This document shows, piece after piece, positions 1-64,000 of a stretch of DNA of 64,000 nucleotides (its first letter is position 1; every line of letters starts with the position of its first letter). A program made the translations under genes and the position numbers. The stretch is from Agrobacterium larrymoorei (GTDB lineage Bacteria > Pseudomonadota > Alphaproteobacteria > Rhizobiales > Rhizobiaceae): the NCBI RefSeq assembly GCF_013322225.1, contig NZ_JAAMFB010000010.1, positions 186,001-250,000 on the forward strand. Reading direction: 5' to 3'. Below the pieces are notes generated by a model. The model was not told where the DNA came from, ran no database searches, and worked only from the letters and a program-made list of their open reading frames with translations.

Positions 1-765
1 TCGCAAGGGGAGCCGCGTGCGGCGCTAGCGAAGCTCTCGCGGGATGAAATGCGCAATGTCGCGCTGGCGAAGGGTGATACGGTCGTCTTCTCCTCGCGCG
101 CCATTCCCGGCAACGAAAAGGCCATTCTCGATATCAAGAACGGCCTGATCGAGCAGGGTATCCACATCATCACGGATAATGAGGCTCTCGTTCACGTTTC
201 CGGCCATCCGCGCCGCAACGAGCTGCTCAGAATGTATGAGTGGACCAAGCCGCAGATCGTTGTTCCGGTTCATGGCGAAGCGGCGCATCTGGTGGCGCAG
301 AAGGAGCTTGCGGAACAGGCTGGCATCAAACAGGTGCCGAAGGTTCGCAACGGCAACATCCTGCGCCTCGCGCCCGGTCCTGCAGAAGTCATCGATGATG
401 CACCGCATGGCCGCGTGTTCAAGGACGGCCGTCTGGTCGGCGATTTCGAAGAAATGGGCATTGGCGACCGCCGCAAGCTGTCCTTCGCCGGTCACGTCTC
501 AGTCAACGTCGTTCTGGACAGCCGCTATGATTTCGTCGGCGATCCCGATGTCGTGCCTTTCGGTCTGCCAGAGTTCGATGATGAAGGCGAGGACATGGAA
601 GACACGCTTTACGACGCCGTTCTCGGCGCGGTCGAAAGCATTCCGCGCGCGCGCCGCAAGGATTTGGGTGTGGTCAAGGAGTCCATCCGCCGCGCTGTTC
701 GCGCCGCGGCAAATCAGGCATGGGGCAAAAAGCCTATCGTGACGGTGTTCGTGACCAAGGTTTGA
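1..765 (+). CDS. rnj: Ribonuclease J, C-terminal part (5' end outside window)
   Basis: The reading frame is open from base 1, so the gene starts upstream of the window. The visible 254 residues begin with SQGEPRAALAKLS, the metallo-beta-lactamase/beta-CASP motif of RNase J, and continue with the GxxxHGE-type segment VPVHGEAAHLVAQ near residue 90 and the RNase J C-terminal domain. RNase J is a cytoplasmic zinc-dependent 5'-3' exo- and endoribonuclease for mRNA turnover and rRNA maturation, and it is typical of Rhizobiales, where it coexists with RNase E. It is followed after 22 bases by methylmalonyl-CoA epimerase, a common rhizobial order. The family assignment is firm; the N-terminal catalytic half cannot be checked here. 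Confidence 0.93.
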   Translation, partial: SQGEPRAALAKLSRDEMRNVALAKGDTVVFSSRAIPGNEKAILDIKNGLIEQGIHIITDNEALVHVSGHPRRNELLRMYEWTKPQIVVPVHGEAAHLVAQKELAEQAGIKQVPKVRNGNILRLAPGPAEVIDDAPHGRVFKDGRLVGDFEEMGIGDRRKLSFAGHVSVNVVLDSRYDFVGDPDVVPFGLPEFDDEGEDMEDTLYDAVLGAVESIPRARRKDLGVVKESIRRAVRAAANQAWGKKPIVTVFVTKV

Positions 766-787
766 TTATCATCTCTGGGAGGAGATC

Positions 788-1192
788 ATGCTCGGACGCG
801 TAAATCACATAGCCATTGCCGTGCCCAATCTGGTCTCGGCAACGGCCACCTACCAAGATACATTGGGCGCAGTCGTTTCTCAGCCTCGGGCACTACCAGA
901 GCATGGGGTAACGGTGGTGTTCGTGGAGTTGCCAAACAGCAAGGTTGAACTGCTGGAGCCGCTGGGCGAAGGCTCGCCTATTGCCGCTTTTCTGGAAAAG
1001 AATCCTTCCGGCGGCATGCACCACATCTGTTATGAGGTCGACGATATCGAGGCCGCGGCCGCTCGCCTGTTAGCCACGGGCGCACGTGTTCTTGGCAGTG
1101 GCAAACCCATGATCGGGGCCCACGGAAAGCCCGTTCTATTTCTGCACCCCAAGGATTTTCATGGAGTGCTGATCGAACTGGAACAGATTTGA
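788..1192 (+). CDS. mce: Methylmalonyl-CoA epimerase
   Basis: A 134-residue glyoxalase/VOC-fold protein, the normal length for the family. It begins MLGRVNHIAIAVPNL with the metal-binding His of the first beta-alpha-beta-beta module, and has GGMHHICYEVDDIE near residue 77 and a C-terminal GVLIELEQ glutamate, the expected ligands. It interconverts (2S)- and (2R)-methylmalonyl-CoA, linking propionyl-CoA carboxylase to methylmalonyl-CoA mutase. The start has a strong GGGAGGAG ribosome site nine bases upstream. It probably shares a transcript with the RNase J gene, 22 bases upstream, and with the small membrane gene that follows. Confidence 0.93.
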   Translation: MLGRVNHIAIAVPNLVSATATYQDTLGAVVSQPRALPEHGVTVVFVELPNSKVELLEPLGEGSPIAAFLEKNPSGGMHHICYEVDDIEAAAARLLATGARVLGSGKPMIGAHGKPVLFLHPKDFHGVLIELEQI

Positions 1193-1369
1193 TCACTGGG
1201 TGACTTCCGGCGTTATGCTGCATACCGTAGAAGAGAGAGCAGGAAAGTCACCGCATCGGCGCGAAAATCAAAATCGATTTTTGTAAAGCTCGATGGGCAG
1301 TTTCGAAAAGTGGAGCGTTTTTCCGTTTCAAGGAAATGCGAAAATGGTGCGAAGGGGAGAGATTACGAA

Positions 1370-1639
1370 ATGCAGTGGCTTTCGATATTTGCCATTTTTT
1401 TCATCGTTTGGTGGACGGTCCTCTTTGTGGTGTTGCCAATTGGCATGCGCACGCAGCTCGAGGCAGGAGAGGTGGAGCTGGGGACCGAAGCCAGCGCTCC
1501 CGTTCGCTTCAGGGGCGCGAAAGTCGTCATGATGACGACGGCGATTTCACTTCTGATCTGCGGAACATGGTACGCTACAACATGGTATTTCGGCGTCAGC
1601 ATGGACGATTTGCCCCGTATCATCCCCGTCTACGATTGA
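1370..1639 (+). CDS. DUF1467 family small membrane protein
   Basis: An 89-residue protein starting MQWLSIFAIFFIVWWTVLF, with two predicted membrane helices (about residues 5-24 and 53-72) separated by a polar stretch containing TEASAPVRFRGAKV. This two-helix pattern and the WWxxLFxxLP motif are typical of the alphaproteobacterial DUF1467 family, whose function is unknown. I chose the ATG at 1370 over an upstream in-frame start at 1310 because it has GGGGAGAG at the right distance and begins with the hydrophobic segment. Position after rnj and mce is conserved in many rhizobia, to my knowledge. Confidence 0.85.
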   Translation: MQWLSIFAIFFIVWWTVLFVVLPIGMRTQLEAGEVELGTEASAPVRFRGAKVVMMTTAISLLICGTWYATTWYFGVSMDDLPRIIPVYD

Positions 1640-2170
1640 GCCTGTCATACGCGTGTCATCGAACGTGTCCAGATAGCTGCGTGTTGACAGACACGGTTTT
1701 GGCCAATTTCGCTTTGATTTTATGACTGCCTGCTGAAAAGCAAAAAAAAACAAGGCATTTCAGCCTTGTTTTTTAGTTTCGCGTGATCTGTTTCCGTTGC
1801 CGGGGCAGCGAACGAGCGCGCCTAAGATCTAATCCTCCCAAGACTGACCGCGAAAACGACAAGAATTTAAACTTCCTGCCTCTTTTGTAAGCTAAAGCTA
1901 GACCAAAGATTCAACCTTGTCATCCGGTTTTTTGCATTTTTGTTACAGTCGGGAAAAAATTTCCCATGAAGCATTATGTCGCACCCAATAGGCAAAATTA
2001 TTCCTCCTGAAACCGTTCAGCAGTGAAACTCCTGTTTTCAAATAGCCGTGAATCGACAGTTTGGTAGGGTTTAGGGGCGGGTTTCTTTCTCCTGCGGAAA
2101 CCGCTATGTACGGCGCAAATGTCCCTTAGTTCTGGCGATTCCCACGAGGTTATGGAGTGTCGCCTTAGTC
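1640..2170. other. Intergenic region between DUF1467 gene and proS
   Basis: About 530 bases without a convincing gene. It holds a bidirectional-looking terminator at 1743-1775 and otherwise A+T-richer DNA leading to proS. Short reading frames here have no ribosome site and no recognisable protein pattern. The proS promoter must lie in the right-hand part but I could not pick one confidently. Confidence 0.6.
1743..1775. terminator. Rho-independent terminator, both orientations
   Basis: The arms AAAACAAGGC and GCCTTGTTTT form a ten-base-pair stem around the loop ATTTCA. The stem is preceded by an A run and followed by a T run, so it can end transcription from either side; it most likely closes the rnj-mce-DUF1467 transcript. 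Confidence 0.85.
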
Positions 2171-2182
2171 ATGGAAAAACTC

Positions 2183-3505
2183 ATGCGTCTTAGCCGTTAC
2201 TTCCTGCCCATCCTCAAGGAAAATCCCAAGGAAGCGGAAATCGTTTCTCACCGTCTGATGCTTCGCGCCGGCATGGTTCGCCAGCAAAGCCAGGGCATCT
2301 ATTCCTGGCTGCCGCTGGGCAAGCGCGTTATGGACAAGGTGAACAGGATCATCCGGGAGGAACAGGATCGCTCCGGCGCAATCGAGCTTCTGATGCCGAC
2401 ACTTCAATCGGCAGAGCTGTGGCAGGAAAGCGGTCGTTATGACGACTACGGCAAGGAAATGCTACGCATCAAGGACCGGCAGGACCGCCAGATGCTGTAT
2501 GGTCCTACGAACGAAGAAATGATCACCGATATCTTCCGTTCCTATGTGAAGTCTTACAAGAACCTGCCGCTGAACCTCTACCACATTCAGCTGAAGTTCC
2601 GCGACGAGGTGCGTCCGCGTTTCGGCACGATGCGTTCGCGAGAATTCCTGATGAAGGACGCTTATTCTTTCGACCTGACGAAGGAAGCCGCGATCCATTC
2701 CTACAACAAGATGTTTGCAGCATATCTGCGTACTTTCTCGCGCCTGGGCCTGCGCGCCATTCCGATGCGCGCCGACACTGGCCCGATCGGCGGCAATCAC
2801 AGCCACGAATTCATTATTCTGGCCGATACCGGTGAATCTGAAGTTTTCTGCCACAAGAGCTTTCTCGATCGCGGCATTCCCGGCGACGACACGAACTTCG
2901 ATGACGTCGACGGCCTGCAGAACATCTTCAACGATTGGACCTCCGATTACGCGGCGACCTCGGAAATGCATGATGAAGCTGCTTTCGATGCCATACCGGA
3001 AGGTGAGCGCCTGTCCGCACGCGGCATCGAGGTCGGTCACATTTTCTATTTCGGCACGAAGTATTCCGAGCCGATGGGTGCTAAGGTCCAGGGACCGGAC
3101 GGCAAGGAACATCTTGTCCACATGGGATCCTATGGTATCGGGCCGACCCGCCTTGTTCCCGCCATCATTGAAGCATCGCATGATGAAAACGGAATCATCT
3201 GGCCCGCGTCGGTTGCTCCATTCGACGTCGTCATCATCAACATGAAGGCTGGCGATGCTGCCTGCGACGCGGCTTGTGAAAAGCTGTATTACTCGCTCTC
3301 CAACGCGGGCAAGGATGTTCTTTACGACGACACGGATGACCGTGCTGGCCAGAAGTTTGCGACCGCTGATCTGATCGGTGTTCCGTTGCAGATCATCGTT
3401 GGTCCGCGCGGTATTGCAAGCGGCGAAGTCGAGATCAAGGATCGTAAGACCGGCGCTCGCGAGAGCGTGACGGTCGAGGCTGCAATGAACAGGGTTCTCG
3501 GCTGA
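2183..3505 (+). CDS. proS: Prolyl-tRNA synthetase
   Basis: A class II aminoacyl-tRNA synthetase of 440 residues that charges tRNA-Pro. Visible are motif 2 ([17 protein letters not shown], about residue 135-151), motif 3 ([14 protein letters not shown], about 312) and a C-terminal anticodon-binding domain. It lacks the roughly 180-residue editing insertion found in enterobacterial ProRS, as is normal in alphaproteobacteria, where editing of Ala-tRNA-Pro falls to separate proteins. The family usually begins MRLSRYFLP, so I use the ATG at 2183; another in-frame ATG at 2171 would add four residues. It is followed after 20 bases by lolC. Confidence 0.95.
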
Positions 3506-3525
3506 AAGGCCGACAAGGAGTAGAT

Positions 3526-4833
3526 ATGGCAAAAGCCGAAGCTGATAGCGGTGCGGTTGCATCCGGAAAGGATGGGGCGGCACGGCCGTTTTCGGCTTTC
3601 GAGCGCATGGTAGCCTGGCGCTACCTGCGCTCGCGCCGCAAGGAAGCGTTCATTTCCGTTATCGCAGGATTCTCGTTCGTCGGCATCATGCTGGGCGTTG
3701 CGACGCTTATCATCGTCATGGCTGTTATGAACGGTTTTCGGACGGAGCTGATTTCCCGCATCCTCGGCATCAACGGTCATATGATCGTTCAGCCCATTGA
3801 TCAGCCCTTCAACAATTACGACGATCTTGCCAAGAAGTTCGCAGGCGTTCCCGGCGTCACCATGGCATTGCCGCTGGTCGAAGGGCAGACGCTCGCTTCA
3901 GGCCGCGCCGGTGCTGGCAGCGGTGCTTTGGTGCGTGGCGTTCGTCCCGAAGATGTTGAGAAGATCAAGGAAATTTCAGGCAATATCAAGTCCGGCGATC
4001 TCGTTGGCTTCATGTCGGGGCAGGGCGTTCTGGTCGGTACGCGCCTTGCCGCTTCGATGGGCCTGAGTGCGGGTGACCAGATTACCCTGATCTCGCCGGA
4101 GGGTGACGTGACGCCGATGGGCGTCAATCCTCGCGTCAAATCCTACACAATTTCCGGCCTCTTTGAGATCGGTATGTCGGAATATGACGCATCGATGATC
4201 TACATGCCGCTTTCCGAAGCGCAGCTCTATTTCAATTCTGAAGGCATCGTCCAGTCCATCGAGCTCTTCGTCAGTCACCCCGATAATGTGGACGGCATCA
4301 GGCCGTTGGTGGAATCGGCTGCCGGACGGCAGGTTTATATCACCGACTGGCGACAGAGGAACCAGACGTTCTTTTCCGCGCTTCAGGTGGAGCGCAACGT
4401 CATGTTCATGATCCTGACGCTGATCGTGCTTGTGGCCGCTCTCAACATCATTTCCGGCCTCATCATGCTGGTGAAGGACAAGGGCAGCGACATCGCTATT
4501 CTGCGTACCATGGGCGCAAGCTCCGGTTCGATCATGCGTATCTTCTTCATGACGGGGGCCGCCATCGGCATCGTCGGCACCTTTGCGGGCGTCGCGCTTG
4601 GGGTCATCGTCTGTCTCAATGTCGAGTCCATCCGGCAGTTCTTCTCCTGGGTTTCCGGCACGGTTCTGTTTGATCCGCAGCTCTATTTCCTCAGCCAGCT
4701 TCCGGCGGAAATGTCTCTGAGCGAGACGATCACCGTTATCATCATGGCGCTGACCTTGTCTTTCCTGGCAACGATCTTTCCGGCGTGGCGGGCTTCCAAG
4801 CTCGATCCTGTCCAAGCCCTGCGTTACGAATAA
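3526..4833 (+). CDS. lolC: Lipoprotein-releasing ABC transporter permease (LolC/LolE type)
   Basis: A 435-residue inner-membrane protein with the FtsX/MacB topology: one helix near the N-terminus (about 45-70), a large periplasmic domain (about 70-290), and three C-terminal helices ending in the conserved ATIFPAWRASKLDPVQALRYE. The N-terminal FERMVAWRYLRSRRKEAFIS is a LolC/E signature. With the adjacent ATPase LolD it extracts lipoproteins from the inner membrane and passes them to LolA. A single permease gene here suggests a homodimeric LolCD2-type (LolF-like) transporter as in many alphaproteobacteria. AAGGAG precedes the start by six bases; lolD follows after 15 bases. Confidence 0.95.
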   Translation: MAKAEADSGAVASGKDGAARPFSAFERMVAWRYLRSRRKEAFISVIAGFSFVGIMLGVATLIIVMAVMNGFRTELISRILGINGHMIVQPIDQPFNNYDDLAKKFAGVPGVTMALPLVEGQTLASGRAGAGSGALVRGVRPEDVEKIKEISGNIKSGDLVGFMSGQGVLVGTRLAASMGLSAGDQITLISPEGDVTPMGVNPRVKSYTISGLFEIGMSEYDASMIYMPLSEAQLYFNSEGIVQSIELFVSHPDNVDGIRPLVESAAGRQVYITDWRQRNQTFFSALQVERNVMFMILTLIVLVAALNIISGLIMLVKDKGSDIAILRTMGASSGSIMRIFFMTGAAIGIVGTFAGVALGVIVCLNVESIRQFFSWVSGTVLFDPQLYFLSQLPAEMSLSETITVIIMALTLSFLATIFPAWRASKLDPVQALRYE

Positions 4834-4848
4834 GGATCGCTTCACACC

Positions 4849-5532
4849 ATGGCAAAGAAAACAGCGCTCAAGATTTCCGGCGTGGAACGAACCTACGGGC
4901 AGGGCGAAACAAGTCTGTCCATTCTCAAAAATGCTGAATTTGAACTGAAGAGCGGCGAAATCGTCGCGCTTGTGGCGCCTTCCGGCACCGGTAAGTCTAC
5001 GTTGTTGCATCTTGCCGGTCTGCTTGAACATCCCGATGCGGGCGAGGTCTTCATCAACGGCAAGGCTTGCGGCACGCTGTCTGATGAGGAGCGCACGGCC
5101 ATCCGGGGTAGCGATATCGGCTTCGTCTACCAGTTCCACCATCTCCTGCCGGAATTCACCGCACTCGAGAACATTATGATGCCGCAGCTGATTTCCGGCT
5201 TATCCCAGAAAGAAGCGCGGGAGCGCGCCAAGGCGTTGCTGGATTACATGCGGATAGGCCATCGCGGCGACCACCGTCCGGCTGAGCTTTCCGGTGGAGA
5301 GCAGCAGCGTGTTGCAATCGCAAGAGCCGTTGCAAACGCGCCCCTATTGCTTCTGGCAGACGAGCCGACGGGCAACCTTGACCCGGAAACCGCATCTTAC
5401 GTTTTTGATGCGTTGGAGGCCCTTGTGCGCCAATCCGGGCTGGCGGCGCTGATCGCTACACATAACCACGAACTGGCAGCGCGAATGGATCGCCGCGTAA
5501 CGCTGAACGAAGGCAGGATCGTAGAGTTCTAA
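4849..5532 (+). CDS. lolD: Lipoprotein-releasing system ATP-binding protein LolD
   Basis: A 227-residue ABC ATPase, the family's usual length. Walker A is [11 protein letters not shown] (about residue 44), the Q-loop region is [12 protein letters not shown], the signature is [15 protein letters not shown] (about 144) and Walker B is [12 protein letters not shown], followed by the switch ATHNHELA. It powers lipoprotein release together with the permease encoded immediately upstream; the two are certainly co-transcribed. A strong terminator lies about 50 bases downstream, closing the proS-lolC-lolD unit. Confidence 0.95.
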
Positions 5533-5581
5533 AAACTGCGCTTAGGTCTGGCTGCAAGACCCTAGGCATCTATCATGCGAG

Positions 5582-5617
5582 ACCCCGTACGGTAACAACC
5601 GTGCGGGGTTTTTCTTT
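5582..5617 (+). terminator. Rho-independent terminator after lolD
   Basis: ACCCCGTACGGT and ACCGTGCGGGGT form a twelve-base-pair stem (one mismatch pair) around AACA, followed directly by TTTTCTTT. It ends the lolCD transcript and insulates the SOS-boxed promoter at 5701. Confidence 0.9.
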
Positions 5618-5700
5618 GGACTCAATGGTTTGACCTATGCCAGCTCACGGAACCTTCCCGATTCTCCTCGCGTTGCAATAGCAGCATCTAAAAAAACCTA

Positions 5701-5735
5701 TTGACACCAAAACAAAATGAGAACAAAATTAGAAC
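5701..5735 (+). promoter_or_regulatory. SOS (LexA) box over a sigma-70-type promoter
   Basis: TTGACA at 5701-5706 is a perfect -35; 17 bases later CAAAAT (5724-5729) is a plausible -10. The direct repeat GAAC-AAAATTA-GAAC at 5721-5735 matches the alphaproteobacterial LexA consensus GAAC-N7-GAAC exactly and covers the -10, the expected place for repression. It lies 21 bases before the ATG of the 28-codon gene and about 220 bases before dnaE, so it may also contribute to dnaE transcription. Confidence 0.82.
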
Positions 5736-5756
5736 ATAACGAGTAAGGAGAGACAA

Positions 5757-5843
5757 ATGACCGACATTATCCGTGACGTTGCCGCCTTCGCTTCCATCGC
5801 AGTCTTCGTTGCCAGCTTCTCGGTAATTCTAACTTCCATGTAA
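5757..5843 (+). CDS. 28-residue membrane micropeptide under SOS control (SidA-like candidate)
   Basis: A short gene reading MTDIIRDVAAFASIAVFVAS and ending SVILTSM, then TAA. A charged N-terminal heptad (D3, R6, D7) is followed by one hydrophobic helix of about 20 residues, the layout of a single-pass inner-membrane peptide. GTAAGGAGA precedes the ATG at ideal spacing. An exact GAAC-N7-GAAC LexA box and a -35/-10 pair lie directly upstream. Size, topology and control resemble SidA of Caulobacter, a 29-residue SOS-induced inhibitor of division acting on FtsW, and formally also TisB of E. coli. I infer a damage-induced division inhibitor; a toxin or a mere leader for dnaE are alternatives. Sequence identity to SidA was not checked. 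Confidence 0.75.
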   Translation: MTDIIRDVAAFASIAVFVASFSVILTSM

Positions 5844-5958
5844 TTGTTTCCTATCGTCACATATGGCGATACCGGTGCAAACTGCGCCATTGCCGGTAGA
5901 CTTTAGCCTCAGGAAGCCTCAAAATCAGCCCGATTCAGAATGACGGGATTGCGGTGAA

Positions 5959-8900
5959 ATGAGCGATAATGCGCTGGGTGATGAAGCAACGGGTATGATC
6001 CTGAAGACGCCCGGTTTTGTTCACCTTCGAGTCCATTCTGCTTATTCACTGCTCGAGGGCGCTCTGCCCCTGAAAAAGATCATGGCGAAGGCTGTCAGCG
6101 ATCAGCAGCCTGCCATTGCTATCACCGATACCAACAATCTGTTCGTCGCGCTGGAGTTTTCCGAAAAGGCGCGAGATGAGGGGCTGCAGCCGATCATCGG
6201 CTGCCAGGTGTCCATCGATATGCAGGACGCCGCCGACGATAAGCGCGGGAACAATAGTCTTGCCAAGTTGCCGGCCATCGTTTTGCTGGCGGCGGATGCC
6301 AGGGGGTATGAGCGTCTCGTGGACCTCATCAGTCGTGCCTATCTGGATGGCGAGGGAAGCGGTCACGCTGTCAATCTTCCCAAGGAATGGCTGGAAGAGG
6401 GCAGCAATGCGGGTCTCATCGCGCTGACAGGTGCTTCCGGCGGGCCTGTTGATATGGCTCTGAAGGAAGGACATTTGGCGCTTGCGACAAGCCGCCTTCT
6501 GACACTCAAGGAGCTGTTTGGCGACCGGCTTTATATCGAACTTCAACGACAGGGTAATTATGATCGCGGCCATGAGCGCCGCATGATCGGTCTTGCCTAT
6601 GAACACGACGTTCCACTCGTCGCCACCAATGAGGCTTTCTTCCCTTCCAAGTCGGATTACGAAGCGCATGACGCGCTGATGGCGGTTGCGCACAACGCCA
6701 TCGTTTCCGACGACAGCCGTTTCCGCCTGACACCGGACCATTATCTGAAGAGCCGGGAGGAAATGACTGAACTCTTCAAGGATATTCCCGAAGCCATCGA
6801 GAATACCGTCGAGATTGCCCAGCGATGCTCATATGTGTTGAAAAAGCGCGGACCCATCCTGCCACGCTTTACCGGCGCGAGTGATGATCCGGAGGAGGCG
6901 GAGCGTGCCGAGTCGCTGGAGCTTCGCCGTCAGGCGGTGGAAGGTCTCGATCAGCGTCTTGCAGCACTCGGCATGGCGGCAGGCTATACCGAACAGGAAT
7001 ATCGCGAGCGACTGGATTTCGAGCTCAGCGTCATCGAACGCATGAGGTTTCCGGGCTACTTCCTGATCGTTGCCGACTTCATCAAATGGGCCAAAAACCA
7101 GGATATTCCCGTTGGGCCGGGCCGCGGATCGGGCGCTGGCTCACTGGTTGCCTATGCGCTGACGATCACCGACGTCGACCCGCTTAGGTTTTCGCTTCTG
7201 TTCGAACGCTTCCTCAACCCGGAACGCGTTTCGATGCCCGACTTCGATATCGACTTCTGCCAGGACCGCCGCGAAGAGGTGATCCGTTACGTCCAGCGCA
7301 AATACGGGCGTGAGCAGGTTGCGCAGATCATCACCTTCGGTTCGCTACAGGCGCGCGCTGCATTGCGTGACGTTGGACGCGTGCTGGAAATGCCCTACGG
7401 GCAGGTCGACAAGATCTGTAAGCTGGTGCCGAACAACCCGGCCAATCCGACGCCCCTTTCCAAGGCCATCGAGGAAGAGCCACGCTTGCAGGAGGAGGCA
7501 GACAAGGAGCCGGTCGTCGCCCGACTGCTTGATATCGCGCAGAAGATCGAAGGTCTTTACCGTCACGCTTCCACGCACGCCGCCGGTATCGTCATCGGTG
7601 ACCGACCGCTGTCCAAGCTGGTCCCGATGTACCGCGATCCCCGCTCGGATATGCCCGTCACCCAGTTCAATATGAAATGGGTGGAAAGCGCTGGTCTCGT
7701 AAAGTTCGACTTCCTTGGGCTGAAAACACTGACGGTCCTAAAGGTCGCGGTGGATTTCGTCGGCAAGCGAAACATTCATGTCGATCTGGCAGCGATTCCG
7801 CTTGATGATCCGAAGACCTACGAGATGCTGTCGCGCGGCGAAACGATCGGCGTGTTTCAGGTGGAAAGTGCGGGTATGCGCAAGGCGCTGATCGGCATGC
7901 GACCTGACTGTATCGAGGATATTATTGCGCTTGTTGCGCTTTATCGTCCTGGCCCGATGGAAAACATTCCGGTCTATAACGCCCGCAAGCATGGCGACGA
8001 AGAGATCGAATCCATTCATCCGACCATCGACTATCTTCTGAAGGAAACGCAGGGCGTTATCGTCTATCAGGAACAGGTGATGCAGATCGCCCAGGTCTTG
8101 TCGGGCTATTCGCTCGGCGAAGCCGATCTCCTGCGCCGCGCCATGGGCAAGAAGATCAAGGAGGAGATGGACAAGCAGCGCGAGCGCTTCGTGGATGGCG
8201 CAATGAAAAACGGCGTGTCCAAGGCGCAATCGGACATGATTTTCGATTTGTTGGCCAAGTTTGCAAATTACGGCTTCAACAAATCCCACGCTGCCGCCTA
8301 CGCGATCGTTTCCTACCAGACCGCCTATATGAAGGCGCATTACCCGGTCGAGTTCCTCGCCGCCTCTATGACGCTCGATATGGCGAACACGGAAAAGGTC
8401 AATGACTTCCGGCAGGATGCAGCGCGCCTCGGCATTGAAGTCGTGGCGCCTTCGGTCCAGACCTCATTCCGCCGTTTCGAAACAGGTGAGAACCGCATCT
8501 ATTATTCCCTTGCCGCATTGAAGGGCGTGGGTGAAGGCGCGGTGGATCATATCGTCGAGGTGCGTGGCGACAAGCCGTTCACCAGCCTTGAGGATTTCTG
8601 CCTGCGGATCGACCCCAAGCAGATTAACCGCCGCGTTCTGGAAAGCCTCATCAATGCCGGTGGGTTTGATTGTTTCGGTAAGGATCGCGCCGAATTGATC
8701 GGCGGACTTGATCGAATTATTGGTTACGCGCAGCTCGCTCAAAGTCGTCGCGTAAGTGGTCAGCACGATATGTTCGGTTCTGGCGGAGCAAACGGCCCTG
8801 AAAAGCTGGTGCTGCCCGCCTACCAGCCGTGGCTTGCCTCTGAAAAACTGCTGCGTGAATATCAGGTGTTGGGTTTTTATCTCACGGCCCATCCACTCGA

Positions 8901-9453
8901 TACCTATCGCACCGTTCTCGATAAGCTTCGGGTACAGAATATTTCTGATTTTACGGCGGCGGTGAAGCAGGGAGCCACCAACGGTCGGCTGGCTGGCACG
9001 GTCACCGGCAAGCAGGAGCGCAAGACCCGCACGGGCAACAAAATGGGTATCGTGACATTTTCGGATGCTTCCGGCCAATATGAAGCCGTGCTGTTTTCGG
9101 AAGGGTTGGGGCAGTACCGCGATCTGCTAGAGGTCGGCAAATCACTGGTCATCACCGTGCAGGCGGAGGAGCGCCCGGAAGGTATTGGCTTGCGCATCCA
9201 GACAGCGGAATCGCTGGAGCAGCGGTCCGTTCAGATGCAGAAGGCGTTGCGCGTCTATCTCCGCGATTCCGGTCCGATGAAAGCGCTGGCGCATCATCTC
9301 AATAAGGGCGATGGCTCGGTCTATTTCGTTCTGATCAAGGACGATGGCCAGCGTGAGATCGAGGTGGAGCTGCCAGGCAAATATCGGATTTCGCCTGAGA
9401 TTGGCGCGGCTTTCCGCTCGGCGTCGGGGGTCATAGACGTCGAGCTGATCTAA
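5959..9453 (+). CDS. dnaE: DNA polymerase III subunit alpha
   Basis: The 1164-residue replicative polymerase, full length for DnaE1. It has an N-terminal PHP domain starting FVHLRVHSAYSLLEGA (about residue 16), the finger/palm motifs PVGPGRGSGAGSLVAYA (about 384) and PDFDIDFCQDRR (about 427) carrying the catalytic aspartates, the beta-clamp-binding region, and an OB-fold near 1010-1075 (GTVTGKQERKTRTGNKMGI). It acts in the replisome. Transcription may start from the SOS-boxed promoter at 5701 as well as from its own; no strong promoter was seen in the 115 bases after the micropeptide. Confidence 0.97.
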   Translation: MSDNALGDEATGMILKTPGFVHLRVHSAYSLLEGALPLKKIMAKAVSDQQPAIAITDTNNLFVALEFSEKARDEGLQPIIGCQVSIDMQDAADDKRGNNSLAKLPAIVLLAADARGYERLVDLISRAYLDGEGSGHAVNLPKEWLEEGSNAGLIALTGASGGPVDMALKEGHLALATSRLLTLKELFGDRLYIELQRQGNYDRGHERRMIGLAYEHDVPLVATNEAFFPSKSDYEAHDALMAVAHNAIVSDDSRFRLTPDHYLKSREEMTELFKDIPEAIENTVEIAQRCSYVLKKRGPILPRFTGASDDPEEAERAESLELRRQAVEGLDQRLAALGMAAGYTEQEYRERLDFELSVIERMRFPGYFLIVADFIKWAKNQDIPVGPGRGSGAGSLVAYALTITDVDPLRFSLLFERFLNPERVSMPDFDIDFCQDRREEVIRYVQRKYGREQVAQIITFGSLQARAALRDVGRVLEMPYGQVDKICKLVPNNPANPTPLSKAIEEEPRLQEEADKEPVVARLLDIAQKIEGLYRHASTHAAGIVIGDRPLSKLVPMYRDPRSDMPVTQFNMKWVESAGLVKFDFLGLKTLTVLKVAVDFVGKRNIHVDLAAIPLDDPKTYEMLSRGETIGVFQVESAGMRKALIGMRPDCIEDIIALVALYRPGPMENIPVYNARKHGDEEIESIHPTIDYLLKETQGVIVYQEQVMQIAQVLSGYSLGEADLLRRAMGKKIKEEMDKQRERFVDGAMKNGVSKAQSDMIFDLLAKFANYGFNKSHAAAYAIVSYQTAYMKAHYPVEFLAASMTLDMANTEKVNDFRQDAARLGIEVVAPSVQTSFRRFETGENRIYYSLAALKGVGEGAVDHIVEVRGDKPFTSLEDFCLRIDPKQINRRVLESLINAGGFDCFGKDRAELIGGLDRIIGYAQLAQSRRVSGQHDMFGSGGANGPEKLVLPAYQPWLASEKLLREYQVLGFYLTAHPLDTYRTVLDKLRVQNISDFTAAVKQGATNGRLAGTVTGKQERKTRTGNKMGIVTFSDASGQYEAVLFSEGLGQYRDLLEVGKSLVITVQAEERPEGIGLRIQTAESLEQRSVQMQKALRVYLRDSGPMKALAHHLNKGDGSVYFVLIKDDGQREIEVELPGKYRISPEIGAAFRSASGVIDVELI

Positions 9454-9490
9454 TTAAAACAGTCGCTTGCTGACAAAGCCTGAATCTTTT

Positions 9491-9781
9491 TCAGAACAGG
9501 CGGTTGGTTGGATAGGCATAGGCACCGTTGTCTATAAAACCGTGGCGCGAAAGGCATGAGCGAAGCGCGGCATTGTAATAGAGCGATGACGTGAATGTCG
9601 TGCCGCGAAGCGGAGTGCTGGCTTCTGCGGTACACTTGACCAATGCACGGTCGTAAATATCAAGGATGATGGGGTCGGCAGTAACACGCGGCCCCGCGTA
9701 AAGGCTGTAATTTTCAGGTGCTTCCGCAGCGGAAATACAGGCCATACCCAATACCGCTGCTGCCAGATACTTGATGTTCAT
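9491..9781 (-). CDS. Small exported protein of unknown function
   Basis: A 96-residue protein beginning MNIKYLAAAVLGMACISAAEA, a clear Sec signal peptide likely cleaved after residue 21. GMAC inside it is a poor lipobox, so a lipoprotein is possible but not favoured. The mature part has two cysteines (about residues 50 and 78) that could form a disulfide. I place the start at 9781 because GGGGAG lies eight bases upstream; a longer frame to 9982 has no signal sequence. I do not recognise the family. It is convergent with dnaE, 37 bases away. Confidence 0.72.
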   Translation of the reverse strand: MNIKYLAAAVLGMACISAAEAPENYSLYAGPRVTADPIILDIYDRALVKCTAEASTPLRGTTFTSSLYYNAALRSCLSRHGFIDNGAYAYPTNRLF

Positions 9782-9854
9782 GTGCAGGCTCCCCAACGCG
9801 TAAATCTGAGCCTTTAAACGCCATGGGTGCAGACTGGTTCCGCAAGCGCTTTGT

Positions 9855-11078
9855 TCAAAGCGCCGTGTCACGGGTAATGGTGATGAAATCCGTGCCCTGA
9901 CCGGTCTCAAGCCCGTGGCTAAGGTCGGAGACGGTGATCGAACTTCCGACCGAAAGCTCGTCCTCCAGCCGCTCGCGCACATCTTTCGGAATGTCGATCC
10001 GGTCCAGAACGGCGCTCAACTGGTCGCCGCCAAGGGGCGCATCGGCAACCCCTATGCCAAGCCGTCTGCGGGCTGCCGCCGGGAGATGGTTTTCCAGCGT
10101 CAGACCATTCCATTCCGCTCGACCGCCTTTTATGTCGATAACTTCGAAGAAGTGCGTGCCGAGCGCGATATGCGGATCCTTGAAATGGATTGGAGCTTCA
10201 AACAGCGGTTTAAAATTCTGCCGCACCATCAACTGTCCGTTCGGGGGCGCATCTTCGCCCGCCGAAATGTAAAGCGCGTCGAGGAAAGCATCGGTCACAA
10301 GCGGGCCGGTGGTCTTCATGTCTTTCCAGCGCTTGTAGCTATTGACGGCACCAATCGTCATCTGGCCAACATGGCCATCCGGTACGCCAGCGTCGAAGCC
10401 GAGACGTGTCAGTAATCGCTGGACGTCCATGATCTTCTCACGCTCACCGCGTCGGGTAATCAGGATACGCTGGGGCGCATTGTCCTTCTTCGGTGTAGCT
10501 GTCGGCACGGAATTCGTCGTTTCGTTGACTGCCACTTCAACGAGCTTCAGCGAGGCATCGAAATTGGCTGGTCGCAATTCTATGTCGGACAGGAACTGCC
10601 CACCGCCGTTATTCGGCTGTAGAAGGGCGGGATGGTCGATCCGCCGCAGCGCCACGTCTGCGTCGGAAACGATCACATGTACGCCGCGAGAGGTCGTGCC
10701 GTAGAGCGACTTCGCAAACTTCGATGGCAGGCGAATGCAGCCGTGTGAGGCAGGGTAGTTCGGGACATGGCCCTCGTGCAATGCGATGCCCGACCATGTT
10801 AGCCGCTGCATGAAGGGCATTGGCGCTGCCGAATAGATGTTGGATTCGTGGTACTTGCGCTTGTCCAATATGGAGAAGATGCCGCTTGGAGTGTCGTGTC
10901 CGGGTTTGCCCGTGGAGACTTTGGACGTTGCCACCAACTCGCCTCCCTCATACAGCGATAAGGACTGCTCGCTCTTGGAAACGACGACCTGCATACTACG
11001 CGCGTCGCTGGCAAAAGCCGCCTGCACAAAAACAGAGGTCGAGAGGAGGCAGGCTCCTACAAAGGCACGCAACATCAT
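9855..11078 (-). CDS. L,D-transpeptidase (YkuD) with peptidoglycan-binding domain
   Basis: About 407 residues starting MMLRAFVGACLLSTSVFVQA, a signal peptide. The YkuD catalytic domain spans about residues 28-145 and carries HEGHVPNYPASHGCIRLP, with the catalytic Cys in SHGCIR near residue 114. A peptidoglycan-binding domain follows (VQRLLTRLGFDAGVPDG, about 215-260), and a C-terminal region of about 130 residues of unknown fold. The enzyme makes 3-3 cross-links or attaches proteins to the murein in the periplasm; L,D-transpeptidation is prominent in the polar-growing Rhizobiales. Start ATG at 11078 has GGAG upstream; 11075 is an alternative. Confidence 0.9.
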   Translation of the reverse strand: MMLRAFVGACLLSTSVFVQAAFASDARSMQVVVSKSEQSLSLYEGGELVATSKVSTGKPGHDTPSGIFSILDKRKYHESNIYSAAPMPFMQRLTWSGIALHEGHVPNYPASHGCIRLPSKFAKSLYGTTSRGVHVIVSDADVALRRIDHPALLQPNNGGGQFLSDIELRPANFDASLKLVEVAVNETTNSVPTATPKKDNAPQRILITRRGEREKIMDVQRLLTRLGFDAGVPDGHVGQMTIGAVNSYKRWKDMKTTGPLVTDAFLDALYISAGEDAPPNGQLMVRQNFKPLFEAPIHFKDPHIALGTHFFEVIDIKGGRAEWNGLTLENHLPAAARRRLGIGVADAPLGGDQLSAVLDRIDIPKDVRERLEDELSVGSSITVSDLSHGLETGQGTDFITITRDTAL

Positions 11079-11229
11079 GTCTGCTCCAAACGCGATACAA
11101 AACAAGCCGCGAAGCTACGCAGCAAGGGAGGCTCCACAGCGTCGATAAATGGACGCGGCTTCGGTTGGGCAGTATAGAGGCCGGGATTTAAGGAAGGTTT
11201 TAAATGCGTTCACGACCTCGTGTTGCGCA

Positions 11230-12513
11230 TCATTTTTTAGAGCCGAAGGTATAACCTGTCTCGACCGTGCCTTTGCCGAACTTTTCGCGCAGCTTGTCCA
11301 TCGCAGCCTCCGCTGCTGCACGTCGTCCTGCGGATTTGTCCACCAGATCAGGTGGATCAGCCAGCGTCGGATCGCAAAGATCGGTAACGCCAATTCCGAT
11401 CAGGCGAAATTTCGTTCCGTCCGTTTCTTTTTCCAGAAGAGTAAGGCCGGTGCGGAAAATCCTGTCTGCAAGCTGCGTCGGGTCTTCAAGTCTTTTGTTG
11501 CGAGTGCGGGATTTGAAATCGGCGGTCTTCATTTTCAGGACCACCGTATGCCCGGCGACAACGTTCTTCTTTAGTCTCCACGCTACCTTTTCAGAGAGCG
11601 AACGCAGGATCGGCACCAGATCATCGTAGCGCGATATGTCGTTGAAGAAAGTCGTTTCGGATGACACGCTTTTCGCCGGGTCGTTGGTGTGTACCTCCCG
11701 GTCATCGATACCGCGTGCGAGACGGAAAAGCCGCTGGCCCATGGAGCCGTACTTCCGCATCAGGTCGGTTTCTTCCATGTCCTGCAATTGCGAAATCATG
11801 CGGATGCCATCGGCTTCCAGCGTTGCTGCAAAGGCCTTTCCCACGCCCCAGATCGTGGTGACAGGGCGGGTTGCAAGGAAAGCCATGGCTTCTTTTTCAC
11901 CGATCACCGAAAAGCCACGTGGCTTTTGCAGGTCGGAAGCGACTTTCGCCAGAAACTTGCAGTACGACAAACCCACTGAAACGGTGATGCCAATTTCCTT
12001 TTCCACGCGGCGCGCAAAGTTCGCCAGAACGCGGGCAGGCGGATCGTGGTGCAGGCGTTGTGTTCCGGAAAGATCGAGAAAAGCTTCATCGATGGAGATC
12101 GGTTGCACAAGCGGTGTCAAATCCTGCATCATGGCCCGCACCTGTCGTCCGACATCGACATATTTTTCCATATTGGGCTTGATGACGACGGCATTCGGAC
12201 ACGCCTCGAGAGCCTTGAACATCGGCATGGCGGAGCGCACACCGTGAATGCGGGCAATGTAACAGGCGGTCGAAACGACACCACGCTTGCCGCCCCCTAT
12301 GATGAGCGGCTTGTCGGCCAGTTCCGGATTGTCTCGTTTCTCCACTGAGGCATAAAATGCATCACAATCAATGTGAGCGATGGTGAGGTCGTAAAGCTCT
12401 CTATGATAGAGAAGGCGAGGGCTCCCGCATTTCCGGCAACGCCTCAACCCTTCCGGTTGACCAACCAGACAGTCGCGGCAGAAACCGGGATCGTAGTTCG
12501 AAATCGCTGACAT
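11230..12513 (-). CDS. dinB: DNA polymerase IV with N-terminal zinc-ribbon-like segment
   Basis: A 427-residue Y-family translesion polymerase. The catalytic core shows [19 protein letters not shown] (about residue 44) and [13 protein letters not shown] (about 136), which carry the acidic residues, then thumb and little-finger domains. Before the core lies a segment with C12-x2-C15 and C26-x2-C29, a zinc-ribbon-like module that classical DinB lacks but many alphaproteobacterial copies have. No C-terminal clamp-binding motif of the usual QLxLF form was obvious. A near-match to the SOS box and a 12-base palindrome lie just upstream. It is about 83 bases from the DUF3572 gene upstream. Confidence 0.93.
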
Positions 12514-12520
12514 GGCCGAG

Positions 12521-12541
12521 AAACAAAAAGAGAACGTTCTC
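12521..12541 (-). promoter_or_regulatory. Degenerate SOS box and palindrome before dinB
   Basis: On the plus strand AAAC-AAAAAGA-GAAC (12521-12535) differs in one base from the GAAC-N7-GAAC LexA consensus, and GAGAACGTTCTC (12530-12541) is a perfect 12-base palindrome sharing the second GAAC. Both lie 8-28 bases before the dinB start, a sensible place for a repressor. LexA control is inferred and weaker than for the box at 5721. Confidence 0.4.
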
Positions 12542-12596
12542 GACCATAAGCTTGATTCGCTCGCGGCTCAACAGTTGGTTGAGGCGAGCCCACAGT

Positions 12597-12905
12597 TCAG
12601 TAGACCCCGGAATCCAGCCCCGGGCCTGAATATTTGTGCCACGCCGCCTGCACATCTTCCGGCTGCACGTCGGTTGCCTCGCAGAAGGCCATAAGATCAG
12701 GTTCGTGGCTCATCAAAAAGTCTGTCAGGCCGGCAAGGAAGCCGGGATCTGTGATGGCCTGCCGCAGCATGTTGGGTTGCAATCCGCTCAATGCCAGAAA
12801 CCGGCCAAGCATATCCGGTTCGTTGGCAAGCCAGCCAAGTATGGCAGCGATAGTTTCCTCGGGATCTTTCACGGTCGACTTGCCGTTTTTCGTATCGCGC
12901 AACAT
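12597..12905 (-). CDS. DUF3572 family protein
   Basis: A 102-residue soluble protein, mostly helical, with [20 protein letters not shown] and [19 protein letters not shown] and the ending [17 protein letters not shown]..., matching the alphaproteobacterial DUF3572 family of unknown function. The ATG at 12905 is chosen; an in-frame TTG at 12917 would add four residues. It is divergent from divK, a neighbourhood I know from other rhizobia, and lies upstream of dinB on the same strand, with 83 bases between. Confidence 0.82.
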
Positions 12906-13033
12906 TTCTTTACCCAAGTTACCTATTTCTCAACCAAATCGCCCTAGCATCCCGCATGGGGGATAATGGAATCGGTTCTGTGACAACTTATATGTCTGGG
13001 GCGAGGTTTCAAAGCGGAACAAGGACTGCCACC

Positions 13034-13405
13034 ATGCCCAAGCAGGTCATGATAGTTGAAGACAACGAGCTGAACATGAAGCTCTTTCGCGATCTGATCG
13101 AGGCATCCGGCTACACCACGATCCAGACGCGCAATGGTATGGAAGCGCTGGACCTTGCCCGTAAACATCGCCCGGACCTCATTCTCATGGATATTCAGCT
13201 GCCGGAGGTTTCCGGTCTGGAAGTCACCAAATGGCTGAAGGAAGACGATGAGCTGCATGTCATACCCGTCATTGCCGTCACGGCTTTTGCCATGAAGGGC
13301 GATGAGGAGCGTATTCGTCAGGGTGGTTGTGAAGCCTATGTTTCCAAGCCGATATCCGTGCCGAAATTCATAGAGACGATCAAAACCTATCTTGGCGATG
13401 CATGA
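13034..13405 (+). CDS. divK: Cell-cycle response regulator DivK
   Basis: A 123-residue single receiver domain without output. It starts [20 protein letters not shown] with the acidic pair at positions 9-10, has the phosphoacceptor Asp in [13 protein letters not shown] (about 53), the switch Thr in [12 protein letters not shown] and Lys in YVSKPISVP. DivK connects PleC and DivJ kinases to DivL/CckA and thus to CtrA activity in the asymmetric division cycle. The ATG at 13034 follows a long in-frame extension with no family match. pleD follows after 18 bases, so the two are one operon, as in Caulobacter. Confidence 0.96.
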
Positions 13406-13423
13406 GGCCACAGGGGCGAGCCG

Positions 13424-14791
13424 ATGACTGCTAGAATTCTGGTCGTTGATGATATTCCGGCCAATGTGAAGTTTCTGGAAGCGCGCCTGCTGGCGGAATA
13501 TTTCGATGTCGTCTCTGCAGAAAACGGGCGCAAGGCGCTCGAGATTTGCGCGCGCGAGCAAGTCGATATCGTTCTTCTCGACATCATGATGCCGGACATG
13601 GATGGTTTTGAGGTCTGTGAGCGCCTGAAGGCAGACCCCAAGACCGCACATATTCCAATCGTAATGGTGACGGCGCTGGACCAGCCTTCCGACCGTGTGC
13701 GGGGCCTCAAAGCCGGTGCTGACGATTTTCTGACCAAGCCGGTCAACGACCTCCAGTTGATCTCCCGTGTGAAGAGCCTCGTGCGGCTGAAAACCATGAG
13801 CGACGAGCTTCGCATTCGTTCGGAAACGGCGAAAACCATCGGGATCGATGACGGTATCGGCGAGAGTGGGCAGATCGAAAAGCCAGGCAGGGTCCTGCTG
13901 GTGGACGGCCGTGCAAGCTCGCAGGAGCGTATCATCAAGGCCTTGAAACCTGCTGCCGAAGTGGTGGCTTTGGCCGAGCCCGGAAACGCTTTGTTCGAAG
14001 CTGCTGAAAACCCCTACGAACTTGTCATCATCAACGCCAATTTCGACAATTTCGATCCGCTGAGACTATGCTCGCAACTCCGTTCGCTGGACCGCACGCG
14101 GTTTCTCCCTCTGCTTCTGGTAACGGAGCAGGGTGATGACGCGATGGTCGTTCGTGCGCTGGACCTCGGCGTGAATGACTACATCGTCCGCCCCATCGAT
14201 CCGAACGAGCTGGTCGCACGCACGCTGACCCAGATCAAACGCAAGCGCTGCAATGATCGTCTGCGCGAGAACCTCAACCACACGATGGAGCTGGCGGTCA
14301 TCGATGGGCTGACTGGATTAAACAATCGTCGTTATCTCGATAACCACCTGAAGATATTATTCAACCGCGCCGCCTCACGTGGGCGGTCATTGTCGGTCTG
14401 CATAACGGATATAGATCGCTTCAAGCAAGTCAACGACACGTACGGTCATGACGCGGGTGATGAGGTCATCAGGGAGTTTGCTGCACGTCTTCGCTCCACA
14501 GTGCGCGGTGCGGATCTGGCATGCCGTTACGGCGGCGAGGAGTTCGTCGTCGTCATGCCGGATACGACGGCGGAAATGGCTGCACTTGTAGCGGAGCGCC
14601 TTCGCTCGATTATCGAGAGTAAGGCTTTCGTACTTCGCTCCGGACGCGAGCTGAACATCACCGCGTCTCTGGGTATTGCAACGAATGCAGGTTCGATAGA
14701 AACGCCGGACCAGTTGCTGAGACAGGCGGATCGCGCGCTTTATGAGGCGAAAAACGCTGGACGTAACAGAGTTGTTTCAGCAGCTGCATAA
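13424..14791 (+). CDS. pleD: Diguanylate cyclase response regulator PleD
   Basis: 455 residues arranged receiver-receiver-GGDEF. The first receiver has VDIVLLDIMMPDMDG with phosphoacceptor Asp near 53. The second has the degenerate INANFDNFDPL, without the Asp, as in the adaptor domain of Caulobacter PleD. The cyclase domain has GGEEF at about 370 and the product-inhibition site RGAD five residues before it. It makes cyclic di-GMP when phosphorylated and controls polar differentiation. Co-transcribed with divK. Confidence 0.96.
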   Translation: MTARILVVDDIPANVKFLEARLLAEYFDVVSAENGRKALEICAREQVDIVLLDIMMPDMDGFEVCERLKADPKTAHIPIVMVTALDQPSDRVRGLKAGADDFLTKPVNDLQLISRVKSLVRLKTMSDELRIRSETAKTIGIDDGIGESGQIEKPGRVLLVDGRASSQERIIKALKPAAEVVALAEPGNALFEAAENPYELVIINANFDNFDPLRLCSQLRSLDRTRFLPLLLVTEQGDDAMVVRALDLGVNDYIVRPIDPNELVARTLTQIKRKRCNDRLRENLNHTMELAVIDGLTGLNNRRYLDNHLKILFNRAASRGRSLSVCITDIDRFKQVNDTYGHDAGDEVIREFAARLRSTVRGADLACRYGGEEFVVVMPDTTAEMAALVAERLRSIIESKAFVLRSGRELNITASLGIATNAGSIETPDQLLRQADRALYEAKNAGRNRVVSAAA

Positions 14792-14828
14792 CGCTTAGAG
14801 CGCTTCATTGTTAAATGGAAGCAGTTCT

Positions 14829-14930
14829 GTTGGTTCAGACGGGATCATCTGGTTGTTCGGACGGCGCGTGCCTTAGCCATAGCATACGGCCAAACCGTCC
14901 GAGCAATCGGAGGGTTCCGTTTCAACCAAC
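14829..14930. repeat. Nested inverted repeat, possible intergenic mosaic element or structured RNA
   Basis: The outer arms GTTGGTT-CAG-ACGG (14829-14842) and CCGT-TTC-AACCAAC (14917-14930) pair over eleven bases with a symmetric three-base internal loop. Inside, TCGGACGG (14857-14864) pairs with CCGTCCGA (14895-14902). Together they fold into one long imperfect hairpin of about 100 bases. This is the layout of the RIME family of Rhizobium intergenic repeats, but membership would have to be shown by copies elsewhere in the genome. Confidence 0.6.
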
Positions 14931-14961
14931 CCGAAGGGCCGGGCATCGTTCCACCAGGATC

Positions 14962-15014
14962 AAAGGCGATTGGCTCGACCGTACCTTGAGGTATGCCCTT
15001 CGCCAATCGCCTTT
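14962..15014. repeat. Perfect 13-base inverted repeat with inner hairpin
   Basis: AAAGGCGATTGGC at 14962-14974 and GCCAATCGCCTTT at 15002-15014 are perfectly complementary. The 27-base loop holds a second small palindrome, TACCTTGAGGTA. No T run follows, so it is not a standard terminator. It could be the second half of the repeat element to its left. Confidence 0.65.
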
Positions 15015-15212
15015 GCCCTGTCGAAAACCTGCTCCGGCAGAACGCTCCCCTTTGACAACAAAGCTCTCTAAGGCGAAGGCCAGACTTCGTCTTTTGCGAA
15101 TGAATCACGGATAACGCCGATACTCTCAATTTTTTGAAGCAGCCTTAATAGTAGTATGCTTGCAGGCCTATGCGTATCGAAAATAAAAAGATCAGCATGA
15201 CTGGCAGTCATT

Positions 15213-15413
15213 TTATAGTGACGATGCGAGCATTGGGTCGATGAGGCTTGCAGCCGTTCTTGGCTCTACTTGAACATCAGGGCAAAAATGATGCCCGTGC
15301 TCATGCGTGTGGTGACCTATATTTGTAGATATTGCAGTTCCTCGACCATCGCATATAACTATTCCTGCGCCACTATGACATTTCGCTGTCTCAAACCGGG
15401 ATAATTTAACCAT
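15213..15413 (-). CDS. Doubtful His-rich short reading frame
   Basis: A 66-codon frame whose product contains GHHTHEHGHHFCPDV and three cysteines, a composition that would bind metal. No ribosome site lies before its ATG, codon third positions are A/T-rich unlike all neighbours, and I recognise no family. It may be a remnant of an imported gene or chance. Listed with low confidence because the His cluster is unusual. Confidence 0.15.
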   Translation of the reverse strand: MVKLSRFETAKCHSGAGIVICDGRGTAISTNIGHHTHEHGHHFCPDVQVEPRTAASLIDPMLASSL

Positions 15414-15812
15414 ATCAAGCGATGGCTCTAGTGACGAATTAATAATCTGTTGATTTTCTTGAGGTCTTACGCGACTATTTATTCAACGACATAACTTTTG
15501 CAGGGGCTAAATAGATAGCCCTTAAGCAAGAGAGGGTAAAAACGAATTTCGCGTCGTATGATTTTTGGTGCGGCGCTTTCAGATACCCCATGATGCTCAG
15601 GTCCGCCGCATCTCCTGGGTCTTGGGGTCGGTCGACCGGCGACGCATTTAAACGGTTCCTCGTGCTGTTATTGCTGTCCCGGTCGACCCACTTATGCCCC
15701 TTAAGGGCGCTTGCAGGCCATCCACCGCAAAATGATATCACCGATCCGGTTCACGCATTCTGCGCTGCGTATTCGCACCGCTTTTGACTTCCGGCATAGA
15801 GACAAACAGGCA

Positions 15813-15840
15813 CAAAAAACGCGCCTCAAGGGCGCGTTCT
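15813..15840 (-). terminator. Rho-independent terminator of rpmG
   Basis: Read on the minus strand, AACGCGCC-CTTGA-GGCGCGTT forms an eight-base-pair stem followed by TTTTG. It starts about 20 bases after the rpmG stop codon. Confidence 0.88.
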
Positions 15841-15861
15841 TTAGGAACGGTATCAAGTAAA

Positions 15862-16029
15862 TTACTTGATCTTTGTTTCCTTGAATTCAACATGCTTGCG
15901 AACGACCGGGTCGTACTTTGTCTTCGTCATCTTATCCGTGAACGTACGGCTGTTCTTTGTTGTGACGTAGAAAGTACCGGTGTCGGCTGTCGACAGCAGC
16001 TTGATTTTGATTGTTGTAGCTTTCGCCAT
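15862..16029 (-). CDS. rpmG: 50S ribosomal protein L33
   Basis: A 55-residue basic protein, [20 protein letters not shown] at its start and [10 protein letters not shown] at its end, the length and pattern of bacterial L33. It lacks the CxxC pairs of the zinc-binding form, so it is the zinc-independent type. It is a component of the large ribosomal subunit near the E site. AGGACGACC precedes the start. It is monocistronic, with its own promoter and terminator. Confidence 0.97.
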
Positions 16030-16094
16030 GGTCGTCCTGCCTTTAACAAGTAAGTGAGCCGCGGACCTGTTCGGCCCCGGCTAAATCTGGCGCG

Positions 16095-16122
16095 AAACTA
16101 CGGATCGTGCCCGAAAAGTCAA
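16095..16122 (-). promoter_or_regulatory. Putative promoter of rpmG
   Basis: On the minus strand TTGACT (complement of 16117-16122) and TAGTTT (complement of 16095-16100) are separated by 16 bases and lie 65-95 bases before rpmG, overlapping the last codon of the MFS gene. The -35 is good, the -10 weak. Confidence 0.45.
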
Positions 16123-17291
16123 GTATGTTTTGATCCGAAAACCGAACGCCCAATGGAAAGAATGACATAGAGGCCGAAAAACAGCGCCAGGGCCCATGCA
16201 AAACCGTGAGTTCCCGAAATATCCATTGCTATTCCGACCGTTTGCGGACCAGCGATGGTGCCTGTAGCATAGCAGAAAATGAACGCAGCGTTGGCAGCGA
16301 CGAGGTCTGAGCCGGTGAGTCTCGAACCGAGATGGGTGAGGCCGACCGTATACATGCCAGAAACGCAACCGCCCCAGATCAGCAGCATCGTTGCTATCAA
16401 AATCCAGTTGCCGACCAGCAAAGGCAGCGCAAGGGTGCCGCAGAGGCCTGCAAATGCCATGATACCCAGCAACGCCCGGCGATTTTTCATCCGGTCGGAG
16501 AGAATGCCGATGGGAATCTGGAACGCCATGTTGCCGATGGCCATGACGGTGAGCAAAAGCGCGGCTTGCGATTCGTTGAAGCCTTCTCGGGTCGCGTAAA
16601 TTGGAAAGAGCGAAAGCCCACCCGCCTGAACGGAGCCGAAGACGAACGCCGCAGCTGAGGCCATGGGAACAAGCCAAATGTAGCGCAGAAAATGGTGGGC
16701 GGGCTTTTCGTCCAGTGCCGGGCTTTCGCCTCGTGCTAGAAAGATGGGAATAGCGGCGAGAAGGATAATCCCACAGCCGACAAGGAAAGGCGTTATTCCC
16801 TCGCTACCTACCGTGGAGAACAGCAGCGGCCCCACGGCAAAGCCAACGGCGAGACCTGTCGCATACATGCCCAGCACCAGGCCGCGCTTGCGGGGCGGCG
16901 CTGCGGCATTGATCCAGAATTCCGAGAGAATAAAAAGCGTGGCAGTGGCGCCATGGAAGACAATGCGCAACGGAAACCACATCCAGAAATCCCGCGCGAA
17001 ATAGAAGCCGAGCGCGCTCACCGCGGAGATGACGACTGCCGTCATCATGGTGCGCGCCACACCGAAATCATGTGCAAGCCTGCTGGTTAGAGGGGCTGCG
17101 ATCATCGCCGCAACACCCGCCATGGCTGAGTTGAAGCCTATCATGGATGAGGAAATGCCGCGCCGTTCGAGTATGAGGCTTAAAAGCGGGAGCCCGAGAC
17201 CGATGGCGATACCAACGGCGCTGATGGCGGATATGGCGGCGATGAGCGATGGCCAGTGGATATTATCGGCGTCGCTGTTCGGATGTGACAT
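16119..17291 (-). CDS. Major facilitator superfamily transporter
   Basis: A 390-residue protein with about twelve predicted membrane helices and a short N-terminal tail MSHPNSDADNIHWPS. The loop between helices 2 and 3 reads PLTSRLAHDFGVARTMM, and the motif GILSDRMKNRRALL between helices 8 and 9 is the MFS A-motif repeat. The pattern resembles the YcaD/YfkF-like transporters of unknown substrate. The NUDIX gene ends nine bases upstream, so it is probably the last gene of a minus-strand operon that includes NUDIX and DUF983. Confidence 0.88.
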   Translation of the reverse strand: MSHPNSDADNIHWPSLIAAISAISAVGIAIGLGLPLLSLILERRGISSSMIGFNSAMAGVAAMIAAPLTSRLAHDFGVARTMMTAVVISAVSALGFYFARDFWMWFPLRIVFHGATATLFILSEFWINAAAPPRKRGLVLGMYATGLAVGFAVGPLLFSTVGSEGITPFLVGCGIILLAAIPIFLARGESPALDEKPAHHFLRYIWLVPMASAAAFVFGSVQAGGLSLFPIYATREGFNESQAALLLTVMAIGNMAFQIPIGILSDRMKNRRALLGIMAFAGLCGTLALPLLVGNWILIATMLLIWGGCVSGMYTVGLTHLGSRLTGSDLVAANAAFIFCYATGTIAGPQTVGIAMDISGTHGFAWALALFFGLYVILSIGRSVFGSKHT

Positions 17292-17300
17292 GGAAACCTT

Positions 17301-17972
17301 TTATAGAAAACCACGAATGAATTTGCCGCGACGCTCGAAATATTGTCGCACCGGGCTTTCGAATGGCAATGACGGATCACCTATCATGAACTTTGTGACA
17401 TCTTCGAGAACAATGCGTGTTATCGGCGCCATGTTCAGACTGGAATTGTCTCGAATGTCAAGCCAATGAAGGCTTTCCAGCTCATGCGAATCCTGAATTG
17501 TCGCCGGGTCGATGCCCACTTCATCGGTATAACAGCAGAAGAATCGCGTATCGAAACGCCTCACTCTTCCCGGCGGCGTGATCGCGCGAGCGACATAACG
17601 CAGCTTCGAAAGGTCAGGCTTCTGTTGCTGCTCAGGCGTACGGCCGAAGCGCAGTCCGGTTTCCTCACCCAGTTCCCTATGGGCCGCTAGCGCCAGCGCG
17701 CGTGCACTAGAAATCGTCATGGGACGTGAGGCAGATTGCAGCAATTTCTGGACGATTACGGGATGCAGATCGCCGTCGAAGGGCAGGGCATGATCGCGTG
17801 GGTCACGTCGACCGCCGGGAAAAACGTAGACGTCAGGCATGAAGACATGCGCGCTGCTACGTTTACCGACAAGAATGCGCGGATTTCCGGTCGAACGATC
17901 GACAAGGATGAGGGACGCGGCATCTTTGGGCCGCAGATAAGGGGCGTTTTCAGCCTTGAGTTCTGGAGGCAA
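17301..17972 (-). CDS. NUDIX hydrolase with split Nudix box
   Basis: A 223-residue hydrolase of nucleoside-diphosphate-linked compounds. The catalytic half of the Nudix box, RELGEETGL, is intact near residue 99-107, but the first half VFPGGRRDPRD (about 50-60) is separated from it by an insertion of about 35 residues, as in the NUDT7/NUDT19-like group that acts on CoA derivatives. That substrate is an inference from the architecture only. It sits between DUF983 (15 bases upstream) and the MFS gene. Confidence 0.88.
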   Translation of the reverse strand: MPPELKAENAPYLRPKDAASLILVDRSTGNPRILVGKRSSAHVFMPDVYVFPGGRRDPRDHALPFDGDLHPVIVQKLLQSASRPMTISSARALALAAHRELGEETGLRFGRTPEQQQKPDLSKLRYVARAITPPGRVRRFDTRFFCCYTDEVGIDPATIQDSHELESLHWLDIRDNSSLNMAPITRIVLEDVTKFMIGDPSLPFESPVRQYFERRGKFIRGFL

Positions 17973-17987
17973 CGGTGTCGGCCTCAG

Positions 17988-18422
17988 TCAGTGAGAAGAG
18001 CCGTCTATCTGCTTCTTCTCCGGCTCACTAGAGAAGCCGTGCATTTTCAGCGCCCATTGGAGACCAATGACGCCGCCCTTGATCGGCTGGATCGTCAAAA
18101 GTGCCACGAGAATAGTGATTGGAACCCAGATAGCGAAATGCACCCACATCGGCACTAGCAACACCGTGTCGGTCATCATGAAGCCGCCGACAGCCACGTG
18201 GCCGAGGATCATGATGGAGATGTAGGGTGGAAGGTCGTCGGATCGCTGATGGTGCAAATCCTCACCGCACGCCGAACATTGATCCACGGGCGTCAGCCAT
18301 GCCCGAAACAGTCTACCGCTGCCGCAGGCAGGGCATCTGCTCAAAATTCCGCGCATAATGGAACGTCCGAGTGGTCGTTCTTCTTTCGCGCCGCCATATT
18401 GTGCAGTCTGTGTATCGCTCAT
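17988..18422 (-). CDS. DUF983 family zinc-finger membrane protein
   Basis: 144 residues. Near the N-terminus CPACGSGRLF (about residue 30) and CSACGEDL (about 48) make a four-cysteine zinc ribbon; two membrane helices follow (about 68-90 and 92-115). This is the alphaproteobacterial DUF983 family of unknown role, which occurs next to NUDIX hydrolases and RNase R in many relatives. It reads in the same direction as rnr, which ends 112 bases upstream. Confidence 0.88.
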   Translation of the reverse strand: MSDTQTAQYGGAKEERPLGRSIMRGILSRCPACGSGRLFRAWLTPVDQCSACGEDLHHQRSDDLPPYISIMILGHVAVGGFMMTDTVLLVPMWVHFAIWVPITILVALLTIQPIKGGVIGLQWALKMHGFSSEPEKKQIDGSSH

Positions 18423-18533
18423 TCTCGTCCCTCAGCGAATGTGGCTGAAGAACGTCTCCTGGCGGTGACACATCTTCAGTCCTGTTGCCGCGTGGTATTA
18501 CCGAAACCGCTCAACACATCTGCGCGGTATGCT

Positions 18534-20891
18534 CTAACGTCTCTTGCGCGGCGGCCTCGTGCCCGGCTTTGTCGCATTCCCGCCACCGCGACGTGTCGCC
18601 TTGTGGAAGGAACGGGTTGCCGTTGGCATTTTCTTGCCTTCGCTCAATATCTCGAACCGTAGCGCACCGGCCAGCGGCACCGCTTCGGCCAGTTTGACCT
18701 GAACGGCATCGCCAAGCTGGTAGCCGAGGCCGGTCTTTTCACCCGTCAGCGCCTGATGCGCTTCATCATAGATGTAATAATCGGTCCCGATGGTAGATAT
18801 AGGAACAAATCCGTCTGCGCCAAACTGTGGAAGCGCGACAAATAGTCCCGCCTTGGTGACGCCACCGATCCGGCCTTCGAATTCCTGACCCACGCGCTCG
18901 GAGAGATGGTGAGCGATGAGGCGGTTAATGGTATCGCGCTCAGCCGCCATGGCGCGGCGCTCGAAGGTGGAGATTTCCGCCGCGACGTCTGCCAGGGACG
19001 CTTCTTCCTCGCGTGTGATGCCGCCTTCGCCCAAGCCCAGCGAACCCACCAGCGCACGGTGCACGATAAGGTCGGCATAACGGCGGATCGGTGAGGTGAA
19101 ATGCGCGTATTTCATCAGGTTGAGGCCGAAATGGCCGATGTTGTCGGGGCTGTAGATCGCCTGGCTCTGTGACCGTAGCACCATTTCATTGACGATTATT
19201 TGGTGCGGTGTATCCAGGGCGCGCGCCAGAATACCATTGAAGGAGTTGGCGCGAACCTGCCCACCCTTGGCCATCGAATAACCGATGGTGTTGAGGAATT
19301 CGCGCAGCACTTCCTGCTTGGCAATCGTCGGCGCGTCGTGAACGCGGTAGACCAGTGGCTGTTTCTTGACTTCCAGCGTTTCGGCAGCGGCCACATTCGC
19401 CTGGATCATCATTTCTTCGATCAGCTTGTGCGCGTCGAGACGTTCGGGAATATGGACGCGGTCGACAGTGCCGTCGGCCTTCAGAACGATCTTGCGTTCC
19501 GGCATGTCCAGCTCAAGCGGTTGGCGACGGTCACGCCCAATCGTCATCACCTTATAGGCATGCCACAGTGGCAGCAGGATAGGCTCCAGCATCGGGCCGG
19601 TCTTGTCATCCGGGTTGCCGTCGATGGCGGCCTGCGCCTGTTGGTAGGAGAGCTTGGCCGCGCTCTTCATCATGATGCGGTGGAAGGTGTGGCTGGCCTT
19701 GCGGCCTTCCTTGGAAAACACCATGCGTACGGCTAGAGCCGGACGGTCCACGCCTTCCTTCAACGAGCAGAGGTCGTTGGAAATGCGCTCCGGCAGCATC
19801 GGCACGACGCGGTCCGGGAAATAGACGGAGTTGCCGCGCTTCAACGCTTCACGGTCCAGCGGCGAGCCGGAACGAATGTAATAGGAGACATCGGCAATCG
19901 CGACGGTAACGATGACACCATCCGGATTGTCGGGCGACGGGTCGAGCTCCGCGTAAACCGCGTCGTCGTGGTCCTTTGCGTCCGCGGGGTCGATTGTGAT
20001 GAGCGGCAGTTTTCGCCAGTCTTCACGGTGCGCCATCGTCGCAGGCTTGGCCGCTTCCGCCGCCGCCATCACGTCGGGCGGGAATATATGCGGGATGCCG
20101 TGGGCATGAATGGCGATCATCGAGATCGCTTTTTCCGACGCAACCGAGCCGACGACTGAGAGAACCTTGGCGCGGGGCAGGCCATAGCGCCCGCTATTGC
20201 GGGAGGTTTCCACCTCGATCAGGTCGCCGTCTTTCGCGTCATTCACGCCATCGGGATCGATGACCATTTCGTCACCGCGACGGTCTATCGGCATCAGTCG
20301 TCCGCCACCGCCCGGCGTTTCCCTGAAGACGCCCAGAAGCGCATTTTGCCGCCGGTCGATGAGCTTGATGATGCGCGCCGTGTAGGCCGGGCCACCCACG
20401 TCCTTGGACGGAAAAATCTTCGCCAGAACCCGGTCACCCAGTCCACCTACCGGCGCCTTACCCTTGTGGCGGTCTGCCGAGGATTGGCGGATAGAGACGG
20501 CAGGGGCAGCCCCCTGATCTTCGGGCCATTCGGCAGGTCTGCCGATCAGGCCGCCATCCTTGTCGCGCGTCGTGATGTCGAGAACGGTGACGGGCGGCAA
20601 TGCGCCGGGGCGCATCAGAGACTTGCGGCTCTTGTGCAGCATGCCATCCGTTTCAAGCTCTTTCAGAAGCGCCTTCAGCACGACGCGGGTTTCGCCCTTG
20701 AGGCCGAAAGCCTTGGCGATTTCGCGCTTCGATGCTTGGTCGGGATGCTCGGCAATGAATTTCAGCAGCACCTCGCGGGGAGGGACCTCACCGTGGATGA
20801 TGCCTTCAGATTGAAGAACTTTTTTCCCGCGTCCGGTGCGGCCGAAGCCATCGCCCGCTGAACCCGATGATTTACGCGGAGCTTTGCTCAC
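18534..20891 (-). CDS. rnr: Ribonuclease R
   Basis: A 785-residue 3'-5' exoribonuclease that degrades structured RNA. An N-terminal winged-helix region (KREIAKAFGLKG, about 57), cold-shock domains, the RNB catalytic domain with LITIDPADAKDHDDAVY (about 291-307, the magnesium-binding aspartates), and a C-terminal S1 domain near 630-715 are visible, then a basic tail. Its ATG overlaps the topA stop codon by four bases (ATGA), so it is translationally coupled to topA. Confidence 0.96.
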   Translation of the reverse strand: MSKAPRKSSGSAGDGFGRTGRGKKVLQSEGIIHGEVPPREVLLKFIAEHPDQASKREIAKAFGLKGETRVVLKALLKELETDGMLHKSRKSLMRPGALPPVTVLDITTRDKDGGLIGRPAEWPEDQGAAPAVSIRQSSADRHKGKAPVGGLGDRVLAKIFPSKDVGGPAYTARIIKLIDRRQNALLGVFRETPGGGGRLMPIDRRGDEMVIDPDGVNDAKDGDLIEVETSRNSGRYGLPRAKVLSVVGSVASEKAISMIAIHAHGIPHIFPPDVMAAAEAAKPATMAHREDWRKLPLITIDPADAKDHDDAVYAELDPSPDNPDGVIVTVAIADVSYYIRSGSPLDREALKRGNSVYFPDRVVPMLPERISNDLCSLKEGVDRPALAVRMVFSKEGRKASHTFHRIMMKSAAKLSYQQAQAAIDGNPDDKTGPMLEPILLPLWHAYKVMTIGRDRRQPLELDMPERKIVLKADGTVDRVHIPERLDAHKLIEEMMIQANVAAAETLEVKKQPLVYRVHDAPTIAKQEVLREFLNTIGYSMAKGGQVRANSFNGILARALDTPHQIIVNEMVLRSQSQAIYSPDNIGHFGLNLMKYAHFTSPIRRYADLIVHRALVGSLGLGEGGITREEEASLADVAAEISTFERRAMAAERDTINRLIAHHLSERVGQEFEGRIGGVTKAGLFVALPQFGADGFVPISTIGTDYYIYDEAHQALTGEKTGLGYQLGDAVQVKLAEAVPLAGALRFEILSEGKKMPTATRSFHKATRRGGGNATKPGTRPPRKRR

Positions 20892-23602
20892 GATTCTGCC
20901 TTCTTGGTTTTAGGGGCTGCCTTTGCTTTGGCCGCTGTTTTTGGCTTGGCTGCAGCCTTGCTTTTTGCAGCCGTCTTCGGCTTGGCCTTGGTCTCGCCGT
21001 CGGCACTCGCAGCCTTGGTGGATGCCTTCTTGGGCGCAGCCGCCTTCTTGGCCTTCACAGGCTTGCCATTGCCGCCAGTGCCGGTCTTGGCGATGCGCTC
21101 TGCAATAAGCACAAGCGCCTCATCCAGTGTCACGGTATCCGGGGCTTGAGCCTTCGGAATCGTGGCGTTGACTTTGCCCCAGTTCACATAGGGCCCGAAA
21201 CGGCCATCGCGAACGGTAATTGCGCCACCATCAGGATGATCGCCAAGCGTCTTGAGTGCTGCTGGCGTGGATGCACGACCGCGACCCGGCGATGCCTTCT
21301 TTTCCGCAATGACAGTGACGGCGCGGTTGAGGCCGATGGAGAACACGTCTTCCACGCTTTCCAGATTAGCATACCCGCCATCATGCATCAGGAACGGCCC
21401 ATAGCGACCGAGCCCTGCGGAAATCATCTTGCCGCTTTCAGGGTGCTTACCGATATCTCGCGGCAGATTGATGAGCGCCAGCGCCTTTTCGTGATCGATC
21501 TCTTCCGGCTTCCAGCCCTTCGGCAACGACGAACGCTTGGCATCCTTGCCTTCGCCGCGCTGGATGTACGGCCCGAAACGACCGGAGCGCAGCGTCAACT
21601 CTTCGCCAGTCATCGGGTCCGCGCCCAATGCCTTCGGCTCGTTCAGCGCTGCCGCATCGGCCTCCGCACCATCCGAATTCAGCTGGCGCGTAAAGTTGCA
21701 CTCCGGATAGTTGGAGCAGCCGACAAAAGCGCCGTATTTACCGAGTTTCAGCGAAAGATTACCGGTGCCGCAGACCTGACAGATACGCGGATCGGAGCCG
21801 TCTTCTCGTTTGGGGAAGACCAGCGGTGCCAGAACCTCGTTCAGCGCATCCAGAACGTTGGTGACGCGAAGTTCCTTGGTGTCTTCGATCTGGGCAAAGA
21901 AGTCCTTCCAGAAATCGCGAAGAACCTGCTTCCAGTCCAACTCACCGGCCGAGATCCGGTCCAGCTTTTCTTCCAGATCGGCGGTGAAGTCATACTCCAC
22001 ATATTTGGTGAAGAAGCTTTCGAGGAACGCCGTCACCAGCCGCCCCTTGGAATGGGGAACGAGCTTGCGCTTGTCGATGATGATGTATTCGCGGTCGCTC
22101 AGCGTCTTCAGCGTCGCCGCATAGGTGGAAGGACGACCGATGCCGAGTTCTTCCATCTTCTTGATGAGCGATGCTTCCGAATAGCGTGGTGGCGGCTCGG
22201 TGAAATGCTGACTGGCATTGATCTTCTGCTTGGCGAGGTTCTCGCTGGCATTGATCTGCGGTAGACGGCCACCATCTTCACTATCGTCGCTCTGCTCGCC
22301 GTCTTCCTTCTGATCGGTATAGGCGGCAATGAAACCGTCGAAACGGATGACGGAGCCAACAGCGCGAAGGCCAGCCTTCTCGCCATTGTTCTCTGCAAGA
22401 ATTTCAACCGTCGTGCGCTCGATCTCGGCAGAGGCCATCTGGCTCGCGATGCCGCGTTTCCAGATGAGGTCGTAAAGACGGAACTGGTCGGCATCGAGGA
22501 ACCGCTTCACACTGTCCGGCGTGCGGCTGAAATCTGTCGGGCGGATTGCTTCGTGGGCTTCCTGGGCGTTTTTCGCCTTGGTCGAGTAGAAGCGTGCCTT
22601 CTCCGGCACATAGCGGCCGCCGAATTGTTCGCCGATTGCACGACGGGCAGCGTCGATTGCTTCCGGCGCAATCTGCACACCATCAGTACGCATGTAGGTG
22701 ATCAAACCAGCGGTTTCGCCGCCGATGTCGATACCTTCATAAAGCTTCTGCGCAACCTGCATGGTGCGCGATGCGCCAAAGCCGAGGCGCGAGGAGGCAG
22801 CCTGCTGAAGCGTCGATGTGGTGAAGGGAGGGCCCGGGTTGCGCTTGACGGGCTTTGCCTCGACGGTATCGACCACATAGTTTGCGCCTTCAAGCAATGT
22901 CTTTAGGCGGGTCGCGTCGTCGCCGGTCTTGATGGACTTGCCCTGTAGTCGCTTGCCATCGGCAGACACCAGCTTGGCTTCGAACTCGTCACCGCGCGGT
23001 GTCTTCAGAAGCGCTGCAATGTTCCAGTATTCTTCAGAAACGAAACGCTCGATCTCGGCTTCGCGATCGCAGACGAGGCGAAGCGCCACGGACTGCACGC
23101 GGCCAGCGGAGCGCGCGCCCGGAAGCTTGCGCCACAGCACTGGCGAGAGATTGAAACCGACGAGATAATCCAGCGCGCGGCGGGCAAGATATGCGTCCAC
23201 CAGCGGCACGTCGATATCGCGCGGATCGGCCATCGCGTCCAGCACGGCCTTTTTGGTGATGGCGTTGAACACAACGCGCTTCACCGGCTTGTCGCCAAGA
23301 ACCTTCTTTTTTTTGAGAAGGTCCAGCACGTGCCAAGAAATGGCTTCACCTTCGCGATCCGGGTCGGTTGCGAGGAACAGTCCATCGGACGCCTTTACGG
23401 CATCGGCAATGTCCTTCATGCGCTTCTGCGAAGCGGGATCGACTTCCCAGGACATTTCGAAATCCTGATCGGGAAGCACGGAACCGTCCTTCGCGGGAAG
23501 ATCCCGAACATGGCCGAACGATGCAAGCACCTTATAGCCGGAGCCTAGGTACTTGTTGATCGTCTTGGCTTTTGCCGGAGATTCTACGACGACGACATTC
23601 AT
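20888..23602 (-). CDS. topA: DNA topoisomerase I
   Basis: A 904-residue type IA topoisomerase that relaxes negative supercoils. The TOPRIM domain begins VVVESPAKAKTINKYLG, with DPDREGEAISWHVL near 58-71; the catalytic Tyr lies in LITYMRTDGVQ (about residue 305). One good zinc finger remains (CQVCGTGNLSL...CSNYPEC, about 598-625), followed by degenerate repeats lacking cysteines (FGPYIQRGEG, YGPFLMHDGG, FGPYVNWGKV) and a Lys/Ala-rich tail of about 60 residues likely to bind DNA. dprA lies upstream on the same strand beyond a 450-base gap. Confidence 0.97.
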   Translation of the reverse strand: MNVVVVESPAKAKTINKYLGSGYKVLASFGHVRDLPAKDGSVLPDQDFEMSWEVDPASQKRMKDIADAVKASDGLFLATDPDREGEAISWHVLDLLKKKKVLGDKPVKRVVFNAITKKAVLDAMADPRDIDVPLVDAYLARRALDYLVGFNLSPVLWRKLPGARSAGRVQSVALRLVCDREAEIERFVSEEYWNIAALLKTPRGDEFEAKLVSADGKRLQGKSIKTGDDATRLKTLLEGANYVVDTVEAKPVKRNPGPPFTTSTLQQAASSRLGFGASRTMQVAQKLYEGIDIGGETAGLITYMRTDGVQIAPEAIDAARRAIGEQFGGRYVPEKARFYSTKAKNAQEAHEAIRPTDFSRTPDSVKRFLDADQFRLYDLIWKRGIASQMASAEIERTTVEILAENNGEKAGLRAVGSVIRFDGFIAAYTDQKEDGEQSDDSEDGGRLPQINASENLAKQKINASQHFTEPPPRYSEASLIKKMEELGIGRPSTYAATLKTLSDREYIIIDKRKLVPHSKGRLVTAFLESFFTKYVEYDFTADLEEKLDRISAGELDWKQVLRDFWKDFFAQIEDTKELRVTNVLDALNEVLAPLVFPKREDGSDPRICQVCGTGNLSLKLGKYGAFVGCSNYPECNFTRQLNSDGAEADAAALNEPKALGADPMTGEELTLRSGRFGPYIQRGEGKDAKRSSLPKGWKPEEIDHEKALALINLPRDIGKHPESGKMISAGLGRYGPFLMHDGGYANLESVEDVFSIGLNRAVTVIAEKKASPGRGRASTPAALKTLGDHPDGGAITVRDGRFGPYVNWGKVNATIPKAQAPDTVTLDEALVLIAERIAKTGTGGNGKPVKAKKAAAPKKASTKAASADGETKAKPKTAAKSKAAAKPKTAAKAKAAPKTKKAES

Positions 23603-23856
23603 GATTTTTTCTCTGGAAACGTGTCCACTAACATGCCCTGCTGCATTTCAACTCGCAACAACGCTACCTTTTATTTCGACATGGACAGGTAATGCCTTCC
23701 GGTCAAGAGGGAGAGGCAGTTTTTCTAACTTTGCAACGATATGCAACCATTTGGGGATTTGATTTTGTGTTGCAATCTATAATAATAAAGCTATGGTTGC
23801 TCACAGGTGAATGCAGGTGCCGAAGGGCTGCGTACAGGTGCTTCGGAAGATGAAGG

Positions 23857-24099
23857 ATGGACATGCCCCTCGACGTGGAGAACAAGAGCGCAAGCGAAAC
23901 CGCACGAACGGCGGAAACCATTGCTTATATCAGGCAAATGCTGGCCGAGCTGAGATCGTCGGCGCACCGCGAGGGTGCCGACATGCTGTGTTATCTGATC
24001 GAGATGGCCTACATCGAGGCCGGAGATATTCAGGCCGGACGCCGCAGTCTGTCAGTCGGCCATAATAAGCGAGACCCGTCCACCAGAATGTCTATTTAG
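23857..24099 (+). CDS. Conserved hypothetical protein, helical
   Basis: An 80-residue protein containing ARTAETIAYIRQMLAELR and GADMLCYLIEMAYIEAGDI, two amphipathic helices; I recall this pattern as a conserved small protein of rhizobia, function unknown. AAGG precedes the ATG at 23857; another ATG at 23863 is possible. The last 48 bases overlap the 3' end of dprA on the other strand. It is the only plus-strand gene in a 12-kb minus-strand block, and its upstream region is A+T-rich. Confidence 0.72.
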   Translation: MDMPLDVENKSASETARTAETIAYIRQMLAELRSSAHREGADMLCYLIEMAYIEAGDIQAGRRSLSVGHNKRDPSTRMSI

Positions 24100-25194
24100 C
24101 CTTCCTGCTATATCGAGTTCGAGCAGTACGAGATAAACGGTCGATGCGGGCAAGCCGGTATGACGGATGATATCGTCGGTTTCGACCGGCGAAGGTCCAA
24201 GCGCATTGGCAACAATGCTGCGGTCATCGTCTCCCGGTGGTGACATGTCGTTATCCTCCGCTCTTTCCTTTGCCACATGGTGCATCGGCAGGCCGGGTTC
24301 GATAAGAGGCTTCATGGCATCCAGTATATCGGCTGCTTCCGTCACCAGCATTGCACCATCCTTGATCAGCCGGTTGGTGCCATGACAGCGAGAGTCGAGC
24401 GGAGAGCCGGGAACGGCAAAAACCAGACGGCCGAATTCGCCCGCCAGCCTTGCGGTGATGAGCGAGCCGGATCGTTCAGCAGCCTCAACGATCAGTACGC
24501 CCATGGAAACACCTGCGATCAGACGATTACGCCTCGGAAAGTCTCTTGCACGAGGCTCCCAGCCGAATGGCATTTCGCTGATGGTGGTGCCGCCATTCTC
24601 ATAGATATCATCCAGAAGCCGGAAGTTTTCCGGCGGATAAGGCTTGTTTAGCCCCCCGGCCAGCATGGCGACGGTACCGGTCGAAAGACTGGCGGCGTGA
24701 GCGGCGGCGTCGATGCCCCGGGCAAGGCCGGAGGCAATGGTGTAACCAACCTGTCCGCATTGCCGCGCCAACATCGCGGCAAACTTCGCGCCGTTGATGG
24801 AGGCGTTGCGAGAGCCGACGATGCCCAGAGACGGGCGCATTGCCGTTTGTCCCGAGCCCTTCATAGCGATGAGCGGCGGCGCTCCGTCTATTTCGCGCAG
24901 GGCAGGAGGGTAGTCAGGCTCTCCGATGCCCACGAAGCGAGCGCCGAAACGTTCGGCCGTTTCAAGCTCCCGCTCGACATCGGAAGCAACGGCAATGCGT
25001 GGCGCTCGTGATCCGCCGCCACGTTTGGCGAGGTCTGGCAAGGCCTCAAGCGCTTTTTCCGCGCTACCGAAATGATTGATGAGTTCCCGGAAAGTAACCG
25101 GCCCAATATTATCGCTGCGGATCAGCCGCAGCCAGGCAAATTTCTGCCGCTCGGTAAGCGCTATGCCGCGCCTTGTTTCGCCGTCATGCGGCAT
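24052..25194 (-). CDS. dprA: DNA-processing protein DprA
   Basis: 380 residues. The Rossmann-like domain shows GIVGSRNAS (about 129), YTIASGLARGIDAAAH (about 152), GTVAMLAGGLNKPYPPEN and RFPRRNRLIAGVS-type and SGSLITARLAGEFGR motifs, all typical of DprA/Smf; a C-terminal winged-helix region follows (about 315-375). DprA binds single-stranded DNA and loads RecA during transformation; in non-competent bacteria its role is less clear. plsY lies 34 bases upstream and pyrC' and pyrB further upstream in the same direction, an order common in rhizobia. Confidence 0.95.
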   Translation of the reverse strand: MPHDGETRRGIALTERQKFAWLRLIRSDNIGPVTFRELINHFGSAEKALEALPDLAKRGGGSRAPRIAVASDVERELETAERFGARFVGIGEPDYPPALREIDGAPPLIAMKGSGQTAMRPSLGIVGSRNASINGAKFAAMLARQCGQVGYTIASGLARGIDAAAHAASLSTGTVAMLAGGLNKPYPPENFRLLDDIYENGGTTISEMPFGWEPRARDFPRRNRLIAGVSMGVLIVEAAERSGSLITARLAGEFGRLVFAVPGSPLDSRCHGTNRLIKDGAMLVTEAADILDAMKPLIEPGLPMHHVAKERAEDNDMSPPGDDDRSIVANALGPSPVETDDIIRHTGLPASTVYLVLLELDIAGRLNRHSGGRVSLIMAD

Positions 25195-25228
25195 GTCTCG
25201 CCCCCAAATCGGGCGAGACGATATTGCC

Positions 25229-25846
25229 TCAACCCTTCTTACCGATCTTGCTCTCCGTGCCCGCCAGCAGCCGCTTGATGTTTTCCCGGTGCATGTACCA
25301 GGAAATCACGCTCAGCAGCGTAACCAGAAGCGCCGTCTTCTCCGGGCCTAATATCCACAATGCAACCGGAATGACAAGCATTGCAACCAGTGCGGATAGA
25401 GAAGAATATTTCGTGACGAAAGCCGTGATCAGCCAGATTGCCGCAAATGCCAGCATCATCAGCGGTGCGGCACCCAAAAGCACACCGATATAAACGGCCA
25501 CGCCTTTGCCACCCTTGAAACCGAGCCATACGGGAAACAGGTGTCCGAGAAACGCAAAGAAGCCCGCAACCAGCGAGGCTTCATAACCCCACAATGCGTT
25601 GGCAATCAGCACCGCCGCCGTCCCCTTCAACGCATCGCAGAGGAGTGTTGCCGCAGCCAACTTCTTGTTTCCGGTGCGTAGAACATTGGTCGCGCCAATG
25701 TTGCCCGAGCCGATCTTGCGAACATCTCCAAGCCCTGCTGCGCGCGTCAGCAGCAGTCCGAACGGGATGGAACCGAGCAGATAACCAACGATGGCGGCGC
25801 CTAAGAGTAGTGCTGGCGCGGTTTGCCAGACGGTCAAAGCAGTCAT
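25229..25846 (-). CDS. plsY: Acyl-phosphate:glycerol-3-phosphate acyltransferase
   Basis: A 205-residue membrane enzyme with about five helices that makes lysophosphatidic acid from acyl phosphate, the first step of phospholipid synthesis. Motifs are [20 protein letters not shown] (motif 1), [19 protein letters not shown] (glycerol-3-phosphate-binding) and [20 protein letters not shown] (motif 2). It stands between pyrC' and dprA on the minus strand. Confidence 0.95.
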
Positions 25847-25889
25847 TTAGTGTCCCCTCTTTTCGCGCTTCCTCAGCCGCGAACATCAA

Positions 25890-27182
25890 TTACTGCAATG
25901 AATGAACCAGCTTGCCCGCAACATATGTCGCGACTGCGCGGCCACTGAAACGAGCGTCTTCGAACGGCGTATTCTTGGATTTCGATACCAGATTCTTCTC
26001 CGAAACCATCCATGGCTCATCAAGATCGATCAGGGTGATATCCGCTTTCGCGCCGGGCCTCAGGGTTCCGGCATCAAGTCCGAAGATTTGCGCGGGGCGG
26101 GACGAGAGCGCGTCGATGAGGCGCATCAGCGGAACCTGTTCGCTGTGGTGCAGCCGAAGTGCCGCCGCCAGCATGGTTTCGAGGCCGATTGCACCGCTGG
26201 CTGCATCCGAGAAGGGCAGGCGCTTGGTATCGACATCCTGCGGGTCGTGCGATGAGACGATGATGTCGATCGTGCCGTTTTTCAGCGCCTCGACCATGGC
26301 GACGCGGTCGTCCTCCGAGCGCAGTGGCGGAGAGAGCTTGAAGAAAGTACGATATTCACCGATATCGTTCTCGTTCAGCGTCAGATGGTTGATCGAGATG
26401 CCGCATGTGACTTTTGCGCCGCGTGATTTGGCAAGCTTGATGGCCTCTGCCGATTCCGGCACGGAAATCTTGGCGGCGTGGTAGTTCGCCCGCGTCAATG
26501 CCGCGATGCGCAGATCACGCTCCAGCGGGATGATTTCTGCTTCTTTTGGAATGCCCGACAAACCGAGCCAGCTTGCCAGCAGCCCCTCGTTCATATCGCC
26601 ATTGCCGATATATTTGTCGCGCGTTTCGAGCGAGATGACCGCGCCCAGTTCACGGGCATAGGTCATGGCGCGGCGCAGGACGAGCGTGTCGGAGAGTGCC
26701 TTGCGGCCATTGGTGAAGGCTACCGCACCGGCTTCCTTCAACATGCCGAATTCGGTCATTTCCTCACCCAGCAGCCCCTTTGTGAGGGCCGCTGCCGGGT
26801 GAACGTTGACGATGGCCTTGTCGCGAGCAGTCTTCTTTACATATTCCACCAGCGCAATGTCATCTATGACAGGATCGGTATCCGGCATGACGATGATGCT
26901 GGTGACGCCACCGGCGGCGGCTGCGCGGGAGGCAGATTCGATGGTTTCACGGTGTTCGGCGCCGGGTTCGCCGACGAAAACGCGGGCATCCACGAGGCCG
27001 GGCGCGGCGATCAAGCCCTTGCAATCGCGAACCGTCGCACCGTCCGGTGCGCCCTGGTTTTGTGCATCCTTGCCAGCTGCAATGATGTTGCCATCTGCGC
27101 CGATGATGATTGTCCCGGTCTCATCCAGATTGCGGGATGGATCGATGGTGCGGACATTCTTGAGAACGGTGGCAGTGTTCAT
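25890..27182 (-). CDS. pyrC: Dihydroorotase-like protein PyrC', probably non-catalytic
   Basis: A 430-residue class I dihydroorotase homologue overlapping pyrB by four bases. The fold is recognisable ([20 protein letters not shown], near residue 73; [13 protein letters not shown]), but the metal ligands are gone: the HxH motif reads [10 protein letters not shown], the position of the later metal His reads ISLETRD instead of xxHxED, the next reads AAKISVPES instead of xxHVS, and the catalytic Asp reads IVSSHDPQ instead of IxTDHAPH. In Pseudomonas, pyrC' of this kind is an inactive partner needed for aspartate carbamoyltransferase assembly. I infer the same structural role; an active dihydroorotase must be encoded elsewhere. 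Databases often call such genes pyrC. Confidence 0.88.
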
Positions 27183-28120
27183 GCGCGCTCTCCGTTGTTT
27201 TGCGAGAGAAGAAGAGTTTCCATAACCGCCATGCGAACGGCGACACCCATTTCCACCTGACTTTCGATGACGCTCTGCGGGCCGTCGGCCACTTCGGAGG
27301 CGATTTCCACGCCCCGATTCATCGGGCCGGGATGCATGACGAGCGCATCTTCTTTTGCCGCCTTTAGCTTTTCGGCGTCGAGACCGTAATAATGGAAATA
27401 CTCGCGTACCGAAGGCACGAAGGAGCCCGCCATGCGCTCACGCTGGAGGCGAAGCATCATCACCACGTCCGCGCCCTTCAGGCCTTCCGTCATGTCGTGG
27501 AACACTTCCACGCTCATGTCGGCAATGCCGGATGGCAGAAGCGTTGGCGGAGATACCACACGAACGCGCGCGCCCATCTGGTTCAGAAGAATGATGTTGG
27601 AACGTGCCACGCGTGAATGCAGCACATCACCACAAATGGCCACGGTGATGCCAGAAAGTCTGCCCTTGGCGCGGCGGATCGTCAGCGCATCGAGCAGCGC
27701 CTGCGTCGGATGTTCATGCTGTCCATCACCGGCATTGACCACGGAGCAGGCGACCTTCTGTGCCAAAAGCGCTGCTGCACCCGCGGAAGAGTGACGTACC
27801 ACAAGCACGTCCGGCCGCATGGCGTTCAGCGTCATGGCCGTATCGATCAGCGTCTCACCCTTTTTGACCGAGGAGTTGCCGACGGACATATTCATCACGT
27901 CCGCGCCGAGGCGTTTTCCGGCAAGCTCGAAGGATGACTGCGTGCGGGTGGAGGCTTCGAAGAACAGGTTTATCTGCGTCAGGCCACGCAGAGTCGATGT
28001 CTTCTTCTCTCGCTGGCGGCTGATCTTCACGGCCTCGTCGGCCTTGTCGAGAAGGGTGGTTATATCCTGATGGGAAAGCCCCTTTATGCCTAGAAGATGG
28101 CGGTGGGGAAAATAGACCAT
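27179..28120 (-). CDS. pyrB: Aspartate carbamoyltransferase catalytic chain
   Basis: 313 residues. The carbamoyl-phosphate-binding STRT motif lies in [20 protein letters not shown] (about residue 53), followed by SSVKKGETL and [10 protein letters not shown] (about 134). It makes carbamoyl aspartate, the first committed step of pyrimidine synthesis. No regulatory pyrI gene is present; instead the gene overlaps the pseudo-dihydroorotase by ATGA, as expected for the class A ATCase of about 480 kDa built from PyrB and PyrC'. It is divergent from the aidB-like gene over 129 bases. Confidence 0.96.
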
Positions 28121-28249
28121 GGAACTGTCCTCCGGGCCGGAATAGTCAATCGCGGTCTATAAAGACAGGTGGCTTTGTCGGCAAGCATGGGATAAGCCGG
28201 GAATGAGCCTATATAGGCAATTAATTGCGAATCCCCATAAAAGCACACG

Positions 28250-29902
28250 ATGACAGAGATGAACCGGACCGAAGAACAGCTCGCCGAACTGAACCAGCCC
28301 AGCCTCTGGTCCGGAATCAACGCCTATCGATCCGACCCGCTCATCGTGGATCTGACGTCCAACTTGTCACGCCCGTTGCGTGACGAGATGGATCAGATCG
28401 GCCGCTATGTCACTTCTGCCGAGGCGCAGGAGCTGGCCCGCATGGCCAACCGCAGCACGCCGCAGCTGCACACGCACGGTCCGCGCGGAGAACGCTTGGA
28501 TCAGGTTGAGTTTCACCCGGCCTGGCACGCTCTGATGCGTCGCTCGATGTCGTCCGGTCTCCACAGCGCTGCATGGGAAAACTCGGCTGACACGCGCGGA
28601 AACGAACATAAAGCCCGTGCCACGAAATTCTATCTGACGGCGCAGCTTGAGGCCGGCCATCTTTGCCCGCTGACCATGACACATGCTTCCGTGGCCGCGC
28701 TTATGGCTTCGCCGCGCGTGCAGAAGGAATGGACACCAAAAATCCTGTCGCGCAAATATGATTCCGCTCAGAAACCAGCGCTTCAGAAAACCGCAGTGAC
28801 CATCGGCATGGGCATGACGGAAAAACAGGGCGGCACGGATGTTCGGGCCAACCGCACGACGGCGGAGCGGGTGGGCGAGGGCATCTACCGGCTCTCCGGA
28901 CACAAGTGGTTTCTCTCCGCGCCTATGAGCGATGGCTTCGTGATGCTGGCGCAGATGGGCGATGGTATGGGCTGCTTTCTCGTGCCGCGCTTCCTGGAAG
29001 ACGGCTCCGCCAACGGCCTGCATTTCCAGCGGCTTAAGGACAAACTCGGAAATCGCTCCAATGCATCCGCCGAAGTGGAGTTTTCCGATGCGTTCGGATA
29101 TCTGCTGGGCGAACCCGGTGGCGGAATCCGCACAATTCTCGACATGGTGACATTGACCCGGCTGGATTGCGCGCTGGCATCTTCCGGCATGATGCGGGCT
29201 TCGTTGGCAGAGGCAGTTCATTTTGCCCGTGGTCGTTCTGTTTTCGGCAAGCCTTTGGTCAGTCAGCCGATCATGACGCGCGTGCTTGCTGATATGGCTC
29301 TGGACGTCGCGGCATCGACGGCTCTTTCCTTCCGCCTCGCCACTGCCTTCGATAGCGCACGCAACAACCCCGCAGAAGCGGCCTATGCCCGCGTCATGAC
29401 GCCAATCGTGAAATATTGGTGCTGCAAGATTGCGCCCGCGCTGATCTACGAGGCAATGGAAAGCCTCGGCGGCAACGGCTATGTCGAAGATCGCCCGATT
29501 GCCCGCCACTACCGGGAAGCACCCGTCAACGCCATCTGGGAAGGCTCCGGCAACGTTATGGCGCTGGACGTGCTGCGCGTGCTTCAGCGCGGCAAGGACC
29601 TGTTCGATCTCGTCTTCGAAACCCTCGAACGCGATCTCGGCCCATCCGGCAAAAAGACGACCGATGTTCTGCGCGCAGCAATCGCGCTGTGCGAACGCGA
29701 TGAGGGTGCAGCCCGCCTACTGGTGGAACAATTCGCCCTCGCCGCCGCCGCCGCCGAACTCTGCCGCATCGGCGCGGGCCGCATAGCTGATGCCTTCCTC
29801 GAAACCCGCCTCGCAGGCGGCTGGCGCCATACATACGGCATGCTGGATAGCAGGTTCGACCCGACTTATATTATCGATCTGCTGTATCCACCGGTGTCAT
29901 GA
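28250..29902 (+). CDS. aidB: AidB-type acyl-CoA dehydrogenase family protein
   Basis: 550 residues, the length of AidB rather than of the 380-residue acyl-CoA dehydrogenases. The flavin-binding region reads VTIGMGMTEKQGGTDVRANR (about residue 183-202), then GHKWFLSAPMSDGF and GNGYVEDRPIARHYREAPV (about 405). AidB in E. coli is part of the Ada adaptive response to alkylation and binds DNA through its C-terminal domain; here no ada or LexA site was seen nearby. The start at 28250 gives a usual N-terminus; GACAGAG lies upstream. Confidence 0.9.
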   Translation: MTEMNRTEEQLAELNQPSLWSGINAYRSDPLIVDLTSNLSRPLRDEMDQIGRYVTSAEAQELARMANRSTPQLHTHGPRGERLDQVEFHPAWHALMRRSMSSGLHSAAWENSADTRGNEHKARATKFYLTAQLEAGHLCPLTMTHASVAALMASPRVQKEWTPKILSRKYDSAQKPALQKTAVTIGMGMTEKQGGTDVRANRTTAERVGEGIYRLSGHKWFLSAPMSDGFVMLAQMGDGMGCFLVPRFLEDGSANGLHFQRLKDKLGNRSNASAEVEFSDAFGYLLGEPGGGIRTILDMVTLTRLDCALASSGMMRASLAEAVHFARGRSVFGKPLVSQPIMTRVLADMALDVAASTALSFRLATAFDSARNNPAEAAYARVMTPIVKYWCCKIAPALIYEAMESLGGNGYVEDRPIARHYREAPVNAIWEGSGNVMALDVLRVLQRGKDLFDLVFETLERDLGPSGKKTTDVLRAAIALCERDEGAARLLVEQFALAAAAAELCRIGAGRIADAFLETRLAGGWRHTYGMLDSRFDPTYIIDLLYPPVS

Positions 29903-29994
29903 GATGCGATCCAATTTCTACGATTAGTGCTGAGATTTCACTCGTTTTTGCGGAATTAGAAGCAAAAGCTTATTTACTCTGGCGGTGACGTTGA

Positions 29995-30237
29995 ATGAAA
30001 ACAGCTTGCATCCTAGTTCGAGTTTTATGGGATGAGCACGCTGCTGTTTGGGTTGCTTCTAGTCACGACATCGATGGAATGGCTGTCGAAGCAGAGACGG
30101 TCGAATTGCTGGAAAGCAGAGTTTTAGCGGCCATTTCCGATCTGCACGATTTAAACGGCGTTGAGTGCGCTTCACGAGGACTGCCCGTGCATTTCAGGGA
30201 AGATAATACTGTAAAAGAGCATCATTTTACCCCTTGA
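29995..30237 (+). CDS. DUF1902 (HicB-like fold) protein
   Basis: 80 residues beginning MKTACILVRVLWDEHAAVWV and continuing ASSHDIDGMAVEAETVELLE, the DUF1902 pattern, related in fold to HicB antitoxins. No HicA toxin gene is adjacent, so this is an orphan by inspection. The codons are A/T-richer than in neighbouring genes, which suggests an imported or decaying locus. The 92 bases before it contain no toxin-like frame. GGCGGTGACG precedes the ATG weakly. Confidence 0.75.
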   Translation: MKTACILVRVLWDEHAAVWVASSHDIDGMAVEAETVELLESRVLAAISDLHDLNGVECASRGLPVHFREDNTVKEHHFTP

Positions 30238-30283
30238 TAAGGGTCCAATTTCTCTCTGAAGAAAATTTTCCTACTTAAATGAA

Positions 30284-30409
30284 TTACTCACCGGGATGAA
30301 TGCGGTGGTTTTTATCGTTGCGTTCATTTACGCGAACGGCGATCCATGCGGCGGTTACGATGCTCGCTGGCAAGGCAATATAGAAAAAGATTTCCATAGC
30401 AGTCATCAT
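30284..30409 (-). CDS. 41-residue single-pass membrane protein
   Basis: The product starts MMTAMEIFFYIALPASIVTA and continues AWIAVRVNERNDKNHRIHPG, one membrane helix (about residues 5-26) followed by a polar, basic tail. Its ATG overlaps the TGA of the upstream gene (ATGA at 30409-30406), strong support for translational coupling and for both frames being real. The family is not recognised. The end converges on the DUF1902 gene 46 bases away. Confidence 0.55.
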   Translation of the reverse strand: MMTAMEIFFYIALPASIVTAAWIAVRVNERNDKNHRIHPGE

Positions 30410-30699
30410 TTTAGCCCTCCAAGGGTTCGTCTTGCGAGCAAATGTAGTGCAATTGCGGCTGAAAGCCAAATCAATGTTCCGACAGCAGTACCAATCGACA
30501 GGCCACCGGAAGGGTTATTTGCTATACTGGCCGCAGGGGCGATGAGGCCCGCAACAATGCAAGCCGTCGACGCGCGGTCGAGAGAGTTTGCAAGCAGCTT
30601 CGTGCGTTCGTTGTGTATCAATGTCATTTGTAGGCCAGTCGTCTCTCCTAATGGTTGAAATGGTATATCGCTAAAAACGTTTATTGGAGGCTTAGTCAT
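30406..30699 (-). CDS. Small two-helix membrane protein
   Basis: 97 residues starting MTKPPINVFSDIPFQPLG. The core MTLIHNERTKLLANSLDRAS precedes two membrane helices (about residues 43-62 and 68-90) and ends ALHLLARRTLGGLK. I recall very similar small proteins, sometimes mislabelled as transporters, in rhizobial genomes. Possible starts are 30705, 30699 and 30627; GAAGG upstream favours the first two. It is coupled to the 41-residue gene and divergent from the TetR gene, with a CtrA-like site between. Confidence 0.6.
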   Translation of the reverse strand: MTKPPINVFSDIPFQPLGETTGLQMTLIHNERTKLLANSLDRASTACIVAGLIAPAASIANNPSGGLSIGTAVGTLIWLSAAIALHLLARRTLGGLK

Positions 30700-30750
30700 G
30701 GCCATCCACAGAAACCTTCTTATATCAATTCTCCCTACATTGCTCCGTCA

Positions 30751-30765
30751 TTAACCCTTTGCTAA
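30751..30765. promoter_or_regulatory. CtrA-like site between small membrane genes and tetR
   Basis: TTAA-CCCTTTG-CTAA at 30751-30765 differs in one base from the CtrA consensus TTAA-N7-TTAA and is followed by C as in the extended consensus. It lies 40 bases before the TetR gene and 52 bases before the divergent membrane gene. It could serve either. Confidence 0.4.
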
Positions 30766-30804
30766 CTCCATAATCGAAGTCACCATACGGAGATTCGTGG
30801 AGCC

Positions 30805-31455
30805 ATGCTGGCAATCGATGGCACTGCCGCCCTTAATTCGTCTGCGCCTGAAAAGCGTATCAAGGATCGCGCTGCGACGGAGACGGCGATCTTTGTTGCC
30901 GCCAAATCTTTATTGGCGGAGGAGGGGTTTCAGGGTTTCGGTATCAATGCCGTGGCGCGGCGTGCGGGGTGCGACAAGCAGTTGATCTACCGCTATTTCG
31001 GCGGGCTCGAAGGGCTGGTCGATGCGATCGGGCAGGACCTCGGCTCCTGGGTGCAGGATCGTATTCCGGAAGATACGGGCGGTATGTTTCTGCTGACCTA
31101 CGGCGATCTCATGGAAAGGCTGGCCCTCTATTACCTCGATGCGCTTCGTTCCGACCCGCTGGTTTGCAAAATAGTTGCCTGGGAAGTTTCCGAGAACACG
31201 CCGCAGGTGAAGCAGCTTGCGGAAGCGCGTGCCAAGGCCTTGTCGAAATGGGTAGAGCGGATGCGCGGTTCACTCGAGCCGCCGAAGGGTGTAGACCCAG
31301 CGGCACTGAACGCCGTGCTTTTCGCTGCGATTCAGCATCTTGTCATTGCCGGTGCCACAAATGGGCAGTTTGCCGGTGTGTCGCTGAAAACCGTCAAGGA
31401 TTGGGACAAAATCGGTTCTGCCGTAAAGCGTCTCGTTCGCGGCGTTTACGGCTAA
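30805..31455 (+). CDS. TetR family transcriptional regulator
   Basis: 216 residues. The helix-turn-helix is INAVARRAGCDKQLIYRYFG (about residues 50-69), preceded by TETAIFVAAKSLLAEEGFQG, the classic TetR N-terminal domain; the C-terminal ligand-binding region is all helical and not assignable. Targets may be the divergent small membrane genes or itself. No palindromic operator could be assigned with confidence in the upstream 105 bases. Confidence 0.9.
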   Translation: MLAIDGTAALNSSAPEKRIKDRAATETAIFVAAKSLLAEEGFQGFGINAVARRAGCDKQLIYRYFGGLEGLVDAIGQDLGSWVQDRIPEDTGGMFLLTYGDLMERLALYYLDALRSDPLVCKIVAWEVSENTPQVKQLAEARAKALSKWVERMRGSLEPPKGVDPAALNAVLFAAIQHLVIAGATNGQFAGVSLKTVKDWDKIGSAVKRLVRGVYG

Positions 31456-31555
31456 TTCATCAATATTATAATTACCTAATGTAGTGCGGAGCTTTGCGTC
31501 CCGTCGCCCGTTGCTGCCATCAGAGCAGACACTTATCCACAAGCGAAAGCTCGTG

Positions 31556-31624
31556 TTAACCATATTTACAAGTTTTGTTTGCCCCAGGTTTCTGCTGAGA
31601 TCATTATGTTAATGATATATTAAC
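31556..31624 (+). promoter_or_regulatory. CtrA box (perfect) and upstream half-site
   Basis: TTAA-TGATATA-TTAAC at 31609-31624 is an exact TTAA-N7-TTAA CtrA box with the extended C. A weaker TTAA-CCATATT-TACA lies at 31556-31570. The perfect box is 33 bases before the GTG of the small gene at 31657, the usual place for CtrA-controlled promoters. Confidence 0.65.
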
Positions 31625-31656
31625 CATGCGTCTGTGGGCGCATGAAAGGAAGCGTT

Positions 31657-31818
31657 GTGAGCCGCTGGGTATCCTTGAGCGTCATGATGACGTTTTTCGC
31701 TATGTTGCCGTTGGATCTTGATGCTCCAACGCTCAATCTCTGCATCATGGCAGTGTTCCGTTGGGGTGTTCTAGCCGCAATCCCCGATACGTTTTTCGCG
31801 CGGGAGCAGATGGCATGA
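31657..31818 (+). CDS. 53-residue small membrane protein upstream of DUF6105
   Basis: The product reads MSRWVSLSVMMTFFAMLPLD at its start and has a second hydrophobic stretch AVFRWGVLAAIPDTFFA. GTG at 31657 is preferred because AAAGGA lies six bases upstream; an in-frame ATG at 31642 has no ribosome site. Its TGA overlaps the ATG of the next gene (ATGA, 31815-31818), so the two are coupled. Function unknown; a perfect CtrA box stands before it. Confidence 0.55.
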   Translation: MSRWVSLSVMMTFFAMLPLDLDAPTLNLCIMAVFRWGVLAAIPDTFFAREQMA

Positions 31819-32141
31819 AGTGGATTCTGATTCTGTGGGCCGGGCCGGTGGCGCTGCTTGGGAGCTGGTACAGCCTTTCCTATTACGACATGAGCTTCGG
31901 GGTTTTCATGCTGACCCGGCAGGCGCATGATCTGGTCTTCCAGATTTACGGAAACCTTCTCGGCATTCCGCCTGAGACGTTACCGCCCCTGGTCGCAAGA
32001 GCTATCGCTTTCGATAGCCTCATCGTTTTTACCATCATTGTGTTTCGCAAGCGTGCAGCCATTACAGCTTGGTGGCGGCGACGTCAGTCTTCCGAGGCTG
32101 CGTCTCTGGCAAGTGCTGAGAGCCTGTCCAAGGCGCCCTGA
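31815..32141 (+). CDS. DUF6105 family membrane protein
   Basis: 108 residues starting [20 protein letters not shown], with two membrane helices (about 2-18 and 61-79) and the conserved segment [20 protein letters not shown] between them and the end [13 protein letters not shown] recognise it as the rhizobial DUF6105 family of unknown function. Coupled to the preceding small gene; its last 58 bases overlap the 3' end of ruvX on the opposite strand. Confidence 0.78.
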
Positions 32142-32572
32142 AGGATAAAGCTGGCCGCTGCCGAATCGATCCGCTCGGCACGCTTTGCGCGGGAAACATC
32201 CATTTCCAACAAAGCACGCTCTGCGGCAACTGTTGAAAGCCGCTCATCCCAGAAGACAAAGGGGATTTCCGTCTTCTCGCTCATGGCGCGAACGAAGGCG
32301 CGGGTGGCCTGAACGCGTGGCCCTGCGGAGCCATCCATGTTCATAGGCAGACCGATGACGAAGGCGGCGACTTTTTCCTTTGCGGCAAAATCCAGCAGAA
32401 CTTGTGCATCCTGCGTGAACTTGATGCGCTTTAAGACCGGGCGAGGGGTCGCGAAACGACGCGAAAGATCGGACATGGCAAGGCCGATCGTCTTGGTGCC
32501 AAGGTCCAGCCCTGCAATGGCCTGTCCGGTTTGAAGAAAGCCCGGAAGCTCCTCGATGGTCAGCGTCGCCAT
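32084..32572 (-). CDS. ruvX: Putative pre-16S rRNA nuclease / Holliday junction resolvase-like (RuvX/YqgF)
   Basis: A 162-residue RNase H-fold protein. [16 protein letters not shown] near residue 20 carries the first catalytic Asp, and [19 protein letters not shown] near 109 the later acidic residues. The family trims the 5' end of 16S rRNA in E. coli, and a resolvase role has been proposed. I start at the ATG 32572; one at 32596 would overlap the PhnA-like gene. It converges on DUF6105 with a 58-base overlap. Confidence 0.92.
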
Positions 32573-32579
32573 GTGTCTC

Positions 32580-32882
32580 TCACCGTTTACGGACAAATTC
32601 CGTGCGCAGGACCAGACCCTTCACGGTATCATGCTTGCAATCGATTTCTTCAGGATTTCCAGTCAGGCGAATGGAGCGGATAACCGTGCCCTGCTTCAGC
32701 GTCGTGCTCGTGCCCTTTACCTTCAAATCCTTGATAAGGGTGACGGAATCGCCGTCTGTGAGTACGTTGCCAGCCGCATCGCGAACTTCGTTGGCCGTTG
32801 TTGCGGCGGCCGCGACTTCTGAGGCCGGGCGCCATTCACCGCTCGCTTCGTCATACACATATTCGTCATCATCTGCGGCCAT
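32580..32882 (-). CDS. PhnA/YjdM-like protein
   Basis: 100 residues starting [20 protein letters not shown], with the PhnA C-terminal domain ([20 protein letters not shown], then [12 protein letters not shown] and [16 protein letters not shown]). The N-terminal zinc ribbon of longer family members is absent. Despite the name, a role in alkylphosphonate use is not established for this family. ruvX follows seven bases downstream, so both form an operon. Confidence 0.88.
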
Positions 32883-32965
32883 GGTCAAAGTCCTGAAATT
32901 ATCGGCGTCCCGTTGTCTGGCCCGTCCTATGTCATAATATACCTGCAATACAAAGGAGAACTTCC

Positions 32966-33670
32966 ATGAAACTTACCTGGCTTGGCCACTCCGCATTCCG
33001 CATTGAAACGGGGCATGCGAAAATCCTCATCGACCCGTTCTTTACCGGAAATCCGGGCTTCGCAGGGCAGGACGCCAAGGATGCCGCGAGCGACATCACC
33101 CATATTTTGCTGACCCACGGTCACGGCGACCATGTTGGCGACACGATTCAGCTAGCGCAGCAAACCGGCGCAACCGTGCTCGCCAATGCAGATCTCGCTG
33201 CATGGCTCGGTTCCAAGGGCGTTTCAAAACTGGAGATGGGCAATACCGGCGGCACGGTCTCATTTAACGGCTTTTCTGCGACCTTCACGAATGCCTTGCA
33301 CTCTTCGGCGCAACTCACAGAAGATGGTGTTTCGCACTCGCTCGGTAGCGCCAACGGCCTGATGCTGCATTTCGAAGATGGCCCGACCGTTTATCACATG
33401 GGTGATACCGACATCTTTTCCGACATGGCTTTGATCAACGAGTTGCATGAACCGGAAGTCGGCCTCGTCCCGGTAGGCGACCGCTTCACAATGGGCGGCG
33501 CGGTTGCGGCCCTTGCCTGCCAGCGTTTCTTCAAATTCCGCCACGCCATTCCTTGCCACTACGGCTCATTCCCGATCATCGACCAGACCCCGGAAAAATT
33601 CGTGACCGGCATGGACGGCTCGCAAACCCGCGTTGATGTGCCGAAGGTTGGGCAGACGCTGACGTTTTGA
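32966..33670 (+). CDS. UPF0173 metal-dependent hydrolase
   Basis: A 234-residue metallo-beta-lactamase-fold enzyme. It starts [20 protein letters not shown], has the metal motif [13 protein letters not shown] (about residue 48-60), an Asp in [12 protein letters not shown] and a C-terminal [11 protein letters not shown]. The family's substrate is unknown. GGAGAAC precedes the start. It is divergent from the PhnA-like gene (83 bases) and convergent with the M48 protease. Confidence 0.93.
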
Positions 33671-33680
33671 CAACAAATAG

Positions 33681-33705
33681 ACCCGGAGCGATATTCGCTC
33701 CGGGT
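33681..33705. terminator. Hairpin between convergent genes
   Basis: ACCCGGAGCG-ATATT-CGCTCCGGGT is a perfect ten-base-pair stem ten bases after the UPF0173 stop. On the minus strand it is followed by CTATTTGTTG, a poor T tract; on the plus strand by none. It most likely serves both convergent genes. Confidence 0.65.
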
Positions 33706-33724
33706 CCATGCCTTGGGAGGCAGT

Positions 33725-34582
33725 TTAGGCCAATTGCGGCTCGACGCGACCAGTCTGCGGCTGTCTTGCCGGAGCCTGGGAAGCGCCGCCAAAGGCATTT
33801 CGCCACTCGCTCAATGCGGCAACGCGCCGGGTGTGTCGCGGGTAGAGCGAAACGATATTTAGGAAGAAACCTGCAATTGAAGGCACCAACTTATCTTGCG
33901 CTTCGAAAGCGGCAGGGTTCATCTGGGCATTCAATTTTGCGCTGCCGCATGCCAGCATTTGAAGCGCCGTATGCGATGCCTTCAAATTCCCCGATACGAC
34001 GAGCCCGACGCGGTCGCATGTAAGTTCGCGAGCGCGCGAGTAAGCCTGACCAAGAAACGGAACGATCAGGCCTGGAAGGCGCAAGAAGCTCCAAGGCTCA
34101 TCCAGATGACCTGCAACGTGGTGGCCGAGTTCGTGGCCGATTACGAACTTGACCTGCTCCTCATCGTCCGCATCGATCAGGGTCGATGTCAGCCAGATGT
34201 AACGGGTGCGTCCGACGAGCGTCAGCGCCATGGCGTTCATTACGCCGTTGGAATTGTAGACGAAGGCCGTCGGCGCTTCTTTCAGGCCGAGCGCTCGAGC
34301 CCCATCCACGACCATTTTATGGAGATGAGGAAATTGCGTGTCGCTGACCATAACGTAATGGCCCATCATGTACGCGCGGACCAAAGCCCGGGCGACATAA
34401 GAGAAGAACCATATGAAGAGGATGTAGAACAGGGCGACAAAGAGCAGAGCTATGCTCTCTGTCAGGGCTGCGTAGACGATGAACCCGGCGAGGCCGAGCC
34501 AGACGAGCGTGCCGATGATCAGGCTAAGAGAGCCATATAGCTTCTCTTTGGAATGACGCACTTTCGACATTTGGAAATTCAT
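33725..34582 (-). CDS. M48 family zinc metalloprotease, membrane-bound
   Basis: 285 residues. Two N-terminal membrane helices (about 18-38 and 45-65), then the protease domain with HELGHHVAGH at 150-159 (zinc ligands and catalytic Glu) and a downstream ELTCDRVGL supplying the third ligand. It resembles HtpX/Oma1-like membrane quality-control proteases. The ATG at 34582 is chosen because GGGGGA lies six bases upstream; the nine-residue-longer frame lacks one. Confidence 0.88.
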   Translation of the reverse strand: MNFQMSKVRHSKEKLYGSLSLIIGTLVWLGLAGFIVYAALTESIALLFVALFYILFIWFFSYVARALVRAYMMGHYVMVSDTQFPHLHKMVVDGARALGLKEAPTAFVYNSNGVMNAMALTLVGRTRYIWLTSTLIDADDEEQVKFVIGHELGHHVAGHLDEPWSFLRLPGLIVPFLGQAYSRARELTCDRVGLVVSGNLKASHTALQMLACGSAKLNAQMNPAAFEAQDKLVPSIAGFFLNIVSLYPRHTRRVAALSEWRNAFGGASQAPARQPQTGRVEPQLA

Positions 34583-34833
34583 GGAAATCCCCCGGTTAAA
34601 TGGCTGCAAGTATGCGAAACTTGAAAAACACGATTCCGCACACCTGCAACGGTTTCAAAAAGGCATTGCATCTAGAAATTGAGCGATGACGCCCGCGCGA
34701 AAACTCGCGCAATAATTAAAAGTTCCCGCATAGGGGGAATATTATTTCCGCGGCTGTTTATGGATGCGATGAAGGTTGCGAACTGCGAGCGCGGTCATTA
34801 TAGCGGGTAGGAAAATTCTACCGGAGTCACACC

Positions 34834-35121
34834 ATGTCCGTCGATCTTGCCACCGTGAAGCGCGTCGCGCGTCTTTCCCGTATTGCCGTCAGCGAAGAAG
34901 AGGCCAACATCATGCTTGGCCAGCTGAATGGCATTCTCGGTTTCGTGGAGCAGTTGTCGGAAGTGAATGTGGATGGCGTCGAGCCGATGACCTCCGTTAC
35001 GCCGGTGGCCATGAAAAAGCGGGTCGATGACGTGAATGACGGCAACAAGGCTGATGACATCGTTGCCAATGCGCCTGCCACAGACCGTAATTTCTTCATG
35101 GTTCCGAAGGTGGTCGAGTAA
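34834..35121 (+). CDS. gatC: Asp-tRNA(Asn)/Glu-tRNA(Gln) amidotransferase subunit C
   Basis: 95 residues starting [20 protein letters not shown], with [20 protein letters not shown] and the ending [14 protein letters not shown], the full GatC pattern. GatC stabilises the GatA-GatB complex that converts Glu-tRNA-Gln (and Asp-tRNA-Asn) to the correct amide. gatA follows after 57 bases; gatB is separated by about 1.4 kb. Confidence 0.96.
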
Positions 35122-35178
35122 GCGGTTTCGCCTGCTCCCATTCGACAAGTCTCAAAGTTTTCGAAAGCCGTTGCCGAT

Positions 35179-36660
35179 ATGACCGAACTGACCAGCCTCA
35201 CCATTGCCGAAGCACGTGACAAGCTGAAGGCCAAGGAATTCACCGCCGTTGAACTGACGGACGCCTATCTGAAGACCATCGATGCCGCCAACGAGACGCT
35301 GAACGCCTATGTCGTGACGACGCCGGAAAAGGCGCGCGAAATGGCCAAGGCTTCGGACGAACGACTGGCAGCAGGCAAGGGCGGCGCGCTGGAAGGTATT
35401 CCTCTCGGCGTGAAGGATCTCTTCGCCACCCGCGATATCCACACCCAGGCCTGCTCGCATGTTCTTGATGGGTTCAAGCCGAAATACGAATCGACCGTCA
35501 CGCAGAACCTGTGGGACGAGGGCGCGGTTCTTCTCGGAAAGCTCAACATGGACGAATTCGCCATGGGCTCTTCCAACGAAAGCTCCTATTACGGCCCGGC
35601 CATCAACCCTTGGCGCGCCAACGGCTCCGACAAGAACCTCGTTCCCGGCGGCTCTTCTGGTGGTTCTGCCGCAGCCGTTGCGGCGCATCTGTGCGCTGGT
35701 GCTACGGCCACCGATACCGGCGGCTCCATTCGCCAGCCTGCGGCCTTTACCGGCACGGTCGGCATCAAGCCGACCTATGGCCGTGTCTCCCGCTGGGGTA
35801 TTGCCGCTTATGCGTCTTCGCTCGATCAGGCCGGCCCGATTGCCCGCGACGTGCGCGATGCTGCAATTATGCTGAAGTCCATGGCAAGCGTAGACACGAA
35901 GGATACAACCTCCGTCGATCTGCCGGTGCCGGATTATGAAAAGGCCATCGGTCAGTCGCTAAAAGGCCTGAAGATCGGTATTCCGAAGGAGTATCGCGTC
36001 GATGGCATGCCGGAAGAAATCGAAAAGCTTTGGGCGCAGGGCGTTGCATGGCTGAAGGATGCTGGCGCTGAAGTGGTCGATATCTTGCTGCCGCACACGA
36101 AATACGCACTGCCAGCCTATTACATCGTAGCCCCTGCGGAAGCCTCTTCCAACCTCGCGCGTTATGACGGAGTTCGCTACGGCCTGCGCGTCGATGGCAA
36201 AGACATTGCCGACATGTACGAGAAGAGCCGCGCAGCCGGTTTCGGCTCAGAAGTGAAGCGCCGCATCATGGTTGGCACCTACGTCCTTTCCGCTGGCTAT
36301 TACGACGCCTACTACCTCAAGGCGCAGAAGGTTCGCACGCTGATCAAGCGCGACTTCGAAAACGTCTTCCATGAGGGCGTGGACGCCGTTCTTGCGCCGA
36401 TCACGCCATCGTCGGCCTTCGAAATCGGCGACAAGGAACTGGCAGCCGATCCGGTGAAAATGTACCTTCAGGACGTCTTTACGATTACCGTCAACATGGC
36501 CGGTCTACCCGGTCTGTCCGTTCCTGCCGGTCTGGACGGAAAAGGCCTGCCGCTCGGCCTCCAGCTTATAGGCAAGCCATTCGAAGAAGAAACGCTGTTC
36601 AAGACGGCGCACGCTATCGAGCAGGCTGCGGGCAAGTTTACGCCCGCCAAGTGGTGGTAA
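35179..36660 (+). CDS. gatA: Asp-tRNA(Asn)/Glu-tRNA(Gln) amidotransferase subunit A
   Basis: A 493-residue amidase-signature enzyme that releases ammonia from glutamine for tRNA amidation. The catalytic triad is visible: Lys79 in PLGVKDLF, the cis-Ser at 159 in [11 protein letters not shown] and the nucleophile Ser183 in [11 protein letters not shown]. Part of the gatC-gatA unit; the following GNAT gene overlaps its 3' end by about ten bases. Confidence 0.97.
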
Positions 36661-37172
36661 ACGGTCTTAAAATTCGAGCCATGACAGAGGCCGATCGCAA
36701 AGCGGTCGGCCTCATTGGTTTTCTCGCCTGGAAATCCAGCAGCGCATTTGAGGATGTCTACCTCGATCCGGTCGTGATCGAGCGGGTGCACGGTGAGTTT
36801 ACGAAATTCGCGAAAGAAACAGACTGCGATGTCGCAGTTGCCGATATCGACGGCGTAGTCGTCGGCTGGGGAGCTCGCGCCGGTGAGCCCGACTATATTT
36901 CCGATATCTGGATCGATCCCGATTTTCAGGGCAAGGGACTTGGACGGCTTTTGGTCGAGCACTTTCTCGATCAGATGAGCAACTCCAGCATTTCTGCCGC
37001 CAGGATCTCCACGCACGCTAAAAACACCAACGCCATTCGCGCCTATGAGCGCTGTGGCTTTCAAATCGTCTGGCACGGCACGAGCTGGTCTGAAACTATG
37101 CAGGTCGATCTGGAAAAGGTCCGGCTGGAAAAAAAGTTGATTGAAACAGATCTTTCAGAGGCAGTGCTGTGA
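36651..37172 (+). CDS. GNAT family N-acetyltransferase (first of a tandem pair)
   Basis: 173 residues with the acetyl-CoA motif [19 protein letters not shown] (about residue 85-103) and the second-strand element YISDIWI. GTG at 36651 or 36654 overlapping the gatA stop is chosen because [10 protein letters not shown] looks like the first beta strand of the fold; an ATG at 36681 would cut it off. It resembles the next gene along its length, so the two probably arose by duplication. Substrate unknown. Confidence 0.82.
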
Positions 37173-37675
37173 TCATTCGCCCGGCCCATAAGGAAGATGC
37201 CGCAAGTCTCGCGCTGATTGGTCTGCGGGCCTGGGAAAGAGCGACTTCGGTCATTGGAATAACGAACGAGCTACGGGAAAACGCGCACTCTGCCTTCGGC
37301 AATTTCGTCCAGTCGTCCTGGCTTGCGATTACCGTTATCGAGCTGAATGGCACCGTTGCCGGATGGGCGGCGCGGGAAAATTTCGATGATATGATAACGG
37401 ATTTCTGGATCGATACTCCGCATCAGCGGCAAGGTATCGGCACTGCGCTCTTGGAGGATGTAGAGCGGCAAATTCTAGAGAGGGGATATATCTCCTCCAA
37501 ACTTGAAAGCCATGCCGAGAACGAACCGGCGGTCTCGTTCTTTCGCAAGCACGGCTACGGCGTCAGTTGGTTTTCAATGAAATATTCGTCGAAGCTGGAT
37601 CGCGATGTCCAGTCCATCGGTCTTAGCAAGCAGCTCCTGGAAGCAGAAGTCGAAACTTACGGACCAGTCTTCTGA
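37169..37675 (+). CDS. GNAT family N-acetyltransferase (second of the pair)
   Basis: 168 residues from a GTG start that overlaps the previous stop (GTGA, 37169-37172). It begins [20 protein letters not shown] and carries ITDFWIDTPHQRQGIGTALL (acetyl-CoA motif with QRQGIG). Alignment by eye to its neighbour shows the same spacing of LIG...AW, GW.AR, D.WID and GxG blocks. It converges on DUF1294 with a 19-base overlap. Confidence 0.85.
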   Translation: MIIRPAHKEDAASLALIGLRAWERATSVIGITNELRENAHSAFGNFVQSSWLAITVIELNGTVAGWAARENFDDMITDFWIDTPHQRQGIGTALLEDVERQILERGYISSKLESHAENEPAVSFFRKHGYGVSWFSMKYSSKLDRDVQSIGLSKQLLEAEVETYGPVF

Positions 37676-37998
37676 GAGAGTGCGTTAACGACCGCCAGCA
37701 ATCGTAAGGGCCAATTGGGCACGATTAAAGTGACGGTTATAAGTGCTATCTGCAGCAGGATTATGAACCTCAGATTGCTTCGGAATGGCTCTTTGCGCGT
37801 TTTATGACGGAGCAACTGTTGCGCAAGTACCGCGCCGAGGCTGCCGCCGAGAAACGCCAGCCACAGCAGGGTACTTTCACTTACCCGCCACTCACCGTTC
37901 CTCGCTGCCTCCTTGTCCCACCAATAAATGAGAAAGACGAGCAGATTGCAGGTGAGATAGGTAGCAACCGAAAGAGCAAGCGTAATCATGGAAAGCAT
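37657..37998 (-). CDS. DUF1294 family membrane protein
   Basis: 113 residues with three predicted membrane helices and the DUF1294 motifs FLIYWWDKEAARNGEWRVSE and LAFLGGSLGAVLAQQLLRHK (the family has YxxDK..A and GGxxGA). Function unknown. Its 3' end overlaps the end of the GNAT gene; gatB lies divergently on the other side. Confidence 0.85.
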   Translation of the reverse strand: MLSMITLALSVATYLTCNLLVFLIYWWDKEAARNGEWRVSESTLLWLAFLGGSLGAVLAQQLLRHKTRKEPFRSNLRFIILLQIALITVTLIVPNWPLRLLAVVNALSQKTGP

Positions 37999-38122
37999 TT
38001 AAATTAAAAAGTGTAAACAATGGATTTTCAACCAACCGCGCCTCGGTACGACAAGCCTTGCGCCATCCGGCCATTTGTTCTACCTCACCACTGATAGAAA
38101 TTCCGTATCTAAAGAGCTTGAT

Positions 38123-39625
38123 ATGACCCTTGTAGACGTGCGCACACCCGATCCGAAACGTTTCATTCCCGGCGCGACAGGCGATTGGGAAATCGTCATC
38201 GGCATGGAAGTCCACGCACAGGTTCTGTCGAATTCAAAGCTTTTCTCCGGCGCCTCCACCACCTTCGGCAATGCGCCGAACTCCAACGTTTCGCTGGTGG
38301 ATGCGGCCATGCCCGGCATGCTGCCAGTCATCAACGAGGAATGCGTGGCGCAGGCGGTGCGTACGGGGCTTGGTCTGAAAGCAAAGATCAACAATCGTTC
38401 GATCTTCGACCGCAAGAACTATTTCTATCCTGATTTGCCGCAGGGTTATCAGATTTCGCAGTTCAAGGACCCCATCGTCGGCGAAGGACAGATCGTTATT
38501 TCGCTCGGCCCTGATCGTCAGGGCAATTTCGAAGACATCGAAATCGGCATCGAGCGTTTGCATCTGGAGCAGGATGCGGGCAAGTCGATGCACGATCAGC
38601 ATCCAACTATGTCCTATGTCGACCTGAACCGTTCTGGCGTGGCGCTGATGGAAATCGTGTCCAAGCCGGACATGCGCTCTTCGGATGAAGCCAAGGCCTA
38701 TATGACCAAGCTTCGCTCCATCGTGCGCTACCTCGGCACCTGCGACGGCAACATGGACGAAGGCTCCATGCGCGCCGACGTGAACGTTTCCGTACGGCGG
38801 CCGGGCGAAGGCTTCGGCACGCGTTGCGAAATCAAGAACGTCAACTCCATCCGCTTCATTGGTCAGGCCATCGAATACGAAGCCCGTCGCCAGATCGCCA
38901 TTCTGGAAGACGGTGGCACCATCGATCAGGAAACCCGCTTGTTCGATCCGGGTAAGGGTGAAACACGCTCCATGCGCTCCAAGGAAGATGCGCACGATTA
39001 CCGCTATTTCCCGGACCCCGACCTGCTGCCGCTGGAATTCGACGATGCCTATGTCGAGGCGCTGAGCAAGGATTTGCCGGAGCTGCCAGATGACAAGAAA
39101 GCCCGCTTCGTCAGTGAACTCGGACTGTCCGTCTACGACGCCTCGATCCTCGTCTCGGAAAAGGCGATTGCCGATTACTACGAGCATGTTGCTGAAGGTC
39201 GCGATGGCAAGATTGCCGCCAACTGGGTGATCAACGATCTGCTTGGTGCCTTGAACAAGTCGAGCAAGGGCATCGAGGATACGCCGGTTTCTGCCGCGCA
39301 ACTCGGTGGCATCATCGATCTGATCAAGGCAAACACCATTTCCGGCAAGATCGCCAAGGACCTGTTCGAAATCGTCTGGAACGAAGGCGGCAACCCTGCC
39401 GAGATCGTTGAGAGCCGTGGCATGAAGCAGGTTACGGACACTGGCGCGATTGAAAAGGCCGTGGACGAGATCATCGCCGCCAACCCGGATCAGGTCGAGA
39501 AGGTGAAGGCCAAGCCGACGCTCGCTGGCTGGTTCGTCGGCCAGGTCATGAAGGCAACCGGCGGCAAGGCCAACCCGCAGGCGGTGCAGGAGTTGGTGAA
39601 GGCTAAGTTGGGAATCGAAGAGTAA
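38123..39625 (+). CDS. gatB: Asp-tRNA(Asn)/Glu-tRNA(Gln) amidotransferase subunit B
   Basis: 500 residues. The start [14 protein letters not shown] is followed by [20 protein letters not shown], the GatB hallmark, then [31 protein letters not shown] and a C-terminal YqeY-like tRNA-binding domain ending VKAKLGIEE. It phosphorylates the misacylated tRNA and transfers ammonia from GatA. The ATG at 38123 is preferred over one at 38075, which adds a segment without family match. Confidence 0.97.
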
Positions 39626-39689
39626 ACGGCCTCTGACCCATCTTTTGCTCTCCTTAATTGGGAGGCTGAAGATAGTTAGAATACCTACT

Positions 39690-39778
39690 CTCCGTCATCC
39701 TCGAGCTTGACCCGAGGATCTACCACGGTTGGCGTTGGGGTTAGTCAGATCCTCGGGTCAAGCCCGCGGATGACGGAG
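39690..39778. repeat. Palindromic intergenic repeat after gatB
   Basis: The 32-base arms at 39690-39721 and 39747-39778 (starting CTCCGTCATCCTCGAGCTTG and AGATCCTCGGGTCAAGCCCG) are inverted copies with about two mismatches around a 25-base loop. This CCGTCATCCTCG...GACCCGAGGATC type of palindrome is a dispersed repeat of many alphaproteobacterial genomes. It may also end the gatB transcript. Confidence 0.85.
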
Positions 39779-39842
39779 AACTTGAAGGAACGCATTCTTA
39801 CGCCGGGACATCTCCCGGCGTTTCCATTTGAACGGAGAAACA

Positions 39843-40343
39843 ATGGTGTTTTTCATCCGCACTGCCAGCGAGCGCGATATCGAACCAGTCCGAACGCTTC
39901 TGGCGCGAACATGGCATGCCACTTACGATTCGATCTACGGCGCCGATAAGGTCAGCGGAATGATTGCGGAGTGGCATTCGCAAGCAGCGATGAAAGAGCG
40001 TGTGCAGAAAAAAGGCGGCGAATTCCTTGTTGCGGACGACGGCAAACGCATCGGCGGGATGGCTTACGCGGTCATGTCCACCAAAATGGCGAAAACGGCT
40101 CTGCTCTATCAACTCTACGTCGATCCGGCCTTTCAGCGACAGGGCGTGGGCCGTGATCTGTTCTCTGAACTGGAGACCTGTTTTCCAGATGCGGAAATTA
40201 TGCGGCTGGAGGTCGAGCCTAAAAATGCTGTCGCAATATCCTTCTATGAAGGTGTGGGTTTCGCCGAGGTCGACCGGATCGCGAGTCTGGCTGGTGTTGA
40301 GGGGATGCCCGGGATCGTAATGGAGAAGAGCTTGAAAAGATGA
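39843..40343 (+). CDS. GNAT family N-acetyltransferase
   Basis: 166 residues starting MVFFIRTASERDIEPVRTLL, with YQLYVDPAFQRQGVGRDLFS (acetyl-CoA motif) and the terminal VGFAEVDRIAS. GGAG lies six bases before ATG 39843; a longer frame to 39828 has no ribosome site. The next GNAT gene overlaps by ATGA. The fold is clear but the substrate cannot be told. Confidence 0.88.
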   Translation: MVFFIRTASERDIEPVRTLLARTWHATYDSIYGADKVSGMIAEWHSQAAMKERVQKKGGEFLVADDGKRIGGMAYAVMSTKMAKTALLYQLYVDPAFQRQGVGRDLFSELETCFPDAEIMRLEVEPKNAVAISFYEGVGFAEVDRIASLAGVEGMPGIVMEKSLKR

Positions 40344-40813
40344 AAAAAGCGGAGGAAGAGCTTGCCATCCGTGAAGCGCGGGAGCTCGATTTGCCTGCAC
40401 TCATTGCAATGTTTGCCGCTGATGACGTGGGCGGGCATGGCGATACGACGAGCGACGAAGCTTTGCCGGATTATCTGGCCGCGTTCCGTGCCATGGGCAT
40501 GTCACCGAACGAAACGCTCTATGTCGCAGAACTTGATGGCGAGGTTGTCGGCACCTTTCAGACCGCAGTCCTCACAAAACTTGTGGGCCGTGGCGCGGTG
40601 TCAATGGTGATCGAGGCGGTGCAGACCCGCGAAGACATGCGCGGTCGTGGCATCGGCGCTATGATGATCCGCCACTGCATCGAACAGGCGAAAAGCAAGG
40701 GATTTGACGCCATCCAGCTAACTTCCAACATAGCGCGGCTCGACGCGCATCGTTTCTACGAGAGGCTGGGTTTCGAGAAGCGGCATCTCGGTTTCAGGAT
40801 GAAGCTTAAATAG
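40340..40813 (+). CDS. GNAT family N-acetyltransferase
   Basis: 157 residues; the acetyl-CoA motif is VQTREDMRGRGIGAMMIRHC (about residue 94-113), the fold ends with FYERLGFEKRHLGFRMKL. The ATG overlaps the stop of the preceding GNAT gene (40340-40343), so they are coupled. Substrate unknown. Confidence 0.88.
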   Translation: MKKAEEELAIREARELDLPALIAMFAADDVGGHGDTTSDEALPDYLAAFRAMGMSPNETLYVAELDGEVVGTFQTAVLTKLVGRGAVSMVIEAVQTREDMRGRGIGAMMIRHCIEQAKSKGFDAIQLTSNIARLDAHRFYERLGFEKRHLGFRMKLK

Positions 40814-40919
40814 CTTTCGCGTTGCGGGAAATGCTGGACAATCAGTGTCGGGAACGGCATAAGCTTGTGACTGTGCGGGTGCGAAAGCGCCGCATCTGAA
40901 AAGCCCGAGGAACGGATTA

Positions 40920-41318
40920 ATGAAGACTCTTCTGACGCAAATCTTCACCTGGTGGAACGGCCAGACGATCGGAACGCGCTTTCACACATGGCGATTCGGC
41001 AAGAAGGTTGGCACGGATGAGTTGGGCAATACCTACTACGAAGGTGGCACCACCTCCTGGGGCATGCCGCGCCGTTGGGTGATTTACAATGGTTACGCCG
41101 AAGCATCCGCTATCCCTCCGGGCTGGCACGGCTGGATGCATTACCGTACCGATACGCCCCCAAGCCAGGAAAGCTATACCGCGCGTGAGTGGCAGAAGGC
41201 ACATCAGCCGAATCTGACCGGCTCTTCGAAAGCCTATCGCCCGAAGGGTTCTCTGGCAGTCTCCGGCGAGCGCCCGCGTGTGACCGGCGACTACGACGCC
41301 TGGACACCTGGCGGCTGA
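40920..41318 (+). CDS. NADH:ubiquinone oxidoreductase subunit NDUFA12 homologue
   Basis: 132 residues, starting MKTLLTQIFTWWNGQTIGTR and containing DELGNTYYEGG, RRWVIYNGYAEASAIPPGWH and GWMHYRTDTPPS, the NDUFA12/B17.2 pattern. In mitochondria this is an accessory subunit of complex I; its alphaproteobacterial homologue is a genuine complex I component. The long tail to residue 132 is Pro/Ser-rich. Upstream of DUF2155, aat and accBC, an order seen across rhizobia. Confidence 0.93.
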   Translation: MKTLLTQIFTWWNGQTIGTRFHTWRFGKKVGTDELGNTYYEGGTTSWGMPRRWVIYNGYAEASAIPPGWHGWMHYRTDTPPSQESYTAREWQKAHQPNLTGSSKAYRPKGSLAVSGERPRVTGDYDAWTPGG

Positions 41319-41461
41319 TATTGCTTGACCGACATTCCGTTTCTAACGGGGTGAAACTGGCGGACATTTGATGATGGCCGCCACCCGCTTTTGCCACATT
41401 CGGCCTTTAGGCGTGATCTGGCTCTTGGATGGGCGGGGCAGTTTTCTGGAGACGATTTGAT

Positions 41462-41899
41462 ATGAGAACATTCACGCGGGATATTTCTTTGCGTGCGCTG
41501 GCAGTGTCGCTCGTGGCACTGTTGCCAGTTGTCGGTCTTGTATCTCCTGTCTCCGCCGCTCGTCTTGAGAACAAGGTCGCGGTTTTCTCCGGCATCGATA
41601 AGATCACCGGGCGTATCACCTCCTTCGATGTTTATATCGATGAAACGGTGCAGTTCGGCGCATTACAGGTGACGCCGAAGGTCTGCTACTCGCGTGACGA
41701 CACCGAAGCGCAGAAGATCGATTCTTTTGTGGAAGTCGATGAAATCACATTGGACCGAAAGATCCGGCGCATCTTCACCGGCTGGATGTTCGCTTCCAGT
41801 CCGGGTCTCAACGCTGTTGAGCATCCGATCTACGACGTGTGGCTGACCGGCTGCAAGCAGGAATCGGACGTTCCGGCACCTTCGACTGCGAGTAATTGA
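41462..41899 (+). CDS. DUF2155 exported protein
   Basis: 145 residues with a signal peptide (MRTFTRDISLRALAVSLVAL, cleavage near VSA-A at about 33) and the mature motif KVAVFSGIDKITGRITSFDV, then RRIFTGWMFASSPGLNAVEH and YDVWLTGC. This is the DUF2155 family, periplasmic, function unknown, which neighbours accBC-aat in alphaproteobacteria. Two cysteines (about 79 and 133) could be bridged. Confidence 0.9.
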   Translation: MRTFTRDISLRALAVSLVALLPVVGLVSPVSAARLENKVAVFSGIDKITGRITSFDVYIDETVQFGALQVTPKVCYSRDDTEAQKIDSFVEVDEITLDRKIRRIFTGWMFASSPGLNAVEHPIYDVWLTGCKQESDVPAPSTASN

Positions 41900-41908
41900 G
41901 CCGCTGAT

Positions 41909-42526
41909 TTAGTCGTTGAATAGCGCATCGGCTTGCTCAACAGCCGCTTCCAGCATCTTCGCATATTCCACCTTCGGAATATCGATAGCCCCGAACGTTT
42001 TCAAATGCTCTGTCGTGAATTGCGTATCGAGCAGGGTAAAACCCTTTTCGCGCAATCTTTCTACCAAATGCACAAGGCAAATTTTAGAGGCATTGGTGCG
42101 ACGGGAGAACATGCTTTCTCCGAAGAAGGCGGCACCCAGTGAAACGCCGTATAGACCGCCGACGAGTTGGTCGCCTTCCCATGCTTCAACACTATGCGCG
42201 TGGCCGATGTGGTGCAGCTCGCTGTAAAGCTTACGGATCGTGTCGTTGATCCAAGTGCTGGGGCGATCGGTTGCTTCTTCGGCACAGCCCGACATTACGC
42301 CTTCGAAATCCGTATCGAAACGAATATCGAACGGCTTTTTGCGGATCGCTTTGCTGAGACTTTTGGAAACGTGGAAATCATCGAGCGGTATGACGCCGCG
42401 TAATTCCGGTTCGACCCAGAAAAGTTCGGGATCGTCAGCCGACTCTGCCATCGGGAAGAGACCGATGGAGTAGGCGCGCAGCAGCATATCGACAGTAATA
42501 TCGCTATCTCTGCTGCGCCGACCCAT
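41909..42526 (-). CDS. aat: Leucyl/phenylalanyl-tRNA-protein transferase
   Basis: 205 residues. It starts [20 protein letters not shown] and contains [40 protein letters not shown] and [20 protein letters not shown], the Aat fingerprint. It attaches Leu or Phe to N-terminal Arg/Lys of proteins, making them substrates for ClpAP/ClpS. It is three bases downstream of accC and so part of the aroQ-accB-accC-aat operon. Confidence 0.96.
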
Positions 42527-42529
42527 ACC

Positions 42530-43873
42530 CTAGTGTGCGTCACCGGCCAGATATTTTTCCAGCCAGTGAATGTCGTAGTTACCAGCCAGAATGTCTTCGT
42601 TCTGAAGCAGGTCCTGGAATAGCGGAAGCGTGGTCTTGATACCGTCCACGACAAACTCGTCCAGCGCGCGACGCAAACGACGAATGCATTCGTCACGGTC
42701 GCGGCCGTGCACGATCAGCTTGCCGATCATGCTGTCGTAGTAAGGCGGAATCTTGTAGCCCTGATAGGCACCCGAATCCACGCGCACGCCGAGACCGCCG
42801 GGCGTATGGAAATAGGTCAGCGTGCCGGGAGACGGCACGAAGGTGCGCGGGTCTTCGGCATTGATACGGCATTCGATGGCGTGGCCATGGAATTCGATAT
42901 CCGCCTGTGTGACCGAAAGCCCCTGACCCGAAGCGACGCGAATCTGCTCCTGCACCAAGTCCATGCCGGTGATGGCTTCCGTGACCGGATGCTCCACCTG
43001 AAGACGGGTGTTCATTTCGATGAAATAGAACTCGCCGTTTTCATAGAGGAACTCGATTGTGCCTGCACCGCGATATTTGAGCTTGCGCATAGCATTGGCG
43101 CAGACTTCGCCGATCTGCATACGCTGCTCGACGGTAAGAGCAGGGGAATTGGCCTCTTCCAGCACCTTCTGGTGGCGGCGTTGCAGAGAGCAATCGCGTT
43201 CGCCGAGATGGATCGCATTGCCTTCGCCATCACCGAAAACCTGCACCTCGATGTGGCGCGGCTTGCCGAGGTATTTTTCCATATAGACGGCGTCGTTGCC
43301 GAAAGCGGCCAGCGCTTCGGAACGGGCAGTCGAAACAGCTTCTTCCAGATCGGCTTCGGTCTTGGCAACCTTCATGCCGCGTCCGCCGCCGCCAGCGGTT
43401 GCCTTGATGAGCACAGGGAAGCCAATCGTCTTGGCAATCTCCAGCGCATTCTCAGGCTTCACTTCGCCATCAGAACCAGGAACGACGGGAATTCCGAGTT
43501 CCTGTGCGGTCTGTTTGGCAGTGATCTTGTCGCCCATGATGCGGATGTGGTCAGCGGTCGGCCCGATGAAGGTGATGCCGTGCGCTTCTAGAATATCCGC
43601 AAACTTTGCGTTTTCCGAAAGGAAGCCGTAGCCGGGGTGAACCGCATCCGCGCCGGTGATTTCGCAGGCCGCAACGATCTGGTGGATGTTGAGATAGCTG
43701 TCACGCGAAGGCGGCGGGCCGATGCACACGCTTTCGTCTGCAAGGCGCACATGCATGGCGTCCGCATCCGCCGTCGAGTGTACGGCGACGGTCGGGATGC
43801 CGAGTTCCTTGGCAGCACGAAGCACGCGGAGAGCGATTTCGCCACGGTTGGCTATGAGGATTTTGGAGACCAT
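42530..43873 (-). CDS. accC: Acetyl-CoA carboxylase, biotin carboxylase subunit
   Basis: 447 residues, full length. The start [20 protein letters not shown], the glycine-rich ATP loop [15 protein letters not shown] (about 159-173) and [20 protein letters not shown] (about 286-305, with catalytic Arg) are present. It carboxylates the biotin on AccB with ATP and bicarbonate, the first half of malonyl-CoA synthesis. accB lies 11 bases upstream. Confidence 0.98.
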
Positions 43874-43884
43874 GATGAGCGCCC

Positions 43885-44373
43885 TTATTCGATGACCACT
43901 AGCGCTTCACCATACTCCACGGGCTGAGCGTCGTTGACGATGATTTCCGTGACCTTGCCGGACTTAGGTGCCGGGATCTGGTTCATGGTCTTCATGGCTT
44001 CGACAATAAGAAGCGTCTGGCCTTCCTTGACGGTCGCGCCGACTTCGATGAAGGCGCGTGCGCCCGGAGCTGGCGACAGGTAAACCGTGCCGACCATCGG
44101 CGATGTCACGGTGTTGGCCGGGTTGCGGGCAGGGGCTGCCGATGCGGCGGGCGCGGCAGGCGCTGCAACTGCCGGAGCAGCGGCAGGTGCGGCAGCCGGT
44201 GCAGGAGCGTAAGCGGGTGCTGCGGCATAAACCGTGGCGGGTGGAGCCGAGCGGGAAACGCGGATGCGCAAATCTTCCTGCTCTACTTCGATCTCGGAAA
44301 GATCGGTGTCGTTGAGGATGTTCGCGAGCTCGCGGATCAGTTCCTTGTCGATACCGTTTTTCTTTTCAGACAT
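43885..44373 (-). CDS. accB: Biotin carboxyl carrier protein of acetyl-CoA carboxylase
   Basis: 162 residues: an N-terminal helical region, an Ala/Pro-rich linker (about 52-88, with many APA repeats) and the biotinyl domain with [13 protein letters not shown], in which Lys128 carries the biotin. AMKT replaces the AMKM of enterobacteria, as is usual in alphaproteobacteria. accC is directly downstream and aroQ 27 bases upstream. Confidence 0.97.
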
Positions 44374-44400
44374 GACAAACCCTATTCTCTTTGTTTCTTT

Positions 44401-44838
44401 TTATGCCGTGATGTTTTTCAAGGCGTTGAGCGCCATGATGTAGCCATATGGTCCAAAGCCGCAGACCATGCCTTTAGCGGCGGGCGCTATCATCGATTTA
44501 TGGCGAAATTCTTCGCGTGCATGAATGTTCGAGATATGAACTTCCACGACAGGAACGGAGATGGCGCGAATGGCATCGTGCAGTGCAATCGACGTGTGGC
44601 CATAAGCACCGGGATTGATGACGACGCCGACGGCGCGCTCACCTGCTTCGTGTAGCAGATCCACGAGCACGCCTTCATGGTTGGACTGATGGCACTCGAC
44701 GGCAAAGCCGAGTTCTTCACCGGCCTTCACGCAGTCGTTCTCGATGTCCTTCAGCGTCTTGCCGCCGTAAATGCCCGGCTCGCGTTTTCCCAACATGTTG
44801 AGATTGGGGCCGTTCAGGACGAAGATCGTGTTGCTCAT
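44401..44838 (-). CDS. aroQ: 3-Dehydroquinate dehydratase, type II
   Basis: 145 residues, the dodecameric type II enzyme of the shikimate pathway. NGPNLNMLGKREPGIYGG near the start holds the catalytic Tyr and Arg of the lid loop, and VEVHISNIHAREEFRHKSM (about 98-116) the catalytic His and substrate-binding residues. ATG at 44838 is chosen; upstream in-frame codons have no family match. First gene of the accBC-aat operon. Confidence 0.96.
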   Translation of the reverse strand: MSNTIFVLNGPNLNMLGKREPGIYGGKTLKDIENDCVKAGEELGFAVECHQSNHEGVLVDLLHEAGERAVGVVINPGAYGHTSIALHDAIRAISVPVVEVHISNIHAREEFRHKSMIAPAAKGMVCGFGPYGYIMALNALKNITA

Positions 44839-44891
44839 TCGCGGTTCCGTCAAAAAATCAGGCACACCTATAGACCGCGTAACCGTCAAGG

Positions 44892-44957
44892 AAAAGCCCC
44901 CGTATGCCCGAAAGCGCCGAGGGATTGTCTGGATACGGAGTTATTCAGGGGCTTTTT
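44892..44957 (-). terminator. Terminator after the DsbA-like gene
   Basis: On the minus strand AAAAGCCCC (complement of 44948-44956) pairs with GGGGCTTTT (complement of 44892-44900), with further pairing of CCGTA and TACGG inside a long loop; a T-rich end follows. It separates the DsbA-like gene from aroQ. Confidence 0.6.
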
Positions 44958-44963
44958 ATATAA

Positions 44964-45731
44964 TCAGGAGCAAGTCGCCTTTCCGCAGGCACGCATGTTG
45001 GCGATTTTTTCCTTGAGAGGGCCAGCGCCGACCGCACCGAAAACGGCTTCGTTGCCGATGACATAGGAAGGCGTACCGGAAATACCGAGATTGGTGGCAA
45101 GGGTGTAGGCTTCCTGAACCTGTGCGTCGTTAGGGCTTGCCGCCATCGACTTGCGGATGTCTGCTTCCTTCAGCCCAAGCGAAGTGGCAACTTCGATGGC
45201 GCTTGCTTCGTTTGCGCGGCCGCGGCTGCCGAGAAGCGTGCGCTGGAATTCAGCATACTTCTCAGGCGCGATCAGCTTCACCGCGTTGGAAACCTTGTGT
45301 GCCTCGACCGATTCTGGCCCGAGGATGGGGAACTCCTTGAGCACAATGCGGACATTCTTGTCGGTTTTCAGAATATTATCCGTGTCAGCCATGGCGCGCT
45401 TGCAGTAGCCGCAGTTGTAATCGAAGAATTCGACGAGCGTGACGTCGCCGTCCGGATTTCCGAGAGACAGATCATATTTCGATTCGAACAGGGCCTTGCT
45501 GTTTTCTCCGACCGCATCAGCGGCTTTGGCAGTACGCGCCTCCATCTGCTTTTTCTCAAGCGCGTCCTGAACCTCGAGCATGATCTCGGGGTTCTCAATC
45601 AGATATTCCTTGATGAATGCGCCGATCTCTTTTTTCTGCTGGGCGTCCAGCGCGTGTGCGGGAAGCGAAACGAAAAGCGCCGAGAGGGCCGTCACGCAGG
45701 CAAATGCCTTGGTTTTCAGGGAAAGCGCCAT
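44964..45731 (-). CDS. Periplasmic DsbA-family thiol:disulfide oxidoreductase
   Basis: 255 residues with a signal peptide (MALSLKTKAFACVTALSALF, cleavage near AHA-L at about 27), a helical N-terminal segment (about 30-75) and a thioredoxin fold holding CGYC at 107-110 and the cis-Pro in SGTPSYVIG. The N-terminal helical extension resembles ScsC/BdbD-like members. The role is disulfide formation or isomerisation in the periplasm. ATG at 45731 follows GAGGA; longer frames reach to 45764. Confidence 0.9.
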   Translation of the reverse strand: MALSLKTKAFACVTALSALFVSLPAHALDAQQKKEIGAFIKEYLIENPEIMLEVQDALEKKQMEARTAKAADAVGENSKALFESKYDLSLGNPDGDVTLVEFFDYNCGYCKRAMADTDNILKTDKNVRIVLKEFPILGPESVEAHKVSNAVKLIAPEKYAEFQRTLLGSRGRANEASAIEVATSLGLKEADIRKSMAASPNDAQVQEAYTLATNLGISGTPSYVIGNEAVFGAVGAGPLKEKIANMRACGKATCS

Positions 45732-45888
45732 AGTGGTCCTCATCGGTTCGAAGCTGTTAATCACATGGTGGCAATTACCTTAATTTAAAGGAATTGCCAT
45801 ACGGCAAATAAATTCAGGGCGTTGCTATCTCGTCATTGTGAAGATCGCAACAATGCGGCAAATGTCCGTCATATTATAAAGAAAGAGC

Positions 45889-47052
45889 ATGCCTTTGATA
45901 ACCTTGTCCAAGCGAAGCGCAGTCGAGCCATTTCATGCGATGGATATTCTGGCTGAGGCCAATCGGCGTAGACAGGCAGGTCGCCCCGTCATTTCCATGG
46001 CCGTTGGGCAGCCCTCGCACTCTGCGCCGAAGGCGTCTCTTGAAGCGGCGGAAGCGGCGCTGAAAACCGGTCGCATCGGTTATACGGATGCGCTTGGCAT
46101 GCGGGAGCTTCGCGAGACAATCGCAGCACATTATCGCATTCGTCACCAGGTGGTGATAGACCCCGCGCGCGTTGCCGTGACAACGGGTTCATCTGCGGCG
46201 TTCAATCTGGCGTTCCTGGCTCTGTTCGATGCGGGAGATGCCGTCGCCATCGCAAGGCCTGGATATCCCGCTTACCGCAACATCTTGAAAGCGCTGGGCC
46301 TCACGGTCGTGGAAGTGCCGGTAACGGCGGAAACGGGCTATACGCTGACGCCAGCAAGTCTCGAGCGCGCTGAGACGAAAGCCGGAGTGAAGCTGAAGGG
46401 CGTGCTGCTGGCAAGCCCCGCAAACCCGACCGGAACGGTGACGGGAAGGGAGGCGCTGAAGCGCCTTGCGGCCTATTGCGACAGTCGCGACATCGCTTTC
46501 ATTTCAGATGAAATCTACCACGGCCTGACCTTCGTGGGAGAAGAGGCGAGCGCGGTCGAGATCACCGAAAACGCCGTGGTCATCAACTCCTTCTCCAAAT
46601 ATTATTGCATGACCGGCTGGCGCATTGGCTGGATGGTATTGCCTGAAGCGTTGATCCGCCCGGTCGAATGTCTTGCTCAGAGCATGTATATCTCTGCACC
46701 GGAGATTTCTCAGCTTGCAGCAACCGCTGCGTTTTCTGCTGAGGAGGAGATGGACGTCTACAAGGAAAGCTATCGGACGAACCGTGATTTCCTGATCGCG
46801 CGTTTGCCAGAACTGGGACTGCCGCTGGCATCGCCTATGGATGGCGCCTTTTACGCTTATGTGGATACAAGCCGTTACTCGAATGACAGCATGGAATTTG
46901 CCAGGCGGATGTTAGCGGAAATCGATGTAGCGGCAACGCCGGGCCTCGATTTCGATCCGCTGGAAGGTCACCGTGCCATGCGCTTTTCCTATGCGGGCTC
47001 CGTTTCGGATATTGCGGAAGCCGTTGGCCGTATAGCAGGCTGGTTGAAGTAG
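45889..47052 (+). CDS. Class I/II pyridoxal-phosphate aminotransferase
   Basis: 387 residues. The Schiff-base Lys lies in NSFSKYYCMTGWRIGWMV (about residue 236), the PLP-binding blocks include GSSAAFNLAF, PGYPAYRN, SPANPTG and SDEIYHGL, and the terminal Arg is in RFSYAGS. It is an aspartate/aromatic-type aminotransferase; substrate not determinable. It is divergent from the DsbA-like gene. Confidence 0.93.
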   Translation: MPLITLSKRSAVEPFHAMDILAEANRRRQAGRPVISMAVGQPSHSAPKASLEAAEAALKTGRIGYTDALGMRELRETIAAHYRIRHQVVIDPARVAVTTGSSAAFNLAFLALFDAGDAVAIARPGYPAYRNILKALGLTVVEVPVTAETGYTLTPASLERAETKAGVKLKGVLLASPANPTGTVTGREALKRLAAYCDSRDIAFISDEIYHGLTFVGEEASAVEITENAVVINSFSKYYCMTGWRIGWMVLPEALIRPVECLAQSMYISAPEISQLAATAAFSAEEEMDVYKESYRTNRDFLIARLPELGLPLASPMDGAFYAYVDTSRYSNDSMEFARRMLAEIDVAATPGLDFDPLEGHRAMRFSYAGSVSDIAEAVGRIAGWLK

Positions 47053-47147
47053 GCCTCTCAAAGTTTTTCTGTGCCTGCTATCACTCCTTTTGGTTCGACT
47101 TGCTGCGCTAATCGGCTAAGTTCCACGAAGCAATTTGGAGGAAAGAT

Positions 47148-47852
47148 ATGTCGGCAGAAAAGGTAGCTGTAGTAACGGCGGGTGGCAGCGGTATGGGTGC
47201 GGCTGTCGCAAAACGTTTCGCGCAGGACGGTTACAAGGTCGCCATCCTGTCGTCTTCCGGCAAAGGCGAGGCCTTGGCGAAGGAACTCGGCGGCATCGGC
47301 GTCACAGGCTCCAACCAGTCCAATGAGGATATCCAGAAGCTTGCTGATCTGACGCTTGAAAAATTCGGACGCATCGATGTGCTCGTCAATAGCGCCGGTC
47401 ATGGACCTCGCGCGCCGATCCTCGATATTACGGATGAGCAATGGCATACTGGCCTCGATGTCTACCTCATGAACGTCATCCGTCCGACCCGGATTATTAC
47501 GCCGACCATGGTCGCGCAGAAAAACGGCGTCATCATCAATATCTCGACAGCTTGGGCTTTCGAGCCGAGCGATATGTTCCCCACATCGGCGGTCTTCCGT
47601 GCAGGACTTGCGGCCTACACAAAGATTTTCGCGGACAAGTGCGCGCCGGATAATGTCCGCATAAACAACGTTCTGCCCGGCTGGATCGATAGCTTGCCTG
47701 CGACCGAGCAGCGCCGCGAAATGGTGCCGATGCAGCGCTATGGCAAAAGTGAAGAGATTGCCGCAACCGTGGCCTTTCTGGCTTCGGACGGTGGCGGTTA
47801 TATCACCGGGCAGAACATCCGCGTCGACGGCGGACTGACACGGTCGATATAA
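47148..47852 (+). CDS. SDR family protein with altered catalytic residues
   Basis: 234 residues. The cofactor loop TAGGSGMGAAVAKRFAQDG is typical (family: TGxxxGxG), NSAGHGPRAP is the NAG motif and the C-terminal GGYITGQNIRVDGGLTRSI is normal for SDRs. The usual YxxxK, however, is replaced: counting back from the conserved AYTKIFA, the expected Tyr and Lys positions hold Ser and Arg (SAVFR). It may bind cofactor without classical catalysis or use another mechanism. AGGAAAG precedes the ATG. Function not assigned. Confidence 0.85.
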   Translation: MSAEKVAVVTAGGSGMGAAVAKRFAQDGYKVAILSSSGKGEALAKELGGIGVTGSNQSNEDIQKLADLTLEKFGRIDVLVNSAGHGPRAPILDITDEQWHTGLDVYLMNVIRPTRIITPTMVAQKNGVIINISTAWAFEPSDMFPTSAVFRAGLAAYTKIFADKCAPDNVRINNVLPGWIDSLPATEQRREMVPMQRYGKSEEIAATVAFLASDGGGYITGQNIRVDGGLTRSI

Positions 47853-47974
47853 ATTTTAAGATCAAGGAAACCGGGAGGATATTCGTTTCGTTGTAGTATG
47901 GCGGCGGAACGTCTTTCGGGCATGTGTGTCACTGGCATACCACCGGGTCGTAGCGTCTTTTTTTATAAGGGCTT

Positions 47975-50017
47975 ATGATTTTGGTCAATTTCATCGACGG
48001 CGACGATCTGACGGCACATTCGATTTCGGTTCTTTCCGTCAGTGATCTAGATCGTTTGGAGGCTCTGGAAGAGCTTCACATCATGGACACTGCGCCAGAG
48101 CCGGTTTTTGACGACATTGTAGCAATCGCAACAGCAGTCTGTGAAACACCGGTTGCTCTTATCAGCCTCATCGAGCAGGAGCGACAGTGGTTCAAGGCGC
48201 GTATCGGTTTCGAGCCATCAGAGACCCCCATCAATCAGTCCGTCTGCGCGCATGCAACAAAGTCTGATGATCTTCTGGTCATACCCGATCTGATGCAGGA
48301 CAGCAGAACGGAAAGCAACACGCTGGTAACATGTGCCCCGTTCATTCGTTTTTATGCAGGAGCGCCGCTGATACTGTCGGACGGCGTTGCGGTGGGAGCG
48401 CTATGTGTCATCGATTTCGTTCCAAGGCCTGAAGGCCTCACCTGTACTCAGCGGACCGTTCTGAAAGCTCTCGCCCGTCAGGTTTCGGCGCATATGGAGG
48501 TGCGTAGAATTTCCAGCCGCAAGGACGAACTGGTCAAGCGGCAGCGGCAGATCAACGCGATGATCCGTGAAAGCGTGAAAACGGCGCTTACGGCGCAGGA
48601 GGCAGGCCGTATCGGCACCTTCGATCTCGATATCGAGACAGGTAACATTCGAGTGTCGGCGGAGTTTTGCCGTATATTCGACGTGCCCTTTGCTGCGTCC
48701 TATCACGCCCGGCAGTTTGAAGAAATGCTTCATCCGGATGACCGGGGCATTCAGTCGACGGACGAAACGCGAAGGGAAGGCGTTTCGGTTGCCGTCGTTG
48801 AATATCGCATTGTCACCCAATCTCGTGGCGTGCGCTGGATTTGCCGCCACGCAACGTTCGAGCGCGATGCCAGCGGCAGGCCACGGAAGCTTCTTGGAAC
48901 AGTACAGGACATCACCAGGCAGAGACGTTCGGCAGAGCGGATGAAAACGCTGCTAGAACTGGGGGACAGGCTTCGCGATCTCAGTAGTCTGGAGGAGATC
49001 GCTTTTACGGCCGCCGAACTCATGGCACGTGCGCTTGATGCCACCCGTGCGGGGTTCGGTGTTGTCGATCCGTTGCGCGAGACTGTCATGATGCAGCCGG
49101 AGTGGCGCGCGCCCGGCGTCTCTTCGCTGGCTGGACTGCATCACTTCAGGAATTACGGCTCTTACATCGATGACTTGAAATCGGGGCTAAGCGTTGTCAT
49201 TCCCGACGTTACGACGGATGAACGGACACGAGAGTCGGCGGATGCGCTACTCGATCTCGGCATTCGTCAGTTGGTAAACGTTCCCATCATCGACCAGGGA
49301 CATCTTGCTCTGGTCGTCTTCGTGCATCACCACGGCGTCTTTGAATGGACGGAGGAGGATCTGGCTTTCGTCCGCAGCTTTGGGGATCGAATTCAGAGTG
49401 CTATCGGTCGGTTGCGTGCAGAAGCCGAGCAGCACATTTTGAACCGTGAAATCGGCCACCGCCTGAAGAATGCCTTTGCAATGGTTCAGGCGATTGCAAA
49501 ACAAACTTTGAGGCCAGTAAAGGAAAGCGGCCCGGTTCTTAATTTCGAGCAACGGCTTCAAGCCCTAAGTTCCGCTCACGACATCCTGCTGGGTAACAAC
49601 TGGGCAAGCGCGGATGTGCGTGCTGTCCTTCACCGCGTGGTGGAAACCCTCGGTATGAGCGAAAGAATGGATATCGACGGGGAGGATATTTCCGTCAATG
49701 CCAAGGGTGCATTGTCACTGTCGCTGCTCTTGCACGAACTGACGACGAACGCTCTTAAATATGGCGCTCTTTCAACCGGTCATGGACGGGTAAAGGTCTC
49801 GTGGATAGTGGAAAACGGGCTGGAAGATGCGACTTTCCGCCTGAACTGGAAAGAGACGGGTGGTCCACCTGTGATAGAGCCGCAGTCCAGAGGTTTCGGC
49901 TCGCGCCTCATTTCCATGGGCTTGTTAGGAACCGGTAGTGTGGCAATGCGTTACTTAGGCCAAGGGTTGGAGGTGGAGATGACTGCACCACTCAACCAAT
50001 TGCAACAGGTAGCGTAA
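47975..50017 (+). CDS. HWE-family sensor histidine kinase with GAF and PAS domains
   Basis: 680 residues, soluble by appearance: an N-terminal GAF domain (about 25-170), a PAS domain (about 195-315, VEYRIVTQSRGVRWICRHAT), a second GAF (about 325-485), then the kinase: EIGHRLKNAFAMVQAIAKQT (about 492, phospho-accepting His), the N-box LHELTTNALKYGALS and LNWKETGGPPV with the WxE that names the family. HWE kinases are abundant in rhizobia and sense light, redox or stress. The cognate receiver starts three bases after its stop. A weak AAGG lies before the ATG. Confidence 0.9.
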   Translation: MILVNFIDGDDLTAHSISVLSVSDLDRLEALEELHIMDTAPEPVFDDIVAIATAVCETPVALISLIEQERQWFKARIGFEPSETPINQSVCAHATKSDDLLVIPDLMQDSRTESNTLVTCAPFIRFYAGAPLILSDGVAVGALCVIDFVPRPEGLTCTQRTVLKALARQVSAHMEVRRISSRKDELVKRQRQINAMIRESVKTALTAQEAGRIGTFDLDIETGNIRVSAEFCRIFDVPFAASYHARQFEEMLHPDDRGIQSTDETRREGVSVAVVEYRIVTQSRGVRWICRHATFERDASGRPRKLLGTVQDITRQRRSAERMKTLLELGDRLRDLSSLEEIAFTAAELMARALDATRAGFGVVDPLRETVMMQPEWRAPGVSSLAGLHHFRNYGSYIDDLKSGLSVVIPDVTTDERTRESADALLDLGIRQLVNVPIIDQGHLALVVFVHHHGVFEWTEEDLAFVRSFGDRIQSAIGRLRAEAEQHILNREIGHRLKNAFAMVQAIAKQTLRPVKESGPVLNFEQRLQALSSAHDILLGNNWASADVRAVLHRVVETLGMSERMDIDGEDISVNAKGALSLSLLLHELTTNALKYGALSTGHGRVKVSWIVENGLEDATFRLNWKETGGPPVIEPQSRGFGSRLISMGLLGTGSVAMRYLGQGLEVEMTAPLNQLQQVA

Positions 50018-50020
50018 CTC

Positions 50021-50398
50021 ATGGGCCAGCATAAACCATTTGCCAAACAGGTTGTACTTGTCGTGGAAGATGATCCGCTGCTGAGGATGATGGCTGTCGA
50101 TATGGTGGAAGACGCCGGCTTCGACACCCTTGAAGCAGGTGGGGCCGACGAGGCACTGGAAATCCTGGAGAGACGGTCTGATGTCGGCGTTCTCTTTACG
50201 GATATCGACATGCCCGGTAGCATGGACGGCGTTGAGCTTGCCAGATGCGCCTGTCGGATCGACAGGCCGATAAGCATTGTACTGACTTCCGGAAATCACT
50301 TTCTGGAGGGAGAAACGCTTCCACCGCATAGCGTATTCTTCGCGAAGCCTTATGACTTCGATAAGGTAACTGCGACATTGAAAAAAATCTCTTCCTGA
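50021..50398 (+). CDS. Single-domain response regulator, partner of the HWE kinase
   Basis: 125 residues. The receiver pattern is complete: VVLVVEDDPLLRMMAVDMVE, phosphoacceptor Asp in LFTDIDMPGSMDGVELAR, switch in IVLTSGNHF and Lys in FFAKPYDFDKV. The FTDIDMPGSMDG version is the one that pairs with HWE kinases. Three bases separate it from the kinase gene, so the two form one operon ended by the hairpin at 50439. Confidence 0.92.
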   Translation: MGQHKPFAKQVVLVVEDDPLLRMMAVDMVEDAGFDTLEAGGADEALEILERRSDVGVLFTDIDMPGSMDGVELARCACRIDRPISIVLTSGNHFLEGETLPPHSVFFAKPYDFDKVTATLKKISS

Positions 50399-50438
50399 AG
50401 AAATCAGCCCAATTTGCGCTGGTATTTACTTTTTCAGT

Positions 50439-50462
50439 AACCATCCGTGGAGATGGTTTTGG
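50439..50462 (+). terminator. Terminator after the HWE kinase-regulator operon
   Basis: AACCATC-CGTGGA-GATGGTT makes a seven-base-pair stem followed by TT and a G-rich end. A short T tract makes it modest. Confidence 0.55.
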
Positions 50463-50526
50463 AAATTAATTATTCTGAAAATTTGAATGATTATCATTTT
50501 CCCCAATATTGATCTTGGGGGATTAA

Positions 50527-51360
50527 ATGAACTTTCTTGGCATAACGGGCATGCAGTATTCTGGTCTGCCTTTTGAAGATACGCGTATTCTGCTGGCCGA
50601 AGACTCCAATGTCTTTACGCAGATGATCGGTGCGCGTTTAAAGGAATTACTCGGCCTTACTGTCGAAGTTTGCCGAAACTACGAAGAACTGATGGAATGC
50701 TATGAGCATTCGACCGAGAAGGTCACACTTGCCATTTCCAACATCAATCTTCCTGGTGCTGAAAACGGCGAAGCACTGAACTACCTGATCGATCTCTCGA
50801 TCCCGACGATCGTTTTCACCAGCACGTTCCACGAAGACACCCGCGAAAAACTGCTGACCAAGGAAGTCGTGGACTACATCCTCAAGGACAACGTTTTCGC
50901 CGTGGATATGCTGACGGAATCGGTCTGCCGCTTCCTCACCAACCATCGCCACCATGTTCTGATCGTCGACGACAGCCCAACGGCCCGCGCACTGCTATCG
51001 AGCCGCCTCAAGCGTTATAATTTCCGCGTAAGCCTTGCTGAAAGCGGCGCGAAAGCAATCGAAATTCTGAAGAAAAACCCGGATATCGGCCTTGTCGTTA
51101 CCGATTACAACATGCCGGATATCGATGGTTTCGAACTGACCCGCCGCATCCGTACCGTGCGCGGTTCGCATGAGTTGCGCATTATCGGCGTCTCTTCGTC
51201 TACAAACAGGCTGCTTTCGGCCCGTTTCCTGAAGGCTGGCGGTAACGACTTTATGCTGCGCCCGTTCATCGACGAGGAATTCTATTGCCGCGTCAACCAG
51301 AACCTCGATACGCTGGTACAAATCCAGTCCGCTCGCTTGGGCGGGAAACGCGCCGCATAA
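50527..51360 (+). CDS. Double receiver-domain response regulator without output domain
   Basis: 277 residues holding two receiver domains. The first (about 18-125) begins DTRILLAEDSNVFTQMIGAR but has ISNINLPGAENGEALN where LVxxDxxLP is expected, so the phosphoacceptor Asp is Asn. The second (about 140-270) is complete: VLIVDDSPTARALLSSRLKR, LVVTDYNMPDIDGFEL and the Lys region FMLRPFIDEEF (Arg-Pro in place of Lys-Pro). No output domain follows; in many relatives a GGDEF would. It may be a phosphate sink or adaptor. Not in the operon of the HWE kinase, since a hairpin lies between. Confidence 0.88.
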   Translation: MNFLGITGMQYSGLPFEDTRILLAEDSNVFTQMIGARLKELLGLTVEVCRNYEELMECYEHSTEKVTLAISNINLPGAENGEALNYLIDLSIPTIVFTSTFHEDTREKLLTKEVVDYILKDNVFAVDMLTESVCRFLTNHRHHVLIVDDSPTARALLSSRLKRYNFRVSLAESGAKAIEILKKNPDIGLVVTDYNMPDIDGFELTRRIRTVRGSHELRIIGVSSSTNRLLSARFLKAGGNDFMLRPFIDEEFYCRVNQNLDTLVQIQSARLGGKRAA

Positions 51361-51368
51361 TTGTGTGA

Positions 51369-51398
51369 GCGCAATAGTGGACGGTTCCGCTATTGCGC
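51369..51398. terminator. Perfect hairpin overlapping the stop codon of the AhpD-like gene
   Basis: GCGCAATAG (51369-51377) and CTATTGCGC (51390-51398) are complementary with the loop TGGACGGTTCCG, in which GG and CC can pair further. No T tract follows. Bidirectional ending of the convergent genes is likely. Confidence 0.6.
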
Positions 51399-51983
51399 GT
51401 CCTCTATCGGTCTGCCAATGGCAAGTTCGTTCGCCAAACTAGGCCCCAGCTTTTTCACATAAGCTGGGTCTGCATTGGTACCCATTGCGTCCAGGATCTT
51501 GGAAAAGAAACATCTGGCCGCAGCCGCAGCCGCAATATCGAATATTTCGGCATCGGTTAAGGCAAGGTTCTTCAGCGCATCGATGTCGGCTTGCGTCGTT
51601 GATGTGGCGTCGTGCACCACTTTGGCTGCAAAATGCATGATCGCCCGTTCCTGATCGTCGATTGGAGCATCCGGTGCATCATGGATGATTGCCGTGAGTT
51701 CCGCTTCCGAAAGACCTTCACGCAACAGAACGGAGCCATGCGCCAGCATGCAATAGGATGAACGGAGTTCGCGTGCTGCTGCCAGCGTTACGAGTTCGTA
51801 GCGCCGGATTTCCATATTGCCGCGCAGGTTGACGAGTAGGTTGCTCCAGCTTTCCATCACCTCCGGGCGGTGCCCGAACGTGCGATACATGTTCGGCAGG
51901 TAACCGTAGGTTTCCTCAGCGCCCCGATACATTTCGGCAGTTTTGCGGCTGACCTTGGGTTCAGGTGTATCGATGAACGGCAT
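51390..51983 (-). CDS. AhpD-like / carboxymuconolactone-decarboxylase-family protein
   Basis: 197 residues of the peroxidase-related AhpD-like fold. The motif region reads ELRSSYCMLAHGSVLLREGL: the Glu, one Cys and His are kept, but the CxxC partner Cys is replaced by Ser, so classical two-cysteine peroxidase chemistry is not possible. This single-Cys form belongs to the peroxidase-related subfamily. The PLD-like gene ends 21 bases upstream, so both are one transcript. Confidence 0.88.
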   Translation of the reverse strand: MPFIDTPEPKVSRKTAEMYRGAEETYGYLPNMYRTFGHRPEVMESWSNLLVNLRGNMEIRRYELVTLAAARELRSSYCMLAHGSVLLREGLSEAELTAIIHDAPDAPIDDQERAIMHFAAKVVHDATSTTQADIDALKNLALTDAEIFDIAAAAAARCFFSKILDAMGTNADPAYVKKLGPSLANELAIGRPIEDAQ

Positions 51984-52004
51984 GATAGTCCCTCCTGGCG
52001 TTTA

Positions 52005-53561
52005 TTAGAGCTGCGATTCAAGCGGTAAAATGCCCATGCAAAAGGCAATGACCCGTCTCATGGGACTGGCATAGGGCTCGCTGGAATATTGACGAGGCTC
52101 ACCCTTTACCAGTCCTTTCCAAACGAGCCGTCGCCGTGCGTTCAACTCCAGCTCGAAGCTCATCTCGCGGCGGGTTTCTTCCTGGAAAATCTCATCCATG
52201 GTTCTGACCAGATCGGGACAGGTAAACAAAACGCCCATCTCAGTATTCAGTGACATCGATCTGGGATCAAAATTCAGCGAGCCGACGAAGCCGGTTGTGG
52301 CATCGCGGGTGAAGGCTTTCGTATGAAGGCTGGCCTGTCCGGAGCCGCGTAATGTAAAGCCCTTGGACTGATCTGCCTGCCTGCGGAGTTCAAAGAGCGC
52401 GATCTTGTTAAGCAATAGCGGTCTACGGTAACGCGCATATCCGGCATGAACGGCTGCCACATCCGTCGCCGCCAGCGAATTGGTCAGCACTTGAACGGAG
52501 ACGCCGGCTGCCGAAAGGCGGGAAAATATTTCTACGCCCTTCAGGCCCGGAATGAAGTAAGGCGACGTAATCCGCAGTTCCTTCTGCGTCTCTTCCATGA
52601 CAGGTAGAAGCGTTTCCATGAGATAGTTATGGCCGCTCTTGCGCTTGCCTCCGGCCTTTTCAGGTGGGTCCGCCACGACTGTGGCGGTCTCCACCCAGCA
52701 AAGGCGGTTCGACATCAGAAAGCTTTCAGAATGATGCTGGCTCTCCACGCGCGCTAGATAAGGTCTGGCGGCTTCGCTCGATGCCAGAACGTCCATTCTC
52801 CGGCGAAGCCGTGCCAGACGGCTGGGGCGACGTGCCAGAAGCGAGCGTACGGGAATGGCGACCGCGCTGTTCCAGTAATCGTCGAATATTTCTTCCGCCT
52901 GTGCGATCGCATCGCCATGCGCGATGATATCGAAGTCGCGAAAGTTTGCCTGCTCGGCGGCGTCGAAATAGGCATCGCCGATGTTACGACCGCCTACAAT
53001 CAGCACGCGACCATCTGCGATCCATGCCTTGTTGTGCATGCGCCGATTGACACTGCGAAAGCGCCACATGACTTCGATACCCCGCCGAAACATGTTTTCT
53101 CTGGCTTTGGTGGGGTTGAACAGCCTGAGTTCGATATTGGGATGGCTGTCGATGGCTTTAAACGCGCGGTCGGGCATGGTGACGCCAAGGTCATCCAGCA
53201 GCAGACGTACTCGTACGCCCCGGTCCGCCGCCGCGAGCACCTCTCGCATCATCAGAGTGCCGGTGAGATCAGAGTTCCACATGTAATACATAAGATCGAG
53301 GCTGCGCCCGGCGGCTCTGGCGGAGGCAACGCGGACGGCGAAAGCATCGAGATTGGATTGCACCAGGCCAAGTGCGTTATTCTGTTTGCCCGAAGCGTGC
53401 AGGTTTGCCCAGTGTCGATCCAGCGGGGTCTGATCCTGCGTTGGAGGCAGCGCCATCGAGGCGATTTTGGTGACGGCCCTTTCCTGATGGCGGGAAGCAA
53501 TCATCAAGGCCAACCCGACCAGAACGACCAGAACCACGATTGCGATGACGATGGCAGTCAC
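52005..53561 (-). CDS. Phospholipase D-like / cardiolipin synthase-type protein
   Basis: 518 residues with an N-terminal membrane helix (MTAIVIAIVVLVVLVGLALM) and two HKD motifs: HNKAWIADGRVLIVGGRN near residue 174 and HTKAFTRDATTGFVGSLNFD near 411. This two-HKD plan is that of cardiolipin synthases and PLD-superfamily phosphodiesterases, with length near 500. It resembles the YmdC/ClsC group in its single N-terminal anchor; the exact substrate is unproven. Last-but-one gene of a minus-strand pair with the AhpD-like protein. Confidence 0.88.
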   Translation of the reverse strand: MTAIVIAIVVLVVLVGLALMIASRHQERAVTKIASMALPPTQDQTPLDRHWANLHASGKQNNALGLVQSNLDAFAVRVASARAAGRSLDLMYYMWNSDLTGTLMMREVLAAADRGVRVRLLLDDLGVTMPDRAFKAIDSHPNIELRLFNPTKARENMFRRGIEVMWRFRSVNRRMHNKAWIADGRVLIVGGRNIGDAYFDAAEQANFRDFDIIAHGDAIAQAEEIFDDYWNSAVAIPVRSLLARRPSRLARLRRRMDVLASSEAARPYLARVESQHHSESFLMSNRLCWVETATVVADPPEKAGGKRKSGHNYLMETLLPVMEETQKELRITSPYFIPGLKGVEIFSRLSAAGVSVQVLTNSLAATDVAAVHAGYARYRRPLLLNKIALFELRRQADQSKGFTLRGSGQASLHTKAFTRDATTGFVGSLNFDPRSMSLNTEMGVLFTCPDLVRTMDEIFQEETRREMSFELELNARRRLVWKGLVKGEPRQYSSEPYASPMRRVIAFCMGILPLESQL

Positions 53562-53847
53562 GATATTTCCCTTTGAACCCTGCGAGCCTAACGCACGGGC
53601 AACAAAATCGTTCGCGATAATATCGCGCTCGCACTGGCGCTATGCCCTAGTCATGTTTCGGCGCTCGTCTTCGTGCCTCTGAGGTGAAGATGGGCCGGAT
53701 CATTTTACTTGAAAAAACTCGCTTCGATCTTTAGCCCATAATCGTGACGAGAGCGGCTTGCGTCCATACGGATGCACGGCGATCTAATTCTTTAAATCTG
53801 CGCATCGTGTTATCGATGCTGCAGCGGGCAAGGATTTATGCTGAAGC

Positions 53848-55656
53848 ATGGCGATGATTGAAGCTGTCGATGCCGTTCCCAGAGCCTTTCTTGGCGTGGA
53901 GCGGTCGGCAACGGAGCAGAGGTGGATGTCACGGCTGGATCAGGCCGGACAGAACCGCGCGCTCGCCATGTCCCAGGTTCACGGCATACCGGAACTCATT
54001 GCCCGCGTGCTGGCCGGGCGCGGCGTCGGTGTGGACGACGCACTGGCGTTTCTCGATCCGACGCTTCGTTCTCTCATGCCAGATCCAAGCAAATTGACCG
54101 ATTGCGAGAAGGCGGCAGAGCGTCTGGCGAATGCCATCGAGCGAAATGAGAAGGTCGCGATCTTTGGCGATTACGACGTGGATGGTGCCGCGTCATCGGC
54201 ACTGATGTACCGCTTTCTGCATCATTTCGGGCTTGAGCCTGAAATCTACATCCCTGACCGTATTTTCGAAGGTTATGGTCCGAATCCAGCCGCCATGCAG
54301 CAGCTTGCCGCCAATGGCGCAACGCTGATCGTAACGGTCGACTGTGGTTCCACGAGCCATGAGTCGCTCGCCGCAGCGCGCGATGCGGGCACTGATGTCG
54401 TTGTTATCGACCATCACCAGGTTGGAACGGAATTGCCGCCTGCTGTGGCGCTGGTCAATCCCAATCGTGAAGACGATCTTTCGGGGCAGGGTCATCTCTG
54501 CGCGGCGGGCGTTGTCTTCCTCGTGCTGGTAGCGACGTTGCGCGTGCTGAAAGACCGGAAGAACCGGGCAGCCTTCATGCTCGATCTTCTGACCATGCTT
54601 GATATCGTGGCGCTCGCGACCGTGTGCGATGTTGTTCCGCTAAAGGGCTTGAACCGGGCCTATGTCGTCAAAGGTCTGATCGCCGCACGTCATATGAATA
54701 ATGTCGGGCTGGCGGCTCTCTTCAAGAAGGCTGGTCTCGGTGGTCCGGTCACGCCTTATCATTTTGGCTTTTTGATCGGTCCACGCATCAATGCCGGTGG
54801 TCGCATTGGCGACGCCGCTTTGGGTAGCCGGTTGCTGACGCTGGACGATTCCACTCAAGCCGAGGTGATTGCCGAAAAGCTGGATGAGTTGAACCGCGAG
54901 CGGCAGGCGATGGAAGCCGTCATGCTGGCCGAGGCCGAAGCTGAGGCGCTGTTCGAGTATGGAGATGGGTCCGGTGCCGGTGTCATCGTCACGGCGCGGG
55001 AGAACTGGCACCCCGGCATCGTCGGGCTTCTCGCCTCTCGTCTGAAGGATCGCTTCCGTCGTCCAGCCTTCGCAATAGCTTTCGACTCTCAAGGCAAAGG
55101 CACCGGCTCTGGTCGCTCCATCAACGGCTTCGATATGGGTCGCATGGTGCGCGGCGCCGTCGATGCCGGTCTGCTGGTCAAAGGTGGAGGTCACGCCATG
55201 GCGGCGGGTCTTACCGTCGAGCGCGCCAATCTGGGGCGTCTGCGTACATTCTTCGAAGAGGCAGCGCAGAAAACGGTATCTCAGCTTGTCGAAAATAGTA
55301 TGTTGAAGATCGACGGCGCTATCGGCGCATCGGGCGCGACGCTTGACCTTATCGATCAATTGGAACAGGCGGGACCATATGGCTCCGGCCACGCACAGCC
55401 TATCTTCGCCGTGCCAGCACATCGCTTGCGCGACGTTCGCATCGTCGGCACGTCGCACATCAAGATCACGCTCGAAGCACTGGATGGTTCTAGGCTGGAT
55501 GGCATCGCATTCCGCGCCACCGACGCGCCGCTGGGTCAGATGCTGATGAATGCACGAGGTCGCCAGATTCACGTCGCGGGCACGTTAGGCGCGGAGCAAT
55601 GGCAGGGCCAGAAAAGGGTTCAGCTGCGTATCATCGACGCTGCGTTCGCACCGTAA
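53848..55656 (+). CDS. recJ: Single-stranded-DNA-specific exonuclease RecJ
   Basis: 602 residues. The DHH motif is VIDHHQVGTELPP near residue 189 and the first metal motif IFGDYDVDGAASSALM near 108; DHHA1 includes GGGHAMAAGLTVERANLGRL near 450. The C-terminal OB-fold follows. RecJ is a 5'-3' exonuclease in recombination and mismatch repair. ATG at 53848 has no ribosome site of note; TTTATGCTGAAGC precedes it. Divergent from the PLD gene with a 286-base gap, in which I see no gene. Confidence 0.96.
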   Translation: MAMIEAVDAVPRAFLGVERSATEQRWMSRLDQAGQNRALAMSQVHGIPELIARVLAGRGVGVDDALAFLDPTLRSLMPDPSKLTDCEKAAERLANAIERNEKVAIFGDYDVDGAASSALMYRFLHHFGLEPEIYIPDRIFEGYGPNPAAMQQLAANGATLIVTVDCGSTSHESLAAARDAGTDVVVIDHHQVGTELPPAVALVNPNREDDLSGQGHLCAAGVVFLVLVATLRVLKDRKNRAAFMLDLLTMLDIVALATVCDVVPLKGLNRAYVVKGLIAARHMNNVGLAALFKKAGLGGPVTPYHFGFLIGPRINAGGRIGDAALGSRLLTLDDSTQAEVIAEKLDELNRERQAMEAVMLAEAEAEALFEYGDGSGAGVIVTARENWHPGIVGLLASRLKDRFRRPAFAIAFDSQGKGTGSGRSINGFDMGRMVRGAVDAGLLVKGGGHAMAAGLTVERANLGRLRTFFEEAAQKTVSQLVENSMLKIDGAIGASGATLDLIDQLEQAGPYGSGHAQPIFAVPAHRLRDVRIVGTSHIKITLEALDGSRLDGIAFRATDAPLGQMLMNARGRQIHVAGTLGAEQWQGQKRVQLRIIDAAFAP

Positions 55657-55746
55657 AGCGATCAATAAACGGCTGAGTTCGACCTCAAGCTGTCCTAAAA
55701 GATAGCTTTAATAAATTGGTGTATCTCTAGGATATTTATGAAGAAA

Positions 55747-55821
55747 TGGTACGCCCTAGGGGAGTCGAACCCCTCTTTTCAGAATGAAAATCTGACGTCC
55801 TAACCGATAGACGAAGGGCGC
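55747..55821 (-). tRNA. tRNA-Glu (anticodon UUC)
   Basis: Read on the minus strand, 75 bases including the encoded CCA: acceptor arms GCGCCCT and AGGGCGT close the molecule, the D-arm follows, the anticodon loop TTTTCAT is flanked by complementary bases and carries TTC at its centre, and the T-arm has GGTTCGACTCC. This decodes GAA/GAG. A G-U pair closes the acceptor stem (G1-U72), common for this tRNA. Confidence 0.96.
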
Positions 55822-55840
55822 GTACCGTTGCGGTGGGGGC

Positions 55841-55869
55841 CTTATAGTCAGGCATGAGATTCTCCGCAA
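55841..55869 (-). promoter_or_regulatory. Promoter of tRNA-Glu
   Basis: On the minus strand TTGCGG (complement of 55864-55869) and TATAAG (complement of 55841-55846) are exactly 17 bases apart, about 20 bases before the tRNA start. Good spacing and good -10. Confidence 0.6.
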
Positions 55870-55983
55870 GCGGCAAATTTCATTTTTTTGCATTTGTGTG
55901 AAATTTTTCGGAGCCGATGCGGCGTCTGTGAAAAACGCGGCTCGGCTAGTCTAGCGAAAAACTCACTTGTCAGGGAGAGGGGG

Positions 55984-56041
55984 GAAGCGTGAGGACGCGT
56001 TGGGATCAGGGGCTTCCCGTTTGATCGCGTCCTCACGCTTC
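55984..56041. repeat. Perfect 16-base inverted repeat with an alternative pairing
   Basis: GAAGCGTGAGGACGCG (55984-55999) is complementary to CGCGTCCTCACGCTTC (56026-56041) over all sixteen bases, loop of 26. Within the loop GCTTCCC (56012-56018) can pair instead with GGGAAGC (55982-55988), sharing bases with the left arm. It is not followed by a T tract. Confidence 0.7.
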
Positions 56042-56107
56042 ATCGGGGGGACACGACAGGAACGGGCGGAAGAAAATTTGGTTCCGGAGAGCACCGAAAT
56101 TTGCCGG

Positions 56108-56146
56108 ATAAAACAAAGCCGCCCGCAACTTTCGTTACGGGCGGCT
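56108..56146 (-). terminator. Terminator of the DUF3126 gene
   Basis: On the minus strand AGCCGCCCG pairs with CGGGCGGCT around a twelve-base loop and is followed by TTTGTTTTA. It begins about 30 bases after the DUF3126 stop. Confidence 0.85.
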
Positions 56147-56174
56147 GAAAACCAAAGGTATCACCGAGGGGTGA

Positions 56175-56378
56175 TTAGAGATCGACGTCCAGAATCGCCA
56201 TGGAGAAATTGTAGGAGCGGTCGCCGTCTTCGTCGTCGATATAGACAACGCCCAGAAACTCTTCGCCGAGATACACTTCAGCCGAGTCGTCTTTACGCGG
56301 GCGCGCCTTCACGATCATCTTGTCCCCGAAAGTGCGTTTGAAATAGGCGTCGAGCTTTTTGATTTCGTCGGCTTTCAC
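56175..56378 (-). CDS. DUF3126 family protein
   Basis: 67 residues from a GTG start at 56378 with AGGAGA ten bases upstream; an ATG further upstream gives an unlikely extension. It contains DEIKKLDAYFKRTFGDKMIV, YLGEEFLGVVYIDDEDGDRS and ends MAILDVDL, the DUF3126 pattern, a small acidic alphaproteobacterial family of unknown function. Downstream of cysE on the same strand. Confidence 0.88.
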   Translation of the reverse strand: MKADEIKKLDAYFKRTFGDKMIVKARPRKDDSAEVYLGEEFLGVVYIDDEDGDRSYNFSMAILDVDL

Positions 56379-56546
56379 CAGTCTTCTCCTGTGCAGTTTC
56401 CACGACGCAACGCGCCTTTCGGGCACGTCCGGGAACGCCGTGGCTCTTCAAAAAAATCTGAGCCGCTTGTGGCATGGGTTAAAGGCGAAAGTAAAGTCAA
56501 AGAGGCAAATCGTCCGCATGATCCACACGGACGGAACGATGCGCGG

Positions 56547-57371
56547 TCAGATATCCGCGCCAATGATCTGGTCCATGATGCGCGATGGTTCGCTGCACCC
56601 TGCTTCACCGACGATTTTGGCAGGGACGCCTGCAACGGTCGCTTTGGGAGGAACGGGTTTCAACACAACCGAACCCGCTGCGATGCGTGAGCAACTGCCG
56701 ATTTCGATGTTGCCCAAGATTTTCGCACCCGCGCCGATTAGCACGCCGCTTCGGATTTTCGGATGGCGATCCGCGCCTTCTTTGCCCGTGCCGCCGAGCG
56801 TTACGCCGTGGAGAATGGAAACGTTGTCGCCGACGACCGCCGTTTCACCCACGACAAGGCCGGTGGCGTGATCGAGGAATACGCCTTTGCCGATCCTGGC
56901 AGCCGGGTTGATATCAGTCTGGAATACGCTGGATGAGCGGCTTTGCAGATAAAGTGCGAAGTCGCGTCTGCCATTGTTCCAAAGCCAGTGCGCAAGGCGG
57001 TGGGTCTGGATTGCCTGAAAGCCCTTGAAGTAAAGCACAGGCTCCATGAAGCGCGAGCAGGCGGGATCGCGGTCGTAGACCGCCTGAATATCCACGCGCA
57101 GGATGCTGCCCCACTCCGGCCAGTCTTCCAGCATCTCCTCAAAGGTTTGCCGCAGCAGAACCGCCTGAATGTCCGGATGGTCCAGAAGCTCGCAGATACG
57201 GTAGATTACGCATTCTTCCAGCGATCGGTGATTCAAGATCGTGGAGTAGAAAAAGGCAGAAAGCAGCGGGTCCTGAGACGCAGCAGCGCGCGCCTCGTTC
57301 AAAAGACTGCCCCAGATTGGATCGACTACGGAAAGTTGATCCGACTGACGTGCCTCTGTGCGTGCGACCAT
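56547..57371 (-). CDS. cysE: Serine O-acetyltransferase
   Basis: 274 residues. An N-terminal helical domain is followed by a left-handed beta-helix with GKGVFLDHATGLVVGETAVV (about residue 166-185) and GVTLGGTGKEGADRHPKI, the acetyl-CoA and serine site. It makes O-acetylserine for cysteine synthesis and is usually inhibited by cysteine through the C-terminal tail. No SAM or other riboswitch was seen upstream. Confidence 0.96.
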   Translation of the reverse strand: MVARTEARQSDQLSVVDPIWGSLLNEARAAASQDPLLSAFFYSTILNHRSLEECVIYRICELLDHPDIQAVLLRQTFEEMLEDWPEWGSILRVDIQAVYDRDPACSRFMEPVLYFKGFQAIQTHRLAHWLWNNGRRDFALYLQSRSSSVFQTDINPAARIGKGVFLDHATGLVVGETAVVGDNVSILHGVTLGGTGKEGADRHPKIRSGVLIGAGAKILGNIEIGSCSRIAAGSVVLKPVPPKATVAGVPAKIVGEAGCSEPSRIMDQIIGADI

Positions 57372-57507
57372 AAAGGGTCTCCCTTGAACCGTAGTGTCTT
57401 TTATACAGAAAAACTATTCGCATAGAAATGGGGATCGCCCAATGAGGTTAAAGGCGCGAAACCATCAGTTTTTCTGAAAGCTTTATGAAACCACATTTCT
57501 TGACGAG

Positions 57508-58290
57508 CTACTTCTTTAGTCCCTGATAAAACTCGAGCGCTGCAGCCTTGAAGACCCTGTCACCCACCGCAAGCATGTGGTCGCGGTTGGGAATATCGAT
57601 GGCCCGTGCGTTAGGCATCAATTCAGCCAGTTCCTGCCCGGAACCTGCGATGTCGTCTTTCGTACCCACTGCGATCAGGGTAGGCGCATCGATCCTTGCC
57701 GCGTCTTCCCGGCTCACGAGCACGCGCGATGTTTCGATGCAGGCCGCGAGCGCAATCCGGTCGCTTTTCGTCTGGTCTGCAAATGCCCGAAACATGCGAC
57801 CGCGCTCATGGGTGACGACATCCAGCGAAGGCGCAAGCAGCGCGTCTGCGATGGGGTCCCAGTCACCCACGCCATCTACCATGCCAATGCCGAGCCCGCC
57901 AAAAACCAGCGAGCGGACGCGTTCAGGATGAGCCAATGCGAGGAAAGCCGAAATGCGCGCACCCATGGAATAACCCATGATATGCGCTTCCGGTATGCCC
58001 AGATGGTTCAACAGTGCCACGGCGTCTTCAGCCATGACGGAGGGGTAATAGGCTTCCGGTTCGTGAGGTTTATCGCTGGCGCCGTGACCGCGATTGTCTA
58101 TGGCAATGACGCGATAACCGGCGTCTCCAAGCGTTTTGACCCAGCCGGGATGGACCCAGTTGACCGCAGCACTCGAAGCAAATCCGTGGATCAACAGCAC
58201 CGGTTCGCCTGAAGGATCGCCCTCGTCGAGATAGGCAAGCTGCAATCCATTGCGAGAAAAATGCGAAAACTGCGGAAGGTTGAGATTCAT
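57508..58290 (-). CDS. Alpha/beta hydrolase
   Basis: 260 residues. HGFASSAAVNW near the N-terminus (oxyanion hole, about 34), IDNRGHGASDKP, nucleophile Ser in MGYSMGARISA (about 110-120) and the acid/His pair toward the end (NRDHMLAVGDRVF) make up the triad. It is a generic esterase/lipase-like enzyme; substrate not assignable. ATG at 58290 has AGGA eight bases upstream; 58299 is an alternative. Confidence 0.88.
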   Translation of the reverse strand: MNLNLPQFSHFSRNGLQLAYLDEGDPSGEPVLLIHGFASSAAVNWVHPGWVKTLGDAGYRVIAIDNRGHGASDKPHEPEAYYPSVMAEDAVALLNHLGIPEAHIMGYSMGARISAFLALAHPERVRSLVFGGLGIGMVDGVGDWDPIADALLAPSLDVVTHERGRMFRAFADQTKSDRIALAACIETSRVLVSREDAARIDAPTLIAVGTKDDIAGSGQELAELMPNARAIDIPNRDHMLAVGDRVFKAAALEFYQGLKK

Positions 58291-58443
58291 CAAGGACATC
58301 CTTTTTCCCGCACCATATGTCAGGAAATCGAAAGCTTGAAAATATTTGACGATGATTTCTGTGGAGGTCGAACGCATTTAAGGCTACATACTCGTAAAAA
58401 TACGAGCGTTGGCTCAACGACGAAGTTGCATTTGGAGACAAAC

Positions 58444-58689
58444 ATGGCCGGGCATACCATTCCTCACTTCCAGAACGACGGCGGACATCGCATGATCGAA
58501 ATCGGTGTCAAGGAATTCATGTGCACTGGCGCGTCGGTTCCTTACGATCATCCGCATATCTTCATCGATATGGGCGATGATAATGAGAAAGTCTGCTCCT
58601 ATTGCTCCACCCTGTTCCGTTATAATTCGTCGCTCAAGGCCACTCAGACCAACCCGCCCGGCTGCGTCTTTCATGTGAAGGCAGCGTAA
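58444..58689 (+). CDS. CHCC zinc-finger protein (complex I NDUFS6-like)
   Basis: 81 residues with GVKEFMCTGASVPYDHPHIF and VCSYCSTLFRYN, which supply the Cys-x-His-x-Cys-Cys zinc site of the zf-CHCC family. In mitochondria NDUFS6 is the homologue, a complex I subunit. Here it precedes an FAD monooxygenase by about 25 bases. Together with the NDUFA12 homologue at 40920, it is the second complex I accessory gene in the window. Confidence 0.92.
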   Translation: MAGHTIPHFQNDGGHRMIEIGVKEFMCTGASVPYDHPHIFIDMGDDNEKVCSYCSTLFRYNSSLKATQTNPPGCVFHVKAA

Positions 58690-58714
58690 ACTCTTAACTT
58701 TATTGGGGCTTTTC

Positions 58715-59884
58715 ATGCCCGTAAAATCTGTTGCTATCGTCGGTGCCGGTATCGCCGGTCTTACCGCAGCCCTTTCTTTTGCCAAGTATGGTATTCGCTC
58801 CGAGATTATCGAGCAGGCCGCACAGCTGGAAGAGGTTGGCGCGGGTCTGCAAATATCGCCCAATGCGGCTCGTATTCTAGCCGCGCTCGATGTTCTGCCC
58901 ACACTTGAGGAGAATTGGCTTGAGCCGGAATCGGTCAACCTTGCGTCAGGGCTTGGGTTGAAGACAATGGTTTCGTTACCGATGCGGCAAATGGCGAGGG
59001 AGCGTTGGGGGGCACCTTATGGCGTCCTGCATCGAGCGACGTTGCAGCGAGCGCTGCTCGCCGCTGTTACTGCCAATCCGCTGTGCCGCCTCCACCTTGG
59101 CAAGCGGCTGGAGTCCGCCAGCAAATCAGCTATTGCCGCCACGACATTTGTCGAGCCCGATCTAGTGATCGGGGCGGATGGCGTGTGGTCGAGTGCTCGA
59201 TATGCGGTGCCGGGTAGTCCCTCGGCTTCCTTTTCCGGCGACATAGCGTGGCGTTTCACGGTTGCGCAAAAAGATGCGCCGCAGTTCCTGAATCCGAACT
59301 CAGTTACTGCGTTTTTAGGTCCATCCGCTCATGTGGTGATCTATCCACTGGCAGAAACGGTCAGCTACAATATCGTAGCCATTTCCGCCGGTGCAAACCC
59401 GGGTGATACCTGGCAAGCAGAAGCGCAAGGGCAGCAAAAAAAACTATTGCAACAGCAGTTTCGCCGCTGGAACCCTGCTTTCAACGATCTGTTCGAACGT
59501 GCGGGAGAGACCTCGCTGTGGCCGCTGTTTGAAGCCGGGCAGGGGAAGTGGCAGAACGGTCACGATATGGTTCTGATCGGCGATGCTGCCCATGCGATGG
59601 TGCCGTTTGCGGCGCAGGGCGCTGCCATGGCCATCGAGGATGCGTTCGAACTCTCCGCTTTCGTCTATGAGCGCAAATCACTACAAGACGCGTTGATAGC
59701 CTTTGAGGCGCATCGCATTCCTCGTATTGCAAAAGCGCGCAAGAGAGCTGCTCTCAACAAGTTTGCCTATCATGCCAGTGGCCCGTTGCGGATCGGGCGC
59801 GATATTTTACTGTCGATGCGACCGCCAGAAAAATTTCTGGCGGATTTCGACTGGCTTTATGGATATCGTGCAAATGGCCTTTAG
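58715..59884 (+). CDS. FAD-dependent monooxygenase (salicylate hydroxylase-like)
   Basis: 389 residues. The nucleotide-binding motif is SVAIVGAGIAGLTAALSFAK at the start, the DG motif VIGADGVWSSARYAV (about residue 150) and the GD motif LIGDAAHAMVPFAAQGAAMA (about 288). It hydroxylates aromatic substrates with NAD(P)H and oxygen; the substrate is not known. Its stop codon overlaps that of metC by four bases in convergence. Confidence 0.92.
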   Translation: MPVKSVAIVGAGIAGLTAALSFAKYGIRSEIIEQAAQLEEVGAGLQISPNAARILAALDVLPTLEENWLEPESVNLASGLGLKTMVSLPMRQMARERWGAPYGVLHRATLQRALLAAVTANPLCRLHLGKRLESASKSAIAATTFVEPDLVIGADGVWSSARYAVPGSPSASFSGDIAWRFTVAQKDAPQFLNPNSVTAFLGPSAHVVIYPLAETVSYNIVAISAGANPGDTWQAEAQGQQKKLLQQQFRRWNPAFNDLFERAGETSLWPLFEAGQGKWQNGHDMVLIGDAAHAMVPFAAQGAAMAIEDAFELSAFVYERKSLQDALIAFEAHRIPRIAKARKRAALNKFAYHASGPLRIGRDILLSMRPPEKFLADFDWLYGYRANGL

Positions 59885-61068
59885 ATCGCCGCCGCTGCTG
59901 CGAAGCCTGCTTCTAGATCCCGCTTGATATCCGCGGCATCTTCCAGACCGATTTGTAGACGTATGACCGGACCCTCCGTTGGTCCCTTGGCAACCGTCCT
60001 GTCACGAAGATTGACCAAAACAGCGAGCGATTCGTAGCCACCCCAGGAAAAGCCAAGCCCGAATATCGAAAGTGCATCGAGAAAAGCGTGAGATTTTTCT
60101 TTGAATTTTCCTTCATCCGCCTTCAGCACAAATGAGAAGACTCCGCTTGAGCCCTTGAAGTCGCGCTTCCAGATGTCATGCGACGGAAAGCTCTCAAGAG
60201 CGGGGTGAAGAACACGCGCAACGTCGTGGCGGCTTTCCAGCCATTCGGCAATCGCAAGCGCGCTTTTGCGGTGGTGTTCCAGCCGAATACCCATCGTGCG
60301 CATTCCGCGCAAAACCTGATATGCGTCGTCCGAAGTGACGCAGAGGCCGAGATTGCGGTTAGCCTGCTCCAGTTTTGCCCAGTGGTTTTCGTTTGCGGAA
60401 ACAAAGCCCATCAGCACATCGGAGTGGCCTGCCGGGTATTTCGTCGCGGCATGGATGGAGACGTCCACTCCATGGTCAAGCGGACGGAAATAGAGCGGCG
60501 TCGCCCATGTGTTGTCCATCGTCACCACGCAATCGTGCCGGTGTGCGATCGAGGCGATCAGGCCCACGTCCTGAATTTCAAAAGTATTCGAGCCGGGCGC
60601 TTCCAGATGGATCAGACGGGTGTTGGGGCGAATGAGTGCTTCGATTTCGGCGCCAACAGCGGGGTCGTAGTACTCTACTTCGACGCCGAACTGCTTCAGC
60701 ATTGTGTTGCAGAAACGACGGGTAGGGTAATAGACCGAATCGACAATCAGCGCGTGATCGCCGGACTTCAGATAGGCCAAAAACGGTACGGTCACCGCAG
60801 CAAGCCCGGACGGCAGCAGAATCGTGCCTGCCGAGCCCTCCAGTTGATCGATCATATTGCACAGCGCATCCGTGGTGGGCGTGCCGTGCGTTCCGTAAGT
60901 ATACTTCTGGTCCTCGGAGACGAGTGTTGCAGCGTCTGGAAACAATACGGTCGAACCGCGTGCAATCGGTGGGTTGACGAAGCCGAAGTAGTCGGCAGGA
61001 TTATTCCCCAGGTGAGCAAGACGCGTGTTGGCACCCGCGCCGTGAAGTATCCCGTTTTTGTCTTTCAT
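59881..61068 (-). CDS. metC: Cystathionine beta-lyase
   Basis: 395 residues of the Cys/Met-metabolism PLP family. The PLP Lys lies in SIHAATKYPAGHSDVLMG (about residue 204), with TMDNTWATPLYFRPLDHG just before and FGLGFSWGGYESL near 345. In this family the close relatives cannot always be told from gamma-synthases, but the N-terminus and the GGYESL motif point to beta-lyase, which makes homocysteine for methionine synthesis. ATG at 61068 is used. A 342-base gap separates it from aapJ. Confidence 0.92.
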   Translation of the reverse strand: MKDKNGILHGAGANTRLAHLGNNPADYFGFVNPPIARGSTVLFPDAATLVSEDQKYTYGTHGTPTTDALCNMIDQLEGSAGTILLPSGLAAVTVPFLAYLKSGDHALIVDSVYYPTRRFCNTMLKQFGVEVEYYDPAVGAEIEALIRPNTRLIHLEAPGSNTFEIQDVGLIASIAHRHDCVVTMDNTWATPLYFRPLDHGVDVSIHAATKYPAGHSDVLMGFVSANENHWAKLEQANRNLGLCVTSDDAYQVLRGMRTMGIRLEHHRKSALAIAEWLESRHDVARVLHPALESFPSHDIWKRDFKGSSGVFSFVLKADEGKFKEKSHAFLDALSIFGLGFSWGGYESLAVLVNLRDRTVAKGPTEGPVIRLQIGLEDAADIKRDLEAGFAAAAAI

Positions 61069-61282
61069 GCTGCAATGTCTCTCATACGTTATTGGTTGAC
61101 CATGGTCGGGAAACTGGTTTGAGGTCAATAGTTCGTTATCAGGGGTCGTGGAAAGGCAGTCTACCTGCCTGACAGGATGAGCAGTTTTTCATCTAAATTA
61201 GCGTAATTATTAGCCATTTGCCCATTAAAATGTCTCTTTTTTGAAAATTCCGTTTTTTAGACACAATTGCTTCGCGAAAGTC

Positions 61283-61311
61283 TTGACCGTGACGGCAATT
61301 GCGATTGTGAT
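61283..61311 (+). promoter_or_regulatory. Putative promoter of the aap operon
   Basis: TTGACC at 61283-61288 and TGTGAT at 61306-61311 are 17 bases apart and lie 100 bases before aapJ. The rest of the 342-base metC-aapJ gap (61069-61410) shows no gene and no clear sigma-54 site. Regulation by nitrogen status is known for aap in Rhizobium but not visible here. Confidence 0.5.
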
Positions 61312-61410
61312 AGGAACGCACACCGGGAGGTGAAGCGGGGAGACTATCGCGGTCGTCATGCGGATGCGTGTCTCTCCTGATCTGAAAAAAAGATACAAAG
61401 GTTGGGAAAA

Positions 61411-62433
61411 ATGAAAAAGGCACTTCTGTCAGCCGCTATTGGCGCAGCAGTTTTGGGAGCTGCATCGGCTGCATCTGCCGCAACGCTTCAGGACGTCAAG
61501 TCGAAGGGTTTCGTTACTTGCGGTGTGAGCTCGGGTATTCCGGGTTTCTCCAACCCTGACGACAAGGGCGAATGGTCCGGTATCGACGTCGATTACTGCC
61601 GCGGCATTGCCTCTGCTGTTTTTGGTGATCCGTCCAAGGCAAAGTTCGTCGCTCTGACATCCAAGGACCGTTTTCCGGCTCTCCAGTCCGGTGAAGTCGA
61701 CGTTCTGACGCGTAACACGACCTGGACGATCAGCCGCGATACCTCGCTCGGCTTCAACTTCCGCACCGTGAACTATTACGATGGCCAGGGCTTCATCGTT
61801 AAAAACTCTCTTAACGTTAAGTCCGCTCTCGAGCTTTCCGGCGCGTCTGTCTGCGTTCAGCAGGGTACCACCACGGAACTCAACCTCGCTGACTACTTCA
61901 AGACGAACAACCTTCAGTACAACCCGGTTGTCTTCGAAAAGGAATCCGACGCGACCGGCGCTTACGACTCTGGTCGTTGCGACGTGTACACCACGGACAA
62001 GTCCGGCCTCTATGCTATCCGCCTCAAGATGAAGAACCCGGACGAAAACGCAGTTCTGCCGGAAACCATTTCGAAGGAGCCGCTTGGACCGGCCGTTCGT
62101 CAGGGCGATGACCAGTGGTTCGACGTCGTGAGCTGGGTTCATTACGCCATGGTCAACGCTGAAGAGTTCGGTATCACCTCCGCAAACGTCGATGAGCAGA
62201 AGGCTTCCGCCAACCCGGACATCAAGCGTCTGCTGGGCACAGAAGAAGGCAGCAAGATCGGTACCGATCTCGGCCTGACCAATGAATGGGCCTACAACAT
62301 CATCAAGCACGTCGGTAACTACGGCGAAGTCTTCGACCGTAACGTTGGTGCCGGTTCGCCGCTGAAGATCGAGCGTGGCCAGAACGCATTGTGGACGAAG
62401 GGCGGCCTGCAGTACGCTCCTCCAGTACGCTAA
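61411..62433 (+). CDS. aapJ: General L-amino acid ABC transporter, periplasmic binding protein
   Basis: 340 residues with signal peptide MKKALLSAAIGAAVLGAASA (cleavage near ASA-A at about 23), then the type 2 periplasmic binding fold: GVSSGIPGFSNPDDKGEWSG, VYTTDKSGLYAIRL and GDDQWFDVVSWVHYAMVNAE. It matches AapJ of Rhizobium leguminosarum, the binding protein for a broad range of L-amino acids. GGGAAAA precedes the ATG. The permease genes follow after a hairpin. Confidence 0.95.
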   Translation: MKKALLSAAIGAAVLGAASAASAATLQDVKSKGFVTCGVSSGIPGFSNPDDKGEWSGIDVDYCRGIASAVFGDPSKAKFVALTSKDRFPALQSGEVDVLTRNTTWTISRDTSLGFNFRTVNYYDGQGFIVKNSLNVKSALELSGASVCVQQGTTTELNLADYFKTNNLQYNPVVFEKESDATGAYDSGRCDVYTTDKSGLYAIRLKMKNPDENAVLPETISKEPLGPAVRQGDDQWFDVVSWVHYAMVNAEEFGITSANVDEQKASANPDIKRLLGTEEGSKIGTDLGLTNEWAYNIIKHVGNYGEVFDRNVGAGSPLKIERGQNALWTKGGLQYAPPVR

Positions 62434-62460
62434 CAAGCTTTACATCCAAAAGTTGATGCG

Positions 62461-62487
62461 GGAGGCGGGGAAATCATCCCTGCCTCC
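62461..62487 (+). promoter_or_regulatory. Intercistronic hairpin between aapJ and aapQ
   Basis: GGAGGC-GGG pairs with CCC-GCCTCC around GAAATCA, 27 bases after the aapJ stop. No T tract follows, so it is more likely to protect the 3' end of aapJ mRNA than to terminate, giving more binding protein than permease, as in many ABC operons. Confidence 0.55.
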
Positions 62488-62538
62488 TTCAAATTATCAG
62501 AATAAGCTCGCAAAGAGCATATAGAGGGAAAGGTGCCT

Positions 62539-63735
62539 ATGGCAGGCAAGGCGATCCAAACTGGACCGTCCAGCGCATCTGGCGCGACGTCCATAATATA
62601 CGACCCGAAAGCGCGGTCGATATTTTATCAGGTTCTAACAGTCGTTCTTTTCGGACTGTTTATCTGGATTATAGCTAGCAATACGATCCACAATCTTCAA
62701 AGAGCAAATATTTCAACGGGATTTGGCTTCCTTAACGGACGCGCAGGGTTTGATATCGGTCAGTCGCTGATCGCGTATAATAACGATAATACCTTCGCGC
62801 GCGCACTTCTCGTCGGCTTCCTCAACACGCTTCAGGTCGCGGTGCTTGGTATCATCACGGCTTCGATCATCGGCTTCATCGTCGGTATTGCCAGGCTGTC
62901 GCGGAACTGGCTGGTGTCGAAGCTGGCTCAGGCCTACGTGGAAATTTTCCGTAACCTGCCGCCGCTTCTGGTCATCTTCTTCTGGTACAAGGGTGTCATC
63001 ACGATCCTGCCTCAGGCCCGTGAATCGCTTGAAATGCCGCTTGGCACTTATCTCAACAATCGCGGCTTCTTCTATCCGAAGTTCCTTTGGGGCGAAGGCA
63101 TATGGATGGTCCCTCTGGCGTTTCTTGTCGGCATCATCATCACCGTCTTCGTTTATCGTTGGGCCAAAGCCCGGCAGATGCGTACCGGGCAGCCGTTCCG
63201 CACCGGCATCGTCGGCACCGCGATTATCATCGGTCTGCCCGTCCTGACATTTCTGGCCATCGGTTCGCCGCTGACCTTCGATATGCCGGTTGCCGGCAAG
63301 TTCAACCTGACCGGTGGCGCAGTCATCGGCCCTGAATTCATGTCGATCTATCTGGCGCTTTCTTTCTATACAGCGTCCTTCATCGCTGAAATTGTCCGTG
63401 GTGGTATCAAGGCCGTTCCGAAAGGGCAGACGGAAGCTGCCGATGCTCTGGGCCTTCGCTCCAGCACGACGACCCGTCTGGTGGTGGTTCCGCAGGCGAT
63501 GCGCATCATCATTCCGCCGCTGACAAGCCAGTATCTCAACCTCACAAAGAACTCCTCGCTGGCCGTCGCGGTCGGTTTCTCGGAACTCGTCAGCGTTGGA
63601 AACACGGTTCTCAACCAGAGTGGACAGGCAATCGAGATCGTTGCGATCTGGCTTGTGGTCTATCTGTCGCTGTCGCTCACGACTGCGATCCTGATGAACT
63701 GGTTCAACGCGAAGATGGCGCTGGTGGAGAGATAA
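62539..63735 (+). CDS. aapQ: General L-amino acid ABC transporter permease AapQ
   Basis: 398 residues, longer than the usual 220-residue His/Glu permeases, as AapQ is. Eight or so membrane helices; the ABC permease EAA loop is AADALGLRSSTTTRLVVVPQ near residue 300. LVGFLNTLQVAVLGIITASI opens the permease domain. It forms the membrane channel with AapM, driven by AapP. ATG at 62539 follows AGGGAAAGG. Three bases separate it from aapM. Confidence 0.95.
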   Translation: MAGKAIQTGPSSASGATSIIYDPKARSIFYQVLTVVLFGLFIWIIASNTIHNLQRANISTGFGFLNGRAGFDIGQSLIAYNNDNTFARALLVGFLNTLQVAVLGIITASIIGFIVGIARLSRNWLVSKLAQAYVEIFRNLPPLLVIFFWYKGVITILPQARESLEMPLGTYLNNRGFFYPKFLWGEGIWMVPLAFLVGIIITVFVYRWAKARQMRTGQPFRTGIVGTAIIIGLPVLTFLAIGSPLTFDMPVAGKFNLTGGAVIGPEFMSIYLALSFYTASFIAEIVRGGIKAVPKGQTEAADALGLRSSTTTRLVVVPQAMRIIIPPLTSQYLNLTKNSSLAVAVGFSELVSVGNTVLNQSGQAIEIVAIWLVVYLSLSLTTAILMNWFNAKMALVER

Positions 63736-63738
63736 GCA

Positions 63739-64000
63739 ATGACATCCAACACCCTCACATATGTTCGCGGTGAAATGGTGCCTCAGGCACCTGCGCCATC
63801 CAGCCAGGTGGGCGTTGCCCATTGGCTGCGAACCAAGCTGTTTGCAACACCCAAGGATGTCGTTCTGACCGTGGTTGCAATCGCGTTTCTGGTCTACATC
63901 ATTCCGCCTTTGGTGGAGTGGCTGTTCATCCACGCCACATGGACCGGCACTGATCGCACGGCATGCCTGACGGTTGCTCAGGGCGGCGCGATCCCGGATG
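63739..64000 (+). CDS. aapM: General L-amino acid ABC transporter permease AapM, N-terminal part
   Basis: The first 87 codons before the window ends. It starts MTSNTLTYVRGEMVPQAPAP and enters the first membrane helix VVLTVVAIAFLVYIIPPLVE near residue 46-65, like AapM. It is three bases downstream of aapQ and in the same operon; aapP is expected beyond the window. Confidence 0.9.
   Translation, partial: MTSNTLTYVRGEMVPQAPAPSSQVGVAHWLRTKLFATPKDVVLTVVAIAFLVYIIPPLVEWLFIHATWTGTDRTACLTVAQGGAIPD

Follow-up and report, generated by a model that had tools for sequence, protein, structure and literature searches.

A conserved 28-codon gene under a putative LexA box upstream of dnaE in Agrobacterium larrymoorei is a probable counterpart of the Caulobacter division inhibitor SidA

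The window (the whole stretch of 64,000 nucleotides of Agrobacterium larrymoorei DNA that was analysed) carries a very short open reading frame (ORF) between an ABC-ATPase gene and the gene for the alpha subunit of DNA polymerase III. The features of this locus, in order of position, are the following.

4849..5532, + strand: 227-aa ORF, presumably lolD, the upstream neighbour and not part of the unit
5581..5610, + strand: terminator-like hairpin with a U tail after lolD (-24.5 kcal/mol, z -6.2 against shuffles), followed by UUUUUCUUUG
5701..5706, + strand: -35 element TTGACA, from the promoter scan
5710..5713, + strand: degenerate third LexA half-site AAAC, 11 bp upstream of the box, read from the sequence
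5721..5735, + strand: putative LexA box GAACAAAATTAGAAC, from the sequence and the motif count
5724..5729, + strand: -10 element CAAAAT, within the LexA box, from the promoter scan
5744..5751, + strand: ribosome-binding site TAAGGAGA, read from the sequence and GGAG-like in many relatives
5757..5843, + strand: gene of a predicted 28-codon single-helix membrane micropeptide, SidA-like (ATG at 5757, TAA at 5841-5843, product MTDIIRDVAAFASIAVFVASFSVILTSM)
5959..9453, + strand: dnaE (DNA polymerase III alpha), the downstream neighbour, a 1164-aa ORF with a PF07733 match (E 1.5e-106)

The TTGACA and CAAAAT elements are separated by a 17-nt spacer and form the sole promoter-like site between 5500 and 6000 (0.5 in shuffles), so that the box at 5721-5735 overlies the -10 element. 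This arrangement, an exact GAAC-N7-GAAC repeat over the -10 of a TTGACA promoter, then a ribosome-binding site and a 28-codon ORF with one hydrophobic helix, was described in a first-pass annotation of the DNA and was confirmed here on the sequence. We take the upstream ORF to be lolD because it has an ABC-ATPase sequence and lolCDE is the usual gene order, and 37 of 64 family loci have a same-strand homologue upstream, many of these regions being short. The hairpin at 5581-5610 was missed by a consensus terminator scan, and the same scan listed no terminator-like site between the micropeptide ORF and dnaE, which follows after 115 bp in the same orientation; folding of 5841-5958 shows nothing unusual (z -1.0). 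The window peptide had no match in Pfam or NCBIfam, and tblastn with it against a plasmid collection gave none either.

Within the window's family, tblastn found the peptide in 73 of 151 genomes at E<=1 and a profile search found it in 132 of the 151 at E<=0.01, the profile having been built from 44 peptides, one per genome, whose genomes are among the 132. The same profile gave no match at E<=0.01 in 288 alphaproteobacterial genomes outside the family, where nine matches at E 0.017-0.1 were seen, none of them convincing. Seventy loci were read, 30 from tblastn and 40 added (32 with a dnaE-side tblastn match and eight without), and 64 of them have the peptide beside dnaE, the profile match of the other six genomes lying elsewhere. 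Exactly 28 codons were counted in 59 of the 64 dnaE-side copies, and these 59 were used for the pN/pS analysis. The peptide alignment shows no variation at M1, D7 and F17 and hardly any at S13. Compared with two congeners, the window copy has pN/pS values of 0.017/0.339 and 0.050/0.469; pairs with pN below 0.1 have ratios of 0.05-0.14, third codon positions being the most variable, and distant pairs reach up to 0.56 with pS saturating. The close pairs argue for purifying selection on the residues and not only on the frame, and from these comparisons we regard the ORF at 5757-5843 as a real gene; a chance ORF was rejected because of its conservation across the family together with the low pN/pS in close pairs. 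The profile had no match in the remaining 19 family genomes, of which 15 have lexA. A match to TIGR00498 was missing in four of the 19 as against none of 11 peptide-bearing genomes, numbers too small for a joint loss of peptide and lexA to be concluded. Three of the four genomes with neither a peptide nor a lexA match (G006, G065, G076 and G111) are of 1.1-1.5 Mb.

The exact box occurs three times in the 64-kb window against 2.13 expected, and 142 times genome-wide against 107 for the reversed pattern; a single box is on its own near chance and weak evidence taken alone. Its significance comes from the comparison across relatives, since 57 of the 64 dnaE-side copies have an exact box at most 100 nt before the ATG, as against 0.4 in dinucleotide shuffles and 0-2 with other spacings, and the remaining seven have near versions of the box as judged by eye. 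Among the 57 exact-box homologues, a TTGAC or TTGAA motif begins 9 nt ahead of the box in 38 and 20 nt ahead of it in four, namely the window and three others, and the 20-nt distance in the window arises because its exact pair consists of half-sites two and three. Of the 64 family promoters, 52 have three GAAC-like half-sites spaced at 11-bp steps (0.3 in shuffles). The third half-site is absent from the lexA, imuA and uvrA-ssb boxes of the A. larrymoorei genome, and an operator of three half-sites with an 11-bp period may set the threshold in the window's family.

Elsewhere in the A. larrymoorei genome the box stands before lexA (L300), whose identity is backed by a TIGR00498 match at G000:C39, before two genes that we take to be imuA (L297 and L299) and between presumptive uvrA and ssb genes (L292), the imuA, uvrA and ssb names being assigned from N-terminal sequences. 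These four at known SOS genes are among 15 of the 142 sites that were read, picked by eye mostly for A/T-rich spacers. Both boxed imuA genes lie ~3 kb before dnaE2-type genes. Beyond dnaE, the genome has three more PF07733 polymerase genes (G000:C31:5136, C34:12851 and C57:95240), by name probably dnaE2, and two of the three lie ~3 kb after the boxed imuA-like genes. The first-pass annotation had taken GAAC-N7-GAAC to be the LexA box of Agrobacterium and its relatives, and the occurrence of the same motif at lexA, at the two imuA genes and in the uvrA-ssb gap favours this assignment and makes the element at our locus a putative operator. The reverse complement of the box, GTTC-N7-GTTC, is the published SOS box of Caulobacter (PMC9578287). 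The annotation had also made its reading depend on conservation of the frame and of the box in relatives, and both are conserved, the former in the 132 genomes and the latter in 57 of 64 dnaE-side copies and in 37 of the 38 genomes that were read with the gene elsewhere.

In Caulobacter crescentus, sidA (CCNA_02004) is presumably CC1927, the gene next to dnaE (CC1926). The 29-aa SidA protein lies in the inner membrane, is induced in the SOS response and interacts with FtsW (PMC4211646), and the gene numbers CCNA_02004 for sidA and CC1926 for dnaE are those of PMC10769358 and PMC1839093, respectively. Caulobacteraceae genomes, found with a CtrA probe, were mostly Brevundimonas, with one Caulobacter ginsengisoli. 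A box and a hydrophobic peptide of 29-31 aa (with the usual start) lie upstream of dnaE in 69 of 80 Brevundimonas-like dnaE loci, including that of C. ginsengisoli, and neither box nor peptide was found in the other 11. Locus L242, which is titled as a Bordetella sp. MAG, has a Brevundimonas-like dnaE (79% identity) and is probably a mislabelled bin. In a wider draw of 119 Caulobacteraceae genomes, 99 had a match to the C. ginsengisoli peptide at the permissive cut-off of E<=1. The 30 best-matching loci were taken and one (L325) was dropped, having no peptide at the expected place after orientation; among these best 29, dnaE is next in all 29, the peptide has exactly 29 aa in 25 (for example L313) and an exact box lies within 120 nt in 20, nine being without an exact box.

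The profiles of the window's family and of the Caulobacteraceae peptides align positions 1-19 to 1-19 without a gap, with a probability of 83% and an E of ~8e-6 to 1e-5, and the score of 22.3 compares with a maximum of 14.8 in 300 column shuffles (0/300 as good). Single sequences were scored against the family profile by PSSM against 5000 shuffles, and the relation of single Caulobacteraceae sequences was modest: nine of them were equalled by 21 to 400 of 5000 shuffles and three more by 92 to 168. The columns common to both families are M1, [RQK]6, [DE]7, [AS]10, [LFM]11, S13, F17 and [VIL]18, the R6 of the Caulobacteraceae being shared by only 38 of 85 family peptides. By their length, place and box the Caulobacter-type peptides would be SidA, and the earlier suggestion of a SidA counterpart in Rhizobiaceae gains support from these mostly boxed, related peptides of 29-31 aa upstream of Caulobacteraceae dnaE and from the gap-free profile match. 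The micropeptide resembles SidA of C. crescentus in its length (28 against 29 aa, with 28 codons in the 59 of 64 copies), in a single hydrophobic helix, as predicted from composition, and in LexA control, as the box would suggest; by way of the Caulobacteraceae relatives it also shares the slot upstream of dnaE, within 2 kb in 82 of the 132 family genomes, and the gap-free profile match over residues 1-19. It differs in the second half, where the Caulobacteraceae have W19 (27/29) and W/C22 and the window's family does not, at position 3, which is R in the Caulobacteraceae and mostly D in the window's family, and in the operator, which in the latter has three half-sites.

The same outward form is found in TisB (PMC8145889) and DinQ (PMC3567139) of Escherichia coli, which are small LexA-controlled single-helix peptides, and the gene might encode an SOS toxin of this type, depolarising the membrane instead of specifically inhibiting division, although we consider this unlikely. 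Between positions 9 and 27, 84 of 85 family peptides have no charged residue, and the helix is uncharged in 27 of 29 Caulobacteraceae peptides. The conserved positions of the family lean weakly to one face of the helix (493 of 20000 permutations as good), and the Caulobacteraceae helix face, itself not significant (2555 of 20000 permutations), points within ~17 degrees of it. These features would agree better with docking on a membrane protein, FtsW for example, than with a charged toxin helix. TisB, by contrast, is a charged amphipathic peptide, and a TisB-like toxin was rejected because the family helix is not charged. A structured leader and an antisense RNA belong to type I toxin systems, whereas the mRNA structure at 5730-5775 showed nothing notable (z 0.12) and Rfam gave no match in 5400-6100; moreover, the profile relation points to the Caulobacteraceae peptides. 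The two E. coli peptides thus share LexA control and a single helix with the micropeptide as we read it, and are unlike it in being membrane-acting toxins under antisense RNA control, with a charged helix in TisB.

By best matches, the gene lies within 2 kb of dnaE in 82 of the 132 peptide-bearing genomes and elsewhere in 50, so that cis linkage to dnaE is not obligate. Fourteen of the 50 are on the contig of dnaE at 20 kb to 1.6 Mb from it, and in all 13 of these that were read a boxed copy was found; the other 36 have the gene and dnaE on separate contigs or lack a dnaE match, and a contig break is possible there. The genomes read with the gene elsewhere number 38 of the 50, and the 37 with a boxed copy correspond to 37 of 40 copies, the 40 including second copies of G059 and G016. 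The copies elsewhere without a box are L369 (G008), L364 (G059) and L374 (G016). L364 is the better G059 copy by E-value and the other copy of that genome, L365, is boxed; second peptide copies in some genomes comprise L374, L364, G119:C4, G050:C13 and G078:C17.

These positions bear on a reading in which the ORF is an upstream leader that controls translation or transcription of dnaE. The ORF stops 115 bp short of dnaE and the scan listed no terminator-like site in that gap; in Sinorhizobium meliloti, ribosome profiling shows translation of sORF25, a small ORF located in the dnaE1 5'-UTR and listed as a possible uORF, its authors suggesting such roles generally for 5'-UTR sORFs (PMC10117765). 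However, the pairing of gene and operator persists away from dnaE, an argument against a leader. We rejected this reading, which we hold to be very improbable, because of the 50 of 132 genomes with the gene elsewhere (in 14 at least 20 kb from dnaE on its contig, in the others on a different contig or with no dnaE match) and because nearly all of those read have a boxed copy; in addition, selection acts on residues and not only on the frame, and the dnaE-side copies lie anywhere between 71 and 1374 nt from dnaE. That the box mainly makes dnaE damage-inducible, with the peptide a passenger, we find scarcely credible, for although the two genes have the same orientation with no terminator-like site listed between them and the hairpin at 5581-5610 separates the promoter from upstream, the box accompanies the peptide when it is elsewhere and the peptide is conserved residue by residue. 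It is possible that the promoter also drives dnaE, as the first-pass annotation had proposed, but this coupling is not required because in 50 of 132 genomes the gene is found elsewhere.

The frame, its box and its promoter are conserved, the protein is under selection, and its profile is significantly related to that of the Caulobacteraceae peptides at the same locus. In our judgement the ORF at 5757-5843 is quite probably the orthologue, in this Rhizobiaceae-type family, of Caulobacter SidA, a LexA-controlled inhibitor that halts division during DNA repair, and by analogy it would be induced by damage and act on FtsW. In undamaged cells, LexA would sit on the box over the -10 element and shut the promoter. 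Upon DNA damage, RecA filaments would lead to self-cleavage of LexA and the TTGACA promoter would fire, and the 28-residue peptide would enter the inner membrane as one helix, where its conserved face (D7, A/S10, S13 and F17) may dock on the late divisome, as SidA does with FtsW. Septal wall synthesis would then be blocked and the cells would filament until LexA recovers.

A SidA-type reading would give most genomes of the family a precise candidate for an SOS division inhibitor in a gene that is unannotated, and the many diverged SidA-like sequences point to residues that may matter. YneA of Bacillus and SosA of Staphylococcus are larger proteins, unrelated in sequence to the micropeptide. 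Both are SOS-induced division inhibitors, the role proposed here, and YneA interacts with FtsW (PMC13396833 for YneA, PMC6851548 for SosA). For the rhizobial group, the titles and abstract openings retrieved from the open-licence literature yielded no SOS division inhibitor. Our reading also offers an explanation for sORF25, which is translated and unexplained; compared by description and not by letters, it is probably the same gene as the window micropeptide, being likewise a small ORF in the dnaE1 5'-UTR, and differs in that the relevant section describes it only as a possible uORF, the terms "SidA", "SOS" and "LexA" being absent from the main text of that paper (PMC10117765).

As the family profile found nothing convincing outside the family, the regions upstream of dnaE were read instead in 117 distinct genomes, out of 252 outside genomes with a dnaE match (L187 was dropped as a duplicate of L177). 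GAAC-N7-GAAC occurs in 27 of the 117, and in 26 of these 27 a hydrophobic ORF of 24-50 aa with an ATG start comes after it, the start being GTG in the 27th (L171). Control GAAC pairs with spacings of 3-6 and 8-12 gave one to four genomes with zero to two such ORFs, and a GTTC-N7-GTTC control gave seven genomes with two. The boxed micro-ORF loci are the following.

L123, L127, L129, L130, L139, L147, L148, L150, L158, L164, L171, L174, L177, L089, L091, L092, L096, L104, L106, L192, L197, L199-L203, L206

The 27 boxed genomes span 14 families besides the window's own, and many of their peptides are unlike the window's in sequence. Scores against the family profile, uncorrected for the number of rows, were good for f5, f6, f83, f124 and f2a (0 to 7 of 5000 shuffles as good), f83b (13) and f11a (16), weak for f92 (34 of 5000) and f20 (66 of 5000), and gave no support for f43, f59, f117, f127, f2b, f11b and f122 (105 to 1121 of 5000). 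With such mixed scores, common descent of all the boxed micropeptides across the class is likely and not proven. We lean, with less assurance than for the window's family itself, towards a LexA-controlled checkpoint of the SidA type that already stood between lolD and dnaE in an early alphaproteobacterial ancestor and would still run damage arrest across the class, its sequences having diverged to the point where the window peptide matches no Pfam or NCBIfam model; if this is true, SidA is a class-wide checkpoint and not a peculiarity of Caulobacter. The order lolD-dnaE is general, for upstream lolD homologues were seen in 17 of the 27 boxed genomes and in 52 of the 90 without the peptide as well.
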